DNA of 50,362 bases from Methanobacteriota archaeon (GTDB lineage: Archaea > Thermoplasmatota > Poseidoniia > Poseidoniales > Thalassarchaeaceae). The notes under the pieces are model-generated. The model made no database searches. It saw only the letters and a list, made by a program, of their open reading frames with translations, and had not been told where the DNA came from. The stretch lies in assembly GCA_002722735.1 (NCBI GenBank), contig PBMR01000010.1, positions 1 to 50,362 on the forward strand, in the 5' to 3' direction. Numbering within the stretch: the first letter of the stretch is position 1; each line of letters starts with the position of its first letter. Both the position numbers and the translations under genes were made by a program. Below are positions 1-50,362 of this stretch, one piece after another.

Positions 1-262
1 CCTGCCCCATCAGGTAGCCCTGGCCTGCGAACATCCCGTCCCGCGCCCCCCCGAAGACCTCGTCGACACCCCCGGGGTTGGGCCTGGCAGTGTCGATGTC
101 GATACCCACGAGGATCTCGTCGGGCAGCGATCGGAAGGACCAGTCGATGATGGTCGCGAGCGTGCCCACCGGCATCAGGACGTGGGCCGGGTAACTGTCG
201 CGCGCCTCCAAGGAGGCCCGATTGTACTCGGCTGCGGCCTCCAGCAGCCAGTCGGCGACCAT
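1..262 (-). CDS. Unidentified protein, N-terminal part only (runs off the window)
   Basis: An open frame on the minus strand starts at an ATG at 262 and continues past base 1; 87 residues are visible. It begins MVADWLLEAAAEYNRASLEA and later contains VGIDIDTARPNPGG. It lies 31 bases after the stop of the taw2-like gene on the same strand, so it is probably the third gene of a uvrC-taw2 transcript. GC content and codon use match those neighbours. The frame is also open upstream of this ATG into the end of the taw2 gene, so the start is a choice, not proven. I do not recognise the family and the visible part shows no signal peptide or membrane segment. Confidence 0.55.
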   Translation of the reverse strand, partial: MVADWLLEAAAEYNRASLEARDSYPAHVLMPVGTLATIIDWSFRSLPDEILVGIDIDTARPNPGGVDEVFGGARDGMFAGQGYLMGQ

Positions 263-293
263 GGGTCGTGGCGCGGGCGCCTCGACTTGAACG

Positions 294-1172
294 CTAGGCC
301 CGCGATACCCGCACGTCCAGCACCAGGTGGTCCCAGTGCGGGGCGTGGCTCTTCACTCGCGTTATGGCGAGCCTCTCGAGCGAGCAGCCCGGCTCTATGG
401 CGCCCAGCGAGGCCTCGACCTGCCCTGCCCAAGCCCCGTGGTCCTTAGCGTCACCCAGCCCGTGCACATGCAGCTCCCCACCCTCGGGCCTGAGCACCCC
501 GAGCGCGGGCGCGTATCCCCCCTCGGCGCTTGGCAGCAGCCCCAGCAGGACGCGGTCGGCGACCCCCGACAGCCCCCTCGAGGTCACACGGTTGTCGCCC
601 ACGTGAACCGTGCAGCGCCCCGCCACCCCGTTGGCCTCGAGGTTGCGGTCCAGGGCCAGTACCGCCTCGGGGTTCCACTCGCAGGCGTGGACGTGGGCCG
701 CGCCGCTGTGCACGAGCACGGGCAGAGAGTAGTAGCCGATCCCTGCGTACAGGTCCACGACGACCTCGCCTGCGCGCGACACCTGACCCATCCTCCTGCG
801 CTCGTTTACGTTGCCCGCAGAGAACATGCACTTGGTGAGGCGGTAGCCGTAGTCAACCCCGCTTTCGCGGCGGACCGCCCAGTCGTCTCCGCCGAGCAGC
901 ATCTCGACCCCGCTCTCGCGCATCTCTCCCGAGACCTCGCCCATCCTGCCGAGCCGGGACGCGCCCAGGCCGCCAGCCACAGCCCGCCAAAGCCCGTCCG
1001 AGCGCACCGCCTCCCAGCGCTCGTGCGCGAAGGCCGAGGACGGCAGCAGGGCCACGTCGTCGAAGCGCTCCCAGCGCCGGGGCAGGTCCTCGAGATGACC
1101 CTCGCTGGCAGCGCTCCCTAGCAGGCCGCTTACAGCGGCCCTGAGGCTTTCGTGGGGGTCTCTGCCGGGCAT
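294..1172 (-). CDS. taw2: tRNA wybutosine-pathway aminocarboxypropyl transferase, Taw2/TYW2 family
   Basis: 292 residues with a class I SAM-binding fold in the C-terminal two thirds. The motif DLYAGIGYYSLPVLVHSGAA (about residue 139) is the SAM-binding loop, followed by HACEWNPEAV, GDNR and the LGLLPS strand. This combination is typical of TYW2/Taw2, which transfers the 3-amino-3-carboxypropyl group of SAM to the modified G37 of archaeal and eukaryotic tRNA-Phe. Trm5 methyltransferase is the nearest alternative, but the CEWNP and GDNR sequences fit TYW2 better. The start ATG at 1172 lies 4 bases after the uvrC stop, so the two genes are probably co-transcribed. Expected to act in the cytosol on tRNA-Phe. 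Confidence 0.82.
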   Translation of the reverse strand: MPGRDPHESLRAAVSGLLGSAASEGHLEDLPRRWERFDDVALLPSSAFAHERWEAVRSDGLWRAVAGGLGASRLGRMGEVSGEMRESGVEMLLGGDDWAVRRESGVDYGYRLTKCMFSAGNVNERRRMGQVSRAGEVVVDLYAGIGYYSLPVLVHSGAAHVHACEWNPEAVLALDRNLEANGVAGRCTVHVGDNRVTSRGLSGVADRVLLGLLPSAEGGYAPALGVLRPEGGELHVHGLGDAKDHGAWAGQVEASLGAIEPGCSLERLAITRVKSHAPHWDHLVLDVRVSRA

Positions 1173-1176
1173 GGGC

Positions 1177-2904
1177 TCACCCGTTCATGTGGGAGTGAAC
1201 GCGCTCTGCCATCGCCTTGCCGATCCCCGGCACCTCGCGCAGCTCCTCCACGCTCGCGTGCCTGATGCCCTTGCGTCCCCCGAAGTGCCTCAGGAGGGAC
1301 TGGATCTTCTTCGCCCCCAGGCCCTCGACGGCCTCCAGCGGGTCGCCCAGCGAGCCCTTGTCGCGGCGCTTCCTGTGGTAGCGGTTGACGAAGCGATGAG
1401 CCTCGTCACGGGCGTGCACGAGCACCCTGCCGCGACGGTCGAGCAGGATGGGGTCCCGGCCAGCCATGTGCAGGCTCTCCTCCCTCTTGGCGAGCGCGGC
1501 GACCGGGAAGCGGCCCCCAAGGCCATGCCCCTCCAGCATGGACGCGACAGTCGAGAGGTGGGTCTCGCCCCCGTCCAGCAGCAGCAGGTCCGGCCAGCCC
1601 TCCTGGCGCTTGAGCCAGCGCTCGACGACCTCGGACATCATCCGCAGGTCGTCGACAGCGTCGGTCTTGACGCGATAGGTCCGGTACTCCTTCTTGGCCG
1701 GCCTGCCGTTGCGCATGACCACGCAGGCGCCCACTCGCTCCTCGCCCAGGATATGGGCCATGTCGAAGCAGACCAGGTAATTCAGGGACTCGAGGCCCAG
1801 CAGGAGCGCGCCGTCGTCAGCCGCGGACTGCTCGAGGCTGCCCGAGCGCCGCTTGGTGTGCCGCTGGGCCAGAACCTCGGCATTGCGATCGGCCATGCCC
1901 CTGAGCTTGGCGAGCTCACCGCGCTGCGGCACCCTGGCCTCGATGGCGCTGCCGCGCCTCTCGGACAGCCACGAGGCCAGCGCATCACCGATCGGCGCAG
2001 GCACCAACAGGGTGCGCGGCGGCTTGCGGTTCGCGTAGTGCTCAGCGAGCACCAGGGAGACCGAGTCCGCGACATCTCCCCTGTGTATCAGCGGATAGTC
2101 GACCTGACCCTGGATGATGCCGTCCTTGGCGTGGAGGATCACGAGGCATCCCGTATCGCCCTCGGAGGCGAAGCCGACGGCATCGCAGTCCTGGTAGAAG
2201 CGGCTGTGGATGACCTGCTGAGAGATCGTGCGCTGGACTGCGGCGATCATGTCGCGGGTGCGCGCTGCGCGCTCGTACTCGAGGCCCTCGGACGAGGCGT
2301 CCATCTCGGCCTGAAGCGCCCCGACGAGGACGGCCGCGTCCCCGTCGAGCACGCTGGTCGCCGCCCTGATGCGCTCCTCGTAGCCCTCGGGCTCGATGCA
2401 CGGCGCTGCGCACAGGCCGATGTGCATGGCCAGACAGCCCTGGGGCAGCAGCTCCGGGCAGTCTCTGATCCCGAACTGGCGCCTGAGCAGCTGGATCACG
2501 CGCTTGGCTGCCCCGACATCGGGGAACGGCCCCCACAGCCTGGCCCCCTCGGGCGGGTGGCGGGTGTAGAGGATGCGGGGATGATCCTCGCCGGTCAGGG
2601 CGATGAAAGGGTACGATTTGTCGTCCTTTAGGAGCGAGTTGTAGCGAGGCTTGTGTTTGCGAATAAGCTGGCGCTCGAGGATCAGGGCCTCCGACGGGCT
2701 CTGGGTGACGATGCAGTCGACCCTGTCCGAGTCCTCGACCAGACGGGGGACCATCTCGCGGTCGGGCCGGCCGGTGAAGTAGGATCTGACTCTAGAGCGC
2801 AGGTCGGAGGCCTTGCCGACGTACATCACACGATCGTCGCCTCTGCGGAAAAGATAGACTCCGGGCTTGTTAGGCAGCTCCAGATTGCTCGCGTCAACGG
2901 TCAT
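1177..2904 (-). CDS. uvrC: Excinuclease ABC subunit C
   Basis: 575 residues, usual UvrC length. The N-terminal GIY-YIG nuclease (about 12-90) shows PGVYLFRR and MYVGKASDLRSR. A UVR motif region (about 190-230) follows, then the RNase H-like endonuclease domain (about 370-490, LVCFDMAHILGEERVGACVV), then a helix-hairpin-helix end (VEGLGAKKIQSLLRHFGG, VPGIGKAMAERV). UvrC makes the two incisions in nucleotide excision repair and needs UvrA and UvrB, which are not in this window. This is a bacterial-type repair gene, as in several mesophilic archaea. The start ATG (2904-2902) overlaps the start ATG of the divergent ATPase gene (2903-2905), so any promoter must lie inside the other gene. Confidence 0.95.
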   Translation of the reverse strand: MTVDASNLELPNKPGVYLFRRGDDRVMYVGKASDLRSRVRSYFTGRPDREMVPRLVEDSDRVDCIVTQSPSEALILERQLIRKHKPRYNSLLKDDKSYPFIALTGEDHPRILYTRHPPEGARLWGPFPDVGAAKRVIQLLRRQFGIRDCPELLPQGCLAMHIGLCAAPCIEPEGYEERIRAATSVLDGDAAVLVGALQAEMDASSEGLEYERAARTRDMIAAVQRTISQQVIHSRFYQDCDAVGFASEGDTGCLVILHAKDGIIQGQVDYPLIHRGDVADSVSLVLAEHYANRKPPRTLLVPAPIGDALASWLSERRGSAIEARVPQRGELAKLRGMADRNAEVLAQRHTKRRSGSLEQSAADDGALLLGLESLNYLVCFDMAHILGEERVGACVVMRNGRPAKKEYRTYRVKTDAVDDLRMMSEVVERWLKRQEGWPDLLLLDGGETHLSTVASMLEGHGLGGRFPVAALAKREESLHMAGRDPILLDRRGRVLVHARDEAHRFVNRYHRKRRDKGSLGDPLEAVEGLGAKKIQSLLRHFGGRKGIRHASVEELREVPGIGKAMAERVHSHMNG

Positions 2905-5131
2905 GCCGGGTGATGCGCTGCAGGTGTACGCTCATGAACGCTGGTTTCGCCCGCGGGGCGTGCCGAGCGAGTCCCAACTGAGGATCCTTGCCCATCTCGC
3001 GCGCTTCGGCAGCGAGCTCGAGCAGGCCTGGGACGTCCCACGGGCGCTGTGCCTGCCGGGCATCGCCGAGGCCATAGGAGTCGTCAGGTCGGCCATACAC
3101 TCGTCCCTGAGAGAGCTCGAGTCAGCAGGCTACGTCACGACACGCACAACCCATGTCACGGGTGCCGGCTCGCGCCGTCGCAAGGTCGTGCACATTACCC
3201 AGGAGGGCAGGGAGGCCGCATCAGCCCAAGCACCTGCCCCTGCCCGCAGCGGCCATGCGACCGGCCCGTTGCCGGACACAACGCTGCTCCACGGGCGCGA
3301 GGACGAGGTCTCCGCGCTCTCCAAGCCCCTCACCGAGGGCGCCAGTGTCCTGCTCAACGGCCTGCCGGGAATCGGCAAGACCAGCCTGGCTCGAGCGGTC
3401 GCGGGCTCCCTGCTGGAAGCGGGCCGGAACGTGCGCTGGGCGACCTGCAACGCAGACACCGACGCGGCTGCCATCGCTGCCATGTGGCTCGGCGGCTCCG
3501 CCCCCTCCTCGCCCGATGCCATCGCAGCTGCCGTGGACTCCAAGCGCACGATCCTGGTCCTCGACGAGGCACAGCAGCTCAGCCCGCGCCACATCACGGG
3601 TATCGAGGAACTGCTCGGCGCGTGCTCGCGCACTCAGGCCGCCGTGCTCGCAGTCGTCCGCGCGCCCAACCCCTTCGACGAACTCTCCGGCTTCGAGGAG
3701 CACAGGCTCGATGGCCTGCCCCCCTCAAAGGCCACGCCGCTGCTCCCTGAGGACCTCGACGAAGCCATTGCCCTCGGCATCGCGGAGGCTCTGGGAGGCC
3801 ATCCCCTGGCCATGCGCCTGTGGTCTCCTGAGGACGTCTTGCCCGAGAGGGTCGAGGCCGTGCAATCCTACGTGGAGTCGACCGTGATTCGACGCCTGAG
3901 CGATTCGGGCAGCAACTCGCTCGACGAGCTGTGCCTCGCACCGCTGCCACTGACCGTCGGGGAGATGTTCGGCCCAGACGGCACCGAGGAGCTGGACGAG
4001 GCCGCTATCCTGCGCTGGACTCAGGCCATGGTCGAGCCCCATCACCTGATTCGCAACGTCAGAAGAGGATCTTGGTCCGATGACGATCTCTCCGACCTGC
4101 ACTCCGAGCAGGCAGCGCGGTGGTCCGCGCGGGAGGGCACCAGGGCACGCAGGATCGAGGCCCACCACCGCCTGAGTTCGGGTGGGGAACCTGACCCCGA
4201 GTGGGTTCTGGAGCACGTCCCGGCGATCGCAGGCGAGGACAGCGCTGCCGCAGCGGTGCTGATCGAGCAGGCCGTGGGAATGAGTGACGACGAGGGGCTG
4301 CGCGAGTGCGCCGCCGACATCGCACTCGAGCGCGGAGAGCCGGCAATAGCGGACGCCCACATCGAGAGGCTCGCGGAGGGCCCCCACAGGCACCTGCGCC
4401 TCGCACGCCTCGCCCGAATCCAAGGCGACTCCAAGCATGCCGACGAGTTCGAGCGACTCGCTCTGGACGGACTCGAGCCAGGGCAGAGGGCCAGGGCGAG
4501 CATCGCCTCCCTGGTCAGGCTCTACGATGATCGGCTGCCTGGGCCTATCTCCCCCTCACTCGCAAAGGAGATCTTGGGTGGCATCGGCTCAGTCGAGCTG
4601 TCCGACTTGAATCCCGACGACCGCAGCGTCGCCTCGCTCTCACTGGACCTGCTTCGTCACACCGTTGCATTGGAGATTGGCGACATGTCTGCTGCAGCCT
4701 CCGCTCGGAGCGCCCTCGAGTCGAGGCTCGGCCCCGAACACCCCCACCTCTCTGCTCTGGACCTGCGAGCGAGGCTTGCAGCGAGGACGGGGGGCAAGCC
4801 CTCCGACGACGCCCTTGATACTGCTCGCGAACGCATCGAGTCCTCAGATGACCCCCTGGACCGCCTCCGCACCATTCACCTGGCTCTGGGGGCCTGCGGC
4901 CCCGACCCGTCGAGTTGGCTTCGCGAGGCCCATTCGAGATCCTCGCCAGGGATGCTGCGAGACGACCTCGCCTCCCACAGGCGGCTGACGGGCCAGTGGT
5001 GGTTCTGGAGGGGCGTGCTCGAGCCCGAGAACCGACTCTCGCACTGGCGTGAGGCCATAGGGAGGTTGAGGTCGGCGGAGTGCAATAACGCAGCTGAGGA
5101 CCTGATCGGACGCCTTTCCAAGGCGCTCTAG
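2903..5131 (+). CDS. Winged-helix / P-loop (STAND-like) ATPase, probable transcriptional regulator
   Basis: 742 residues from ATG 2903; an in-frame ATG at 2867 would add 12 residues but lies inside uvrC. Residues about 20-105 look like a MarR/LysR-style winged helix (SESQLRILAHLARFG, SAIHSSLRELESAGYVTTR, RRRKVVHITQEGREAA). A linker leads to a P-loop ATPase: Walker A GLPGIGKTSL at 153-162, Walker B ILVLDEAQQ at 217-225. The remaining about 400 residues are helical, acidic and TPR-like in feel, without clean repeats. This order (DNA-binding, NTPase, helical sensor) is that of STAND/NB-ARC regulators. The signal and targets cannot be read from the sequence. It is head-to-head with uvrC, converges with the RAM gene sharing the stop tetranucleotide CTAG, and shares the high GC of the left end. 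Confidence 0.7.
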   Translation: MPGDALQVYAHERWFRPRGVPSESQLRILAHLARFGSELEQAWDVPRALCLPGIAEAIGVVRSAIHSSLRELESAGYVTTRTTHVTGAGSRRRKVVHITQEGREAASAQAPAPARSGHATGPLPDTTLLHGREDEVSALSKPLTEGASVLLNGLPGIGKTSLARAVAGSLLEAGRNVRWATCNADTDAAAIAAMWLGGSAPSSPDAIAAAVDSKRTILVLDEAQQLSPRHITGIEELLGACSRTQAAVLAVVRAPNPFDELSGFEEHRLDGLPPSKATPLLPEDLDEAIALGIAEALGGHPLAMRLWSPEDVLPERVEAVQSYVESTVIRRLSDSGSNSLDELCLAPLPLTVGEMFGPDGTEELDEAAILRWTQAMVEPHHLIRNVRRGSWSDDDLSDLHSEQAARWSAREGTRARRIEAHHRLSSGGEPDPEWVLEHVPAIAGEDSAAAAVLIEQAVGMSDDEGLRECAADIALERGEPAIADAHIERLAEGPHRHLRLARLARIQGDSKHADEFERLALDGLEPGQRARASIASLVRLYDDRLPGPISPSLAKEILGGIGSVELSDLNPDDRSVASLSLDLLRHTVALEIGDMSAAASARSALESRLGPEHPHLSALDLRARLAARTGGKPSDDALDTARERIESSDDPLDRLRTIHLALGACGPDPSSWLREAHSRSSPGMLRDDLASHRRLTGQWWFWRGVLEPENRLSHWREAIGRLRSAECNNAAEDLIGRLSKAL

Positions 5132-5370
5132 ATCTCCGCACCGATCAGGGTCCGTGTGTCGCTAATGCCCGGGACCGATCGGATCTCCTGGACTATGCAG
5201 CGAGTCAACTCAGCCTCGTCATCAGCCTCCACCTTCACGAAGCAGTCATGCGAACCGAACACTATCCAGATCCCTGAAACACAGTCTAGCTTACTGACTG
5301 CTTCACGCACGCGGATCTCTTCTCCCGGCAGGGTAGTCAACAGAACATATCCCACGGAGGCCAATCTCAC
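5128..5370 (-). CDS. Stand-alone Lrp/AsnC effector-binding (RAM) domain protein, copy 2
   Basis: 80 residues, beginning VRLASVGYVLLTTLPGEE with a GTG start at 5370. The beta-alpha-beta-beta-alpha-beta pattern (VGYVLLTT, VSGIWIVFGSHDCFVKVEA, VPGISDTRTLI) is that of the RAM ligand-binding domain of Lrp/AsnC regulators; no helix-turn-helix is present. Such short proteins assemble into amino-acid-binding oligomers and may modulate full-length Lrp proteins. The GTG overlaps the TGA of the upstream paralogue (GTGA, 5367-5370), implying translational coupling. Its stop shares CTAG with the convergent ATPase gene. The ligand is unknown. Confidence 0.82.
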   Translation of the reverse strand: MRLASVGYVLLTTLPGEEIRVREAVSKLDCVSGIWIVFGSHDCFVKVEADDEAELTRCIVQEIRSVPGISDTRTLIGAEI

Positions 5371-5600
5371 ACCTCCACGGCAATCAGAGTCTCGGTCTTC
5401 TTGATTCCCTCAACGGTCCTCATGTCGACAATCAGCGTCTTGGCCATATCCGCGTCGTCCTCGAAGTCTATCCTGGCCACCAAGTCGATTTCCCCGTATA
5501 CGACCGAGACCTCGGAAACAGTGGGCATGCTCAGGAGGTGAATGTAAACGTCCTTTTCCCGTCCTGGTTCGCATGTCAGAAGAATCCAAGCTGTGCTCAT
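5367..5600 (-). CDS. Stand-alone Lrp/AsnC effector-binding (RAM) domain protein, copy 1
   Basis: 77 residues from ATG 5600 (MSTAWILLTCEPGREKDVYI). I chose this start because it aligns with the RAM fold start and is preceded by GGTGGGAGA, a plausible ribosome binding site; a longer frame to 5738 would run into the promoter region of the divergent surface protein. The strands VSEVSVVYGEIDLVARIDF and the end VEGIKKTETLIAVEV are typical of the Lrp/AsnC C-terminal domain. It is the first gene of a two-gene unit with the 80-residue paralogue. The pair could form a hetero-oligomer, which is inference. No DNA-binding domain is encoded. Confidence 0.85.
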   Translation of the reverse strand: MSTAWILLTCEPGREKDVYIHLLSMPTVSEVSVVYGEIDLVARIDFEDDADMAKTLIVDMRTVEGIKKTETLIAVEV

Positions 5601-5610
5601 TCTCCCACCG

Positions 5611-5623
5611 ATTCGATGCGAAT
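5611..5623. promoter_or_regulatory. Short palindrome upstream of the RAM gene pair
   Basis: ATTCG-ATG-CGAAT is a perfect inverted repeat with 5-base arms, placed 11 bases before the start of the first RAM gene. Related CGAATC words recur at about 5694 and 5711, just before the divergent surface protein gene. It could be an operator in this divergent intergenic region. The length is short enough for chance, so this is a weak call. Confidence 0.3.
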
Positions 5624-5717
5624 ACTCGCCGCTTAAGACCCCTGCGCCCCGCACGCCTCTGCTTTGCCTGCTCAACATCCGGAAGGCATTAACACGAATC
5701 GGTGAGCGGCCGAATCC

Positions 5718-8700
5718 ATGCTTGCGCCTCCCTCCCACAAGGGACGGCCCAAGGGACGAGCCACACTTCTGGTCCTGCTGATGCTCAGCGCCCCTCTACT
5801 GACCGCCGCACCCTCCCAATCCCAGTCCCCCAAGTCGACGACGGTGTGGTCTGGTGTCGTGGAGATCGACGATTACACGGTGGGTAGCGGGGATGTCCTG
5901 CAGATTACTGCGGGAACCACCGTCCGAATCAGCGATGGCTCGCGAATCTACGTCGAGGGGCGCTTGGCAGTAGAGGGCACAGCCTCGAATCCCGTAACCC
6001 TCGAAGTTAACGGCCCTGGAGGCGATCACGAGGGTATCCAGTTCAATTCCACGAGCCATGGCTTCGGGTCCTCGATTGACAACCTGACAATCACCGAATC
6101 GGTCTACGGAATCACGATCTACGGATCGGACCCACGAATTTCCAATCTTACCATCCTGAACGCCGATCGGGTCGGGATCGACGTGTTCGATTACGCCTCA
6201 CCCGTTATCACCGACCTCCTGATTGACGGAGGCGGCCAGGACATCCATGGCACCACCCTGAGTTACAGGTACGGGTTCGGGGTCTCGATCGGCTATCAGA
6301 GCACCGTGGTCTTGACCAATGCCACTCTGAGGAATTTGATCACCCGGGGTCTGAACTATTGGGGGTCGAGCGGCGGGATCGCGAGGGGCATTATTGTGGA
6401 GAATGTATCAGGGGCCACACTCGCCGCATCGGCCGGTGTCTGGGTCGAGGACAGCATCCCTCTAATCGAGGACATCAACGTAAAAACCTCAGACACGGGC
6501 ATTTTCGTGCGCCACATAACGGGTGAGATGACCACCCGCCCCACCTTCGTGAGGGCCACTATCGAGGACTCGATGTACCGAGGAGTTGCCGTGGACCGAT
6601 ACTACGACAAATCCGACATCTCCAACCTCCACAACAGCCAGGCAATCTTCGAGGATCTGGCGATTCGTGGGACAGGGGGGCCGGGAAGCCTTGCTCCGGG
6701 CCTAGGCATGTACGCGATGGATGTGAACACCAGCTCGGTCCGCCTCACCGGCCAGAGCCTGATCGAGGACAACCCCGTCCCCTCTCGCCTCTACATGATT
6801 GACTCCTCAACGAAAATCACCAATCTCACACTCGACAACAACGGCAATCCATCCGCGCTGGCTCAGCCGTGGGAGAGGGCCAGCCTTGTGATCAGGAGCG
6901 CATCCTGGACATCTTCGGGGCCTCCACAAATTCACGGGTTGACAGTCGAGAACTCCAGCGGGGCAGGGGTGCACCTTTCGAAGGGGGGCGTGCGGGGATC
7001 AGATTGGCACATCAGCGGCTCGGGCGGCACTGGGCTGTTCTCCAAGGAGTTCCACCCTGATCTATCAGGAGTGATTAGCACTGGCAACGACGGACCCGGA
7101 GTGAGCGTGATCGACTCGGGTAATGTGGAATTGGAAGGTGTGGAGACCTCGTTGAACGATGGGGCCGGAATCTGGTTCAGGGAGTCGAACTACGTCGAGA
7201 GCAGCGGAAAGAATGTAACCTGCCTGTCTTGCTCCTCAGATGGGGACCAAATCGGCTATCTGGTCGAAGACTCGATAGATCTTCAGTTGTTGCACACCGA
7301 GGTCAGGGACCCGACCAGTGGGATGGGGCTGAGAGTCGACAACAGCGGGCTGAGCCAAGACGGTCACGTGGTGATCAGCGACTTCAAGCTCTTCTCCAAC
7401 TCGTCCACGTACGCGATCGAGCTCGAAGAGACGGATGCGAAGATCAGCCTTCTCGACCTCAACGGTGACAACCTCGGGATGTCATGGAGCGCAGAGGGCT
7501 CCCTGACCTCCTATCTCAACGACAGCGTCATCCAGAGCAGATCTCCTACCGGCTGCCTGGAGCTGCATGGGCACACTGAGCTTCTTGCCACCAACGTCGG
7601 ATTCGCCTGCGCAGCCCGCCCGTCAGTCTCGTCGAGCTTCGTCAACTTCACAGACTCATTTTTCGTCACCGGAGCCAATTACACCAACTCCTTCTCGATG
7701 CTCGGCGAGAGTTGGATACGGTGGATCTCTTCCTCAGCCATCGGCACCCCAACTTCGAATGGGTCTAGCAACATCCTCGACTTGGGTTACTTCCTGAAGG
7801 TCTTCGTAATCAACCAGAACCTCATGAACATCCCAATGGCGCAGGTTGACATTTCCTTCGACCAGTATCAGGACAACTTCTCCACCACCCTTCCGTTTGC
7901 AGGATTCCAATCCCTCGGCCCGTTTGTCGGGATCCGATGGCTCCCCTCTGGATGGGGATCGCAGAATTTCGCCAACCTGTCTTGCTCCTACGACGGAGCG
8001 ACCAACTACACGTCTGCGATAGCCATCGACGATGACAAGAGGGCCTTTTGCAGATTGGAATTGAACCCACAACCACCGTTCCTAGTATGGTCTGAGCCAA
8101 TCGACGAACTCGAGGTCCCATCGGGCTCCGCAGTCGTGTTCTCCGCCAACGAAAGCTTCGACCTGGATCTTGATGTCCTGACCTACAGCTGGACGTCCAG
8201 CATCGATGGTGACCTATCCCCATGTGCGATGAATAGCAGCGGAAACGGATCGTGGTTTGTTGCCAATATTGGCGAAGCCTGCCTCTCCGATGGTACCCAC
8301 CAGATTACCGCGACCCTCTGCGACGAGGCGCTGAATTGCGTAAACGAGACCCGGACAATCACCCTAGTGAACCGCCCCCCAGTGCTATCGGTCCAAGTCG
8401 TTGACCCACAAGTCGAAGCGTGGGGGGTCCTGTATCTCGGCCAGACAGCGTCTGTCACCATCTCCCTGGAGGGGACCTATGACGTCGAAGGCCCTCTATG
8501 GTGCTGGGCCGAGGCAGAGTTCGAAGCCATCGACATCGACCCGAACAACCCGAACTGCCCCATGGAGATAGTGAGAAGCTTCACCGACTCGCCTCAGGAC
8601 AGTTTCGAGGTCAAGATTTTCGCCTATGACGGATTGAACACCGTTTTCTGGGCCTTCGACATCAGCCTCTACAACGAGCTCCCGACTCCAGTTTGGGATA

Positions 8701-10394
8701 TCCAGAGGAACGGGCAGACTTCCGCAGACTGGATCAACCTTGATGGCTCTGCGACACTGGACCCAGAGGGGGATCCGGTGAAATTTGAGTTCTGGAGCGA
8801 TCGCGATGGCTTGCTTTCGTCTGGATCATCACCAGACTCGATTGAGTTCACCGGTACTCTCTCCAAGGGGGATCACGAGATCACGTTCTATGTCTCAGAC
8901 AGCCTTGGCGAGCACGCAGGGCAGTGGAAATCCGCCTCGACACAGATCTCCGTATCGAACTCAGCCCCCCGTGCGATAATCTCCTCGCCGCAGGATGGCA
9001 TCTCCACCGACTCCTCGGTACTGGTCAATCTCGATGCCATTGGGTCGGGGGACTGGGACGTCTCGTGCTTGGAGTTGCCAGATAATGGAAGCGGCCTTCT
9101 GTGCAACCCATCTCCATCGGCAACGAGTACGGACATACTGAGCGTTCTATGGCAGAGCGATCAGATCGAAGAGCCCCTCGGAAGCGGTTGGAGCATCCAG
9201 TCCCGCCTGCCTGCAGGGACCCACGTGATCACCCTGACCTTGGATGACGGCTCGAGCCAGCCGGTTTCCGACTCAATCAGCCTTGAGATCTCGAAGAGCG
9301 CCCCGGTCCTCGTGCTCGATTCGCCAGTCGTCACCGAGGTCTACTCCAACCTCCCGGTTCTCTTCGATTTCAGGAATTCCTTCGATTCCGACGGCGACGT
9401 ATTCACAGTAACCGTTCTTTCCAATCTGATGGAAGAACCGATTCTGGACGGCGTGTCCTGCTGCGAATACTGGTACAACGACTACCTAATGGCAGGCACT
9501 CACGTTCTTACTTTCGAGCTTGAGGACTCAGACGGCCTGAAGCGGACCCACACTCAGACCATCACGGTGCTCGAGACGGGCCCAGTGGCGATAATCACAG
9601 GGCTCGAGAACGGGCAGTACGTCCCCCCGGGCCGGGAGATTGCACTCAGCGCCACCGACTCCTTCGATTTCGACTCTGATATTGTATTGTACACCTGGAC
9701 GCTGCCGTCAGGCGAAGTGCTGTCCGACAGGCAGAACGTGACGCTGTCCTTCTCGCCGGGACCAGTCCGAGTCAATCTGATGGTGCAGGACTCAAGGGGG
9801 GCAGAATCCTACGCTTCGATCAATATCACCATCGGCTCTTCAGCCCCCGTCCTCCTTGACCTCGCCATATCAGTACTGGAGATTGAAGCCGATCAACCCA
9901 CCGATGTCGTCACCACGGTCAGGCTGGATGACCCTGACGGAACCACGGACACCGTGCGCGGTGAAATGACCTCTGGAGGGGTCTCCGAGGCGCTTTACTT
10001 CCGTGACGACGGTCTAGGTGGGGATCAGGTCGAAAATGACGGCATCTGGACGAATCGCGGAACTTGGCTCGTCTCCGAGGGATCTTGGGTCAAAATCGAG
10101 GTCTGGGCCATCGATGAGGACCTCGTTAGTCCCGGGCTCGTTCAAACGGTCCCCATTGTCCAGCCTGATGAGGGTGGCATGGTGTCGTGGTTGGCTGACA
10201 GCGGTCTTCCCTTCTTGGTAATCTCAATCTTGCTGCTCTCACTCGTAGGAGCGACCTATCAGAGGAGACGCAAGCACGAGGTCGCCAAGGATCTAGCGGA
10301 GATTGAGAGGTGGAGTTCTTTCATCCCCACAGAAGTGGACCTGGAGTTCGACGAGGACGCTAGTCCTCCGCCCCCTCGGGACCCCACGGAGTGA
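5718..10394 (+). CDS. Very large membrane-anchored surface protein, beta-helix plus Ig/PKD-like domains
   Basis: 1558 residues. A signal peptide is visible at the N terminus (ATLLVLLMLSAPLLTAAPSQ, about residues 15-34). Residues about 45-640 contain many short strand-turn repeats of the right-handed beta-helix (PbH1) type, such as PRISNLTILNADRVGIDVFD. From about residue 780 there are successive Ig/PKD-like modules, each opening with phrases like NRPPVLSV or SNSAPRAIISSPQDG. Near the end is an acidic module with RDDGLGGDQVENDGIWT, then one membrane helix (FLVISILLLSLVGATYQ) and a basic stop-transfer RRRKHE with a 40-residue cytosolic tail. Many NxS/T sites suggest glycosylation. It is probably a cell-envelope adhesin or polysaccharide-binding protein. 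The gene end overlaps the convergent glycosyltransferase by 35 bases. Confidence 0.8.
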   Translation: MLAPPSHKGRPKGRATLLVLLMLSAPLLTAAPSQSQSPKSTTVWSGVVEIDDYTVGSGDVLQITAGTTVRISDGSRIYVEGRLAVEGTASNPVTLEVNGPGGDHEGIQFNSTSHGFGSSIDNLTITESVYGITIYGSDPRISNLTILNADRVGIDVFDYASPVITDLLIDGGGQDIHGTTLSYRYGFGVSIGYQSTVVLTNATLRNLITRGLNYWGSSGGIARGIIVENVSGATLAASAGVWVEDSIPLIEDINVKTSDTGIFVRHITGEMTTRPTFVRATIEDSMYRGVAVDRYYDKSDISNLHNSQAIFEDLAIRGTGGPGSLAPGLGMYAMDVNTSSVRLTGQSLIEDNPVPSRLYMIDSSTKITNLTLDNNGNPSALAQPWERASLVIRSASWTSSGPPQIHGLTVENSSGAGVHLSKGGVRGSDWHISGSGGTGLFSKEFHPDLSGVISTGNDGPGVSVIDSGNVELEGVETSLNDGAGIWFRESNYVESSGKNVTCLSCSSDGDQIGYLVEDSIDLQLLHTEVRDPTSGMGLRVDNSGLSQDGHVVISDFKLFSNSSTYAIELEETDAKISLLDLNGDNLGMSWSAEGSLTSYLNDSVIQSRSPTGCLELHGHTELLATNVGFACAARPSVSSSFVNFTDSFFVTGANYTNSFSMLGESWIRWISSSAIGTPTSNGSSNILDLGYFLKVFVINQNLMNIPMAQVDISFDQYQDNFSTTLPFAGFQSLGPFVGIRWLPSGWGSQNFANLSCSYDGATNYTSAIAIDDDKRAFCRLELNPQPPFLVWSEPIDELEVPSGSAVVFSANESFDLDLDVLTYSWTSSIDGDLSPCAMNSSGNGSWFVANIGEACLSDGTHQITATLCDEALNCVNETRTITLVNRPPVLSVQVVDPQVEAWGVLYLGQTASVTISLEGTYDVEGPLWCWAEAEFEAIDIDPNNPNCPMEIVRSFTDSPQDSFEVKIFAYDGLNTVFWAFDISLYNELPTPVWDIQRNGQTSADWINLDGSATLDPEGDPVKFEFWSDRDGLLSSGSSPDSIEFTGTLSKGDHEITFYVSDSLGEHAGQWKSASTQISVSNSAPRAIISSPQDGISTDSSVLVNLDAIGSGDWDVSCLELPDNGSGLLCNPSPSATSTDILSVLWQSDQIEEPLGSGWSIQSRLPAGTHVITLTLDDGSSQPVSDSISLEISKSAPVLVLDSPVVTEVYSNLPVLFDFRNSFDSDGDVFTVTVLSNLMEEPILDGVSCCEYWYNDYLMAGTHVLTFELEDSDGLKRTHTQTITVLETGPVAIITGLENGQYVPPGREIALSATDSFDFDSDIVLYTWTLPSGEVLSDRQNVTLSFSPGPVRVNLMVQDSRGAESYASINITIGSSAPVLLDLAISVLEIEADQPTDVVTTVRLDDPDGTTDTVRGEMTSGGVSEALYFRDDGLGGDQVENDGIWTNRGTWLVSEGSWVKIEVWAIDEDLVSPGLVQTVPIVQPDEGGMVSWLADSGLPFLVISILLLSLVGATYQRRRKHEVAKDLAEIERWSSFIPTEVDLEFDEDASPPPPRDPTE

Positions 10395-11103
10395 CTTCCC
10401 TATTCAGGCCCAAGCGCTTGGCGAAGAGGAACTTGAAGTTCTTCCAGCCGTCGCCCCAGGTATTGATCTCAGCAACTCCCACTCGCGGTCGGTACGGAAC
10501 GCTGACTTCTACAGCCTTCTTTCGTCCAAGAACACGGCGAGCATTGATCTTCATCTCCTCGGAAAGGGGCATGCCGTCGTTGGTGGGGCGCATCTTCGGG
10601 TTGTCCAATATCCGCTTGTGGAATACCCACATGCCGGATTGAGAATCGTGGATCCCGTTCCAGAAGAGCATCCGTGCGGTGAACGAGAGAGCCCAGTTCC
10701 CGAAGCCGTGCTTAGCGCTCATCGAACCCTCCTCAGCCTTCCTGAGGCGGTCGCACGTGATGAATTCCAGATCCTCTTCGATTAGCCTCCTGACCAGACT
10801 TGGAATCAATTCTCCGGGATAAGTGCAATCTGCGTCGAGAGTGCAGATAACATCGCCGGTAGCAAGCTCGAACCCAGAACGATAAGCCCGCCCGTAACCG
10901 CGCCGGTGCTCCAGAAACACCGTCGCCCCTTCTTGTTCGGCAAGCTCGCGGGTGCGATCGGTGGAATTGCCATCGACAACCAGGAAGTCGAGCTTCTCAC
11001 ACCAATCACCATTCGGAATTGAGCGAATCGTGTCGACAATCGCCTCTTCCTCGTTCCTAGTCGGGATGACCACTGTTACGTGAACTGGCAAGGCCTCTAT
11101 CAT
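10360..11103 (-). CDS. Family 2 glycosyltransferase, dolichol-phosphate-sugar synthase-like
   Basis: 247 residues from ATG 11103 (MIEALPVHVTVVIPTRNEEE); a longer frame to 11208 would overlap the start of the divergent glycosyltransferase and adds only low-complexity sequence. The GT-A fold shows IPTRNEEEAI, VVDGNSTDRTRELA, GYGRAYRSGFELATGD and the metal-binding LDADCTYP (the DxD). These are features of polyprenyl-phosphate mannosyl/glucosyl transferases, which load a lipid carrier for glycosylation at the membrane. No C-terminal membrane helices are present, so it is the short soluble form. With the neighbouring GT4 gene it may glycosylate surface proteins such as the one encoded upstream. 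Confidence 0.85.
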   Translation of the reverse strand: MIEALPVHVTVVIPTRNEEEAIVDTIRSIPNGDWCEKLDFLVVDGNSTDRTRELAEQEGATVFLEHRRGYGRAYRSGFELATGDVICTLDADCTYPGELIPSLVRRLIEEDLEFITCDRLRKAEEGSMSAKHGFGNWALSFTARMLFWNGIHDSQSGMWVFHKRILDNPKMRPTNDGMPLSEEMKINARRVLGRKKAVEVSVPYRPRVGVAEINTWGDGWKNFKFLFAKRLGLNREVTPWGPEGAED

Positions 11104-11206
11104 CGGAAGTGGGGCACCCCTGCTACCCTTTTGAACCATTTTAGGTTGATTCCCACCCCCGTTCGCTTCAAGAACACGCCCCCGCGCCCAAGGCCGAGGG
11201 CAAATC

Positions 11207-12484
11207 ATGCACGTCGCTTTGCTATCTGCGGAGTTCCCCCCCCGCTGGGGCGGGATGGGCTCGACAGTCTACCACCTCTCTTCCTCACTGGCGAACCGAG
11301 GGCACAGGGTCACCGTGATTACTAGGAACTCGGGAGGCAAGACCCCTAGGATGGAGGGCGTCCGCGTCCTCAAGGTCCCGTGGGCCCGCATCCCCATGGC
11401 ATTCACACGATCATACGGGCGTTGGGCACTTCGAGCCTTGGAGAAGCTGCACTATGAAGACCCCGTCGATGTGGTCCATGTTCACTGTCCCATGATCTCC
11501 TGGAGCGATGCCCAGTTCGAGCGCTGCGCCTCGAAAGTAGCCCCTGTGGTGTCATCCATGCATGGGACTTGGTTGGGTGAGAGGGACGGGTTACTACTCG
11601 CAGCCGAGCAAGGCGAACCTGCTGTCTGGGGCAATCCCAATGACATGGCAATACGATACATGGCCGGCCGATACGCGAGGTACGAGGAATCGGCTATTCG
11701 CAAATCTGCAGTAGTGGTTCCGAACTCGAAGGCCACCAGGACCGACTTGGAGCAGAGGTACTCAGCTCCCGTGGAATGGGTCTGCGAGGTGATTCATTGG
11801 GGCATTGACACTGACATGTTCGTCCCATTGCACCGCGATAGCGAGGATGCAATGCATAGGTTCCATGAGCTGCGAGGGCGCTATGGTGCGACGGCCGACT
11901 CGAACTTCCTTCTTGCCGTAGGCAGACTGGCTGCGAGGAAGGGCCACGGCATGCTACTGCGGGCCTTTGCCAAGGTAGTGAGCGAGGCCCCAGACTCACA
12001 CCTCGTGATAGTAGGAAGGGGGAACCTTCGTCGAAAGTTAGCTCGCATGGCAGGGGGGCTTGGTGTCAGCGACCGGGTTTGGTTCGAACCCGGCATGGAT
12101 TTCGAGGAGATTGCCGAGATGTACCGAATCGCAGACCTGATCGTCTATCCCTCATATTACGAGGGCCAGGGACTCATCCCACTGGAGGCCATGGCCTCGG
12201 GCACGCCCGTGGCGACAGTCGACCATGGGCCCTTGCCCGAGATGGTCGATGCCAGCGTTGGCGCTCTGTTTGAATTGGGCGATGCGGACTCGATGGCCGA
12301 GACCATCCTATCCGAGATTTCCTCGAAGGAAGCCCTGCTCTCCAAAGGGGCCACTGGACGGAAGAGGGTGCTTGACCGATTCAGCCTCGAGGGCAATGCA
12401 GACGACTTCCTATCCGTCTACGAACGAGCCATCAACGGCCCCAAGCCACAGGGAACCATTCATTCGGTGAAGCGCACTCCGTGA
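11207..12484 (+). CDS. Family 4 (group 1) glycosyltransferase
   Basis: 425 residues of GT-B architecture. The N-terminal Rossmann half opens with MHVALLSAEFPPRWGGMGST, the glycine-rich acceptor loop, and VDVVHVHCPMISW. The C-terminal half has FLLAVGRLAARKGHGMLLRA and the nucleotide-sugar motif DLIVYPSYYEGQGLIPLEAM, with the EX7E pair of retaining GT4 enzymes. The donor and acceptor cannot be read from sequence. It is divergent from the GT2 gene and overlaps the downstream permease gene by GTGA (12481-12484), so the last two are probably co-transcribed. Confidence 0.88.
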   Translation: MHVALLSAEFPPRWGGMGSTVYHLSSSLANRGHRVTVITRNSGGKTPRMEGVRVLKVPWARIPMAFTRSYGRWALRALEKLHYEDPVDVVHVHCPMISWSDAQFERCASKVAPVVSSMHGTWLGERDGLLLAAEQGEPAVWGNPNDMAIRYMAGRYARYEESAIRKSAVVVPNSKATRTDLEQRYSAPVEWVCEVIHWGIDTDMFVPLHRDSEDAMHRFHELRGRYGATADSNFLLAVGRLAARKGHGMLLRAFAKVVSEAPDSHLVIVGRGNLRRKLARMAGGLGVSDRVWFEPGMDFEEIAEMYRIADLIVYPSYYEGQGLIPLEAMASGTPVATVDHGPLPEMVDASVGALFELGDADSMAETILSEISSKEALLSKGATGRKRVLDRFSLEGNADDFLSVYERAINGPKPQGTIHSVKRTP

Positions 12485-13557
12485 CCTGCATGTCCGAGTC
12501 CGCCATTGGCCCCTCGAGAGGGGGAGTCGAGTTGAACTCGGCTGCGAACACCATGATTATCGGGGCCCTCACCATCTTGGCCCTGTACTATCTGAAAGTA
12601 ATAATGCTCCCCTTATCCGTCGCGATAATCCTCTACATGCTGATACTCCCATCTGAGATGTACCTCTCCGAGAGGCTTGGGAACCCGATTCTGGTCTATG
12701 TGACAATGGCCGCCATCGCATTCTTCGGCGCCTATGCCCTCTCATCGATTCTATACTCTGAGATGACGCAATTCATGGACGAGGAGCTTGACCAAATCCA
12801 GTTGAAGCTCGATGAGAAGACCATTTATCTCTCAGACCTCTCCATCGGCGGCATTGCTGTCGGTAGTGCGACCTCGCTCATATCAGAGTTCATTACTCCG
12901 GAGAGGATCAACTCGATTGCTGCTTGGCTTGCCTCAACCGTCACTAACATTCTATCCAACTCACTGACTGTGTTCATCCTGCTGGTCTTCCTCATCCTCG
13001 AGGGGGACTCTTTCCCTGATCGACTGAAAGCAGCCAGCCCCGATTTGTTTGAGAAGATGGAGAAGATAGTCACTAACTCCAGCGACGCCGTGAACAACTA
13101 CATCCTAGTCAGGTTCTCTATCAGCATCACGCAAGCCATAATATGCGCGGTTATCATGTGGATTTTTGGCATCCCGGGGGTCTTGATCTGGGCGATACTC
13201 TACGCGATCCTCGAGTGGATTCCCGTCGTCGGTGCCACCGTGGCCACCGCATTCCCAGCAGTCATCGGCCTGCTGTGGCTGGAACCGGGCACTGCGATAC
13301 TCATGACGGCATTGCTATTGGCGAATTGCACTCTTTTCGCTAGTTTCATCGAACCGAAGATAGCTGGCGAGAAGCTTGGCCTCTCGCCGATGGTCCTCAT
13401 CCTAAGCCTGATGGGCTGGGGGGTACTTTGGGGCCCGACTGGATTGATAGTGGGGCCCGTGCTGACTGTGGTGGTGAGAATCATTCTCGAGGAGAACGAG
13501 ACCATGAGGCCCTTCGGCATAATGCTGGCAGCCCATGTTTCCACAGAAGACCAGTAG
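12481..13557 (+). CDS. AI-2E family transporter (PerM-like membrane protein)
   Basis: 358 residues, GTG start overlapping the previous TGA; an ATG at 12490 is an alternative. About eight hydrophobic segments are seen (TMIIGALTILALYYLKVIML, LVYVTMAAIAFFGAYALSSI, VFILLVFLILEG and a C-terminal cluster). The conserved C-terminal motif GATVATAFPAVIGLL followed by LGLSPMVLILSLMGWGVLWG is diagnostic of the AI-2E/PerM/UPF0118 family. Members export small molecules or act as Na+/H+ antiporters; the substrate here is unknown. Its stop TAG directly abuts the stop of the convergent thiamine pyrophosphokinase gene (13555-13560, TAGTCA). Confidence 0.9.
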   Translation: MTCMSESAIGPSRGGVELNSAANTMIIGALTILALYYLKVIMLPLSVAIILYMLILPSEMYLSERLGNPILVYVTMAAIAFFGAYALSSILYSEMTQFMDEELDQIQLKLDEKTIYLSDLSIGGIAVGSATSLISEFITPERINSIAAWLASTVTNILSNSLTVFILLVFLILEGDSFPDRLKAASPDLFEKMEKIVTNSSDAVNNYILVRFSISITQAIICAVIMWIFGIPGVLIWAILYAILEWIPVVGATVATAFPAVIGLLWLEPGTAILMTALLLANCTLFASFIEPKIAGEKLGLSPMVLILSLMGWGVLWGPTGLIVGPVLTVVVRIILEENETMRPFGIMLAAHVSTEDQ

Positions 13558-14163
13558 TCATCTGGGGGATATGGCAACTAGAAGGCCGTCGGACCTGATG
13601 CTGACAGTCTCACCAATTCCCTCGTTGTGCAGGCCCCTAGTGGAGAACGATATCTCTTCGCCCTCGATCTCCCACTTGGCACCCGAGATCCAAGCCTTAC
13701 AAGGTTGCAGTGCGAAGACGGAGAACTCCCGCCCCTCACCGATTTTGAGATCCAAACCACCGTCTTGCGGATGGAGCCTGTGGGTGACTGCATCCTCGTG
13801 ATGCAGGCGGATTCGAGCCCCTCCGGGGGCCTCGCACAGGGCAGCCCAACTCCCCAGGACATGCCCGGTGTCCCCCCCCTCTATGCCGACAACGTCGATC
13901 TCGGCGAACCCTCTCTCTATCAGCAGTGAGATCGACTTGGCCAGATCGCTGCTGGACTGGTCCGGTAACTCGTGCAGCCCCCGGTCCCACCGAGCAAGAT
14001 CTACTGAATCGAGGTCGCCGAGGACCTCTTCGACCTCGATCCCTGATTCAACGGCTCGGTCAGCACCCGCATCAACCCCGAAGACGGGCACCCCTTCATC
14101 CAAAACCGCATCAATCACCGACTGGGAGGGCTGCGACCCGCTGCACCAGAGTACCCCACGCAT
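13558..14163 (-). CDS. Thiamine pyrophosphokinase-like protein
   Basis: 201 residues. The N-terminal part has the family pattern VFGVDAGADRAVESGI, VLGDLDSVD (the GDxDS nucleotide/metal motif) and DQSSSDLAKSISLLIERG, equivalent to the D-x(4)-TD-x(2)-KAL motif. A C-terminal beta-rich part (GEGREFSVFAL, GEEISFSTRGLHN) fits the thiamine-binding domain. The enzyme transfers pyrophosphate from ATP to thiamine. The T of the TD motif is S here and the protein is slightly short, so a related diphosphokinase is possible. It lies 10 bases downstream of the M29-like peptidase gene in the same transcript. No TPP riboswitch-like sequence is seen upstream. Confidence 0.78.
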   Translation of the reverse strand: MRGVLWCSGSQPSQSVIDAVLDEGVPVFGVDAGADRAVESGIEVEEVLGDLDSVDLARWDRGLHELPDQSSSDLAKSISLLIERGFAEIDVVGIEGGDTGHVLGSWAALCEAPGGARIRLHHEDAVTHRLHPQDGGLDLKIGEGREFSVFALQPCKAWISGAKWEIEGEEISFSTRGLHNEGIGETVSIRSDGLLVAISPR

Positions 14164-14173
14164 CGAACCAGCC

Positions 14174-15205
14174 CTATGACACAGTCACCTTGCCATCGGT
14201 CAGCAGGGCAATTTCATCCAACATCACCGTCGGTTTCCTCATCACCCCACTCATCTTCACCCCGATTTTCGCGGACCCACCCAGTGCAATATTGTCCCCG
14301 AATGAGAAGTAAGCTGAACCACGGACCACCTGGTCCTCGAGCCTGTTACCGACAATCTGTTGGGCCCGTGAGTTCATGCCGAAACCGAACTCGGCAACGG
14401 TATAGACGCGCTCCCTGTTCCGCCGCAGTCCTGACTTGGCCATGTCGAGAATTGACTTGATCTCGTCTGCCCGCTCGCCACCAGTTATCTCGGTCACAAG
14501 CCCGCCCGCAACATCGAACCTCAGGGGCTCATCCAACAGTCTGCCCTCCCATGAGCCGTCGATGACGATGGTCCCGCTAGCAGCTCCCTCAGATTCGGAG
14601 GGCAGCACGAAGATCTTGCCCGCGGGAAGATTCCCAACTGCCCCTGGACGTACGATGAGACCAGTGTCATCCAGTATCCAACGGCCTCCTGTGGTGAATT
14701 TGAGATCAGAGCCTGCAGGAGTCGTTACGTGGACGTCCCTCCGCCTCCTGAAAACCGAGTTCATGCCCCGAATCTCCCTATTGAGGGTGGCGTAGTCCTG
14801 AGTCATCCCTCCGAATACCATCGAGTCAGTGTCTATCCCTGGCATGGAGGCGATTCTGGCTCCCGCACTGGAGGCATTCGCCCTAGCACGAGTGTGAGTG
14901 AGTGAGTTCTGCGTCGCGATGATGATCACATTCGCGCTCCTCATCAGATCCCCGACGGGGAGGGGCGGCTCCTTGCCGGGTTTCAGGGATGGTGGTATCA
15001 TTACCAACAGGATCCTATCGGTTATTTTTGCAGCGGCTTCATACAGGGCCCGACCGATGTCGGAGGTGCTCGGGTCGGTGATTACGACGACTTCCTCATC
15101 CTTCCTGATGTCCAAGCACGTGGAAACTACCGAGCGCGCTGTGGCTAGCACCGCCTCGACCTGCCCTGCCTCCCCGAGGGTCTTGGAATCAGAGTCTGCT
15201 ACCAT
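14174..15205 (-). CDS. M29-like aminopeptidase (leucyl aminopeptidase T family)
   Basis: 343 residues. The C-terminal half carries the family signature: NLPAGKIFVLPSESEGAASG, then RVYTVAEFGFGMNSRAQ, LEDQVVRGSAYFSFGDNIAL and the final KPTVMLDEIALLTDGK. In M29 enzymes the metal ligands are two Glu, His, Tyr, His and Asp within these blocks; several fall on E/Y here, but the usual His in HIAxGxN is replaced by YFSFGDN. Activity is therefore plausible but not certain. The N-terminal half resembles the family's substrate-binding region. It sits between thrS and the thiamine pyrophosphokinase gene on one strand with short gaps (64 and 10 bases). Confidence 0.75.
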   Translation of the reverse strand: MVADSDSKTLGEAGQVEAVLATARSVVSTCLDIRKDEEVVVITDPSTSDIGRALYEAAAKITDRILLVMIPPSLKPGKEPPLPVGDLMRSANVIIIATQNSLTHTRARANASSAGARIASMPGIDTDSMVFGGMTQDYATLNREIRGMNSVFRRRRDVHVTTPAGSDLKFTTGGRWILDDTGLIVRPGAVGNLPAGKIFVLPSESEGAASGTIVIDGSWEGRLLDEPLRFDVAGGLVTEITGGERADEIKSILDMAKSGLRRNRERVYTVAEFGFGMNSRAQQIVGNRLEDQVVRGSAYFSFGDNIALGGSAKIGVKMSGVMRKPTVMLDEIALLTDGKVTVS

Positions 15206-15269
15206 CTGGAGTCGACCCTAGACGGGACTCAGTATTGATTATCACGCTGAACCGCTGTCGTGAGCGGAA

Positions 15270-17210
15270 TCATCGGACGATGCCCAGATCCTTACTGCGA
15301 TTGCTGATTTCAGCGAAAATGTCCGCCACGAACTCAGTCAGCGGCTCGCCGTTGCGCTGGGCTCCGCTGCGAGCGCGAATCGAGACGGTGCCGTTGGCCG
15401 ACTCCTCATCACCGATGATGACCATATAGGCTGGTCGAAGCGTTCGGTGCAGCCGAATCTTCTTGCCGATGGTGCTGTCCGAGTCGTCGACGCGGACCCT
15501 GATCCCAGCCTCGTGCAAAGCGTCGGCAACCCTCGCAGCGTGCTCCTTGTGCTTCTCGGAGATGGTGATGACCTGGACTTGAACTGGGGAGAGCCAAGTC
15601 GGGAAGTTCCCTGCCCAATGCTCGGTCAAGAAGGCTACAAACCTCTCGTGGGTCGACAATGGTGCGCGATGGATGACGAAGACCTCCTCATTTTCATTAC
15701 CCTCCGCGTCCTTGAAGGTCAGTCCGAATCGCTCCTTGGCAGCGAAGTCGAGCTGAATGGTTGACATCGACTCCTCGCGACCCAGCAAGGTAGTGAACTG
15801 GATATCGACCTTGGGACCATAGAACGCGGCCTCGCCTACGGCCTCGACGTATGGCACTCCGAGATTATCCATTATGTTCCTGAGGTGACTCTCGGTGGCA
15901 GCCCAGTTCTCGGGCTGGTCGATGTACTTCTCAGAGTTGGCAGGGTCCCATAGCGAGAGTCTGAAGTGGTAATCCTCGAAGCCGAAGGCGGCGTAGTAGT
16001 CCTGCACCATGCGGACGCTGTCGGCGAACTCCTGCGCCACCTGATCGAGCGTGCAGTAGATGTGTGCATCATTCATTGACAGAGCCCGGACGCGCAGTAA
16101 TCCTGCAAGGGTCCCAGAGAGCTCGTTCCGGTAGACGGTGCCGTACTCGGCGATGCGCAGGGGCAGGTCGCGGTAGGAACGCTTCTTGTTTCGGTATACG
16201 AGGTGATGCATCGGGCAGTTCATCGCTTTCAGGTAGTACGCACCGTCATCCATCTCCATTGGCGGGTACATCGAGTCCGCGTAGTGTGGCAGATGTCCGC
16301 TGGCCTCGAACAGCTGTTGCTTGGCCAGCACCGGAGTCGTCACTCGAACATAGCCATAGGCCTCCTCGGTCTCGACTGCGTAGCGCTCGATCTCCGACTT
16401 GAGGATCTCGCCATTGGGCAGCCACACCGGCAATCCCTTGCCGATTAGTTCGTCAATCATGTAGAGCTCCATCTCCTTGCCGATCTTCTTGTGGTCGCGC
16501 TTGGACGCCTCCTCGAGTTGACGCACCCTTTCCTCCAGCGCCTCCTTGCTCGAGTAGCACATCCCGTAAATCCTGACTAACGACTCGCGCTTGCTGTCGG
16601 CCCTCCAGTAGGCCTGGCTGGTGCTGGTCAGCCTGAACCAGCGCAGGTGGGCTGTGCTGGGCACGTGTGGGCCACGGCACAAATCGACGAAGTCGCCCTG
16701 CCTGTATGCCGACGAGCCCACGTCGTGACCAATCTTGTCATCCATGATTTCGAGCTTGAACGGGTTTTTGTCGAACATCTCTCGTAGCGAGTCATTGCCA
16801 TGCTCCTCTCTTTCGATTGATAGGTTGCGCTTCACCAACTGCTTCATCCGTTTCTCTATGGCGCGCAACTCCTCCTCGCCGATGGGCTCCATGTGGAAGT
16901 CGTAATAGAAGCCGTGCTCGATTGGCGGACCGATGGTCGGCTTCGCCTCCGGGTACAGCTCAGTGACCGCTTGAGCCATCAAATGAGCACAACTGTGACG
17001 CAGTATGTACAGCCCCTCATCGGACTCGCCGAGAATGGGTTTGATACCGCAGTCCACCTCGAGCGCGAAGGACATGTCGCGCTGCTCCCCGTCGACTAGA
17101 GCGGCTATTGCACCCGATTTGCGACCATGGACGTTTTTGATGACTTCGCCGACGGTTATTCCGAAGGCGTACTCGTGGGGGTCATCGACACCCACGTCAA
17201 CCGATATCAT
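15270..17210 (-). CDS. thrS: Threonyl-tRNA synthetase, bacterial-type domain order
   Basis: 646 residues from ATG 17210 (MISVDVGVDDPHEYAFGITV); the frame is open to 17285 but the added residues are not family-like. Domains in order: TGS (about 1-65), SAD/N2 editing domain with the zinc-type HSCAHLMAQ motif, class II catalytic core with MNCPMHHLVY (zinc Cys), RVRALSMNDAHIYCT and the motif 3 region APLSTHERFVAFL, then the anticodon-binding domain ending near YMVIIGDEESANGTVSIRAR. It charges tRNA-Thr and edits mischarged serine. Many euryarchaea have a different, DTD-like editing domain; this TGS plus SAD form is the bacterial and eukaryotic one. It is 81 bases downstream of the carbamate kinase gene. 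Confidence 0.95.
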   Translation of the reverse strand: MISVDVGVDDPHEYAFGITVGEVIKNVHGRKSGAIAALVDGEQRDMSFALEVDCGIKPILGESDEGLYILRHSCAHLMAQAVTELYPEAKPTIGPPIEHGFYYDFHMEPIGEEELRAIEKRMKQLVKRNLSIEREEHGNDSLREMFDKNPFKLEIMDDKIGHDVGSSAYRQGDFVDLCRGPHVPSTAHLRWFRLTSTSQAYWRADSKRESLVRIYGMCYSSKEALEERVRQLEEASKRDHKKIGKEMELYMIDELIGKGLPVWLPNGEILKSEIERYAVETEEAYGYVRVTTPVLAKQQLFEASGHLPHYADSMYPPMEMDDGAYYLKAMNCPMHHLVYRNKKRSYRDLPLRIAEYGTVYRNELSGTLAGLLRVRALSMNDAHIYCTLDQVAQEFADSVRMVQDYYAAFGFEDYHFRLSLWDPANSEKYIDQPENWAATESHLRNIMDNLGVPYVEAVGEAAFYGPKVDIQFTTLLGREESMSTIQLDFAAKERFGLTFKDAEGNENEEVFVIHRAPLSTHERFVAFLTEHWAGNFPTWLSPVQVQVITISEKHKEHAARVADALHEAGIRVRVDDSDSTIGKKIRLHRTLRPAYMVIIGDEESANGTVSIRARSGAQRNGEPLTEFVADIFAEISNRSKDLGIVR

Positions 17211-17291
17211 AGCCACTGGACCATCTCCGTCGTCTACGCCGACGACCTGCTGATATGAAGGCCTTGGCCGTCTAATCGGGCCCAAGCCCGT

Positions 17292-18200
17292 TCATTCGAT
17301 GGTGAATTGGGTTCCCGCCTCGCCGGCTACCATGGCCCCTAGGTCTGATAGGGACCCAATCACCGCTCGCTCGCCAGTGCGTAGAACGAAATCACAGGCC
17401 GCCTCGACTTTGGGGCCCATCGAACCCACATCGAAGTCGTACCTCTCGATTTCTTCTGGCGTCGTACTCTCAATCTTACTCGCCTCGTCGGTGCCCCAGT
17501 CGAGGTAGACACCATCCGCGTCGGTTGCCAAGATTAGCAAGCGTGCATCGAGCTGCCTAGCCAGCAGGGCGCTGGCACGGTCCTTGTCTATGACCACTTC
17601 AACTCCCTCCAAGCCGCCATCGGAATTGTACACGGTCGGTATCCCACCACCTCCAGCACAAATCACAATGGTGCTCTTCTCCAGCAGCCAGTGAATCGGC
17701 CGAAGCTCGAAGATCCTGTGTGGCTCAGGGGAGGGGACAACTCTTCGCCATATTTCACCATCTCTGGCCACGGTCCATCCCTTCTCCTCGGCGAGCCTCC
17801 TCGCATCCTCTTCGCAATATCCAGGCCCTATGGGCTTGGTCGGGTTATTGAAAGCAGGATCCTCGGGATCGACCTCCACCATGGTCAGAATGGTGGCGAA
17901 GGCCGTCTCCATGGGCAGAAGGTTGCCGAGCTCCTGTTGGATCATGTACCCGATCATGCCCTCCGTCTGGGCACCCAAGACGTCGAGCGGGTACTCATCG
18001 ACCTCCTCGTAGGAAGCCGATTGAAGAGCTAGAAGCCCGACTTGGGGGCCGTTGCCGTGAGTGATCACCATCTGGTGCTCGAGAGCCAGTGGGGCAAGGG
18101 CCCGGCAGGCTATTCTCACATTCTTCCTCTGGTTCTCCGCAGTCAACGACTCACCTCGTCTCAGCAGCGCGTTTCCACCGAGCGCTACGACTACTCTCAT
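17292..18200 (-). CDS. arcC: Carbamate kinase
   Basis: 302 residues, the normal length. It begins [17 protein letters not shown], with [14 protein letters not shown] (substrate loop), the [16 protein letters not shown] segment, [12 protein letters not shown], and [13 protein letters not shown], all typical of ArcC in the amino acid kinase fold. The enzyme interconverts carbamoyl phosphate plus ADP with carbamate plus ATP. No arcA or arcB lies nearby, so ATP generation from arginine is not supported by context; carbamoyl phosphate from another route, for example ornithine carbamoyltransferase elsewhere, would be needed. First gene of the minus-strand run arcC-thrS-peptidase-TPK; divergent from the ATP-NAD kinase gene with a 50-base gap. 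Confidence 0.93.
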
Positions 18201-18250
18201 GACCTTCCATATGGGGTATTAGCGATAAACACGCATCCCCACCGCACACC

Positions 18251-19399
18251 GTGACCAGACTGGGCGTGCTCGTGAACCCCGATGCGGGATTGGGCGGCAG
18301 GGTCGGTCTCAAGGGCAGCGACGGACAGGCAGAGTTGGCCCGCTCGATGGGGGCAGAGGACCGCTCCGGCCCTCGCATGACGAAGGCCTTGGGGCACTTC
18401 ATCTCGATTCACAGGAAGGACCTCAATGACCTGCACTGGATCACCAGCGAAGGCCGCATGGGCACGGACTGGTTTCCCGAAGCCGTCAACATTGGTGACC
18501 TCAGCACAACCCACTCCTCGGAGGGAGAGACCACCGCAACGCATACCAGGGAGGCGGTCGCAGCAATGCTGGAAGCAGGAATCGACCTTCTGCTCTACGC
18601 CGGCGGTGATGGCACGACGCGGGACATCGTGGAGGCCCTAGAGGCTCATGGAAATCCGAATAAACCCCTAATCGGAGTCCCCACGGGTGTGAAGATGCAC
18701 TCGGGTTGCTTTGCGAGCTCTCCCAAGGCCGCAGCCGAGGTCCTCTCGGCATGGCTATTCGGTGATTTGCTGGTCTCAAGCACCGAAGTGCTCGATTTGG
18801 ACGAGGATCTCTACAGAGGGGGTGAGTGGGTCGTGAGGCTCTACGCTGAGGCTTTCTCACCCAACTCCCCGAGATGGATGCAAGGATCAAAGGTACTGAT
18901 TCAGACTGAATCTGAGGAAGATATTCTCGAGGGGCTCTCTGACCACATCAAGGACTCCATGATTTCTGAAGACCGGCTGGTGATCTGGGGCTCTGGTGGG
19001 ACCTTGAGGGCAATTGGGGAAATGATTGGCTTCGAGCTGACGAACCTGGGAATCGATGCTACCATCGGATTGGATCAGATAGGCACCGACCTCGATGAAG
19101 CTGGACTGCTGAATCTGCTGAACTCTCACTCCGGAGCAGCCACCCTGCTGCTGTCCCCCATGGGCGGGCAGGGCTTCCTGATAGGCAGAGGCAACCTCCA
19201 ACTCTCGCCCAAAGTCCTGAGGATGATCGGGATCGACGGCATCATGGGCGTGGTCACACCCGCTAAGCTGTTGACAGTCAGGGCGTTGAGGATCGAGACC
19301 GGGGACGAGGAGCTGGATGCTGAGTTCGCCGCTCGCCGCTACTTGAAGGTCCTGCAGGGATTCAGAACGACTCGGATTCTGCCAGTCTCAGTCGACTAG
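18251..19399 (+). CDS. ATP-NAD kinase / AcoX family protein
   Basis: 382 residues, GTG start at 18251. [20 protein letters not shown] at the N terminus, [15 protein letters not shown] (the GGDGT nucleotide motif), [20 protein letters not shown] and [20 protein letters not shown] match the large archaeal ATP-NAD kinase relatives (COG3199). Such proteins are related to NAD kinase and diacylglycerol kinase; NADP synthesis is the likely role but the true substrate of this subgroup is not settled by sequence. The final stop overlaps the convergent pyrG stop in CTAG (19396-19399). Confidence 0.85.
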
Positions 19400-21057
19400 A
19401 CTTCCATGCCTACGGACGCTTTCAGGAGGCCTAGGTAAGGTGGGCTTGGCTTGCCCGGCCTCGACTTGAACTCCGGGTGGTACTGGGTGCCGACGAAGTA
19501 GGGATGCCCCCCTAGCTCCATGATCTCGCAGCGCTCCCCAGTCTCGTCCTTACCCACGTACTTCAGCCCGGCGCTCTCGATCTGCTCGATCAAATCCGGG
19601 TTTACCTCGTATCGGTGACGATGACGCTCGTCAACGTGATCGGCACCACCGTAGAGACGCCGTATCTTGCAGTCGTCCACTAGGAAGGGCGTCGGCTTGG
19701 TACCAAGACGCATCGTCCCACCCATGTGAGTCTTCGAGATCTCGGGCATGAACACCACGGCTGGGTTCGGAGTGTCCTCTTCGAACTCCGTCGAATTAGC
19801 CCCTTCGAGGCCGAGAACGTTTCTGCAGAACTCAATTGTTGCGACCTGCAAGCCTAGACAGACCCCTAAGTAGGGAACACCATTCTCCCTCGCGTACTCA
19901 GCTGCCTTGATCTTCCCCTCTATGCCTCTGATTCCGAAGCCACCGGGAACCAGCACCCCATCGGCAGCCCTCAGTTCTCTCCATGCCCCGGCATGGGCAT
20001 CCGGTTTGGCCTCAGCGGCCTCGTCATCGAGGTCGGAGGACTCTATCCAATCGATCACCAGCTTCCTGCTCACCTCGAAGGAGGAATGCTGGAGCGCCTT
20101 GATCACGCTGAGGTAGGCGTCCGAGAGATCGGTGTACTTGCCCGCTACAGCGATGTGGACCTCATCCGCCTCCTCGAGCGAATCGACGTGGTCGGCCAGT
20201 TTCTTCCAATCCTCGAGAACGGGCCTCTTGGGTGGAAGTTCGAAGCCGAGCCTCTCCGATAGAATCTGGGTGACCCCCTGCGCGTCGAGCATTATCGGGA
20301 CCTGATAGATATTGGACACGTCATGGGCGGATACGACGGCTCCGGGCGGTACATGGCAGAATGCCGATATCTTCTGACGAGTCTCCTCCACCAGTGGGTT
20401 CTTCGACCTGCAAATCAGCATATCCGGAGTGATACCCAGCCCACGTAGATCCTTCACGGTGTTCTGGGTGGGCTTGGTCTTCTGCTCCCCCACAGGCCCC
20501 ATGACTGGAATGAGGCTGACGTGGACGAAGAAGACGTTCTCCTGACCGACTCTGAACTGGAACTGGCGAAGCGCCTCGATGAAAGGCGCGCTCTCGATGT
20601 CACCAACGGTTCCTCCGAGCTCGATGACACAGGCGTCCGGAACCTTGCCGTTGCCGTCGCTGGGAATGTGAGCCACGCGCTCAATCCACTCCTGGATCTC
20701 GTTGGTAATGTGGGGGATGACCTGAACCGTCTTACCCAGGTAGTCGCCCTTCCTCTCCTTCCGGATCACGTTGTCGTAGACCTTCCCTGTGGTGATGTTG
20801 TTCTCCCTGGTTAGGCAGACATCCAGGAACCTCTCGTAGTTCCCGAGGTCGAGGTCCACCTCCCCGCCGTCATCCAAGACGAAAACCTCACCGTGCTCAA
20901 AGGGGCTCATTGTGCCTGGGTCGATGTTGACGTAGGGGTCGCATTTTATCGCAGTGACGCGCAGTCCAGCGCTTTTCAGGAGAACACCGATGCTGCTGGC
21001 ACTGACGCCCTTCCCAAGTCCGCTCAAGACGCCTCCGCTAACGATGACATACTTCAT
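19396..21057 (-). CDS. pyrG: CTP synthase
   Basis: 553 residues, full length. The N-terminal synthetase domain starts [20 protein letters not shown] and has [20 protein letters not shown] (UTP/ATP binding). The C-terminal class I glutamine amidotransferase has the nucleophile Cys in [16 protein letters not shown] and the His/Glu pair in GTQYHPEF. It makes CTP from UTP, ATP and glutamine. No odd features. The start is 78 bases from the divergent threonine-dehydrogenase-like gene; the stop overlaps its convergent neighbour by four bases. Confidence 0.97.
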
Positions 21058-21135
21058 CTAATCAACGGGATTTGAAGCCGTTACCCCTTGTATTTCTACG
21101 TTGGCTTCTGAAACGCTTCCGCACCTTGCAACTCC

Positions 21136-22122
21136 ATGTTCAAGTGTCGTCTGATGCCAGCATCGCGCATGGCGCCCCCCGGTCGCAGGATTCTCGTCAC
21201 CGGGGCCCTCGGGCAGATTGGCACCGACCTCGTGGAGGAGTTGAGGGCCCGCCACGGGACTGCCAGCGTAATCGCTTCGGACGTTCGGGAGGTGCCCGGA
21301 CACCCCTTCCTCGAGGATGGCCCCTTCCGTTTGCTGAGCGTGCTCGACGGCGATGGCATGGATGCTGTGGTGAGGGAGGGGGGTGTGGGCACGATCTACC
21401 ACTTAGCGGCGATACTATCCGCAACCGGTGAGAAGAACCCGAATCTGTGCCGGAGGGTGAACGTGGGAGGTATTACCAATGTGCTGGAGATGGCCATGAA
21501 ACACGACCTCAGGGTCTACGCCCCCTCATCGATCGCCGTCTTCGGGCCGGACGCCCCGAAGCTCTCTACCCAGGACTCCCCTCTCAATCCGACGACCACT
21601 TACGGAGAGACGAAGTGCACTGGCGAGGCATTGGCTCGGGGGTATCTGGATTGCTTCGGCGTGGATTGTCGCGGGATTCGCTACCCAGGGCTGATCTCTT
21701 GGAAGGCCCCAGCCGGAGGGGGGACCACCGACTACGCAGTGGAGATATTCCACGCCGCTCTCGAGAAGGGTCACTACGAGTGCTTCGTGCGTCCAGATAC
21801 GCGACTCCCGATGATGTACATCGACGATGCCATCCGAGCCACCCTAGATCTGATGGACGCACCCCCTGAGTCACTGGGCAACTCGAGGGCTGGTTACAAC
21901 GTCTCAGGCATCTCGTTCACAGCACAGGAGCTCGCCGATACGATTGCAGAGCGAATCGACGGCTTCACCTGCGACTTCGTTCCCGATGTGCGCCAGAAGT
22001 ACGCGGACTCGTGGCCCGATGCCGTCGACGACTCTGTGGCCCAGGATGAGTGGGGCTGGAAGGCCGAGTACGATTTGGATTCCATGGTCGATGCGATGCT
22101 AGAGGGACTATCCCGCAGCTAG
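21136..22122 (+). CDS. L-threonine 3-dehydrogenase, short-chain (epimerase-like) type
   Basis: 328 residues from ATG 21136; ATG 21169 gives 317 residues starting MAPPGRRILVTGALGQIG, which fits the family start better, so the true start may be there. The Rossmann motif TGALGQIG, APSSIAVFGPDAPK, the catalytic YGETK (Tyr-x3-Lys), GIRYPGLISWKAPAGGGTTD and RPDTRLPMMYIDDAIRA are near-diagnostic of the SDR-type threonine dehydrogenase, which oxidises threonine to 2-amino-3-ketobutyrate with NAD. A UDP-sugar epimerase is the broader alternative but the GGGTTDYAVEIF block argues against it. Its partner, 2-amino-3-ketobutyrate CoA ligase, is not in the window. Stop shared with the chaperonin gene in CTAG. 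Confidence 0.85.
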   Translation: MFKCRLMPASRMAPPGRRILVTGALGQIGTDLVEELRARHGTASVIASDVREVPGHPFLEDGPFRLLSVLDGDGMDAVVREGGVGTIYHLAAILSATGEKNPNLCRRVNVGGITNVLEMAMKHDLRVYAPSSIAVFGPDAPKLSTQDSPLNPTTTYGETKCTGEALARGYLDCFGVDCRGIRYPGLISWKAPAGGGTTDYAVEIFHAALEKGHYECFVRPDTRLPMMYIDDAIRATLDLMDAPPESLGNSRAGYNVSGISFTAQELADTIAERIDGFTCDFVPDVRQKYADSWPDAVDDSVAQDEWGWKAEYDLDSMVDAMLEGLSRS

Positions 22123-23720
22123 TCCTCGGAGCCCTCTTCGTCCTTCCAATCGGGAGTCCCGATCTCAGTCTTGGCCCAAAGCACGTCATCTATCCTCAGT
22201 ACGCTGATCGCTGCCTCAGTAGCGCCCGAGAGCGCATGCCTGACTACGAAAAGAGGGTCCAAGATGCCAGCCTCCCCCATATCACCGTTCTTGCCCTTGC
22301 CGAGGTCGAAGCCAATCCACGCACCAGACTCAGACTGGTCGGCGGACAGGGCGAGGATGACGTCAACGGGATCGAAGCCTCCGTTGTCGGCAAGGGTCCG
22401 GGGGACAATCTCAAGGGCGGCAGCGTAGGCCTCTATGGCAAGTTGCTCGCGTCCGGCCTGACTAGGCGCGAATGATCGCAGATGCCGTCCCAGATGAGTC
22501 TGGATCGCCCCTCCCCCGGGGAGGATGCCTGGCTTGCTAGTGAGCCTGTGGGCAACTCCGATCGCATCGTCGAAGACCCGAGTTGCCTCTTCGCGCACCG
22601 CCGGCGAGGAGCCCCTGACCACGAGCGTCATCGCGCCTCCACGAGTACCTTCGATCAGAGTGTGCTTGACCTCGGCGATGGACTCCTCGGAACGGCCGGC
22701 ATAACTGCCCAAGTCACCCTCATCGATGTGGAGCGCATCCCTGGAGAGGTTGGCCCCGGTCATCTTCGACAGAAGCTCCAGATCGGTCCGCTCGAAGCGT
22801 CTGTAGGCCGTGATTCCGGCCTTCACGAGCAAGGAGATACCCTCGTCTGCGATTCCGTCTCGCACTATCAGAAGATCGACGCCTAGTGAGGCGAGGTGGT
22901 CCACCTGCCTCTGAAGGTTCTCGATAGCCCTGTCGTGGAAGCCCTGAATCACGCCCGGGCTGTTGACCTCGATCTTCGCACTGATCTCCAGTTTTGGGTG
23001 CTCCAGACCTCCGTCCACTATCGCCACAACCCCTCCTCCAGAGCTCGCTGGAGTGGAGATGTCGACCCTCGACTTGGGCAGCATGAGCCCCTGAACCAGG
23101 CTGCTGTCCATCACATTGCCCTGCCTGACTTGCAGGCGCTTGACTCGCAGCCTCTCTAGGTCTCCGCCACCATCCTCCTCGGACAGAGCATCGGCGGCCT
23201 GGATTGCCAGACCAGCGAACAAGTCGCACAGCCTCGAGTCAGCCTTACCTTCCAGAGTCGTTCTGACGACCTGCAGCCTTTGATCCTCATCCGCCTCTCG
23301 TGCCACCCTCTCGACTTCCTCAAGCGCCTCCTCTAGGGCGATTCCGTAGCCATTTACGACCACGGAGGGATGGACTCCCATGCGAACGAGTTCCAGCGCG
23401 TTATGGAGCATCTCGGAGACGAGGAGGACTGTGGTGGTCGTCCCATCCCGAGCAGCCCGGTCCTGCGAGGACGACGCGTCGATCAGCAGTCGAGCCGTCG
23501 GGTGCTCGACCTGAGCAGTCTCGAGAACGGTCACGCCGTCGTTGGTCACCAGTGCCGAGCCATCTGCCTCTACGAGCATCTTGTCCAGTCCTTTGGGGCC
23601 AAGGGTCGACCTGATCGCGTCCGCAAGGGATGAGGCCGCCTTGACGTTGTTGACGAGGGCTTCTCGCCCGTGTATGCGGTCGGTGTCCTCGAGGGCGACG
23701 TCCTGCTCGTTTTCTACCAT
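22119..23720 (-). CDS. Group II chaperonin (thermosome) subunit, divergent
   Basis: 533 residues. STLGPKGLDKMLVEADGSAL, TNDGVTVLETAQVEHPTARL (residues 59-78) and DGTTTTVLLVSEML (from residue 92) are the equatorial ATP-site motifs; VFDDAIGVAHRL and GILPGGGAIQTHL are the later ones. The catalytic Asp of GDGTTT and the DDA Asp are kept, but the usual Gly before that Asp is Arg91 and the usual NDGAT is NDGVT. The C terminus (DWKDEEGSED) lacks the Gly-Met tail seen in many thermosomes. It folds proteins in a double-ring cage with ATP. It may be one of several paralogues; the divergence suggests a specialised or fast-evolving subunit. It lies back to back with the Hsp20-like/dnaK unit. Confidence 0.92.
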   Translation of the reverse strand: MVENEQDVALEDTDRIHGREALVNNVKAASSLADAIRSTLGPKGLDKMLVEADGSALVTNDGVTVLETAQVEHPTARLLIDASSSQDRAARDGTTTTVLLVSEMLHNALELVRMGVHPSVVVNGYGIALEEALEEVERVAREADEDQRLQVVRTTLEGKADSRLCDLFAGLAIQAADALSEEDGGGDLERLRVKRLQVRQGNVMDSSLVQGLMLPKSRVDISTPASSGGGVVAIVDGGLEHPKLEISAKIEVNSPGVIQGFHDRAIENLQRQVDHLASLGVDLLIVRDGIADEGISLLVKAGITAYRRFERTDLELLSKMTGANLSRDALHIDEGDLGSYAGRSEESIAEVKHTLIEGTRGGAMTLVVRGSSPAVREEATRVFDDAIGVAHRLTSKPGILPGGGAIQTHLGRHLRSFAPSQAGREQLAIEAYAAALEIVPRTLADNGGFDPVDVILALSADQSESGAWIGFDLGKGKNGDMGEAGILDPLFVVRHALSGATEAAISVLRIDDVLWAKTEIGTPDWKDEEGSED

Positions 23721-23855
23721 GGTGTGGCACCGAGCCTAGGCTCCGTTTTGAATCCGCTCATGCTCGTTCAGGACCTAAAAAATCGCATTGCATCCGTTTG
23801 ATTGAAATACCCCCTCTCTATCGCACTATACAACCTCAGGTTGAGTAGTGGTAGA

Positions 23856-24458
23856 ATGTCGGGCAGCGAGCGAGATGAGTTCGACGCGGAGATCATCGAG
23901 GAGATGGCTCGAATGTTCGAGGAGATGGGAATTCCCATAGACATCCAGACCCTCCGGTCGATGATTGACCAGGTCAGGAACCAGTTTGAGGAGATGGGAA
24001 TAGACCCCGACCGAATGGCGATGAGCGAGTTCAAACTCGGCATCGACTCAAACCCAGAGGAGCTCAGAAGGCAGATGGAATCCATGCTGAGCGGCCCTCA
24101 GGGGCTCGGCGACTTTCTCAGGAAGATGGGCGTCGACATTCAGGTTAAACAGACTGAGTCCGAGGTCCAGATCAATGTGGATGAGAGGGCACAGTCCCCT
24201 GACGACGATTCGATTCCCGGTGATGACGTGTTCGTTAACGATGGACAGATGCACATCACCATCGACATCTCCAGGCACAGCGAGATCGGTGCGGACAGCC
24301 TTGAGCTGAGCCTGACTGGGGGTGGTGAGGTGCTGCAGCTGATGCGGTCCACCCAACCTCGCCCGTTCAAGCGCTACGTCCTGCCCCACATTGCGAAGGG
24401 ACAGCCTCAATGGGTCTTGAACAACGGGATTCTGGACATCACTTTCGACCTGCAGTAG
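23856..24458 (+). CDS. Hsp20-like (alpha-crystallin fold) protein upstream of dnaK
   Basis: 200 residues from ATG 23856 ([20 protein letters not shown]); an upstream TTG frame to 23802 is not convincing. The N-terminal about 100 residues are acidic, Met-rich and helical ([31 protein letters not shown]). The C-terminal about 90 residues form a beta-rich domain ending in [14 protein letters not shown], similar to the last strands of Hsp20/alpha-crystallin domains (NGxLxxxF). It ends 29 bases before the dnaK start, so it is probably in the same transcript and may act as a holdase or client-delivery factor. Sequence similarity to classical Hsp20 is weak, so the fold is an inference. Confidence 0.6.
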
Positions 24459-24487
24459 ACGATGGGGAAGATACAGGAGACAAGAGC

Positions 24488-26362
24488 ATGAGTCCAACAG
24501 TGATAGGAATCGATTTGGGAACTACCAACAGCTGCGTGGCCACGATAGAGGGGGGGAAGGCAGTGGTCATCCCCAATTCCGAGGGGTCGAGGACCACTCC
24601 CAGCGTGGTCGCGTTCACCAAGGACGGCGAGCGGCTGGTCGGAGTAACCGCCAAGCGGCAGGCAGTCACCAACTCGGAGCGGACAATTATCTCAGTCAAG
24701 CGAGAGATGGGCACGGACTGGACGAGCGAGATCGATGGTGAGAAGTACTCGCCGCAGGAGATATCGGCCTTCGTGCTACAGAAGCTCAAGGCCGATGCTG
24801 AGGAGTACCTCGGGACAGAGGTCAAGCAGGCCGTAGTGACCTGCCCCGCCTACTTCTCCGACTCCCAGCGCAAGGCCACCAAGGATGCTGGGAGGATCGC
24901 CGGACTAGAGGTTCTGAGAATCATCAACGAGCCGACCGCGGCCGCGCTCGCGTACGGTGTGGACAAGGATGATGACCAGACGATACTGGTCTACGACCTC
25001 GGTGGCGGGACCTTCGATGTGTCCATCCTGGAGATCTACCAGGTCGACGGTCAGCCGCAGATCGAAGTCAAGGCCACCAGTGGTGACAATCGTCTCGGTG
25101 GTGATGACTTCGATGACGTTGTCATCGATTGGGTCGTCTCCGAGTTCAAGAAATCCACAGGGATCGACCTGAAGAAGGACCTTCAGGCCATGAGCAGGAT
25201 TCGAGAGGGTGCTGAGAAGGCCAAGATCGAGCTATCTGGAACGGCAACGACCCAGATCAACCTCCCGTTCATCACCATGAGGGACGGTCAGCCAGAGCAC
25301 CTTGACATGACGCTCTCCCGCTCCAAGTTCGAGAAGCTAGTTTCCTCCTTGATTGAGCGCACAATGGGCCCGACCCGACAGGCCATGAAGGACTCTGGAA
25401 TCAAGAAGGGCAACGTCGACAAGGTCCTCTTGGTGGGGGGCTCCACGAGGGTCCCTGCTGTCCAGAAGGCAATCGAGAAGGAGGTCGGAAAGGCCCCGTT
25501 CAAGGGCATCAACCCCGATGAGGCCGTCGCCATGGGCGCTGCCCTCCAGGCCGGTATCATCGTCGGTGACGAGGGTGTCACCGATGTGCTCCTGCTCGAC
25601 GTCACACCGTTGACATTGGGAATCGAGACACTGGGTGGTGTTACCACCACGATGATCGAGCGCAATACCACGATACCCACCCGCAGGTCCGAGACCTTCT
25701 CAACTGCTGCGGACAACCAGCCCGCTGTCGAGGTCCACGTACTGCAGGGGGAACGCGACTTCGCCAAGGACAACATCACGCTCGGCCGCTTCCACCTGAT
25801 GGGCATCCCAGCTGCGCCTCGGGGAATCCCGCAGATCGAAGTCAGCTTTGACATCGATGCCAACGGCATCGTCAGCGTCTCTGCCAAGGACCTCGGAACG
25901 GGCAAGGAGCAGTCAATCAAGATCGAGAGCCAGACCTCCCTGTCTGAGGACGAGATTCAGCAGAAGGTCACCGAGGCTGAGAAGTTCGCTGACGAGGACA
26001 AGAGGCGCAAAACACAAGTCGAGATGCGCAACGCCGCCGATAGCGTCGTCTACCAGACTCGCAGGATGCTCGACGAGGCAGGTGACAAGCTCACCGACGA
26101 GGATACCGAACCGGTCCGAGCCAAGTTGAACGAGCTAGAGGCCCTGATTGTGAAGGACGACCAGCCGATAGCGCTCGAGGACCTCGACGAGGCCGCCATA
26201 CAGACCAAGATGAGCGAGCTGGAGCAGTCCATGCACGCAGTCTCCACCAAGCTCTACGAGGCAGCTGCCGCAGAGATGGCCGAGCAGGAGTCCGATGACG
26301 ACGAGGAAGTCGTCGACGCCGACTTCGAGGTCGTCGAAGCCGACGATGACGACGAGTCCTGA
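24488..26362 (+). CDS. dnaK: Molecular chaperone DnaK (Hsp70)
   Basis: 624 residues from ATG 24488 ([20 protein letters not shown]), preceded by GGAGA at a good distance; a frame to 24410 overlaps the Hsp20-like gene and is not used. The nucleotide-binding domain shows [32 protein letters not shown] and [17 protein letters not shown]; then the linker [15 protein letters not shown], the substrate-binding beta domain, and a helical lid with an acidic tail ending near [14 protein letters not shown]. It is a bacterial-type Hsp70, acquired by many mesophilic archaea. dnaJ and grpE are absent here, although they often neighbour dnaK. The stop TGA abuts the convergent aminopeptidase stop (TGATCA). 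Confidence 0.97.
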
Positions 26363-27901
26363 TCAGCCCTCGGTTATCAGTCGGTGCAGCGTCCTTACGT
26401 GAACTCCGGAGACCCCGTACTGGAACAGCGGGTTAGCGCCCTCTGAGCGCGCCTTGGAGCCCGGACCCCAGGCTGTCCCGGCGATGTCGAGATGAATCCA
26501 GGGAATCTTGTCTGCATCCTCGTCGTAGTTACGATGAGGCACGAAGAACTCGAGGAAGGAGGCAGCGGCATTGGACGAGCCGGCACGGCCGCCTATCGAG
26601 CCGTTGCGGATGTCGGCGAATGCGGAGTCTGTCATGTACTTGCGGAACTGGTCGTTCAGCGGCATGTGCCACACCGGCTCGCCCGACCTGCTTGCGGCCT
26701 TGGAGAGTCGCCTGCGCACATCCCTGTCGTTGCTCCACATCCCGGTGATCTGATTGCCGAGCGCGACCACGATCGCACCAGTCAGGGTAGCTAGGTCGAC
26801 GACGTACTCGGGATCGAACTCGCCGGCCTTCCACAGGCCGTCTGCGAGGACGTTTCGACCCTCGGCGTCGGTGCTGAATACCTCTACGGTCTTGCCGGAG
26901 AAAGTCTTGATCACATCACCAGGGCGGTACGCGCCTGCGCTGGGCATGTTCTCCGCGAGGCAGGTGATGCCGTTCACCCTCCGGTCATACCCGGATGCGT
27001 GCAGGGCTTGCATGAGCCCGAATACCGTGGCAGCCCCGCACATGTCGTACTTCATGTCCCACATTCCGCCTGACGGCTTGATCGAGATCCCCCCTGTGTC
27101 GAAGGTGATGCCCTTTCCGACTATGCACGGTCTCTGGACGCCCTCGTCGGCTTCGGGATTGAGCGTGAACAGGACCATGCACGGCTTGCGCTCGCTGCCC
27201 TTTCCGACGTTAATCAGGCCGCCCATGCCGAGCTCCTGCAGCTTGTCCCAGTCGTATACCTCTACTTTGACGTCGCCCTTCTCCTTAGCCCACTCCTCTG
27301 CTCTGCGGGCATATTCCATTGGATAGAGGATGTTGGCCGGCTCATTTCCGAGGTTCCTCGCTAGGTGGACGCCCCCCGCCACGGCATGGGCGCGGTCCAA
27401 GCCCTCGTTGAGTGCCCCCTGGTGCCTAGCACTCGCTTGGAACTCGACGCGCCACGGATCGGCGATGTGATCCTCATCGGCCTCCTGATGCTCTAGGAAC
27501 TCGTAATCTCGCAGCATCATCCCTTCTGCGAAGTCTATCATGTGCTTGCTGGTCCATCCGGATGTGAATCTCACGGTCACATCCAGCCCCTTCCTCTTCG
27601 ACATCACGGCAATGCACCGAGCACCTGTGTCGCGGGCCCGCTTGTGCCCGAGATCGCCCTTCTCGCCCATACCGACCAGCAGTATGTTGCATTCCGGCGT
27701 CCACACTGACATCCGCTTCCCCTTCTTGGCCTCAAAATCACCCGATGCTATCGCTTCCCTGACAAGGGTGCGTTGACCTCTTCCCAAGCCAGCAAGCGCG
27801 TTGTTCGGCGCCTTTTCGATGCCTTCGAACAAAGGCAGAACCAAATGCCCGCCTACATCTCCAAATTCACAATTGCTCCAATCCATAATTATATCAAACA
27901 T
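26363..27901 (-). CDS. Leucyl aminopeptidase, M17 family
   Basis: 512 residues. The catalytic C-terminal domain (about 200-512) has IVGKGITFDTGGISIKPSGG (Lys and Asp metal ligands), MKYDMCGAATVFGLMQAL (third ligand Asp), and STDAEGRNVLADGLW with the Asp/Glu metal pair and catalytic Arg. The N-terminal domain is the usual less conserved macro-like fold. It is a cytosolic dinuclear-metal hexameric aminopeptidase that removes N-terminal residues from peptides. ATG 27901 is used; a second ATG 15 bases downstream (27886) is possible. An AT-rich promoter region lies just upstream. Confidence 0.93.
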   Translation of the reverse strand: MFDIIMDWSNCEFGDVGGHLVLPLFEGIEKAPNNALAGLGRGQRTLVREAIASGDFEAKKGKRMSVWTPECNILLVGMGEKGDLGHKRARDTGARCIAVMSKRKGLDVTVRFTSGWTSKHMIDFAEGMMLRDYEFLEHQEADEDHIADPWRVEFQASARHQGALNEGLDRAHAVAGGVHLARNLGNEPANILYPMEYARRAEEWAKEKGDVKVEVYDWDKLQELGMGGLINVGKGSERKPCMVLFTLNPEADEGVQRPCIVGKGITFDTGGISIKPSGGMWDMKYDMCGAATVFGLMQALHASGYDRRVNGITCLAENMPSAGAYRPGDVIKTFSGKTVEVFSTDAEGRNVLADGLWKAGEFDPEYVVDLATLTGAIVVALGNQITGMWSNDRDVRRRLSKAASRSGEPVWHMPLNDQFRKYMTDSAFADIRNGSIGGRAGSSNAAASFLEFFVPHRNYDEDADKIPWIHLDIAGTAWGPGSKARSEGANPLFQYGVSGVHVRTLHRLITEG

Positions 27902-27913
27902 GCCGATTCATTC

Positions 27914-27976
27914 TTGATATACAAAGAATTGCCTCAAAAAATCTCCCCTTAGAGTGATTTTTCAATAATATATTCG
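27914..27976 (-). promoter_or_regulatory. AT-rich promoter region of the M17 gene, with T-run after the M14 gene
   Basis: Between the M14 stop and the M17 start there are 80 AT-rich bases. Read on the minus strand, two TATA-like stretches occur: CGAATATATTATTG (around 27969) and CTTTGTATATCAA (around 27920). Between them a run of six T (27936-27941) could end transcription of the upstream M14 gene. The proximal box is about 20 bases from the annotated ATG, slightly close for a leaderless transcript, so either box could be the true one. Confidence 0.4.
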
Positions 27977-27981
27977 TGAAT

Positions 27982-29316
27982 TTACGCTGATTCCGTCCTT
28001 CTCGCCCTACTCGCTGCGACCAGCACGCACAGCAGGTTCAGCACCAGCGAGGGCGCTGGCAGCAGGCCATCGCTGCCTTCCTTAACAGTCACCACCGACT
28101 CGTTGATCGGCTCGTTGATCCACAGGGCAGCGTCAATCACTCTCTTCTGGTAGTGCAGCTCGAAGTGCCCCCCAGCCGTCGTGACCAGATCGCTTGCGTC
28201 GAGCCGCGCATCGATGAGGTTGCTGGCGTTTACGCTGAAGTTGTCAGAGTGCCATAGCACCTCGCCCGCCTCGTTCACGTAGTGCACGGTGGCGTTCACT
28301 GTGCTGGCCCGTCCCAGATTGGTCACGCTCAGATCGACATAGCCGTCCTCGACCACCAGGGAGTCCACGCTGAGCCTGGCTCGCCAGTACCAGACGTTGG
28401 AGATCAGGTAACGCATCACCTCGAGCTCGAGGGATAGACGGTCGCTGACCGATTGAATGCTGCCGAGTAGAAACTGCTCGTCGTCTGTCTCGAAGGTGAA
28501 GCACGGGAATCCCATCACACCGTAGCCGTAGTCGCGGCTGGTGCCGTGGGTCGGGTAGATTCCGGCGTTGGCATTGCGAATTGGCAGATCGCCGTCGATA
28601 TTCTCGTGGATGTCGTCACGGATGAACTCGAAGAGCTCCCAGTCCGAGGGCATGCTGGGAGTGAAGCCCCATGGGTAGGCCAGAATCCACGTACCCGTGT
28701 GCATGGTAACGTAGAGATCGGCCTCGGTCACCCACTCGTGCATGTAGTCGGCGTTGTTGCTGGTCTCGGGCTCGCTGAACGGCCCGTCCCCACTAGCAGT
28801 CTCGTCGGTTGTCCAGTGGTGGTCGTAGTTGCGGTTCAAGTCGACTTGGTTCATGTTCCAGCGGGTGTCGGCGTCATTTCCATCGGCGTTAATCAGCACC
28901 ATGATGTGAATCTCGGTGCTCTGCAGCACTCCGATGACCTCGGTATCGCCACCCCCCCACCCCTCGATGTAGAACTCGGCGGTCAGGAATGCGAGCTCGG
29001 TGCCCAAGTGCTCGTTGCCGTGGTGCCCCCCATCGATGTACACCTTCTCCTTGGGAGAGCCGTCGCTCTTGTTCCCAACCGACCAGTCCGATATCTGGAG
29101 CACCCACTGCTGCCTGCCGTGCAGCGTGGTTCCCGCGCTGGTCAGCCGGACCACCTCCGGGTAGTCATCCTCCCACGCCTGCAGATCCACGGTCAGCGTG
29201 GCGTAACTGTGGTACCAGTGATCTTGGAGGATGCCCGGCTGCTGGGCGCTGGCGGCGGGGGCACCACCACCGACGACGACCATGACGAATAGCACCAGCG
29301 CCGCGGCACGCTGCAT
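27982..29316 (-). CDS. Secreted M14 zinc carboxypeptidase with C-terminal membrane anchor
   Basis: 444 residues. Signal peptide at 1-24 (AALVLFVMVVVGGGAPAASA). Zinc ligands are H99 and E102 in GGHHGNEH and H206 in VTMHTG; substrate-binding residues lie in NQVDLNRNYDHHW (the NR pair), and the catalytic Glu is in CFTFETDDEQ (about 276-280). A beta-sandwich of about 110 residues follows. The end is LPAPSLVLNLLCVLVAASRARR: a short motif, a hydrophobic helix and an Arg cluster, like an archaeal sorting or anchoring signal. It is predicted to trim peptides outside the cell, consistent with a protein-degrading heterotroph. It lies 24 bases after the arginase-family gene on the same strand. Confidence 0.9.
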   Translation of the reverse strand: MQRAAALVLFVMVVVGGGAPAASAQQPGILQDHWYHSYATLTVDLQAWEDDYPEVVRLTSAGTTLHGRQQWVLQISDWSVGNKSDGSPKEKVYIDGGHHGNEHLGTELAFLTAEFYIEGWGGGDTEVIGVLQSTEIHIMVLINADGNDADTRWNMNQVDLNRNYDHHWTTDETASGDGPFSEPETSNNADYMHEWVTEADLYVTMHTGTWILAYPWGFTPSMPSDWELFEFIRDDIHENIDGDLPIRNANAGIYPTHGTSRDYGYGVMGFPCFTFETDDEQFLLGSIQSVSDRLSLELEVMRYLISNVWYWRARLSVDSLVVEDGYVDLSVTNLGRASTVNATVHYVNEAGEVLWHSDNFSVNASNLIDARLDASDLVTTAGGHFELHYQKRVIDAALWINEPINESVVTVKEGSDGLLPAPSLVLNLLCVLVAASRARRTESA

Positions 29317-29340
29317 GGAAACGGGAGCCAGTAGGGTGAT

Positions 29341-30273
29341 TCAACCCTTCTGAGGATGCTGCGCGAGGATGTGGCAAGCCAGGATCTTAGTGGCTGTGAG
29401 TGCTGCGCTGAACTCCGTCAGCGAGCCCTCGTCATCCGGCACGATCTCGTTCACATCCGCTCCTAGGACCTCGCACCCCGGGGCGGCGAACAACGCTTCG
29501 ATGAGCTCGGCCGCCCCCCAGTGAGACAGACCTCCTGGGATCGGCGTTCCGGTGGATGGAACCAAGGCGCCATCGAGACCATCCACATCGAAGGTCAGCC
29601 AGACGGAACCCTCGATCCTGGAGAACCTCTCCAGCAGCCTCGTCCACCCCAACTGCCCGTCTGCGACATCGAAGAGATTGCGTGCCAGCCATGTCTCGAC
29701 TCGTTCGTCCTGCTCGATGAGTTCGGACTCCTCCTTGCTATAGGCCCTGACTCCGACTTGGATCACCCCCCCAACTCCAGCATCCAAAGCCCTCCTGATC
29801 ACCGTTCCGTGGGAGAGGCGCTCCCCATTGAGCTCATCTCGCAGATCAGCGTGAGCATCAACCTGAACAATCGTGAGGTCAGCAAGGCTCGGGATTCCCG
29901 GGTGCCCCTCCAGGGCCTCCACGATGGGAAGCAGGATCCCATGCTCGCCTCCTAGGACCAGCGGGAAGTGCTTACCACCCAACCAAGGCCCGAGGTAACT
30001 GACTATCGAGTCAAGTTGCTCACGCAGGCTGGGGGCCTCGGAGGACCAAGGCTCTGCGGTATGGATCGAGGCGCCGCAAGGGAGCTCGGCGGGTAGGATG
30101 GGATCATGCAGCTCGACCTGCGAACTCGCTCTGATACATGCGGCGGGCCCGTCGGCCGTCCCATCGCCATAGCTCACGGTCATCTCGAGCGGGACCGGGA
30201 GCACCACGACGTCCCACGGACCCGACTCGGACTCCTTCAGTCCTAGGAAGCTCGGTGCGTGCGAATCGCTCAC
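29341..30273 (-). CDS. Arginase/agmatinase family hydrolase
   Basis: 310 residues from GTG 30273; a TTG at 30279 would add two residues. The dinuclear manganese site is complete: GGEHGI (His), VDAHADLRDE (Asp-x-His-x-Asp), SHGTV (conserved His), and LTFDVDGLD (Asp-x-Asp). YGDGTADGPAACIRASSQVE near the start is typical of archaeal and bacterial agmatinases. Agmatine to putrescine plus urea is the likely reaction; guanidinobutyrase or related substrates cannot be excluded. The divergent DUF gene starts about 118 bases away. Same strand as the M14 gene; functional link not evident. Confidence 0.85.
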   Translation of the reverse strand: MSDSHAPSFLGLKESESGPWDVVVLPVPLEMTVSYGDGTADGPAACIRASSQVELHDPILPAELPCGASIHTAEPWSSEAPSLREQLDSIVSYLGPWLGGKHFPLVLGGEHGILLPIVEALEGHPGIPSLADLTIVQVDAHADLRDELNGERLSHGTVIRRALDAGVGGVIQVGVRAYSKEESELIEQDERVETWLARNLFDVADGQLGWTRLLERFSRIEGSVWLTFDVDGLDGALVPSTGTPIPGGLSHWGAAELIEALFAAPGCEVLGADVNEIVPDDEGSLTEFSAALTATKILACHILAQHPQKG

Positions 30274-30390
30274 AGGCAAGCGACGAGGACGCTCAGATTA
30301 ACCGCTTCGGGGACTCCGGATGGACGAATCGGCACATTTGGCCCGATGTTTGAAATAAAGCCGCCCTCCCATTTGCATAAGGGTGGGAAC

Positions 30391-30807
30391 ATGGGGCTGA
30401 CGCTGGCACAACTCACCCAGGCCATCAAGAGCAAGGTCGATATCGACATGGAGACAACTGTCGCAGAGTCGATCGCCGAGCACGCGCTAGGCTTCTTCGG
30501 CTTCTCCAACCGCATAATTGACAATGCCCTCGAGCCCACGGACAGGAACCTGTTCTACCAACTTCAGGACTACGACCTGCTGACTACTGAGTCCGAGGAG
30601 ACCACCTTGTGGGATGGCAGGGAGTGGAGAATTCACTATTGGAAGTTCAAGCCCAATGCCGAGAACTTCGCCAAGGCCGCAGCGGAGGCCCAGAGGAAGA
30701 AGACTGCTAACGAGGACCCGTACGCTGACATCTACGACGGAATGCCCGCCAATCTCTGGAGAGAGCGATCCGGCGTCGACGATGACTACGAGGAACCCCT
30801 CTTCTAG
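30391..30807 (+). CDS. Small conserved archaeal protein (resembles DUF6015)
   Basis: 138 residues from ATG 30391, preceded by GGGTGGG; upstream in-frame starts at 30259 and 30346 are less likely because they cover the promoter-like TTTGAAATAAAG at about 30348-30359. Key stretches: LTLAQLTQAIKSKVDI, EHALGFFGFSNRIIDNALEP, DRNLFYQLQDYDLLTTESEE and WDGREWRIHYWKF. From memory this matches an uncharacterised family of Thermoplasmata-related archaea (DUF6015). The fold is probably a small helical domain followed by a winged or ferredoxin-like part and a disordered acidic tail. Function unknown; no Cys clusters or catalytic motifs. Confidence 0.7.
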   Translation: MGLTLAQLTQAIKSKVDIDMETTVAESIAEHALGFFGFSNRIIDNALEPTDRNLFYQLQDYDLLTTESEETTLWDGREWRIHYWKFKPNAENFAKAAAEAQRKKTANEDPYADIYDGMPANLWRERSGVDDDYEEPLF

Positions 30808-30866
30808 GGTCCGAGTGGCTGACAGGATGGGCATTGGTTGAAATGCCCTAATCTCAGGAGGGCAGC

Positions 30867-33800
30867 GTGTCACGAGGCCGTGAGGCACTAGCAGTGCTGT
30901 CCCTGATCCTGCTGAGCTTTCCCGCTTGCATGGTCAGCGCGCAGGAAGAGCAGGCTATGACATGCCAGGTCCTCGTCGACTGGGACGAGGACTGGCAGTG
31001 GGATGACGATGGGAACTACACCATCGGAGTATTGCACAGGTACCGCGTCGCCTTCGACCCCCCATTCACCAACGGCTCCTCCCCCGGAGCAACCAACCTC
31101 AGCGTGCACCATCTTCGCGAAGGCATCGACATCATCGATACCTTCAATGTTTCAATGATCAGCGCTGGTGGTGAAATCGATGTATTGCTCTCCACCACTC
31201 CCGTCTTCGACGATATCGTGACAATCGAGGTCGAAACCATCGAAGCAGTTTGCAGCAGAACGCTCAAGGTCACCAATTGGAATCAGCCTATCGCAGATCA
31301 CGAGGTGACTCGCGAGACCGACTGGTCGCTCACAGGGATGGAGGAGGTCGAGAGCCAAGGAATCTCCTTCGAGGGCCGTGGCTGGCAGAGGCGGGCCGGC
31401 AGTATCCTCGAGTCGAACGAACTTGGCAATGGCACCCTCTTCCTCGATTTGACCAATGATTCTGGTGGTGTCGTGGTGAGCCTGAACCTAGACAGGATTT
31501 GGCTCAACGAGACCTATGACGGCACAGAGCTGATCCAGCAGGACTTCGAGATGTCCGGTGACGGGACCCTATCATTGCAAGGTGGTGAAGACGGGGGCGA
31601 CTTCGCCATAGACGCCCAGATTAGCGATGCTTACGTCCTACGCTCCTTCTCAGAGGGAGAGGTGACCGAGCGCATGCGTTTCGAGGGCACCGGATGGCTC
31701 TCCTTCAATGGGGGCGACAACAACAGCACAACCGGTGCCTTTGGACAGATCTCGCTGTTCTACTACGAGATATGGGATGACGACGGCTTCCGGCGCCTCC
31801 AAGACGTCCAGATCGAGGCCAACGCCTCAGTGAGGCTTTCTGGCGCTGGCTCCAACAGCTTCTCCTTCGAACTCGATGAGCTAATCATGCGAGAGAAGTG
31901 GGAGGAGGGAATCCGAACCGACCAGTACACGCGCCTCTATGGTAGCGGGGATTTCGACTTCGTCGCCTCGGAGGAATACCCGTACATCGAGGCGAATGGC
32001 ACCATCCCGATCTTCCACTTCCAATCCGAGGGAGGCGAGACGGTAGCAAACACCGTCATTGTGGACGGCACCTATGATGGTGACGCCGAGGGCAGCTTCG
32101 GCTTTGTAAGGAGAATCGTCGAATCGAGTGTATACGAGAACGCTAGTGGGAACCTGTTCGAGGCTGACAAGATACAGAATGAGGTCTGGCTCAACGTTTC
32201 GACCACGCCTTTCGGGCCAATCGAGCAGGAGTTCGAGGCCGAGCATAACCTGACCTACGAGTACACCGTCCCACAGGAAGACTGGTGGAATCGTACCATA
32301 CGCTACACCTACGTCGAGGACAACGGCTCAGTAGACGAGTATCCTGAGAACTCCCCCCTCATCCGCCAAGCCGAGGCTCCCGAGGCCTCCTCTGTCTTCT
32401 CGAATCACATTTCCAGGGAGACCGGGGTCTGCCCTCAGATCCTCATTGTCGGCGACAGCTTCTCGCTGGTGGGCAACTCAGCGATGGTGCTGGATGTGAC
32501 TGTGATAGGGGAGAGCGAACAGGAGCTCGATGGTCACAATCTCAGCATCGCTGATTGGCAAGGCTATTTTGGCGAAGACAGCCTCGCTTCTGGAAGCGTC
32601 ATCAACGAGGGCATGCTTGCTGGCCTCCTCAGCGAGGTGAACCGCTGGGTGGAAGTCGAACTTGGAGAATCCGGACCTGCGGACGACATAGACTTCCTCG
32701 AGCACCAGACCATTGACCGAGTCCTGTACCCCGCCATCATCACCCTCGATGAGAACACCCCCCCGTCCCTCTTCTCCGACCCCCAGTCTTCGGTCAGGTT
32801 CCGCGAGGGCATCCTTACGACCGAAGGGGGCACGGCCCATCTGGAGATAGCCGTCGTCGATGTCGATACCGACATCATCGCAGTCAGCGCCGATCTCTCT
32901 GGAATCGGCCTAGGCACTATCGAGCTCTCCGACTCGGGGCTATTGGGGGACCAGGTCATCCACGACAGCGTCTGGACCGCCCGCATTTCCCACGACGGCC
33001 TGCAGTTCGGCCATATCCCTATGACGGTTACAATGCAGGATGTCTGGACCACTGTAGACACTGATGCTAGCCTCCTTGTCACAAACGCCCCGCCACGGAT
33101 GACGTCCATCGACTTCTCTCCGGAGACCACCTTTCGCGGCGAACAGGTCGATGTGACAGTCACGGCGATGGACGGACACGGAATCGAGTCCGTCGCAGTT
33201 GACCTGTTGGGCATTGGCGGGGAACTGACTCAACTGACTAGCACGAGCGAAGTCTGGTCCGGGACCTTCACTGTGCCAGAAAGCATGGCTCCGGGCAAGC
33301 AGTCCATCCCCATTCTCATCATCGACGAGGATGATGCCTCGATTTCGACGACCAATGTCCAGACAGGAGCATTTTCCAAGGCAGCCAAGCAGCTCAAGAT
33401 CGAGAACGATCCACCAACCATATCGAACCTCACCCTATTGCGAGACCAAGTAGTGGTTGAAAGCGTCAAACTGCCCTTGTCGGGTGATGCATTGGGCCAC
33501 ACGATCGAGGTGACGATTCACGATTTCGACGATGTCTCGTCGGCACAGGCGAAGATAGGCAGATTGGCCCCCATAGGCCAGTCGGAGAATTGGCTGCTGC
33601 TTTCCGATGACGGAACCGGGCCGGATCGCGTTGCTGGAGACGGCATATACACCCTCCAGTTCGACGCTAGGTCCACTTTGGGCGAAGGGGAGATGCCGAT
33701 TCGGGTTCGGGCTACCGATGGTTTTCTGTCAATGACCCCAACAAGTGAGCAGAATCATATCATCACGCTCGAGAGAGCTTCCTCTGGTGGCGATGGCAGT

Positions 33801-33911
33801 AACTGGGTCACCGAGCACTCGACCGAGATGGTCATCGGCTCCCTTAGCCTCATGCTAGTGCTCGGCCTCGGTGCCTTCGTCTACGCAATGCGCGACTCAA
33901 ATCTGGAATGA
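30867..33911 (+). CDS. Large membrane-anchored surface protein with C-terminal Ig-like modules
   Basis: 1014 residues, GTG start at 30867 preceded by AGGAGG, the strongest ribosome binding site in the window. Signal peptide at about 5-25 (EALAVLSLILLSFPACMVSA). Residues about 30-600 are beta-rich, acidic and rich in NxS/T sites, without a family I recognise. From about 640 two or three modules carry LSDSGLLGDQVIHDSVWT and LSDDGTGPDRVAGDGIYT, the same acidic pattern as in the 1558-residue protein. One membrane helix near the end (MVIGSLSLMLVLGLGAFVYA) with a short tail MRDSNLE anchors it. Probably an envelope protein exposed to the outside; ligand unknown. Confidence 0.75.
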   Translation: MSRGREALAVLSLILLSFPACMVSAQEEQAMTCQVLVDWDEDWQWDDDGNYTIGVLHRYRVAFDPPFTNGSSPGATNLSVHHLREGIDIIDTFNVSMISAGGEIDVLLSTTPVFDDIVTIEVETIEAVCSRTLKVTNWNQPIADHEVTRETDWSLTGMEEVESQGISFEGRGWQRRAGSILESNELGNGTLFLDLTNDSGGVVVSLNLDRIWLNETYDGTELIQQDFEMSGDGTLSLQGGEDGGDFAIDAQISDAYVLRSFSEGEVTERMRFEGTGWLSFNGGDNNSTTGAFGQISLFYYEIWDDDGFRRLQDVQIEANASVRLSGAGSNSFSFELDELIMREKWEEGIRTDQYTRLYGSGDFDFVASEEYPYIEANGTIPIFHFQSEGGETVANTVIVDGTYDGDAEGSFGFVRRIVESSVYENASGNLFEADKIQNEVWLNVSTTPFGPIEQEFEAEHNLTYEYTVPQEDWWNRTIRYTYVEDNGSVDEYPENSPLIRQAEAPEASSVFSNHISRETGVCPQILIVGDSFSLVGNSAMVLDVTVIGESEQELDGHNLSIADWQGYFGEDSLASGSVINEGMLAGLLSEVNRWVEVELGESGPADDIDFLEHQTIDRVLYPAIITLDENTPPSLFSDPQSSVRFREGILTTEGGTAHLEIAVVDVDTDIIAVSADLSGIGLGTIELSDSGLLGDQVIHDSVWTARISHDGLQFGHIPMTVTMQDVWTTVDTDASLLVTNAPPRMTSIDFSPETTFRGEQVDVTVTAMDGHGIESVAVDLLGIGGELTQLTSTSEVWSGTFTVPESMAPGKQSIPILIIDEDDASISTTNVQTGAFSKAAKQLKIENDPPTISNLTLLRDQVVVESVKLPLSGDALGHTIEVTIHDFDDVSSAQAKIGRLAPIGQSENWLLLSDDGTGPDRVAGDGIYTLQFDARSTLGEGEMPIRVRATDGFLSMTPTSEQNHIITLERASSGGDGSNWVTEHSTEMVIGSLSLMLVLGLGAFVYAMRDSNLE

Positions 33912-33922
33912 ACATCGCTCAA

Positions 33923-33937
33923 TGGTGCGAGTGCCGG
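33923..33937 (+). repeat. Copy of the tRNA-Gly 3' end (candidate attachment site, distal)
   Basis: TGGTGCGAGTGCCGG is identical over 15 bases, in the same orientation, to 37610-37624, which is the CCA end, acceptor strand and start of the T stem of tRNA-Gly on the minus strand. The rest of the tRNA is absent here. A 3' tRNA fragment at the far end of a gene cluster that starts at the intact tRNA is the classic footprint of integrase-mediated insertion. The two copies enclose 3.7 kb with four genes. Confidence 0.7.
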
Positions 33938-33987
33938 CGTTCCCTCAGAAGATATCGGCGAGTTTGGCCCATAGGAATGCGAATACC

Positions 33988-34875
33988 TCATCCCCGATTT
34001 CGTTCAGCCTTCTCACCAGAACCCCAATCGTAGATTCCCCGGCCGGTCTTCTTGCCCAAATCACCTGCATCAACCAATTCAGTCAACATCGGGTGGGGCC
34101 GATATCTCCCATCATCAAATGCATCAGCAAGGTTGTTTAGAATATCGTGTCGAACATCGAGGCCAATGAGATCTGACAGCTCCAGAGGGCCCATCGGATG
34201 CCCATACCCCAAGCGCATCGCGGCATCGATGTCGCTGGCGCTGGCCACACCATCAGCCAGCATCCTGATTGCCTCATTGCCAAGCACCACGCCCAAGCGG
34301 CTGGTCGCGAATCCCGGAACATCATTCACTAGGATGGGTGTCTTTCCCATCGCCTCGCCGATGGCCCATGCCGTAGAAATAGTATCGTCCGACGCTCCAT
34401 CATGTCGCACCAACTCCAGCAACTGCATGACGGGAACCGGATTGAAGAAATGCATTCCAATTACCTTGTCTGGCTTACTAGATGCTGAAGCAATATCAGA
34501 AATCGATAGTGAGGATGTATTCGTTGCTAAGATACAATTCTCTTTCGTTTCTTTGGAAAGAACATGAAATATTCTCGCTTTAATTTTCATTTTTTCAGGA
34601 ACTGCTTCAATCACCAAATCCACATCTTTGACAGCATCCCTCAAATCGGAGAATGTGTGGAGTTTTGCTGACCATTCTTCTTTCTGTTCGACAGTTGTTT
34701 TTCCTCGAGCGATTCCACTATCCCAGAATTCTTTAATGGCATTCATGCCACGCCGCAATCCTTCTGGATAAGCATCGAACAGATTCGTTTCCCAACCCGT
34801 CTGAACACAAACTTGCGCAATTCCAGCACCCATCGTGCCTGCTCCGATTACTGCGACTCTCTGCAGCATTCTCAC
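33988..34875 (-). CDS. 3-hydroxyacyl-CoA dehydrogenase (3-hydroxybutyryl-CoA type)
   Basis: 295 residues with a GTG start overlapping the previous TGA (GTGA, 34872-34875); ATG 34869 is an alternative. The NAD-binding motif is VAVIGAGTMGAGIAQVC; the catalytic region is NTSSLSISDIA followed by GMHFFNPVPVMQLLELV (catalytic His) and VNDVPGFATSRLG; the C-terminal helical domain has GYGHPMGPLELSDLIGLDV. It oxidises L-3-hydroxyacyl-CoA to 3-ketoacyl-CoA. It is the last gene of the four-gene island transcript, matching a hydration-then-oxidation scheme with the crotonase. The stretch 34500-34750 is strikingly AT-rich for this genome. Confidence 0.95.
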   Translation of the reverse strand: MRMLQRVAVIGAGTMGAGIAQVCVQTGWETNLFDAYPEGLRRGMNAIKEFWDSGIARGKTTVEQKEEWSAKLHTFSDLRDAVKDVDLVIEAVPEKMKIKARIFHVLSKETKENCILATNTSSLSISDIASASSKPDKVIGMHFFNPVPVMQLLELVRHDGASDDTISTAWAIGEAMGKTPILVNDVPGFATSRLGVVLGNEAIRMLADGVASASDIDAAMRLGYGHPMGPLELSDLIGLDVRHDILNNLADAFDDGRYRPHPMLTELVDAGDLGKKTGRGIYDWGSGEKAERNRG

Positions 34876-35438
34876 CCCTCCCTACCATAGCCCGCCAAGG
34901 CTGCTTGGAAGAGACGCTGTCGAGGCACGTCGTGTTCCATGAAGGAGTGATATGGAGCCAATTCCTTGAGTAGTTCGATAGCTGAAATGTAAGCGCCGTA
35001 GATGAAGGGATCAGCTCTGTCCGTGTTGGGAATTTTAATCCCCAATCTAGCGAGTCCCTTGCGAGTGTCCTCATCCCAGATTGTGTATGTATGCTTCATG
35101 AAGTGCAGATAACCGGAGATGCGCCTGATGTCCAGATACACCTCGTCCGAAAGACTCTCCAGAAGAAGTGTGTCTGGATAGCGTATTGCATACAGCATCA
35201 GCAGCACCTCGCGCTCTACGTCGCTGTGCCAACTACGATGTCCGTGCCCCATCCACTCGTCTATCATATCGAACATTCGATTTGTGTATGGCCGATATAC
35301 TCGATAGAGGAGCTCCTGGTATCCCTCAGGATCTTGGCCCTCATGGCCATGGTGAGCCTCAAACAACTCAGGTACCCGTTCAAAGAACGGTCGAAGCTGC
35401 TCCCGATCGATGCTGAGCAGGGCGTGTGCCTGCATCAT
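34872..35438 (-). CDS. Unrecognised helical protein in the BoxB-like cluster
   Basis: 188 residues starting with tandem ATGs (35438 and 35435), preceded by GGGGTGAT. Almost all helical by pattern, rich in Tyr, His, Asp/Glu and Arg: VPELFEAHHGHEG, ELLYRVYRPYTNRMFDMIDE, HSDVEREVLLMLYAIRYPDT. There is no signal peptide, membrane segment or nucleotide motif. Its position between the di-iron oxygenase and the dehydrogenase, coupled to the latter by GTGA, suggests a subunit or assembly factor of the oxygenase. The several His and acidic residues could bind metal, but I see no paired ExxH motif. I do not recognise the family. Confidence 0.6.
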   Translation of the reverse strand: MMQAHALLSIDREQLRPFFERVPELFEAHHGHEGQDPEGYQELLYRVYRPYTNRMFDMIDEWMGHGHRSWHSDVEREVLLMLYAIRYPDTLLLESLSDEVYLDIRRISGYLHFMKHTYTIWDEDTRKGLARLGIKIPNTDRADPFIYGAYISAIELLKELAPYHSFMEHDVPRQRLFQAALAGYGREG

Positions 35439-35453
35439 ATCACCCCGAGGGAT

Positions 35454-36614
35454 TCACTCCTTCCATTCGCGATACTGAATCCACTCTTCCTTGAAGAATT
35501 CCAGTAGTTGAGACTCATCCTCGTCACCCGGCAGAGAGTCATTGATGTACTGCTCCCAGTCCTCGTCACCCCCTTCAAACGGATTGCCGCGAAGATCGTG
35601 CCTATCACCCTTGAACTTGCCAACGCTTCGGTTGAACTTGTCAGAGGGAATGAACAACTCCGGCTCACCATCCTTCCTTCTGGCATTGATGGCCTCCATC
35701 TCCTTGTTGAGTTCATCGAAGTAAAGGCTGCGACTCTCTTCATTGAGATGTTCGCGGTCGGCAACCACCTCGTTGTCACGCTCGTCATAGCGCCCTTTGA
35801 TTCCGTAGACGTAGGCCCACTCAGCCGAAGTCGACTCGTCGACTCCGAATAGGTCGAGACCGGTGCTGACCCACTTGTTGACGTACTTCTGGATTAGTGC
35901 ACACGGAATGACGCCCTGGGTGACGATTCGGCGGATTCCATTTGCTCCTGTACCTAGATGAAACGACTCCTCCTTGAGCATTGGACCCATGCTCGCTGCC
36001 AAGGGCTTGAATGATGATGTGCTGAGCATCTTCAACTGGAATTTCCCATCTCTGTCAATAAAATGTGTGAACATAAAGAAGTCGAGCCAGTGATTTATCG
36101 GCTCGTTGAACGAACCCAGCAGGCGGGGCCTATCGTCCTCACCGCGGACAGGATTGGCTGATGAGTTTCGCTCAAGCAGCTTCTGTGCCTCTCGAATTCC
36201 TTGATCACCGAAATAGTTGCACAATACGTAAGCCATCTGCCAACCATGACGCTGCTCCTCACACATTATGCGAAGTGCGGATTTTCGATCGTATTCGGTC
36301 GGGGCTGAGTCTAGAAGGTGCCATTGTTGCTCGACCGAGGCGAACTCTGTGTCACCTTGGACGCTCACCATATTGATGATGGCATCGCGGATGTTCTGCT
36401 GTGGGACTTGCATCCTGCGTTCCCATTTAGGCATCCCTTCAAAGTCGCCAAACTCAATCCTTTCACCAGCTATGCTCCAATCGAATTTTATTTCGAATTG
36501 GTAATCCCCGAGCCAACCTGATTCGAATCCGATACGTGATTGCCATTCGTTGAACTGCTGTATCCAACCCTCAAAGTTGGGCCGATACTGCTCGACAATC
36601 TTGGTGGAACCCAT
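35454..36614 (-). CDS. BoxB-like di-iron oxygenase (benzoyl-CoA epoxidase subunit B family)
   Basis: 386 residues from ATG 36614, preceded by GGAG; a TTG frame to 36638 is less likely. Ferritin-like four-helix metal site: Glu90/Glu95 in TEFASVEQQW, E120-x2-H123 in EEQRHGWQMAY, and E216-x2-H219 in EESFHLGTG. The blocks RPRLLGSFNEPINHWLDFFM and THFIDRDGKFQLKML strongly recall BoxB, the di-iron component of benzoyl-CoA 2,3-epoxidase; PaaA of the phenylacetyl-CoA epoxidase is a more distant alternative. The family inserts oxygen into CoA-thioesters. The protein is shorter than typical BoxB (about 470), and the reductase BoxA is not nearby, so the electron donor is unknown and the aromatic substrate is not proven. 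Confidence 0.8.
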   Translation of the reverse strand: MGSTKIVEQYRPNFEGWIQQFNEWQSRIGFESGWLGDYQFEIKFDWSIAGERIEFGDFEGMPKWERRMQVPQQNIRDAIINMVSVQGDTEFASVEQQWHLLDSAPTEYDRKSALRIMCEEQRHGWQMAYVLCNYFGDQGIREAQKLLERNSSANPVRGEDDRPRLLGSFNEPINHWLDFFMFTHFIDRDGKFQLKMLSTSSFKPLAASMGPMLKEESFHLGTGANGIRRIVTQGVIPCALIQKYVNKWVSTGLDLFGVDESTSAEWAYVYGIKGRYDERDNEVVADREHLNEESRSLYFDELNKEMEAINARRKDGEPELFIPSDKFNRSVGKFKGDRHDLRGNPFEGGDEDWEQYINDSLPGDEDESQLLEFFKEEWIQYREWKE

Positions 36615-36634
36615 TCTAATATCTCCAATAGATC

Positions 36635-37465
36635 TCAATTGCCCTCGAAGCGGGGCGTCTTCTTCTCGACATACGCTGCGATGCCTACCTTAGCGTCCTT
36701 GCTATGGAAGAGGTCGGATTGCAACTCTCGTTCCAGTGCGAGATGATACTCCAAGGGTATCTCCATCCCACTCTGGACACTGCGCTTGATATTGCCTATC
36801 GCCTTGCTAGCCGCGAACGGCAGGGTGAACTGGCCAGCATAATCTAGGATATCCAGTTTGAACTGCTCCGCATCACCGTCCCAGACATCGTGTACCAGAT
36901 CCATCTCCATCGCCTCCTCGTAGGAGAACTTTCTACCAGTTACCATGATTTCCATTGCTTTCGCCTTGCCCACTAATCGTGAGAGGCGGGCGGTACCGCC
37001 AGTTCCGGCTAGGACGCCGAGGGAGACTTCAGGAAGCCCGACTTGTCCGGCGTCCTTCCGGCCGATTCGGATGTCTGCTGCCATGGCGATTTCCAGTCCA
37101 CCACCAACAGCGTGACCATTCAGCGCTGCGATTACAAGTTTCGGAGTCTGTTCGAGGCGGCTCAGTGTCTCATTGGCGTGAAGGCAGAAGAAGTACTTGA
37201 ATCCGGGAGTGACGCTATCGAGCATCGAAATGCTGGCACCAGCGGAGAAGAACTTCTCTCCGTGCCCAGTCAAGATGATGACCGTCACATCATCGTTGAA
37301 TCGGGCTTTCAGAACGGCTTCATCGATGTCCCGCATCATCGAGTGAGTGTAGGTGTTGACAGAGGTCTTGCCTTCCATCCATGGTTCTCCAGCAGAGTCT
37401 GATGACAGTTCGATTATGGCTATTCCACTATCAGTAACGCCGTAGTTGACAAGCCCGTTCGGCAT
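36635..37465 (-). CDS. Enoyl-CoA hydratase/isomerase (crotonase) of the island
   Basis: 276 residues from ATG 37465 (MPNGLVNYGVTDSGIAIIEL); ATG 37492 would add nine residues, and a TTG at 37519 more. The oxyanion-hole region is FFSAGASISML, followed by NGHAVGGGLEIAMAADIRIG and LPEVSLGVLAGTGGTARLSRL. The usual second catalytic Glu position in PEV-SLG-x(3)-GTGG is shifted toward small residues, so hydratase, isomerase or ring-cleaving activity cannot be told apart. It is first of the island genes, nearest the tRNA, and ends 20 bases before the BoxB-like start. BoxC, the classical partner of BoxB, is also a crotonase but about twice as long. Confidence 0.88.
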   Translation of the reverse strand: MPNGLVNYGVTDSGIAIIELSSDSAGEPWMEGKTSVNTYTHSMMRDIDEAVLKARFNDDVTVIILTGHGEKFFSAGASISMLDSVTPGFKYFFCLHANETLSRLEQTPKLVIAALNGHAVGGGLEIAMAADIRIGRKDAGQVGLPEVSLGVLAGTGGTARLSRLVGKAKAMEIMVTGRKFSYEEAMEMDLVHDVWDGDAEQFKLDILDYAGQFTLPFAASKAIGNIKRSVQSGMEIPLEYHLALERELQSDLFHSKDAKVGIAAYVEKKTPRFEGN

Positions 37466-37570
37466 TGGTTGCAATTTCGGCCAACCGCACATGTTTGGTC
37501 CGACACCGCTTCTACTCAAGAAAGATGTGCCATCGGCGGGGGCGATAACAGTGTGAATCCTGTATGTTGT

Positions 37571-37580
37571 GGAATATTCC
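37571..37580. promoter_or_regulatory. Perfect 10-bp palindrome between island and tRNA
   Basis: GGAATATTCC lies in the 90-base AT-rich gap between the first island gene and the tRNA 3' end. It could be an operator for the island transcript. The length is short and position is the only support. Confidence 0.25.
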
Positions 37581-37609
37581 CTCTATGAATGAAGACCACT
37601 CCTAATTTG

Positions 37610-37624
37610 TGGTGCGAGTGCCGG
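37610..37624 (+). repeat. tRNA-Gly 3' end as candidate attachment site (proximal)
   Basis: The plus-strand sequence of the tRNA 3' end here is the exact 15-base partner of 33923-33937. The tRNA remains complete, as expected when an inserted element restores the target. Confidence 0.7.
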
Positions 37625-37684
37625 GATTTGAACCCGGGTTCCCACGTTGGCAACGTGGGGTGATAACCGCTACACTACACTCGC
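37610..37684 (-). tRNA. tRNA-Gly (anticodon GCC), CCA encoded
   Basis: 75 bases on the minus strand. Acceptor strands GCGAGTG and CACTCGC pair fully; the D arm contains AGCGGTTA; the anticodon stem CCACG/CGTGG holds loop TTGCCAA with anticodon GCC; the T arm is CCGGG-TTCAAAT-CCCGG; then discriminator A and an encoded CCA (37612-37610). No intron. The 3' end is repeated at 33923-33937. A TATA-like box lies about 30 bases upstream. Confidence 0.95.
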
Positions 37685-37708
37685 GCAGCCCGTTGGAAAC
37701 CAGAGCGA

Positions 37709-37718
37709 CTTTTCTAAG
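37709..37718 (-). promoter_or_regulatory. TATA-like box of tRNA-Gly
   Basis: CTTAGAAAAG on the minus strand is centred about 30 bases before the tRNA 5' end at 37684, the spacing expected for an archaeal TATA box. The surrounding gap is only 43 bases to the arsC-like gene. Confidence 0.5.
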
Positions 37719-37727
37719 CGTCGGACC

Positions 37728-38087
37728 TCAGGATAGCCCTGCGAGACGCCCGATTATCCTATCACGGGTCTTCCTGTAGACTTCAATTCCCATTCCATAA
37801 GGGTCATCCAGCCCCCAGTCCTCGTCTATCGGGAGTATCGGGCACTCGACCCCGCACCCCATGCTGATGATTCTGTCGAAGCCAGTGGCATCAATCGAAT
37901 CGACGGACTTCGGGTACTGTGCCGAGGCGTCAATACCGAGCTCCCCCAGCACCTCTAGGGATTTCTCTGCCACATTGCCCCCTGGGTTGGTTCCCGCGGA
38001 CATGGCCTTGTGCCCCAAGTCCTTGGCGAGCGCCTCGGCCATCTGACTTCGGCAGGTATTCCCAACGCATACGAATAGCAGTCGCAT
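37728..38087 (-). CDS. ArsC-type arsenate reductase / low-molecular-weight protein tyrosine phosphatase
   Basis: 119 residues. The phosphatase loop is FVCVGNTCRSQMAEAL near the N terminus (C-x5-R type). Two further Cys occur in SMGCGVECPILP (about 78-83), followed by DWGLDDPYG, the Asp-Pro general-acid loop. The Cys pair and the WGLDDP loop are typical of thioredoxin-coupled ArsC rather than plain tyrosine phosphatases. It would reduce arsenate to arsenite. No arsB, acr3 or arsR is nearby, so a phosphatase role remains possible. It is the gene upstream of the tRNA on the same strand. Confidence 0.82.
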   Translation of the reverse strand: MRLLFVCVGNTCRSQMAEALAKDLGHKAMSAGTNPGGNVAEKSLEVLGELGIDASAQYPKSVDSIDATGFDRIISMGCGVECPILPIDEDWGLDDPYGMGIEVYRKTRDRIIGRLAGLS

Positions 38088-38196
38088 GTTGCCGCAACAA
38101 TGCGATGGCTAATGAACTACACGAAATCGAATCTACGAATACCTCGTTGAGACTACAGAACAGGTTTGAAGTACGCCAGTCGTTGCCCTTTGAGTG

Positions 38197-39210
38197 ATGG
38201 CAGATTCTCCGATATCCCATCATTCCCCCGACGGCATCCAGCAGCCACCTCAGACTGACCCCTCGAACGAGCAGCGTGCTCAGATGGAGCAGGCGTATCA
38301 GCAAATTCAGCGAAAGATGCGAATCAGCAAGATGGACGAGGGAATCAAGCACAAGGTGATGGTTCTCTCAGGCAAGGGAGGGGTCGGCAAATCCACCGTT
38401 GCCACCGGGCTCGCCCTGTCTCTGGCCCGTCAAGGAAAGAAAGTGGGGCTGATGGACATCGACATCACCGGCCCGAACGTCCCCAAGATGCTAGGACTAG
38501 GGGATGCCGACCTCAATGTGGAGGATGGCCAGATTTTCCCTGCTATCGGCCCACATGGCCTGAAGGTAATCTCGATGGCCTTCCTGTTGGATGGCCCTGA
38601 TACGCCAGTGATCTGGCGTGGTCCTATCAAGCTCGGTGCCATACAGCAGTTCATCGGCGACGTGGCTTGGGGGGACCTTGACGCCTTGGTAATCGACTTC
38701 CCCCCGGGTACCGGCGATGAGCCGTTGACCGTCAGCCAGAGCATGCCGGGGATAGACGGGGTCGTCATCGTGACAACCCCCCAGGAGGTCGCACTACTCG
38801 ACAGCCGCAAGTCGATTAACTTCGCCAAGACGATCTCCTTACCCATCCTCGGTGTGATAGAGAACATGAGGGGCTACACAATTCGAGGGACTGCGGAGCC
38901 AAACACCAAGGTCTCAGTGATTGGGCCGAGCGGCGTCCCACTCGAATGCAATACGGATGAGGGGGGCAACTGGACCCTTACTCTTGACGTCTTCAAGTCA
39001 GGCGGTGGCGAGGCGTCCTCGATCGATCTCGAAGTACCCTTCCTAGGCTCACTGCCATTCGATCCCGGCATCGTCAGAGGGGGTGATGACGGTGTCCACC
39101 GAATCATCGCCGACCCAGAAGGGGAGACTGCTCGGGCCTTCGATTCCATAGTCGCACGAATCACCGAAGAGCTCGAGGGCGGTTCGGACCAATCGCTCAG
39201 AATCACTTGA
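38197..39210 (+). CDS. Mrp/NBP35-type P-loop ATPase with Ig-like segment replacing the CxxC motif
   Basis: 337 residues from ATG 38197; a GTG at 38194 gives one more. Deviant Walker A SGKGGVGKSTVATGLALSLA (about 58-77), MDIDITGPNVPKMLG, the switch region VIDFPPGTGDEPLTVSQ and the TTPQEVALLDSRKSINF block are canonical Mrp. In Mrp/NBP35 the strand ending VIENM is followed by a CPHC-type motif that bridges a 4Fe-4S cluster in the dimer. Here it is followed by about 40 residues (229-268) including RGTAEPNTKVSVIGPSG and NTDEGGNWTLTLD, then the fold resumes with VPFLGSLPFDPGIVRGGDDG. The insert looks like half of a bacterial Ig-like (Big) domain. Only one Cys is in the insert, so cluster scaffolding or transfer as usually described is doubtful. 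Confidence 0.92.
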   Translation: MADSPISHHSPDGIQQPPQTDPSNEQRAQMEQAYQQIQRKMRISKMDEGIKHKVMVLSGKGGVGKSTVATGLALSLARQGKKVGLMDIDITGPNVPKMLGLGDADLNVEDGQIFPAIGPHGLKVISMAFLLDGPDTPVIWRGPIKLGAIQQFIGDVAWGDLDALVIDFPPGTGDEPLTVSQSMPGIDGVVIVTTPQEVALLDSRKSINFAKTISLPILGVIENMRGYTIRGTAEPNTKVSVIGPSGVPLECNTDEGGNWTLTLDVFKSGGGEASSIDLEVPFLGSLPFDPGIVRGGDDGVHRIIADPEGETARAFDSIVARITEELEGGSDQSLRIT

Positions 39211-39265
39211 AAATGCTCCGACATGGGTCGAATTGATGTCATAGCCGCATCCCGGAAAGTCTGGG

Positions 39266-41350
39266 ATGCCTGCTGATACCGGGATATACATAACTTGGGT
39301 GACGGGAGCAATTCTGATCAGCATCGCTATGATTCCTATCTTCAAGCCGCCATATGCCAAAGTCAGCATGGACGGCTTCATCGACATGTTCAGGCGCTAC
39401 TGGGCCCATATGATAGTGGTCTTCTCAGTATACCTGTGGAAAGACGTGCTGGATGGCTTGGACCGCATTCTAATGGCAAATACACAACTCGACATGACTC
39501 CCCTCGTATATGCGGTAGAGGGGGATATCGTCCTGTGGATCCAAGAGGGTCTGAGGAACGAATTCCTCGATATCGCTCTGACGCACTTCTATGTGATGGG
39601 TTTCATGACCGCGACCTTCGCATCCTTCGTTTACCCCATTTACTTCGATGATAGACACATGGCTGATCGAGTCTCTCTCTCGATGTTCTGGGCCTACCTC
39701 CTTGCAATCCCATTCTACCTATTCCTCAACGTCAGGGTCTCCGGGAATTACATCCCCGCCATGGAGACCATCGCATACGACCTAACACCTGAGATCCACA
39801 ACTGGTTCAACCGAATCGACCCCTTCACCAACGGGATGCCAAGTCTCCATATTGGTCTGCCATTTGCGATTTGGCTGTCGATGTATCGTTGGGACGAAGA
39901 CGGTAGGTGGAGGAAATACCGCATATTCCTCGTTTTCTTCATGATGATTACGGCATTTTCGATTCTCTATCTCGGAATTCACTGGATCGTGGACATAATC
40001 GGGGGCATGGTGATTGCAATCTTGGCAGTCAATATGACTGCAAGGACCCACGGGCCTATCTGGCGCGTTGCCGACGAGCGACTGTTCACCCGACGTCTCG
40101 CGAGAGCCCTCGACGATCCCCGGACTTCGATTCGTCGGACACTGCACGCTGCTTCCTCCCTGTTGGACCCAATCAGGGAGCCGGGCAAGGAGCAGACAGA
40201 GGCCTTCATCACAGCACTGATCGTGCTGACTGGCTCGGTTCTACTGTGGGATGCCACCCATCAGAACTTCACGATCGAGGAGGCCGAGTCACCGACCTCT
40301 GCATCTGGCTCCGGGGAGTGGCTTGTCGGCGTAGAAGAGGCTGCAGATGGGGGCGTGTCAATAACGGCATGGAACATCACTTCGCAGAGCAACCGAACGG
40401 TAGGGGGTGCGCAATGGGCTCAGGCGCCCCAAGTCATTTCCTCTGGAACAAGCTTCGTTGTCCGAGATGAGCATAGGCTCGATTACTTCATGCATGACAA
40501 TGGTGCGAACGCCCTTCTACCGGTCTTCAGCGAGCAAACCGACTTGCCCATACTCGATCTCGCACTGGGAATCAACCAAGGCGGTGAGACGCTAATCATC
40601 ATCCTCATGGAAGATGGCGTGTATCTGATGGATGAATCGCAGCAGGAGACTATGATGCCCATGGGGAGAATCAACTCCACAGTCCTCGCCTCCTCCGAAT
40701 CGCTCGTCGCGTGGTCCGAGCCCACCGAATCAGGCCCGGTGGTCAACATCACCTCCATCGAGTCGCAGTTGACCATCACCATACCCCTCGATCCAAGGGC
40801 AGAAGAGAGGGCTGAGCAGTCACTGGTTGACTCGGGACTGGTTTTCGACTACAACAACTCCACAGTGATAGACTTGGCAATGGACTCCCACTGGGTTGTG
40901 GCTGTTGTCGACGTGGGTCCGGTGAATCGAACACTGCTGATAGATACGCTCACCATCAATCAGTCCCTGCTATCCAATCCCAGATGGGACTCATCCTCCC
41001 CCAGCATCTCGAATGACCGATTGGCATTCCTGCAAGTCACAAGGGACAATCCCACGGCACCCACCAATGATCTCACGAGGAACAATGACGTATACGTCTT
41101 TGACTTGGTCGAGGGGGGCCTGATTCAACTGACCCACGACGAGGACGTCGATCAAGCACAGCCCCAGATGCTGGTTGATGGTGTGGCCTGGGTGGCACAC
41201 AATGAGGATGGTACCGTGGAAGTTGTCGTCCACTCCTTCGGGGAGACCATCGACCCGTACTCGTCCCTGCTCCTGCAAGCATCAGTCATGATGCTATTGC
41301 CCCTTCTGTTCGTTTGGGCGCAGCAGTCAGCCTCCCGGAAGGAAGGCTGA
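39266..41350 (+). CDS. PAP2-superfamily membrane phosphatase fused to an extracellular beta-propeller-like domain
   Basis: 694 residues. The first about 260 residues hold six hydrophobic helices and the PAP2 signature: NGMPSLHIGLPFAIWLSMYR (catalytic His region) and LGIHWIVDIIGGMVIAILAV (second His and Asp). The pattern resembles inositol-phosphoryl or Aur1-like PAP2 proteins. After a basic cytosolic stretch there is one helix at about 312-328 (AFITALIVLTGSVLLW), then about 330 residues of strand-rich, NxS/T-rich sequence with repeat phrases such as NDRLAFLQVTR and DVYVFDLVEGGLIQLTHDED, like TolB/WD-type propeller blades, and a final helix (SVMMLLPLLFVWAQQS). It probably acts on phospholipid head groups or polyprenyl phosphates at the membrane. 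Stop abuts the nadA stop (TGATCA). Confidence 0.78.
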   Translation: MPADTGIYITWVTGAILISIAMIPIFKPPYAKVSMDGFIDMFRRYWAHMIVVFSVYLWKDVLDGLDRILMANTQLDMTPLVYAVEGDIVLWIQEGLRNEFLDIALTHFYVMGFMTATFASFVYPIYFDDRHMADRVSLSMFWAYLLAIPFYLFLNVRVSGNYIPAMETIAYDLTPEIHNWFNRIDPFTNGMPSLHIGLPFAIWLSMYRWDEDGRWRKYRIFLVFFMMITAFSILYLGIHWIVDIIGGMVIAILAVNMTARTHGPIWRVADERLFTRRLARALDDPRTSIRRTLHAASSLLDPIREPGKEQTEAFITALIVLTGSVLLWDATHQNFTIEEAESPTSASGSGEWLVGVEEAADGGVSITAWNITSQSNRTVGGAQWAQAPQVISSGTSFVVRDEHRLDYFMHDNGANALLPVFSEQTDLPILDLALGINQGGETLIIILMEDGVYLMDESQQETMMPMGRINSTVLASSESLVAWSEPTESGPVVNITSIESQLTITIPLDPRAEERAEQSLVDSGLVFDYNNSTVIDLAMDSHWVVAVVDVGPVNRTLLIDTLTINQSLLSNPRWDSSSPSISNDRLAFLQVTRDNPTAPTNDLTRNNDVYVFDLVEGGLIQLTHDEDVDQAQPQMLVDGVAWVAHNEDGTVEVVVHSFGETIDPYSSLLLQASVMMLLPLLFVWAQQSASRKEG

Positions 41351-42433
41351 TCAATCCATCAGCCTGAACATCTCATCGAGGCACATGCGAGCACTCTCGA
41401 TGACATCGGCGTCAAGCTCGATGACTTGATCTGCCCTCGGGTCCCTGAGCGCTTGGAGGATGTCCTCGAGCTGCGTGCTCTTCATGTGGCGGCACATTAC
41501 GCAGGCGCCAATCAGATTGAGATCCTCATCGCTCTCGGCGAGCACTCGGTCGGCAGTGCCGCACTCGGTGACTAGCATGAAGTCGCGCTGGCCCTTGGAG
41601 GCCATCCTCAACGCCTCATCCTTGAGAATCTCGCTGCTTCCCACCACGTCGCTCTCCTCTAGGACATCCGCGTCGCACTCCGGATGGCTCATCACCACCA
41701 GATCCACGCCGTGGTCGTCCATGCTATTGCGCCACGTGCGGATTTTCTCCCCCGTGAAATTCGCATGGACCTCACATTCGCCGCCATAGACCAAGACCTC
41801 CTTGTCTGATAGAGCGGTCTGGAGGTGCTTGCCCATGAATCGATCAGGGACGAAAATCAACCGATCACCAGGGAGGCGCTCGCAGATTTTGATGTAGTTG
41901 CTGCTTGTGACGCAGACGTCGCACTCGGCTTTGACAGCCGCGCTGGTGTTGATGTAGCAGACCACTGGAACACCGGGGTGGGCCTCCTTGAGGTCAATCA
42001 CATCCTGTGCGGAGATGCCATCGCTCAACGAGCAGCCGGCCTCAGGCGAAGGATGCAGCACCGTCTTGTGAGGGCTGACTATCTTCGCTGTCTCGGCCAT
42101 GAAGCGAACACTGGAGAACAGGATGGTCTGCTGGGGCGCGTCGCGGGCATCCTTGGACAGCGAGTAACTGTCAGCGACCGAGTCAGCAACGCCATAGACG
42201 ATGTCAGGAGTCTGATATGAATGGGCGATGAGGAAGACGCCCTGCTCGCGCTTAAGCCGGTTTATCTCCAGAGTCAAAGGAGCCAGCGCCCTACATAGCT
42301 CCAAGTCCCATCGCATGGGCTGCTTGATGGCCTCCTGAAGCCTCAGTGCCTCCTCCTCAATCTCTGAACCAGAATAGGCAGGAGTCTCGATTTTCCCCCT
42401 GGGAAGGGGTGCTTCGGGCATCTCGATGACCAT
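41351..42433 (-). CDS. nadA: Quinolinate synthase
   Basis: 360 residues from ATG 42433; a frame to 42625 overlaps the divergent kinase gene and its extra residues are not family-like. Conserved blocks: FLIAHSYQTPDIVYGVADSV, VRFMAETAKIVSPHKTVLHP, CYINTSAAVKAECDVCVTSS, FVPDRFMGKHLQ, VMSHPECDADVLE and the C-terminal CVMCRHMKSTQLEDIL. The iron-sulfur ligands are expected among the Cys in DVCVTSS, HPEC and CVMC. The enzyme condenses iminoaspartate with dihydroxyacetone phosphate in NAD synthesis. nadB and nadC are not in the window. Head-to-head with bud32, gap 57 bases. Confidence 0.93.
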   Translation of the reverse strand: MVIEMPEAPLPRGKIETPAYSGSEIEEEALRLQEAIKQPMRWDLELCRALAPLTLEINRLKREQGVFLIAHSYQTPDIVYGVADSVADSYSLSKDARDAPQQTILFSSVRFMAETAKIVSPHKTVLHPSPEAGCSLSDGISAQDVIDLKEAHPGVPVVCYINTSAAVKAECDVCVTSSNYIKICERLPGDRLIFVPDRFMGKHLQTALSDKEVLVYGGECEVHANFTGEKIRTWRNSMDDHGVDLVVMSHPECDADVLEESDVVGSSEILKDEALRMASKGQRDFMLVTECGTADRVLAESDEDLNLIGACVMCRHMKSTQLEDILQALRDPRADQVIELDADVIESARMCLDEMFRLMD

Positions 42434-42490
42434 GCCGACCGGGCAGTCGTCATGTGCAACCGCTTTCAAGTCATCTAGCCTCGGAGTCCC

Positions 42491-43156
42491 ATGGCAATCG
42501 AGGCGATTCCCATGTGGATCCCCCATGGGGTCCTGCATGAGGGAGCCGAGGCTACGGTAACAGCGGGCTCTTGGCTGGGCAGGCCAGCAGTGCTGAAGAC
42601 CAGACGAGCCCGGGGCTACAGGCACCCTGATCTAGATCGGAGGCTAACGCGCCAGAGACTCACATCCGAGGCACGAATTCTCGGCAGACTGCATGAACTT
42701 GGATTTCCTGCGCCGTCCTTGATTGACCTCGATCAGGGGGAAGCCTGGATTCTAATGTCCAGGATCGAAGGGCGGCCGCTGTATGAATCCCTGAAGGACG
42801 GCTCTTCGGGCATCGGTAGCCTCGAGCATCTAGGCCGCATTATCAGGAGCCTTCATGAGGCTGGGTTCTCACACGGCGACCTGACGACTCACAACGTGAT
42901 AGTCTCCCATGACTGGCAGGTACATCTCATCGATTTCGGCCTGGCGAGACAATCGCCCGAGCTCGAGCACCTAGGGCTGGATTTACAGGTTCTGAAAGAG
43001 TGTCTGACGGCCAGCCACTCGTCCCTCGAAGGTGCAGTTGATGCCGTCGTTCGTGGCTACTTGGACGGTGACAGCGCACCGTCCGAGACCGAGTCCGCCA
43101 GCCGTGTGATTGAGCGCTTCCAGAAGATCACGGGCAGAGTTAGGTACCACGGGTAG
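42491..43156 (+). CDS. bud32: Kae1-associated kinase Bud32
   Basis: 221 residues. A small atypical protein kinase: GAEATVTAGSWLGRPAVLKT (nucleotide loop and Lys), KTRRARGYRHPDLDRRLTRQ, SEARILGRLHELGFPAP, then HGDLTTHNVIV (catalytic loop) and HLIDFGLARQSPELE (DFG). The arrangement YRHPxLDxxLxxxRxxxEAR is diagnostic of Bud32/PRPK in the KEOPS complex, which makes t6A37 in tRNA. Kae1 is not fused or adjacent. It leads a plus-strand unit bud32-rdgB-membrane protein-crotonase with gaps or overlaps of a few bases. Confidence 0.93.
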   Translation: MAIEAIPMWIPHGVLHEGAEATVTAGSWLGRPAVLKTRRARGYRHPDLDRRLTRQRLTSEARILGRLHELGFPAPSLIDLDQGEAWILMSRIEGRPLYESLKDGSSGIGSLEHLGRIIRSLHEAGFSHGDLTTHNVIVSHDWQVHLIDFGLARQSPELEHLGLDLQVLKECLTASHSSLEGAVDAVVRGYLDGDSAPSETESASRVIERFQKITGRVRYHG

Positions 43157-43164
43157 GTTGTTGG

Positions 43165-43758
43165 ATGGAAATACTGTTCGCCACCGGCAACGAGCACAAA
43201 GTCGCTGAAGCGGCAGCCCTGTTCGAGCCCCTAGGACACAATGTGAAAGCACTCGTTGTGGACGGAGAGTCACCCGAATTCGTGGAACCGCAGGCAAACG
43301 GGCTGGAGGAGGTAGCCCGAGCCAAGATCGAGCAGGCTCGTTCGATGGTCATTGGCACCCCACTCGCTGATTCGGCTATCCTAGTCGAGGACTCTGGGCT
43401 TTTCATCCATGCACTAGGTGGATTTCCTGGAGTGTACTCCTCGTATGTCGAACGCTCGCTCGGTCTGGGTGGCGTACTGAGGCTGCTCGATGGGAGCGAT
43501 TACCGTGGAGCCGAATATCGTGCAGTTGCCATCATCGACCTCGGTGATCGAACTCTACGTGCATCAGGTGTCTGTCGGGGTGGAATCGCAGAAGAGAGGA
43601 GGGGGGATGGTGGTTTCGGATACGACCCGATATTCATTCCAGAAGAAGGGGACGGGCGTACTTTCGGCCAGATGTCAGCCGATGAGAAATCGGCACTATC
43701 GCATCGCGGGCGGGCCCTGAAGGGGCTGTCTGAACCCCACAAATCCCCGTCAAAGTGA
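43165..43758 (+). CDS. rdgB: XTP/dITP diphosphatase (HAM1/RdgB family)
   Basis: 197 residues. MEILFATGNEHKVAEAAALF (the family start), LVEDSGLFIHALGGFPGVYS (Asp metal ligand), GGFGYDPIFIPEEGDGRTFG and MSADEKSALSHRGRALKGL are complete signature blocks. It removes non-canonical purine nucleotides by hydrolysis to monophosphates. It starts 8 bases after bud32 and its stop overlaps the next start (GTGA, 43755-43758). Pairing of bud32 and rdgB is consistent with a housekeeping tRNA and nucleotide-quality operon. Confidence 0.95.
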   Translation: MEILFATGNEHKVAEAAALFEPLGHNVKALVVDGESPEFVEPQANGLEEVARAKIEQARSMVIGTPLADSAILVEDSGLFIHALGGFPGVYSSYVERSLGLGGVLRLLDGSDYRGAEYRAVAIIDLGDRTLRASGVCRGGIAEERRGDGGFGYDPIFIPEEGDGRTFGQMSADEKSALSHRGRALKGLSEPHKSPSK

Positions 43759-44690
43759 ATAGACCCGCTCTTTCGTGGTGTGGAGGTAGCATGGCCCCGA
43801 CTCTCCGTCTCCCCCTGATCGCATTGATTATCGCGGCCGTTCCGATCTACTATGTCTTCATCGCTAGCGAGGGCCCGCTTGTGCAAATCGCTGGCGCGGT
43901 GGTTATCCTCCTACTTGTCTCCCTGCTTCTATTTACGGGCAGGCAGCCCGTCCCGATGCTAAATGTCCTCGAAACCGGAAAGCCCTCCAAGGTCGAAACG
44001 GTCGGAGTCATCGAATTACCGCCACCTGTCCTCGCAGAGGAGGGTGCCTCCCAGCGCAGTGAGGGAAAGATTCGCAGAAGCAGAGGCAGGCAAGTGGCTG
44101 AGCCCGTACCGGCACACCCCCTGCCTCCCTCAATCCCGATGCCCGCACCCGCAGCTGCCATTGAGCTTGAAGAGGACAGCCCCCAGCTAGGTGACAGCGC
44201 AACCGGGCTGGCCCAAGTGTACATTGCCACCTCGGACCCAGAATCCCAGATGGAATCCGAGGTCGATTTCTATCTCGCACAGAAGAGGGCCAAGATGGGG
44301 GTAATTCGGGATAGGATTCACCGTGAGCGCCGGATCAAACTTGCCGGACACGTCGCTTCGGAGGTCAGCAAGTGGTCTGCAATCGAGGATGGCGAGGATA
44401 TCTCTGCTCTGCTGAAGGACCCCAACCACGGCCTCACGGTGCTCACAGAGCCCGAGAATCCCGATCCGACGATTCCGCAGGGAATCTCCTACATCCGGAT
44501 AGATGCCAATAGGGTTGCCAAGGTCAGGGTGTCTCTTGACGTCTCAGGTAGTTCTGTAAGAACTCCCGAACCCGAGTTGCCCGAACCCCCCCTATCGATG
44601 CCCCCTACCGGCTCACACCCCCCTCCCCCCCCTCCCTCTGGTATGCCGCCCCCTCCCAGCCTACCACCACCAGTCCGCCCGGGCGAGTAG
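43755..44690 (+). CDS. Membrane protein with two N-terminal helices and a proline-rich tail, unknown function
   Basis: 311 residues with a GTG start; ATG 43791 (MAPTLRLPLIALIIAAVPIY) gives 299 residues and may be the real start. Two membrane helices lie close together (PLIALIIAAVPIYYVFIA and VQIAGAVVILLLVSLLLF). The rest is soluble: a Pro/Glu-rich linker, then a conserved-looking domain with SEVDFYLAQKRAKMGVIRDR and SYIRIDANRVAKVRVSLD, then a tail of repeated PPPP and MPP units. No catalytic motif recognised. Context in the bud32 operon does not define a role. The Pro tail could bind partner proteins in the cytosol. Confidence 0.65.
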   Translation: MNRPALSWCGGSMAPTLRLPLIALIIAAVPIYYVFIASEGPLVQIAGAVVILLLVSLLLFTGRQPVPMLNVLETGKPSKVETVGVIELPPPVLAEEGASQRSEGKIRRSRGRQVAEPVPAHPLPPSIPMPAPAAAIELEEDSPQLGDSATGLAQVYIATSDPESQMESEVDFYLAQKRAKMGVIRDRIHRERRIKLAGHVASEVSKWSAIEDGEDISALLKDPNHGLTVLTEPENPDPTIPQGISYIRIDANRVAKVRVSLDVSGSSVRTPEPELPEPPLSMPPTGSHPPPPPPSGMPPPPSLPPPVRPGE

Positions 44691-44731
44691 CCCTGTGATA
44701 CGTTGAAGCGAAGGTGGATGCTCGCAGTCGC

Positions 44732-45565
44732 ATGGGAGATGAGATTCTCGTCGAAGACGTCATCGTGGATGGATCGAGCCCTGTTGGTGGATCGATTTCG
44801 GTATGGACACTGAACCGCCCTGAGAAGCTTAACGCACTCAATCTGAAGTCTCATCAGGCAATCAAGGCGCAGTGTATGCGCGCCGAGGCGGATGACGATG
44901 TCCGATGCATCGTCATTAGAGGTGCCCCACCACCGGAACCCGGCGAGGGAAAGAGACAGAAGCCCCATGCTTTCGCCGCCGGTGCTGACATCTCCGAGTT
45001 CGCAGGTAAGAACTCCGACGACGTCCGCCCGTTCTTCGAGGACAACGCATGGGAGGCTGTCTGGAATCTTTCCAAGCCCACCATAGCGATGGTCGACGGA
45101 TTCGCCCTCGGCGGCGGAGTCGAGCTGGCACTGGCCTGCGACATCAGGGTCGCCTCAGAGAGGTCAACTTTCGGCCAGCCCGAGATCAACCTCGGCTTGA
45201 TTCCCGGGGGAGGGGGGACTCAGAGGCTGTGCCGTCTGATCGGCTACGGCAGGACGATGGAGATCGTCCTATCTGGCGGGATGGTGCCCGCTCAGGATGC
45301 CTGGAAGATGGGAATCGTGAACAGGATTGTGGCCCATGGCGACCTCGAGTCCGCAGTAATGGGCCTCGCTGAGGAGATCGCTCGCAAGTCCCCTTACACG
45401 ACTAAGGTGGCCAAGCGAGCAGTAAGGGCAGCACTCGACTTGCCCTTCTCGGAGGGCGTGCTGATGGAGCGCTCTGAGTTTGTGGCCCTCTTCGACACCC
45501 AGGACAAGGAGATCGGAGTGCGCGCTTTCCTCGAGAGGTCGAATGCCGATTGGGTCGGGCGCTAG
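44732..45565 (+). CDS. Enoyl-CoA hydratase (crotonase family), chromosomal
   Basis: 277 residues from ATG 44732 (MGDEILVEDVIVDGSSPVGG); a GTG at 44714 adds six. Oxyanion-hole loop AFAAGADISEFAG, then VDGFALGGGVELALACDIRV and QPEINLGLIPGGGGTQRLCR, where the Glu in PEINLG and GGG-GTQ motif mark an active hydratase. It hydrates 2-enoyl-CoA in beta-oxidation. Composition matches the surrounding core genes and differs from the island crotonase at 36.6-37.5 kb, with which it shares only family motifs. Its stop shares CTAG with the convergent membrane-protein gene. Confidence 0.93.
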   Translation: MGDEILVEDVIVDGSSPVGGSISVWTLNRPEKLNALNLKSHQAIKAQCMRAEADDDVRCIVIRGAPPPEPGEGKRQKPHAFAAGADISEFAGKNSDDVRPFFEDNAWEAVWNLSKPTIAMVDGFALGGGVELALACDIRVASERSTFGQPEINLGLIPGGGGTQRLCRLIGYGRTMEIVLSGGMVPAQDAWKMGIVNRIVAHGDLESAVMGLAEEIARKSPYTTKVAKRAVRAALDLPFSEGVLMERSEFVALFDTQDKEIGVRAFLERSNADWVGR

Positions 45566-45819
45566 TTCCCCCTCTTTCCGTCCCACATGTCGATTTCCTC
45601 GGAGGACTTGCCAAGAACCAGGACATTGAAGATCACAAACAGTGCCTGGCCAACAAATATCAATGCTATGAGAATCACCGGCCCCGCCAAGAGGGAGAAT
45701 CCCATCAGAGTAGCCATTGCCACTACAGTGACGATTGCTGATGGGACCCACCAAATCGGGTGAGCGTTCTTGACTTGCTCTACAAATCTTGCTACCCAAA
45801 CAGAGAAGTCCTGACCCAT
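45562..45819 (-). CDS. Small two-helix membrane protein
   Basis: 85 residues. Two hydrophobic stretches (IWWVPSAIVTVVAMATLMGF and LLAGPVILIALIFVGQALFV) are separated by a very short turn, with a charged tail KSSEEIDMWDGKRGN. No family recognised. It starts 12 bases after the P-loop kinase gene and is probably its co-transcript. Confidence 0.7.
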   Translation of the reverse strand: MGQDFSVWVARFVEQVKNAHPIWWVPSAIVTVVAMATLMGFSLLAGPVILIALIFVGQALFVIFNVLVLGKSSEEIDMWDGKRGN

Positions 45820-45831
45820 GTCAATGGTTAC

Positions 45832-46416
45832 TCAATTCAGGCTATTAGAGATAATCCTGATGGCGTCACTCTCCTTCGTCGGGTCAATTAGCAACCACTC
45901 AGAACGGGCTCCAGAAACGACCATCTCCTCCTGGATTTCCCTTATTCTATCCAAGTTCCCCAGGTAGTGGTCAACCTTCTTGCCATTATGCCTCTCCCTG
46001 TTGGCGATCATGCCCCTGTGCCTATCTTCGCTCGTGACGTAGAGGACAACACCGGTAGCGAATCCCCCAGATTCCCTCCAGGAATCCATCAGGCCGCTTC
46101 CAGGGATGATGTGCACCCCTTCCACCAGCACGTCGCCTCCTTTGCCAAGCGCCCTCTCAATTACCGCCGAGACACCCTCTTCTAGAACTCCAACCGTTTC
46201 GTACCAATCCTCTACTGCGGTTCCCCCTACAGATTCGAACGAGGATCTGTGCAGAGCCGGCTCCTCGCTCTGGGCGAGTTGCGTGCGCAGGACCTCCCTG
46301 ACAGTGTCAGTGGCAACCACCTTGCCGAAGCCCAGAGAGGACGCCAACTTGGCAGTCAGGGTGGATTTGCCAACCCCGCTGGTACCCGTGATTACCAGTA
46401 GCCTAGGCCCGACCAT
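45832..46416 (-). CDS. P-loop kinase, 2-phosphoglycerate kinase-like
   Basis: 194 residues. Walker A ITGTSGVGKSTLTAKLASSL at about 9-28, ATDTVREVLRTQL, EPALHRSSFESVGG, VEGVHIIPGS, and the lid-like NRERHNGKKVDHYLGNLDRI. The TDxVREVLR and LHxSSFE blocks are those of archaeal 2-phosphoglycerate kinase (COG2074), which makes 2,3-bisphosphoglycerate, the precursor of cyclic diphosphoglycerate in some methanogens. The full methanogen enzyme is longer, so this short form may use another substrate. It lies 9 bases after the aldehyde dehydrogenase gene. Confidence 0.65.
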   Translation of the reverse strand: MVGPRLLVITGTSGVGKSTLTAKLASSLGFGKVVATDTVREVLRTQLAQSEEPALHRSSFESVGGTAVEDWYETVGVLEEGVSAVIERALGKGGDVLVEGVHIIPGSGLMDSWRESGGFATGVVLYVTSEDRHRGMIANRERHNGKKVDHYLGNLDRIREIQEEMVVSGARSEWLLIDPTKESDAIRIISNSLN

Positions 46417-46425
46417 TCCCTTCCC

Positions 46426-47844
46426 TCATCGCTGAATCGACTTGGTCTCGAGATATTCCTCCAGACCGTGAGCGCCCAGCTCACGACCGAGCCCCGACCG
46501 CTTGTAGCCTCCAAAGGGGGCCGTCACGTTGAACGAGCCCCCGTTGATGCTGACTTGACCGGTGCGCATCTGCCGCGCAACGCGCATAGCCCTTTTTTCG
46601 TCTCCAGACCAGACACCCCCGGAAAGGCCGTATTCGGAGTCGTTGGCGAGTTGGATTGCCTCCTCCTCGGTCGAGTAGGTGGTGATTGAGAGGACAGGGC
46701 CAAAGATTTCCTCGCGGAAGACGGTCATGCCTGGAGTCACGTCGGCGAAGACCGTGGGCTTGACGTAGAACCCTTGTTCCAGCCCATCGGGCATACCCTC
46801 TCCGCCTGCTACCAGCGTCGCTCCCTCGTCGATGCCCTTGGAGATGTAGGCAGTCACGCTCTCCTGCTGCCTCTTGGAGACCAGAGGCCCGCAGCGGTTG
46901 GTCTCGTCCAGCGGGTCCCCCACCGAGTACTGTCCTATCTTGGAGGTGATGACTTCGATGACCTCTCCCCTCTTGCTCTCGGGAACCAGAAGCCTAGACA
47001 GCGCCGAGCACTCCTGGCCGGAGTTGCTGAAGCAGGCGTGGATGGCCGAACCAGCAGCCCGCTGGATATCTGCGTCATCGAGTAAGATGTTAGCGCTCTT
47101 GCCGCCGAGCTCGAGGGTGACGCGCTTCACACTAGGGGCAGCCAGTTCGGCCACGCGCACCCCCGCTCCGGTGGAGCCGGTGAAGCTCACCATATCGACT
47201 CCGGGGTGACTGGACATCGCCTCGCCGATCTCTCGACCACGACCAGAGACCAGATTGAACACGCCATCCGGAAGGCCGATCTCATGAATCATGTCAGTTA
47301 GGACGAAGGCATTGAGTGGGGCCTCTGTAGAGGGCTTGAGCACCATCGTGCATCCAGCAGCGAGTGCCGGTGCGACCTTGCCAACGATCTGGTGGAGCGG
47401 GAAGTTCCAGGGGGTGATCATCGCGACTACGCCGATGGCCTCCTTGACGATGAGCGAGTTGCGAACCTCTTCCTCCCATGTGAAGCCGTCTAGGATCTTG
47501 GCATAGGAGCGCGACACGACGCGTGGCATCCCGACCATGACCATGCGCGAGTACCCTATCGGAGTCCCCACTTCAGCGGTGATGAGCTGCGAGATTTCCT
47601 CGCCCCGCTCCTTAATCACCGCGGACAGCTGGTTCAGCAGATCGACACGCTCCCCTACGGCGGATTGCGACCAATCAGGAAAGGCCTCCCGTGCCGCAGC
47701 GACTGCGGCGTCGACGTCGCTCGCATCACCCACAGGCACCGAGCCGATGGACTCCTCGGTAGCCGGGTTGATTACTCCGATAGAGCCATTCCCGTTGGGC
47801 TTGACCCACGAGCCACCGATGTAGAGTTCCTCGCGGTCATGCAC
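46426..47844 (-). CDS. NAD(P)-dependent aldehyde dehydrogenase
   Basis: 472 residues from GTG 47844 (VHDREELYIGGSWVKPNGNG), the usual family start; the frame is open to a GTG at 47907, giving 493 residues, and both are too close to the divergent sixA start to allow a normal promoter for the longer form. Key motifs: VAMITPWNFPLHQIVGK, SFTGSTGAGVRVAEL, LELGGKSANILL (general base Glu) and FSNSGQECSALSRL (catalytic Cys). It oxidises an aldehyde to the acid; the substrate is not readable. First of the unit ALDH-kinase-membrane protein. Confidence 0.93.
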   Translation of the reverse strand: MHDREELYIGGSWVKPNGNGSIGVINPATEESIGSVPVGDASDVDAAVAAAREAFPDWSQSAVGERVDLLNQLSAVIKERGEEISQLITAEVGTPIGYSRMVMVGMPRVVSRSYAKILDGFTWEEEVRNSLIVKEAIGVVAMITPWNFPLHQIVGKVAPALAAGCTMVLKPSTEAPLNAFVLTDMIHEIGLPDGVFNLVSGRGREIGEAMSSHPGVDMVSFTGSTGAGVRVAELAAPSVKRVTLELGGKSANILLDDADIQRAAGSAIHACFSNSGQECSALSRLLVPESKRGEVIEVITSKIGQYSVGDPLDETNRCGPLVSKRQQESVTAYISKGIDEGATLVAGGEGMPDGLEQGFYVKPTVFADVTPGMTVFREEIFGPVLSITTYSTEEEAIQLANDSEYGLSGGVWSGDEKRAMRVARQMRTGQVSINGGSFNVTAPFGGYKRSGLGRELGAHGLEEYLETKSIQR

Positions 47845-47912
47845 AAGTACCCCACCGTGAGCCGACTTATGAGACTCATGCACTTCAAGAGCTCCCGCTC
47901 TCCTCACCTACC

Positions 47913-48401
47913 ATGCCTAAGTCAGAACGACTCGGTGTCAGTGCGGCTCGCAGACTCATCGTCATGCGTCATGCGAAGAGCAGCTGGGACCACCCTGGAC
48001 TCCGGGATCACGACCGCCCTCTGAACCCACGAGGCCAGCGCGACGCGCCTCGTATGGCCGACGCGCTGGCCGAGCGCGGCTGGGGCCCCGAACTCATCCT
48101 AGTCAGCAGCGCGACACGAACTAGGGAGACCCTCGAGGGAATGTCACACCAATTTGGCGATGCCACAACCGAGATCAGGCCGGGAATCTACCATGCGGGA
48201 GTGCACGATCTCATGCTCGAGCTGCAGGACATGCCCGAAGAGGGGACCACCATGATATTGGGTCACAACCCGGGTTCTGAGATGCTCGTCAACCACCTGA
48301 GTGGCCAGTGGCACGTCATGCCCACGGCCGCTGCCGTGATGCTCGTTGCCTCAGCCGACGGTTGGACGGTAGAGGAAGTCCTCCGGCCCAAGGAACTCTG
48401 A
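47913..48401 (+). CDS. sixA: Phosphohistidine phosphatase SixA-like (histidine phosphatase superfamily)
   Basis: 162 residues. LIVMRHAKSSWDHPGLRDHD holds the catalytic RHA motif and the SixA-typical KSSW sequence; LNPRGQRDAPRMADALAERG, SSATRTRETLE and ILGHNPGSEMLVNHLSG (second catalytic His) complete the fold. The enzyme removes phosphate from histidine in bacterial phosphorelays; in archaea targets are unknown. Divergent from the ALDH gene. The accessory zone with repeats begins right after its stop. Confidence 0.88.
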   Translation: MPKSERLGVSAARRLIVMRHAKSSWDHPGLRDHDRPLNPRGQRDAPRMADALAERGWGPELILVSSATRTRETLEGMSHQFGDATTEIRPGIYHAGVHDLMLELQDMPEEGTTMILGHNPGSEMLVNHLSGQWHVMPTAAAVMLVASADGWTVEEVLRPKEL

Positions 48402-48452
48402 GAATCCAGATCCACGAGGATTCGCCGATTAAATGGGTAGCGTGTGAGCGGC

Positions 48453-48498
48453 ATCGCAGTCAGTCGGTCACTGAGACTCGCATTGTGGTCAGTGGGTT
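48453..48498 (+). repeat. 46-bp repeat, copy R1
   Basis: Direct copy of 49653-49698 with 41 of 46 bases identical; the shared core is ATTGTGGTCAGTGGGTT. It begins 52 bases after the sixA stop and its last two bases lie in the stop codon of the RHH gene (48497-48499). It marks the left edge of the SPFH-RHH unit. Confidence 0.8.
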
Positions 48499-48637
48499 AC
48501 CTTCTATTTTCCCTAATCGACTTTTTCAGTAGGAACTCGATCTGAGCGTTGATCGACCGCATATCGTCCTCTGCCCATAACTTGAGTTTTTCATGCATCT
48601 CTGGGTCTATTCGAAGGAGGAGTTTTTTCTTTGCCAT
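48497..48637 (-). CDS. Ribbon-helix-helix (Arc/CopG-like) DNA-binding protein, 46 residues
   Basis: A short gene with ATG at 48637. It reads MAKKKLLLRIDPEMHEKLKL, then WAEDDMRSINAQIEFLLKKS and IRENRR. The strand KKLLLRID, followed by two helices with the turn DDMRSINAQIE, is the Arc-type ribbon-helix-helix fold, which binds DNA as a dimer and inserts the strand in the major groove. It lies 38 bases after the SPFH stop and is probably its co-transcript. The likely operator is the triple 11-bp repeat at 49610-49642, giving autoregulation; this is inference. Confidence 0.88.
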   Translation of the reverse strand: MAKKKLLLRIDPEMHEKLKLWAEDDMRSINAQIEFLLKKSIRENRR

Positions 48638-48675
48638 TAATATCCCCTCGCATCAAACTCGAATTATCCACCCCC

Positions 48676-49584
48676 TCACTGGTATAGTGTACCAGTGTTG
48701 ATTACAGGCGTAGTGTCCGTCTCGGAGCATAGCACGACCAGGAGATTACTGACCATTGTGGCTTTCTTGTCCTCGTCGAGTTCTATGATGTCCTTCGCGC
48801 TTAGCTGCTCGAGTGCCAACTCGACCATTCCGACAGCTCCGTCCACTATCTCACGTCGGGCTGCGACCACGGCCGACGCCTGTTGGCGACGCAGCATGGC
48901 CTGTGCAATCTCCGTCGAGTATGCCAAGTAGCTGATTCTAGCCTCCAAGACCTCGATACCGGCTCGAGATAGGCGAGATTCCACGGACGCCTGCAGCTCC
49001 TCGGCTACTATGTCCTGGTGGCTGGAGAGTGTGGTCCCACCTATGTCCTTCTCCTCTATTGCATCGTAGGGGTACTTGGTGGACATCGCACGGAGAGCCG
49101 CCTCGCTTTGGATTTGCACGTAGTGATCGTAGTTCTCAACCTCGAACAGGGCCTCGGCCGCATCGTAGACCCTCCAGACGACCACAGCCGCGATATCTAT
49201 GGGATTCGCGTTGACGTCGTTGACCTTCAGCTTGTTAGACTCGAAGTTGTTGATTCTCATTGAAACCCTGGTCTTGTTGTAGAGGGGATTGAGGAAGAAA
49301 CGGAAACCCTCGTCCTTGAGTGTGGCTACGTACTTGCCGAAGAACTGAACGGCGACCGCCTCGTTGGGATTTACGACCACGTAGCTGTTACACATCATAA
49401 GCCAAAGGGGTCCAGTGATAATCAGCAGGATCCCCGCTGGACCGCTCGCTGCCAATATAATGTTCAGGATCGGGAGCAGGATTATGTGTATTCCGAGACC
49501 GAGGAATCCATTGATCGATTTCGCCTCAATGTCCCGATATATCGGATCGTGCTTATTGTCTGTGCCTACTTGTAGTTCTTCCAT
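48676..49584 (-). CDS. SPFH (band 7 / stomatin-like) membrane protein
   Basis: 302 residues. Hydrophobic helices at about 26-66 (LGLGIHIILLPILNIILAAS and GPAGILLIITGPLWLMMCNS) are followed by the SPFH domain: VVNPNEAVAVQFFGKYVATL, DEGFRFFLNP, NKTRVSMRINNFES, DIAAVVVWRVYDAAEALFEV, then the coiled RLSRAGIEVLEARISYLAYS and AQAMLRRQQASAVVAARREI. The last 60 residues (SAKDIIELDEDKKATMVSNL) are typical of the bacterial SPFH proteins often encoded next to Arc-type genes. Such proteins form membrane microdomain scaffolds. No ribosome binding site is evident; a TATA-like TTAATA sits about 27 bases upstream, fitting a leaderless message. Confidence 0.9.
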   Translation of the reverse strand: MEELQVGTDNKHDPIYRDIEAKSINGFLGLGIHIILLPILNIILAASGPAGILLIITGPLWLMMCNSYVVVNPNEAVAVQFFGKYVATLKDEGFRFFLNPLYNKTRVSMRINNFESNKLKVNDVNANPIDIAAVVVWRVYDAAEALFEVENYDHYVQIQSEAALRAMSTKYPYDAIEEKDIGGTTLSSHQDIVAEELQASVESRLSRAGIEVLEARISYLAYSTEIAQAMLRRQQASAVVAARREIVDGAVGMVELALEQLSAKDIIELDEDKKATMVSNLLVVLCSETDTTPVINTGTLYQ

Positions 49585-49609
49585 GATACAAGCGGATGGA
49601 CGATCCTGT

Positions 49610-49642
49610 ATTAAGATATCGTAATGATATCATAATAGTATC
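49610..49642 (-). promoter_or_regulatory. Three tandem 11-bp operator-like repeats over the SPFH-RHH promoter
   Basis: On the minus strand the units are GATACTATTAT, GATATCATTAC and GATATCTTAAT, directly adjacent. A spacing of 11 bases puts them on one helix face, as in operators bound by several RHH dimers. The third unit includes the TTAATA box, about 27 bases before the SPFH ATG at 49584, so bound repressor would block TBP. Confidence 0.7.
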
Positions 49643-49652
49643 AATTAGAAAG

Positions 49653-49698
49653 ATCGCAGTCAGACGGTATCTGTGACTCGTATTGTGGTCAGTGGGTT
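49653..49698 (+). repeat. 46-bp repeat, copy R2
   Basis: Same orientation as R1, exactly 1200 bases further on. It lies between the SPFH promoter and the acetyltransferase gene, so it is both the right edge of the SPFH unit and the left edge of the next. Confidence 0.8.
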
Positions 49699-49729
49699 TG
49701 CCCCAACTACTCTGTGAGAGGTCAGTATG

Positions 49730-49740
49730 CTCAGAGGGGT
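49730..49740 (+). repeat. Short inner inverted repeat, left (CTCAGAGGGGT)
   Basis: CTCAGAGGGGT here is the perfect reverse complement of 50306-50316. Further related words occur at 49771-49781 (GTCAGAGGGTT) and, inverted, at 49752-49759. Together with R2 and R3 it frames the acetyltransferase gene. Confidence 0.6.
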
Positions 49741-49784
49741 GCTTGCCTAGTCCCTCTGAATGCTACTGGGGTCAGAGGGTTCCG

Positions 49785-49796
49785 GAAAATTATAGG
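49785..49796 (+). promoter_or_regulatory. TATA-like box of the acetyltransferase gene
   Basis: AAAATTATAGG is centred about 28 bases before the ATG at 49819, the distance expected for a leaderless archaeal transcript; no ribosome binding site is visible. Confidence 0.5.
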
Positions 49797-49818
49797 TAAA
49801 CCTGCCTTTGCCATCCCT

Positions 49819-50280
49819 ATGAGGATCGAGCGCCTGTCCTTTGATGAGTGGGAGCGGCTCCGAACAATCCGACTTCGCTCCTTACTCGATTCCCCCGATT
49901 CTTTCGATACCACTCACGAACAAGCCTCATTATTCCCGCAAGAGTCGTGGATCAAGCAACTCCATACTCTTCCTACATTCGTTGCTATCCTGGATGGCGA
50001 GGATGTGGGAATTGTGCGCGGAGGCAATGATGAGGAGAATTCAGACATAGGGTGGCTCATCTCCCTTTGGGTAGCTCCCGAAGCACGCAGTCTCGGCATC
50101 GGAAAAGAACTCTCCAGGAAGGTCGTCAATTGGGCAGAGTCAGAGAGGAAGCGCAGTCTGCTGCTTGAAGTCAGAGAGGGGAATGAATTTGCTCGAAATC
50201 TGTATGATAGAATGGGCTTCCATCCCAACGGTGGCGTCCCTAGCGACTGCTGTGAGATTCAGTTAGAGCTTGTTCTTTAA
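49819..50280 (+). CDS. GNAT-family N-acetyltransferase
   Basis: 153 residues from ATG 49819 (MRIERLSFDEWERLRTIRLR); the frame continues upstream to 49714 but that part covers the promoter and repeats. The GNAT fold shows VAILDGEDVGIVRG, IGWLISLWVAPEARSLGIGK (motif A, acetyl-CoA pyrophosphate loop with a LGIGK variant of RGxGxG/A) and LLLEVREGNEFARNLYDRMG (motif B). The N-terminal RSLLDSPDSFDTTHEQA recalls acetyltransferases acting on small molecules or protein N termini. The substrate is unknown. The gene stands alone between R2 and the inverted copy R3. Confidence 0.9.
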   Translation: MRIERLSFDEWERLRTIRLRSLLDSPDSFDTTHEQASLFPQESWIKQLHTLPTFVAILDGEDVGIVRGGNDEENSDIGWLISLWVAPEARSLGIGKELSRKVVNWAESERKRSLLLEVREGNEFARNLYDRMGFHPNGGVPSDCCEIQLELVL

Positions 50281-50305
50281 TAGATATATTTGGAATCCAT
50301 TGAGA

Positions 50306-50316
50306 CCCCTCTGAGT
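50306..50316 (-). repeat. Short inner inverted repeat, right (CTCAGAGGGGT on minus strand)
   Basis: Reverse complement of 49730-49740, 25 bases after the acetyltransferase stop. Confidence 0.6.
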
Positions 50317-50334
50317 CGTATACGTATCATAGGG

Positions 50335-50362
50335 TACCCTCTGACCACAATGCGAATCACAG
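50335..50362 (-). repeat. 46-bp repeat, copy R3, inverted and cut by the window end
   Basis: On the minus strand it reads CTGTGATTCGCATTGTGGTC followed by AGAGGGTA. This matches R2 from base 49671 onward at about 24 of 27 positions. The rest of the copy would lie beyond the window. Confidence 0.7.

Follow-up and report, generated by a model that had tools for sequence, protein, structure and literature searches.

Introduction

In the PAP2 superfamily, the histidine of motif C3 acts as the nucleophile, the histidine of motif C2 protonates the leaving group and an aspartate supports the nucleophilic histidine. The classical signature is given as KX6RP-PSGH-SRX5HX3D in the part of PMC6591222 available to us. 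Among the superfamily members that handle phosphodiesters, the sphingomyelin synthases are described in sections of PMC8648842 as using a His-His-Asp triad, and sections of PMC5798408 and PMC8648842 describe them as having no C1 and a family motif in loop 1/2.

Here, we describe a PAP2-type protein from a window of 50,362 nucleotides (the whole stretch of DNA analysed) belonging to a Poseidoniales (Marine Group II) genome. Members of Marine Group II are abundant in surface seawater yet hardly any have been cultured, and their membrane and surface chemistry is therefore little known. An enzyme–propeller fusion that is fixed, occurs once per genome where found and is shared by two families would name a concrete lipid reaction at this surface. 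It is also a natural case of a PAP2 protein in which the catalytic triad is kept and both of the classical phosphate-gripping arginines are absent.

Domain Architecture

The gene is an open reading frame at 39266-41350 of the forward strand, with an ATG start and 694 codons for amino acids, that combines a PAP2_3-type core, a predicted external beta-propeller and a C-terminal membrane helix. Its parts are as follows.

39266..40042, forward strand: membrane core, residues 1-259, about seven helices (Pfam, low-pLDDT helices, loop charges)
40190..40258, forward strand: membrane helix entering the outer domain, residues 309-331 (hydropathy, AlphaFold2)
40298..41239, forward strand: predicted external beta-propeller, residues 345-658, seven blades by strand grouping (AlphaFold2, Foldseek, VIA-align 2)
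41255..41344, forward strand: C-terminal membrane helix, residues 664-693 (AlphaFold2; hydropathy peak at 667-685)

The core was assigned by sequence, because its AlphaFold2 prediction was of low confidence whether the protein was modelled whole or the core alone. In the whole-protein model, built with 23 alignment rows from named relatives, pLDDT was <50 for nearly all of residues 1-344; residues 1-335 alone gave a mean pLDDT of 40.8, a pTM of 0.26 and no usable core fold. A scan of viral contigs for further alignment rows returned zero relatives. In the window protein, residues 88-255 matched the Pfam model PAP2_3 (PF14378; E 3.8e-12, 46.8 bits against a curated cut-off of 27) and residues 183-262 matched PAP2 (PF01569; E 1.1e-8, 35.3 bits against 27.2), while a match to PAP2_C was weak and under the cut-off. 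When 25 members were scanned, PAP2_3 and PAP2 each matched 24. We read residues ~1-260 as a PAP2 membrane core on the basis of these matches. The initial annotation had proposed a six-helix PAP2 enzyme and quoted the motifs MPSLHIGL and LGIHWIVDIIGG. Both motifs are present in the translation of 39266-41350 and the family assignment holds, but the helix count does not: the predicted helices and the charges of the loops are consistent with seven, the extra one being at the N-terminus.

The second half of the window protein had zero Pfam matches. A sequence search of solved structures gave a single match for the window protein (E 0.93) and none for a 25-row profile. The AlphaFold2 model was confident for the outer domain, which rules out a disordered tail: the domain is all-strand, with 27 strands at residues 345-657 and 10-residue blocks mostly at pLDDT 70-89. 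Grouping the DSSP strands of the model ourselves, we counted seven blades, of which six are four-stranded and the last three-stranded; a short helix (514-522) separates blades 4 and 5. Foldseek found 686 PDB matches at E <=0.001, and TolB, acylaminoacyl peptidases, Kelch and WD40 propellers were among the matches listed. On re-alignment with VIA-align 2, the best match was RbBP5 (Z 22.5, rmsd 3.1 A over about 270 residues), and the open-velcro propeller of the Pyrococcus trilobed protease (2gop) reached Z 21.5. The VIA-align 2 rows listed span almost only residues 338-667 with PAP2 structures absent, so that they are no test of the core. The model predicts that residues 345-658 fold as a beta-propeller with mostly four-stranded blades. 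A strand-rich, propeller-like outer part and a closing helix, as initially annotated, were thus all recovered, together with a blade number that the annotation had left to structure prediction.

No significant Pfam model was found for the outer domain in the window protein or in the 25 members. Of the TolB, DPPIV_N and WD40 sequence families, only DPPIV_N matched, at best with E 0.06 and in two of the 25, and the other outer-domain matches were single and weak. Only the PAP2 models matched repeatedly and significantly across the 25 members, which speaks against a known minor extension of PAP2 proteins.

Orientation in the Membrane

The hydropathy profile, together with the helices predicted, suggests that the core has seven helices, with a further helix at ~309-331 leading into the propeller and the helix at 664-693 leading out of it. 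Hydropathy and most loop charges agree with a polytopic core whose active site is outside, for which the predicted core structure is of low confidence. The predicted inner loops 27-47 and 259-310 were net positive in all 25 aligned relatives and the inner loop 208-219 in 20 of them; the predicted inner loop 126-135 was slightly negative in 24 of 25, against this topology. The C1-C2 loop and the outer domain were net negative in 25 of 25. In the window protein, the outer domain holds 51 acidic versus 11 basic residues, and residues 335-662 contain eight sequons. The expectation from 5000 shuffles that kept the composition is 3.0, and 0.3% of the shuffles reached eight. An STT3-type oligosaccharyltransferase match is present in the same genome. 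The open frame containing this STT3/AglB match (G000:C15:43108-44310, L097) runs to 3197 residues, an unusual length for an oligosaccharyltransferase.

Given the loop charges and the acidic, sequon-rich outer domain, the propeller most likely lies outside the cell, on the same face of the membrane as the active-site motifs of the core, with a membrane helix at each end. The outside-facing and glycosylation-prone character proposed for this domain earlier is supported by the charges across the 25 relatives and the sequon excess, respectively. As both of its ends are anchored in the membrane, the propeller is unlikely to stray far from the membrane surface and might cover the active site.

Occurrence in Poseidoniales

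We counted matches spanning both core and propeller in a wider draw of 389 genomes of the phylum. Of the 127 Poseidoniales genomes, 105 carried the full fusion (46 of 56 in family f1 and 59 of 71 in family f2), compared with none of the 262 other genomes of the phylum. Recurrence of the full-length frame on this scale, at loci from many separate public assemblies, rules out a chance frame or an assembly artefact. At least eight of the 22 Poseidoniales genomes without the full fusion had a partial match (G011, G029, G034, G045, G053, G094, G134 and G418), and several partial matches were short frames apparently truncated where a contig stops. Genera g7 and g20 had zero matches in two of two genomes each. 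A relative was detected in 56 of 60 related genomes, a figure that includes the paralogue described below.

Used alone as a query, the outer domain matched a single time in each of 43 genomes out of 194, all in f1 or f2 (43 of 48), and in none of the 146 genomes outside these families. At this sensitivity it was therefore not seen apart from the fusion. Beyond the phylum, the searches covered plasmids, viral contigs and one genome-contig scan reaching close relatives only. Among plasmids, the full query matched 12 records, none of which covered 80% and the 10 listed of which matched the core only; the outer domain alone had no plasmid match.

In a phylogenetic tree of 36 cores, the 25 fused cores fell on one side of one branch (support 99/96). 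Four paralogues formed a separate group (100/99), drawn among unfused Thermoplasmatota cores. The tree, from which L094 was left out, contains several long-branched rows and its root serves for drawing only; thus, one fusion event that preceded the separation of the two families is likely, short of proof. PAP2 enzymes and beta-propellers are both known kinds of protein, and it is their joint architecture that appears new. The initial annotation had called the arrangement unfamiliar. The outer domain has no Pfam match at a significant score, and no description of the fusion was found in the literature searched, including the available part of PMC12419801.

Two further PAP2_3 proteins are encoded in the same genome, namely a paralogue of 468 amino acids and a plain protein of 259 amino acids. 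The paralogue (P0002, L002; L071:2443-3855, C8 of the same genome) was read in both families. It has a core of the same family followed by a helix, an outer strand-rich segment and a final helix, as far as its sequence can be read, but its outer domain is much shorter with no visible likeness to the propeller, and in the tree its core falls outside the fused group. Perhaps an outer domain and a closing helix were added to a PAP2_3 core twice in this lineage, which would make the arrangement look less accidental. The gene of the plain protein (L076:1252-2031, also C8) is followed by an open reading frame on the opposite strand that reads like a phosphate transporter.

The gene neighbourhood was kept at most loci of both families: Mrp lies on one flank, and NadA and Bud32, whose order varies, occupy the other. 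These neighbours give no pointer to lipid metabolism. Mrp/NUBPL-type proteins usually carry a CXXC iron–sulphur motif after the ENMSGY position. The adjoining Mrp/NUBPL-type P-loop ATPase (38194-39210, forward strand) has a segment of ~45 residues there, seen in eight of eight aligned relatives with no conserved cysteine pair; in the window protein this segment weakly matches the Ig-like model Big_6 (E 0.012). At loci L055-L070, most family f2 loci have a gap of ~450 bases between the Mrp and PAP2 genes, and the nearby NadA homologue, where found, is only 25-29% identical to that of the window. GC content is 0.68-0.70 in positions 1-4000 of the window and 0.51-0.63 beyond 4 kb.

Catalytic Residues and Likely Reaction

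The residues relevant to catalysis lie in three short stretches of the gene.

39464..39565, forward strand: predicted outer loop 2/3, residues 67-100, with R67, E85 and G86
39839..39850, forward strand: motif C2, PSLH, residues 192-195
39959..39994, forward strand: motif C3, SILYLGIHWIVD, residues 232-243, with I233 in place of the arginine of the canonical SRX5HX3D

Motifs were counted in 25 fused and 11 unfused cores; L094, which ends before C3, was left out, whereas L069 was retained and its many unread residues were entered as X. The triad is kept: H195 was present in 24 of 25 fused cores (one unread), and H239 and D243 in all 25 fused and all 11 unfused cores. The arginines of the classical phosphatase motifs are not. 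At the C3 arginine position the fused cores have Ile (23), Val (1) or an unread residue (1). The C1 arginine column, placed from two halobacterial relatives that retain the arginine, holds Gly in 25 of 25. The fused group thus has neither the C1 KX6RP nor the C3 arginine of classical PAP2 phosphatases. Since both are likewise absent from the unfused Thermoplasmatota relatives, the loss occurred before or apart from the fusion and is not tied to the propeller. Two other basic residues distinguish the fused cores: R67 (25 of 25 fused versus 0 of 11 unfused) and R183 in the predicted outer C1-C2 loop (23 of 25 fused, with one Gln and one unread, versus 1 of 11 unfused).

We tentatively favour, at somewhat less than an even chance, a lipid phosphotransferase, or a lipid hydrolase that cleaves phosphodiesters, with an outward-facing active site that is covered or fed by the propeller. 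By analogy with the superfamily, His239 would attack the phosphorus of an outer-leaflet lipid, with His195 protonating the leaving group and Asp243 supporting His239. Because the two phosphomonoester-gripping arginines are absent, the more likely chemistry would be at a phosphodiester, as in the sphingomyelin and inositol phosphorylceramide (IPC) synthases, with the head group transferred or hydrolysed; R67 and R183 may take over part of the charge binding. The sphingomyelin synthases, which share the triad, have no C1 and carry the loop 1/2 motif, lead us to prefer a head-group transferase or a phospholipase-C-like reaction over a plain phosphatase, although the comparison remains one of analogy. 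According to a review (PMC10970773), trypanosomatid IPC synthases conserve an active-site arginine, so the absence of arginine is no mark of all head-group transferases.

The same motifs bear on a second reading, in which the protein is an ordinary outward PAP2 phosphatase, acting on a polyprenyl or dolichyl diphosphate carrier or an archaeal lipid phosphate, that the propeller recruits to the glycosylation or surface-layer machinery. The PAP2 Pfam match fits this reading, as does the C3 motif of a halobacterial relative, which aligns by sequence with PgpB-type phosphatases. Models of undecaprenyl-diphosphate phosphatases in NCBIfam also matched weakly (E 3.7e-7), with a score of 30 that is far below the cut-off of 229. 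Since the C1 and C3 arginines are absent throughout the fused group, we regard such a phosphatase as possible but rather unlikely.

Role of the Propeller

Core and propeller evolve at different rates. In rows from the other family, identity to the query was 49-54% in the core and 17-21% in the propeller, where 15 positions of residues 333-660 reached >=80% conservation. Fixed positions include W352, D528, N531, V548, R555, T623, D625 and P633, and no ligand site could be identified in the propeller. Such fast evolution would suit a conserved frame with a changing surface or partner, and the small number of fixed residues weakly argues against one conserved ligand. The terms "sensor" and "binding domain", applied to the outer part initially, are guesses.

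A large, acidic, sequon-rich and fast-evolving outer domain on a core without the two phosphate-binding arginines might instead mark a surface receptor, or an anchor of the surface layer, that is tethered in the membrane, with the propeller as the working part and the PAP2 core mainly as a scaffold. The slower evolution of the core and its fixed triad are unlike a dead scaffold, however, and make this quite improbable. The few fixed residues would also fit a propeller that bound no separate ligand and served dimerisation or enzyme stability. We consider this quite improbable as well, as the domain has been retained across most of the order despite its divergence and the unfused PAP2_3 relatives that were read manage without a propeller.

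Under the favoured reading of a lipid-active enzyme, the propeller over the active site would hold or select a polar partner, such as a glycan, a head-group donor or a surface protein. A more specific version, which we think unlikely as a whole, is an order-wide, externally gated head-group phosphotransferase in which phosphate binding has moved from the C1 and C3 arginines to R67/R183 and the doubly tethered seven-bladed propeller delivers or selects the polar partner at the cell surface.

Comparison with Known Systems

The closest family is PAP2_3 (PF14378), partly annotated as inositol phosphorylceramide synthase. Like its members, the fused protein has a core scoring over the cut-off, PSLH in C2 and HWxxD in C3. 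Two halobacterial members of this family differ from the fused protein in having no propeller or C-terminal helix and in retaining the C1 arginine.

With the sphingomyelin synthases, as far as their published descriptions were available, the fused protein has in common the His-His-Asp triad, the lack of C1 and, close to the N-terminal helices, an outer loop whose conservation is family-specific. No direct sequence match was found between the two, PAP2_C being weak and under the cut-off. We know of no sphingomyelin synthase with a propeller. The PgpB-type PAP2 phosphatases (E. coli PgpB, B. subtilis YodM) can be aligned in C2 and C3 through a halobacterial relative, but their C1 KX6RP and C3 arginine are missing from the fused protein and, to our knowledge, they too are without a propeller.

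The outer domain has the same predicted fold as the TolB, acylaminoacyl peptidase and WD40 propellers, including 2gop, with Z 20.5-22.5 in the rows listed and many rmsd values of 3-4 A over ~260-280 residues. Identity to these propellers is 7-15%, and, in contrast to them, the propeller described here is attached to a membrane enzyme and its last blade is apparently three-stranded.
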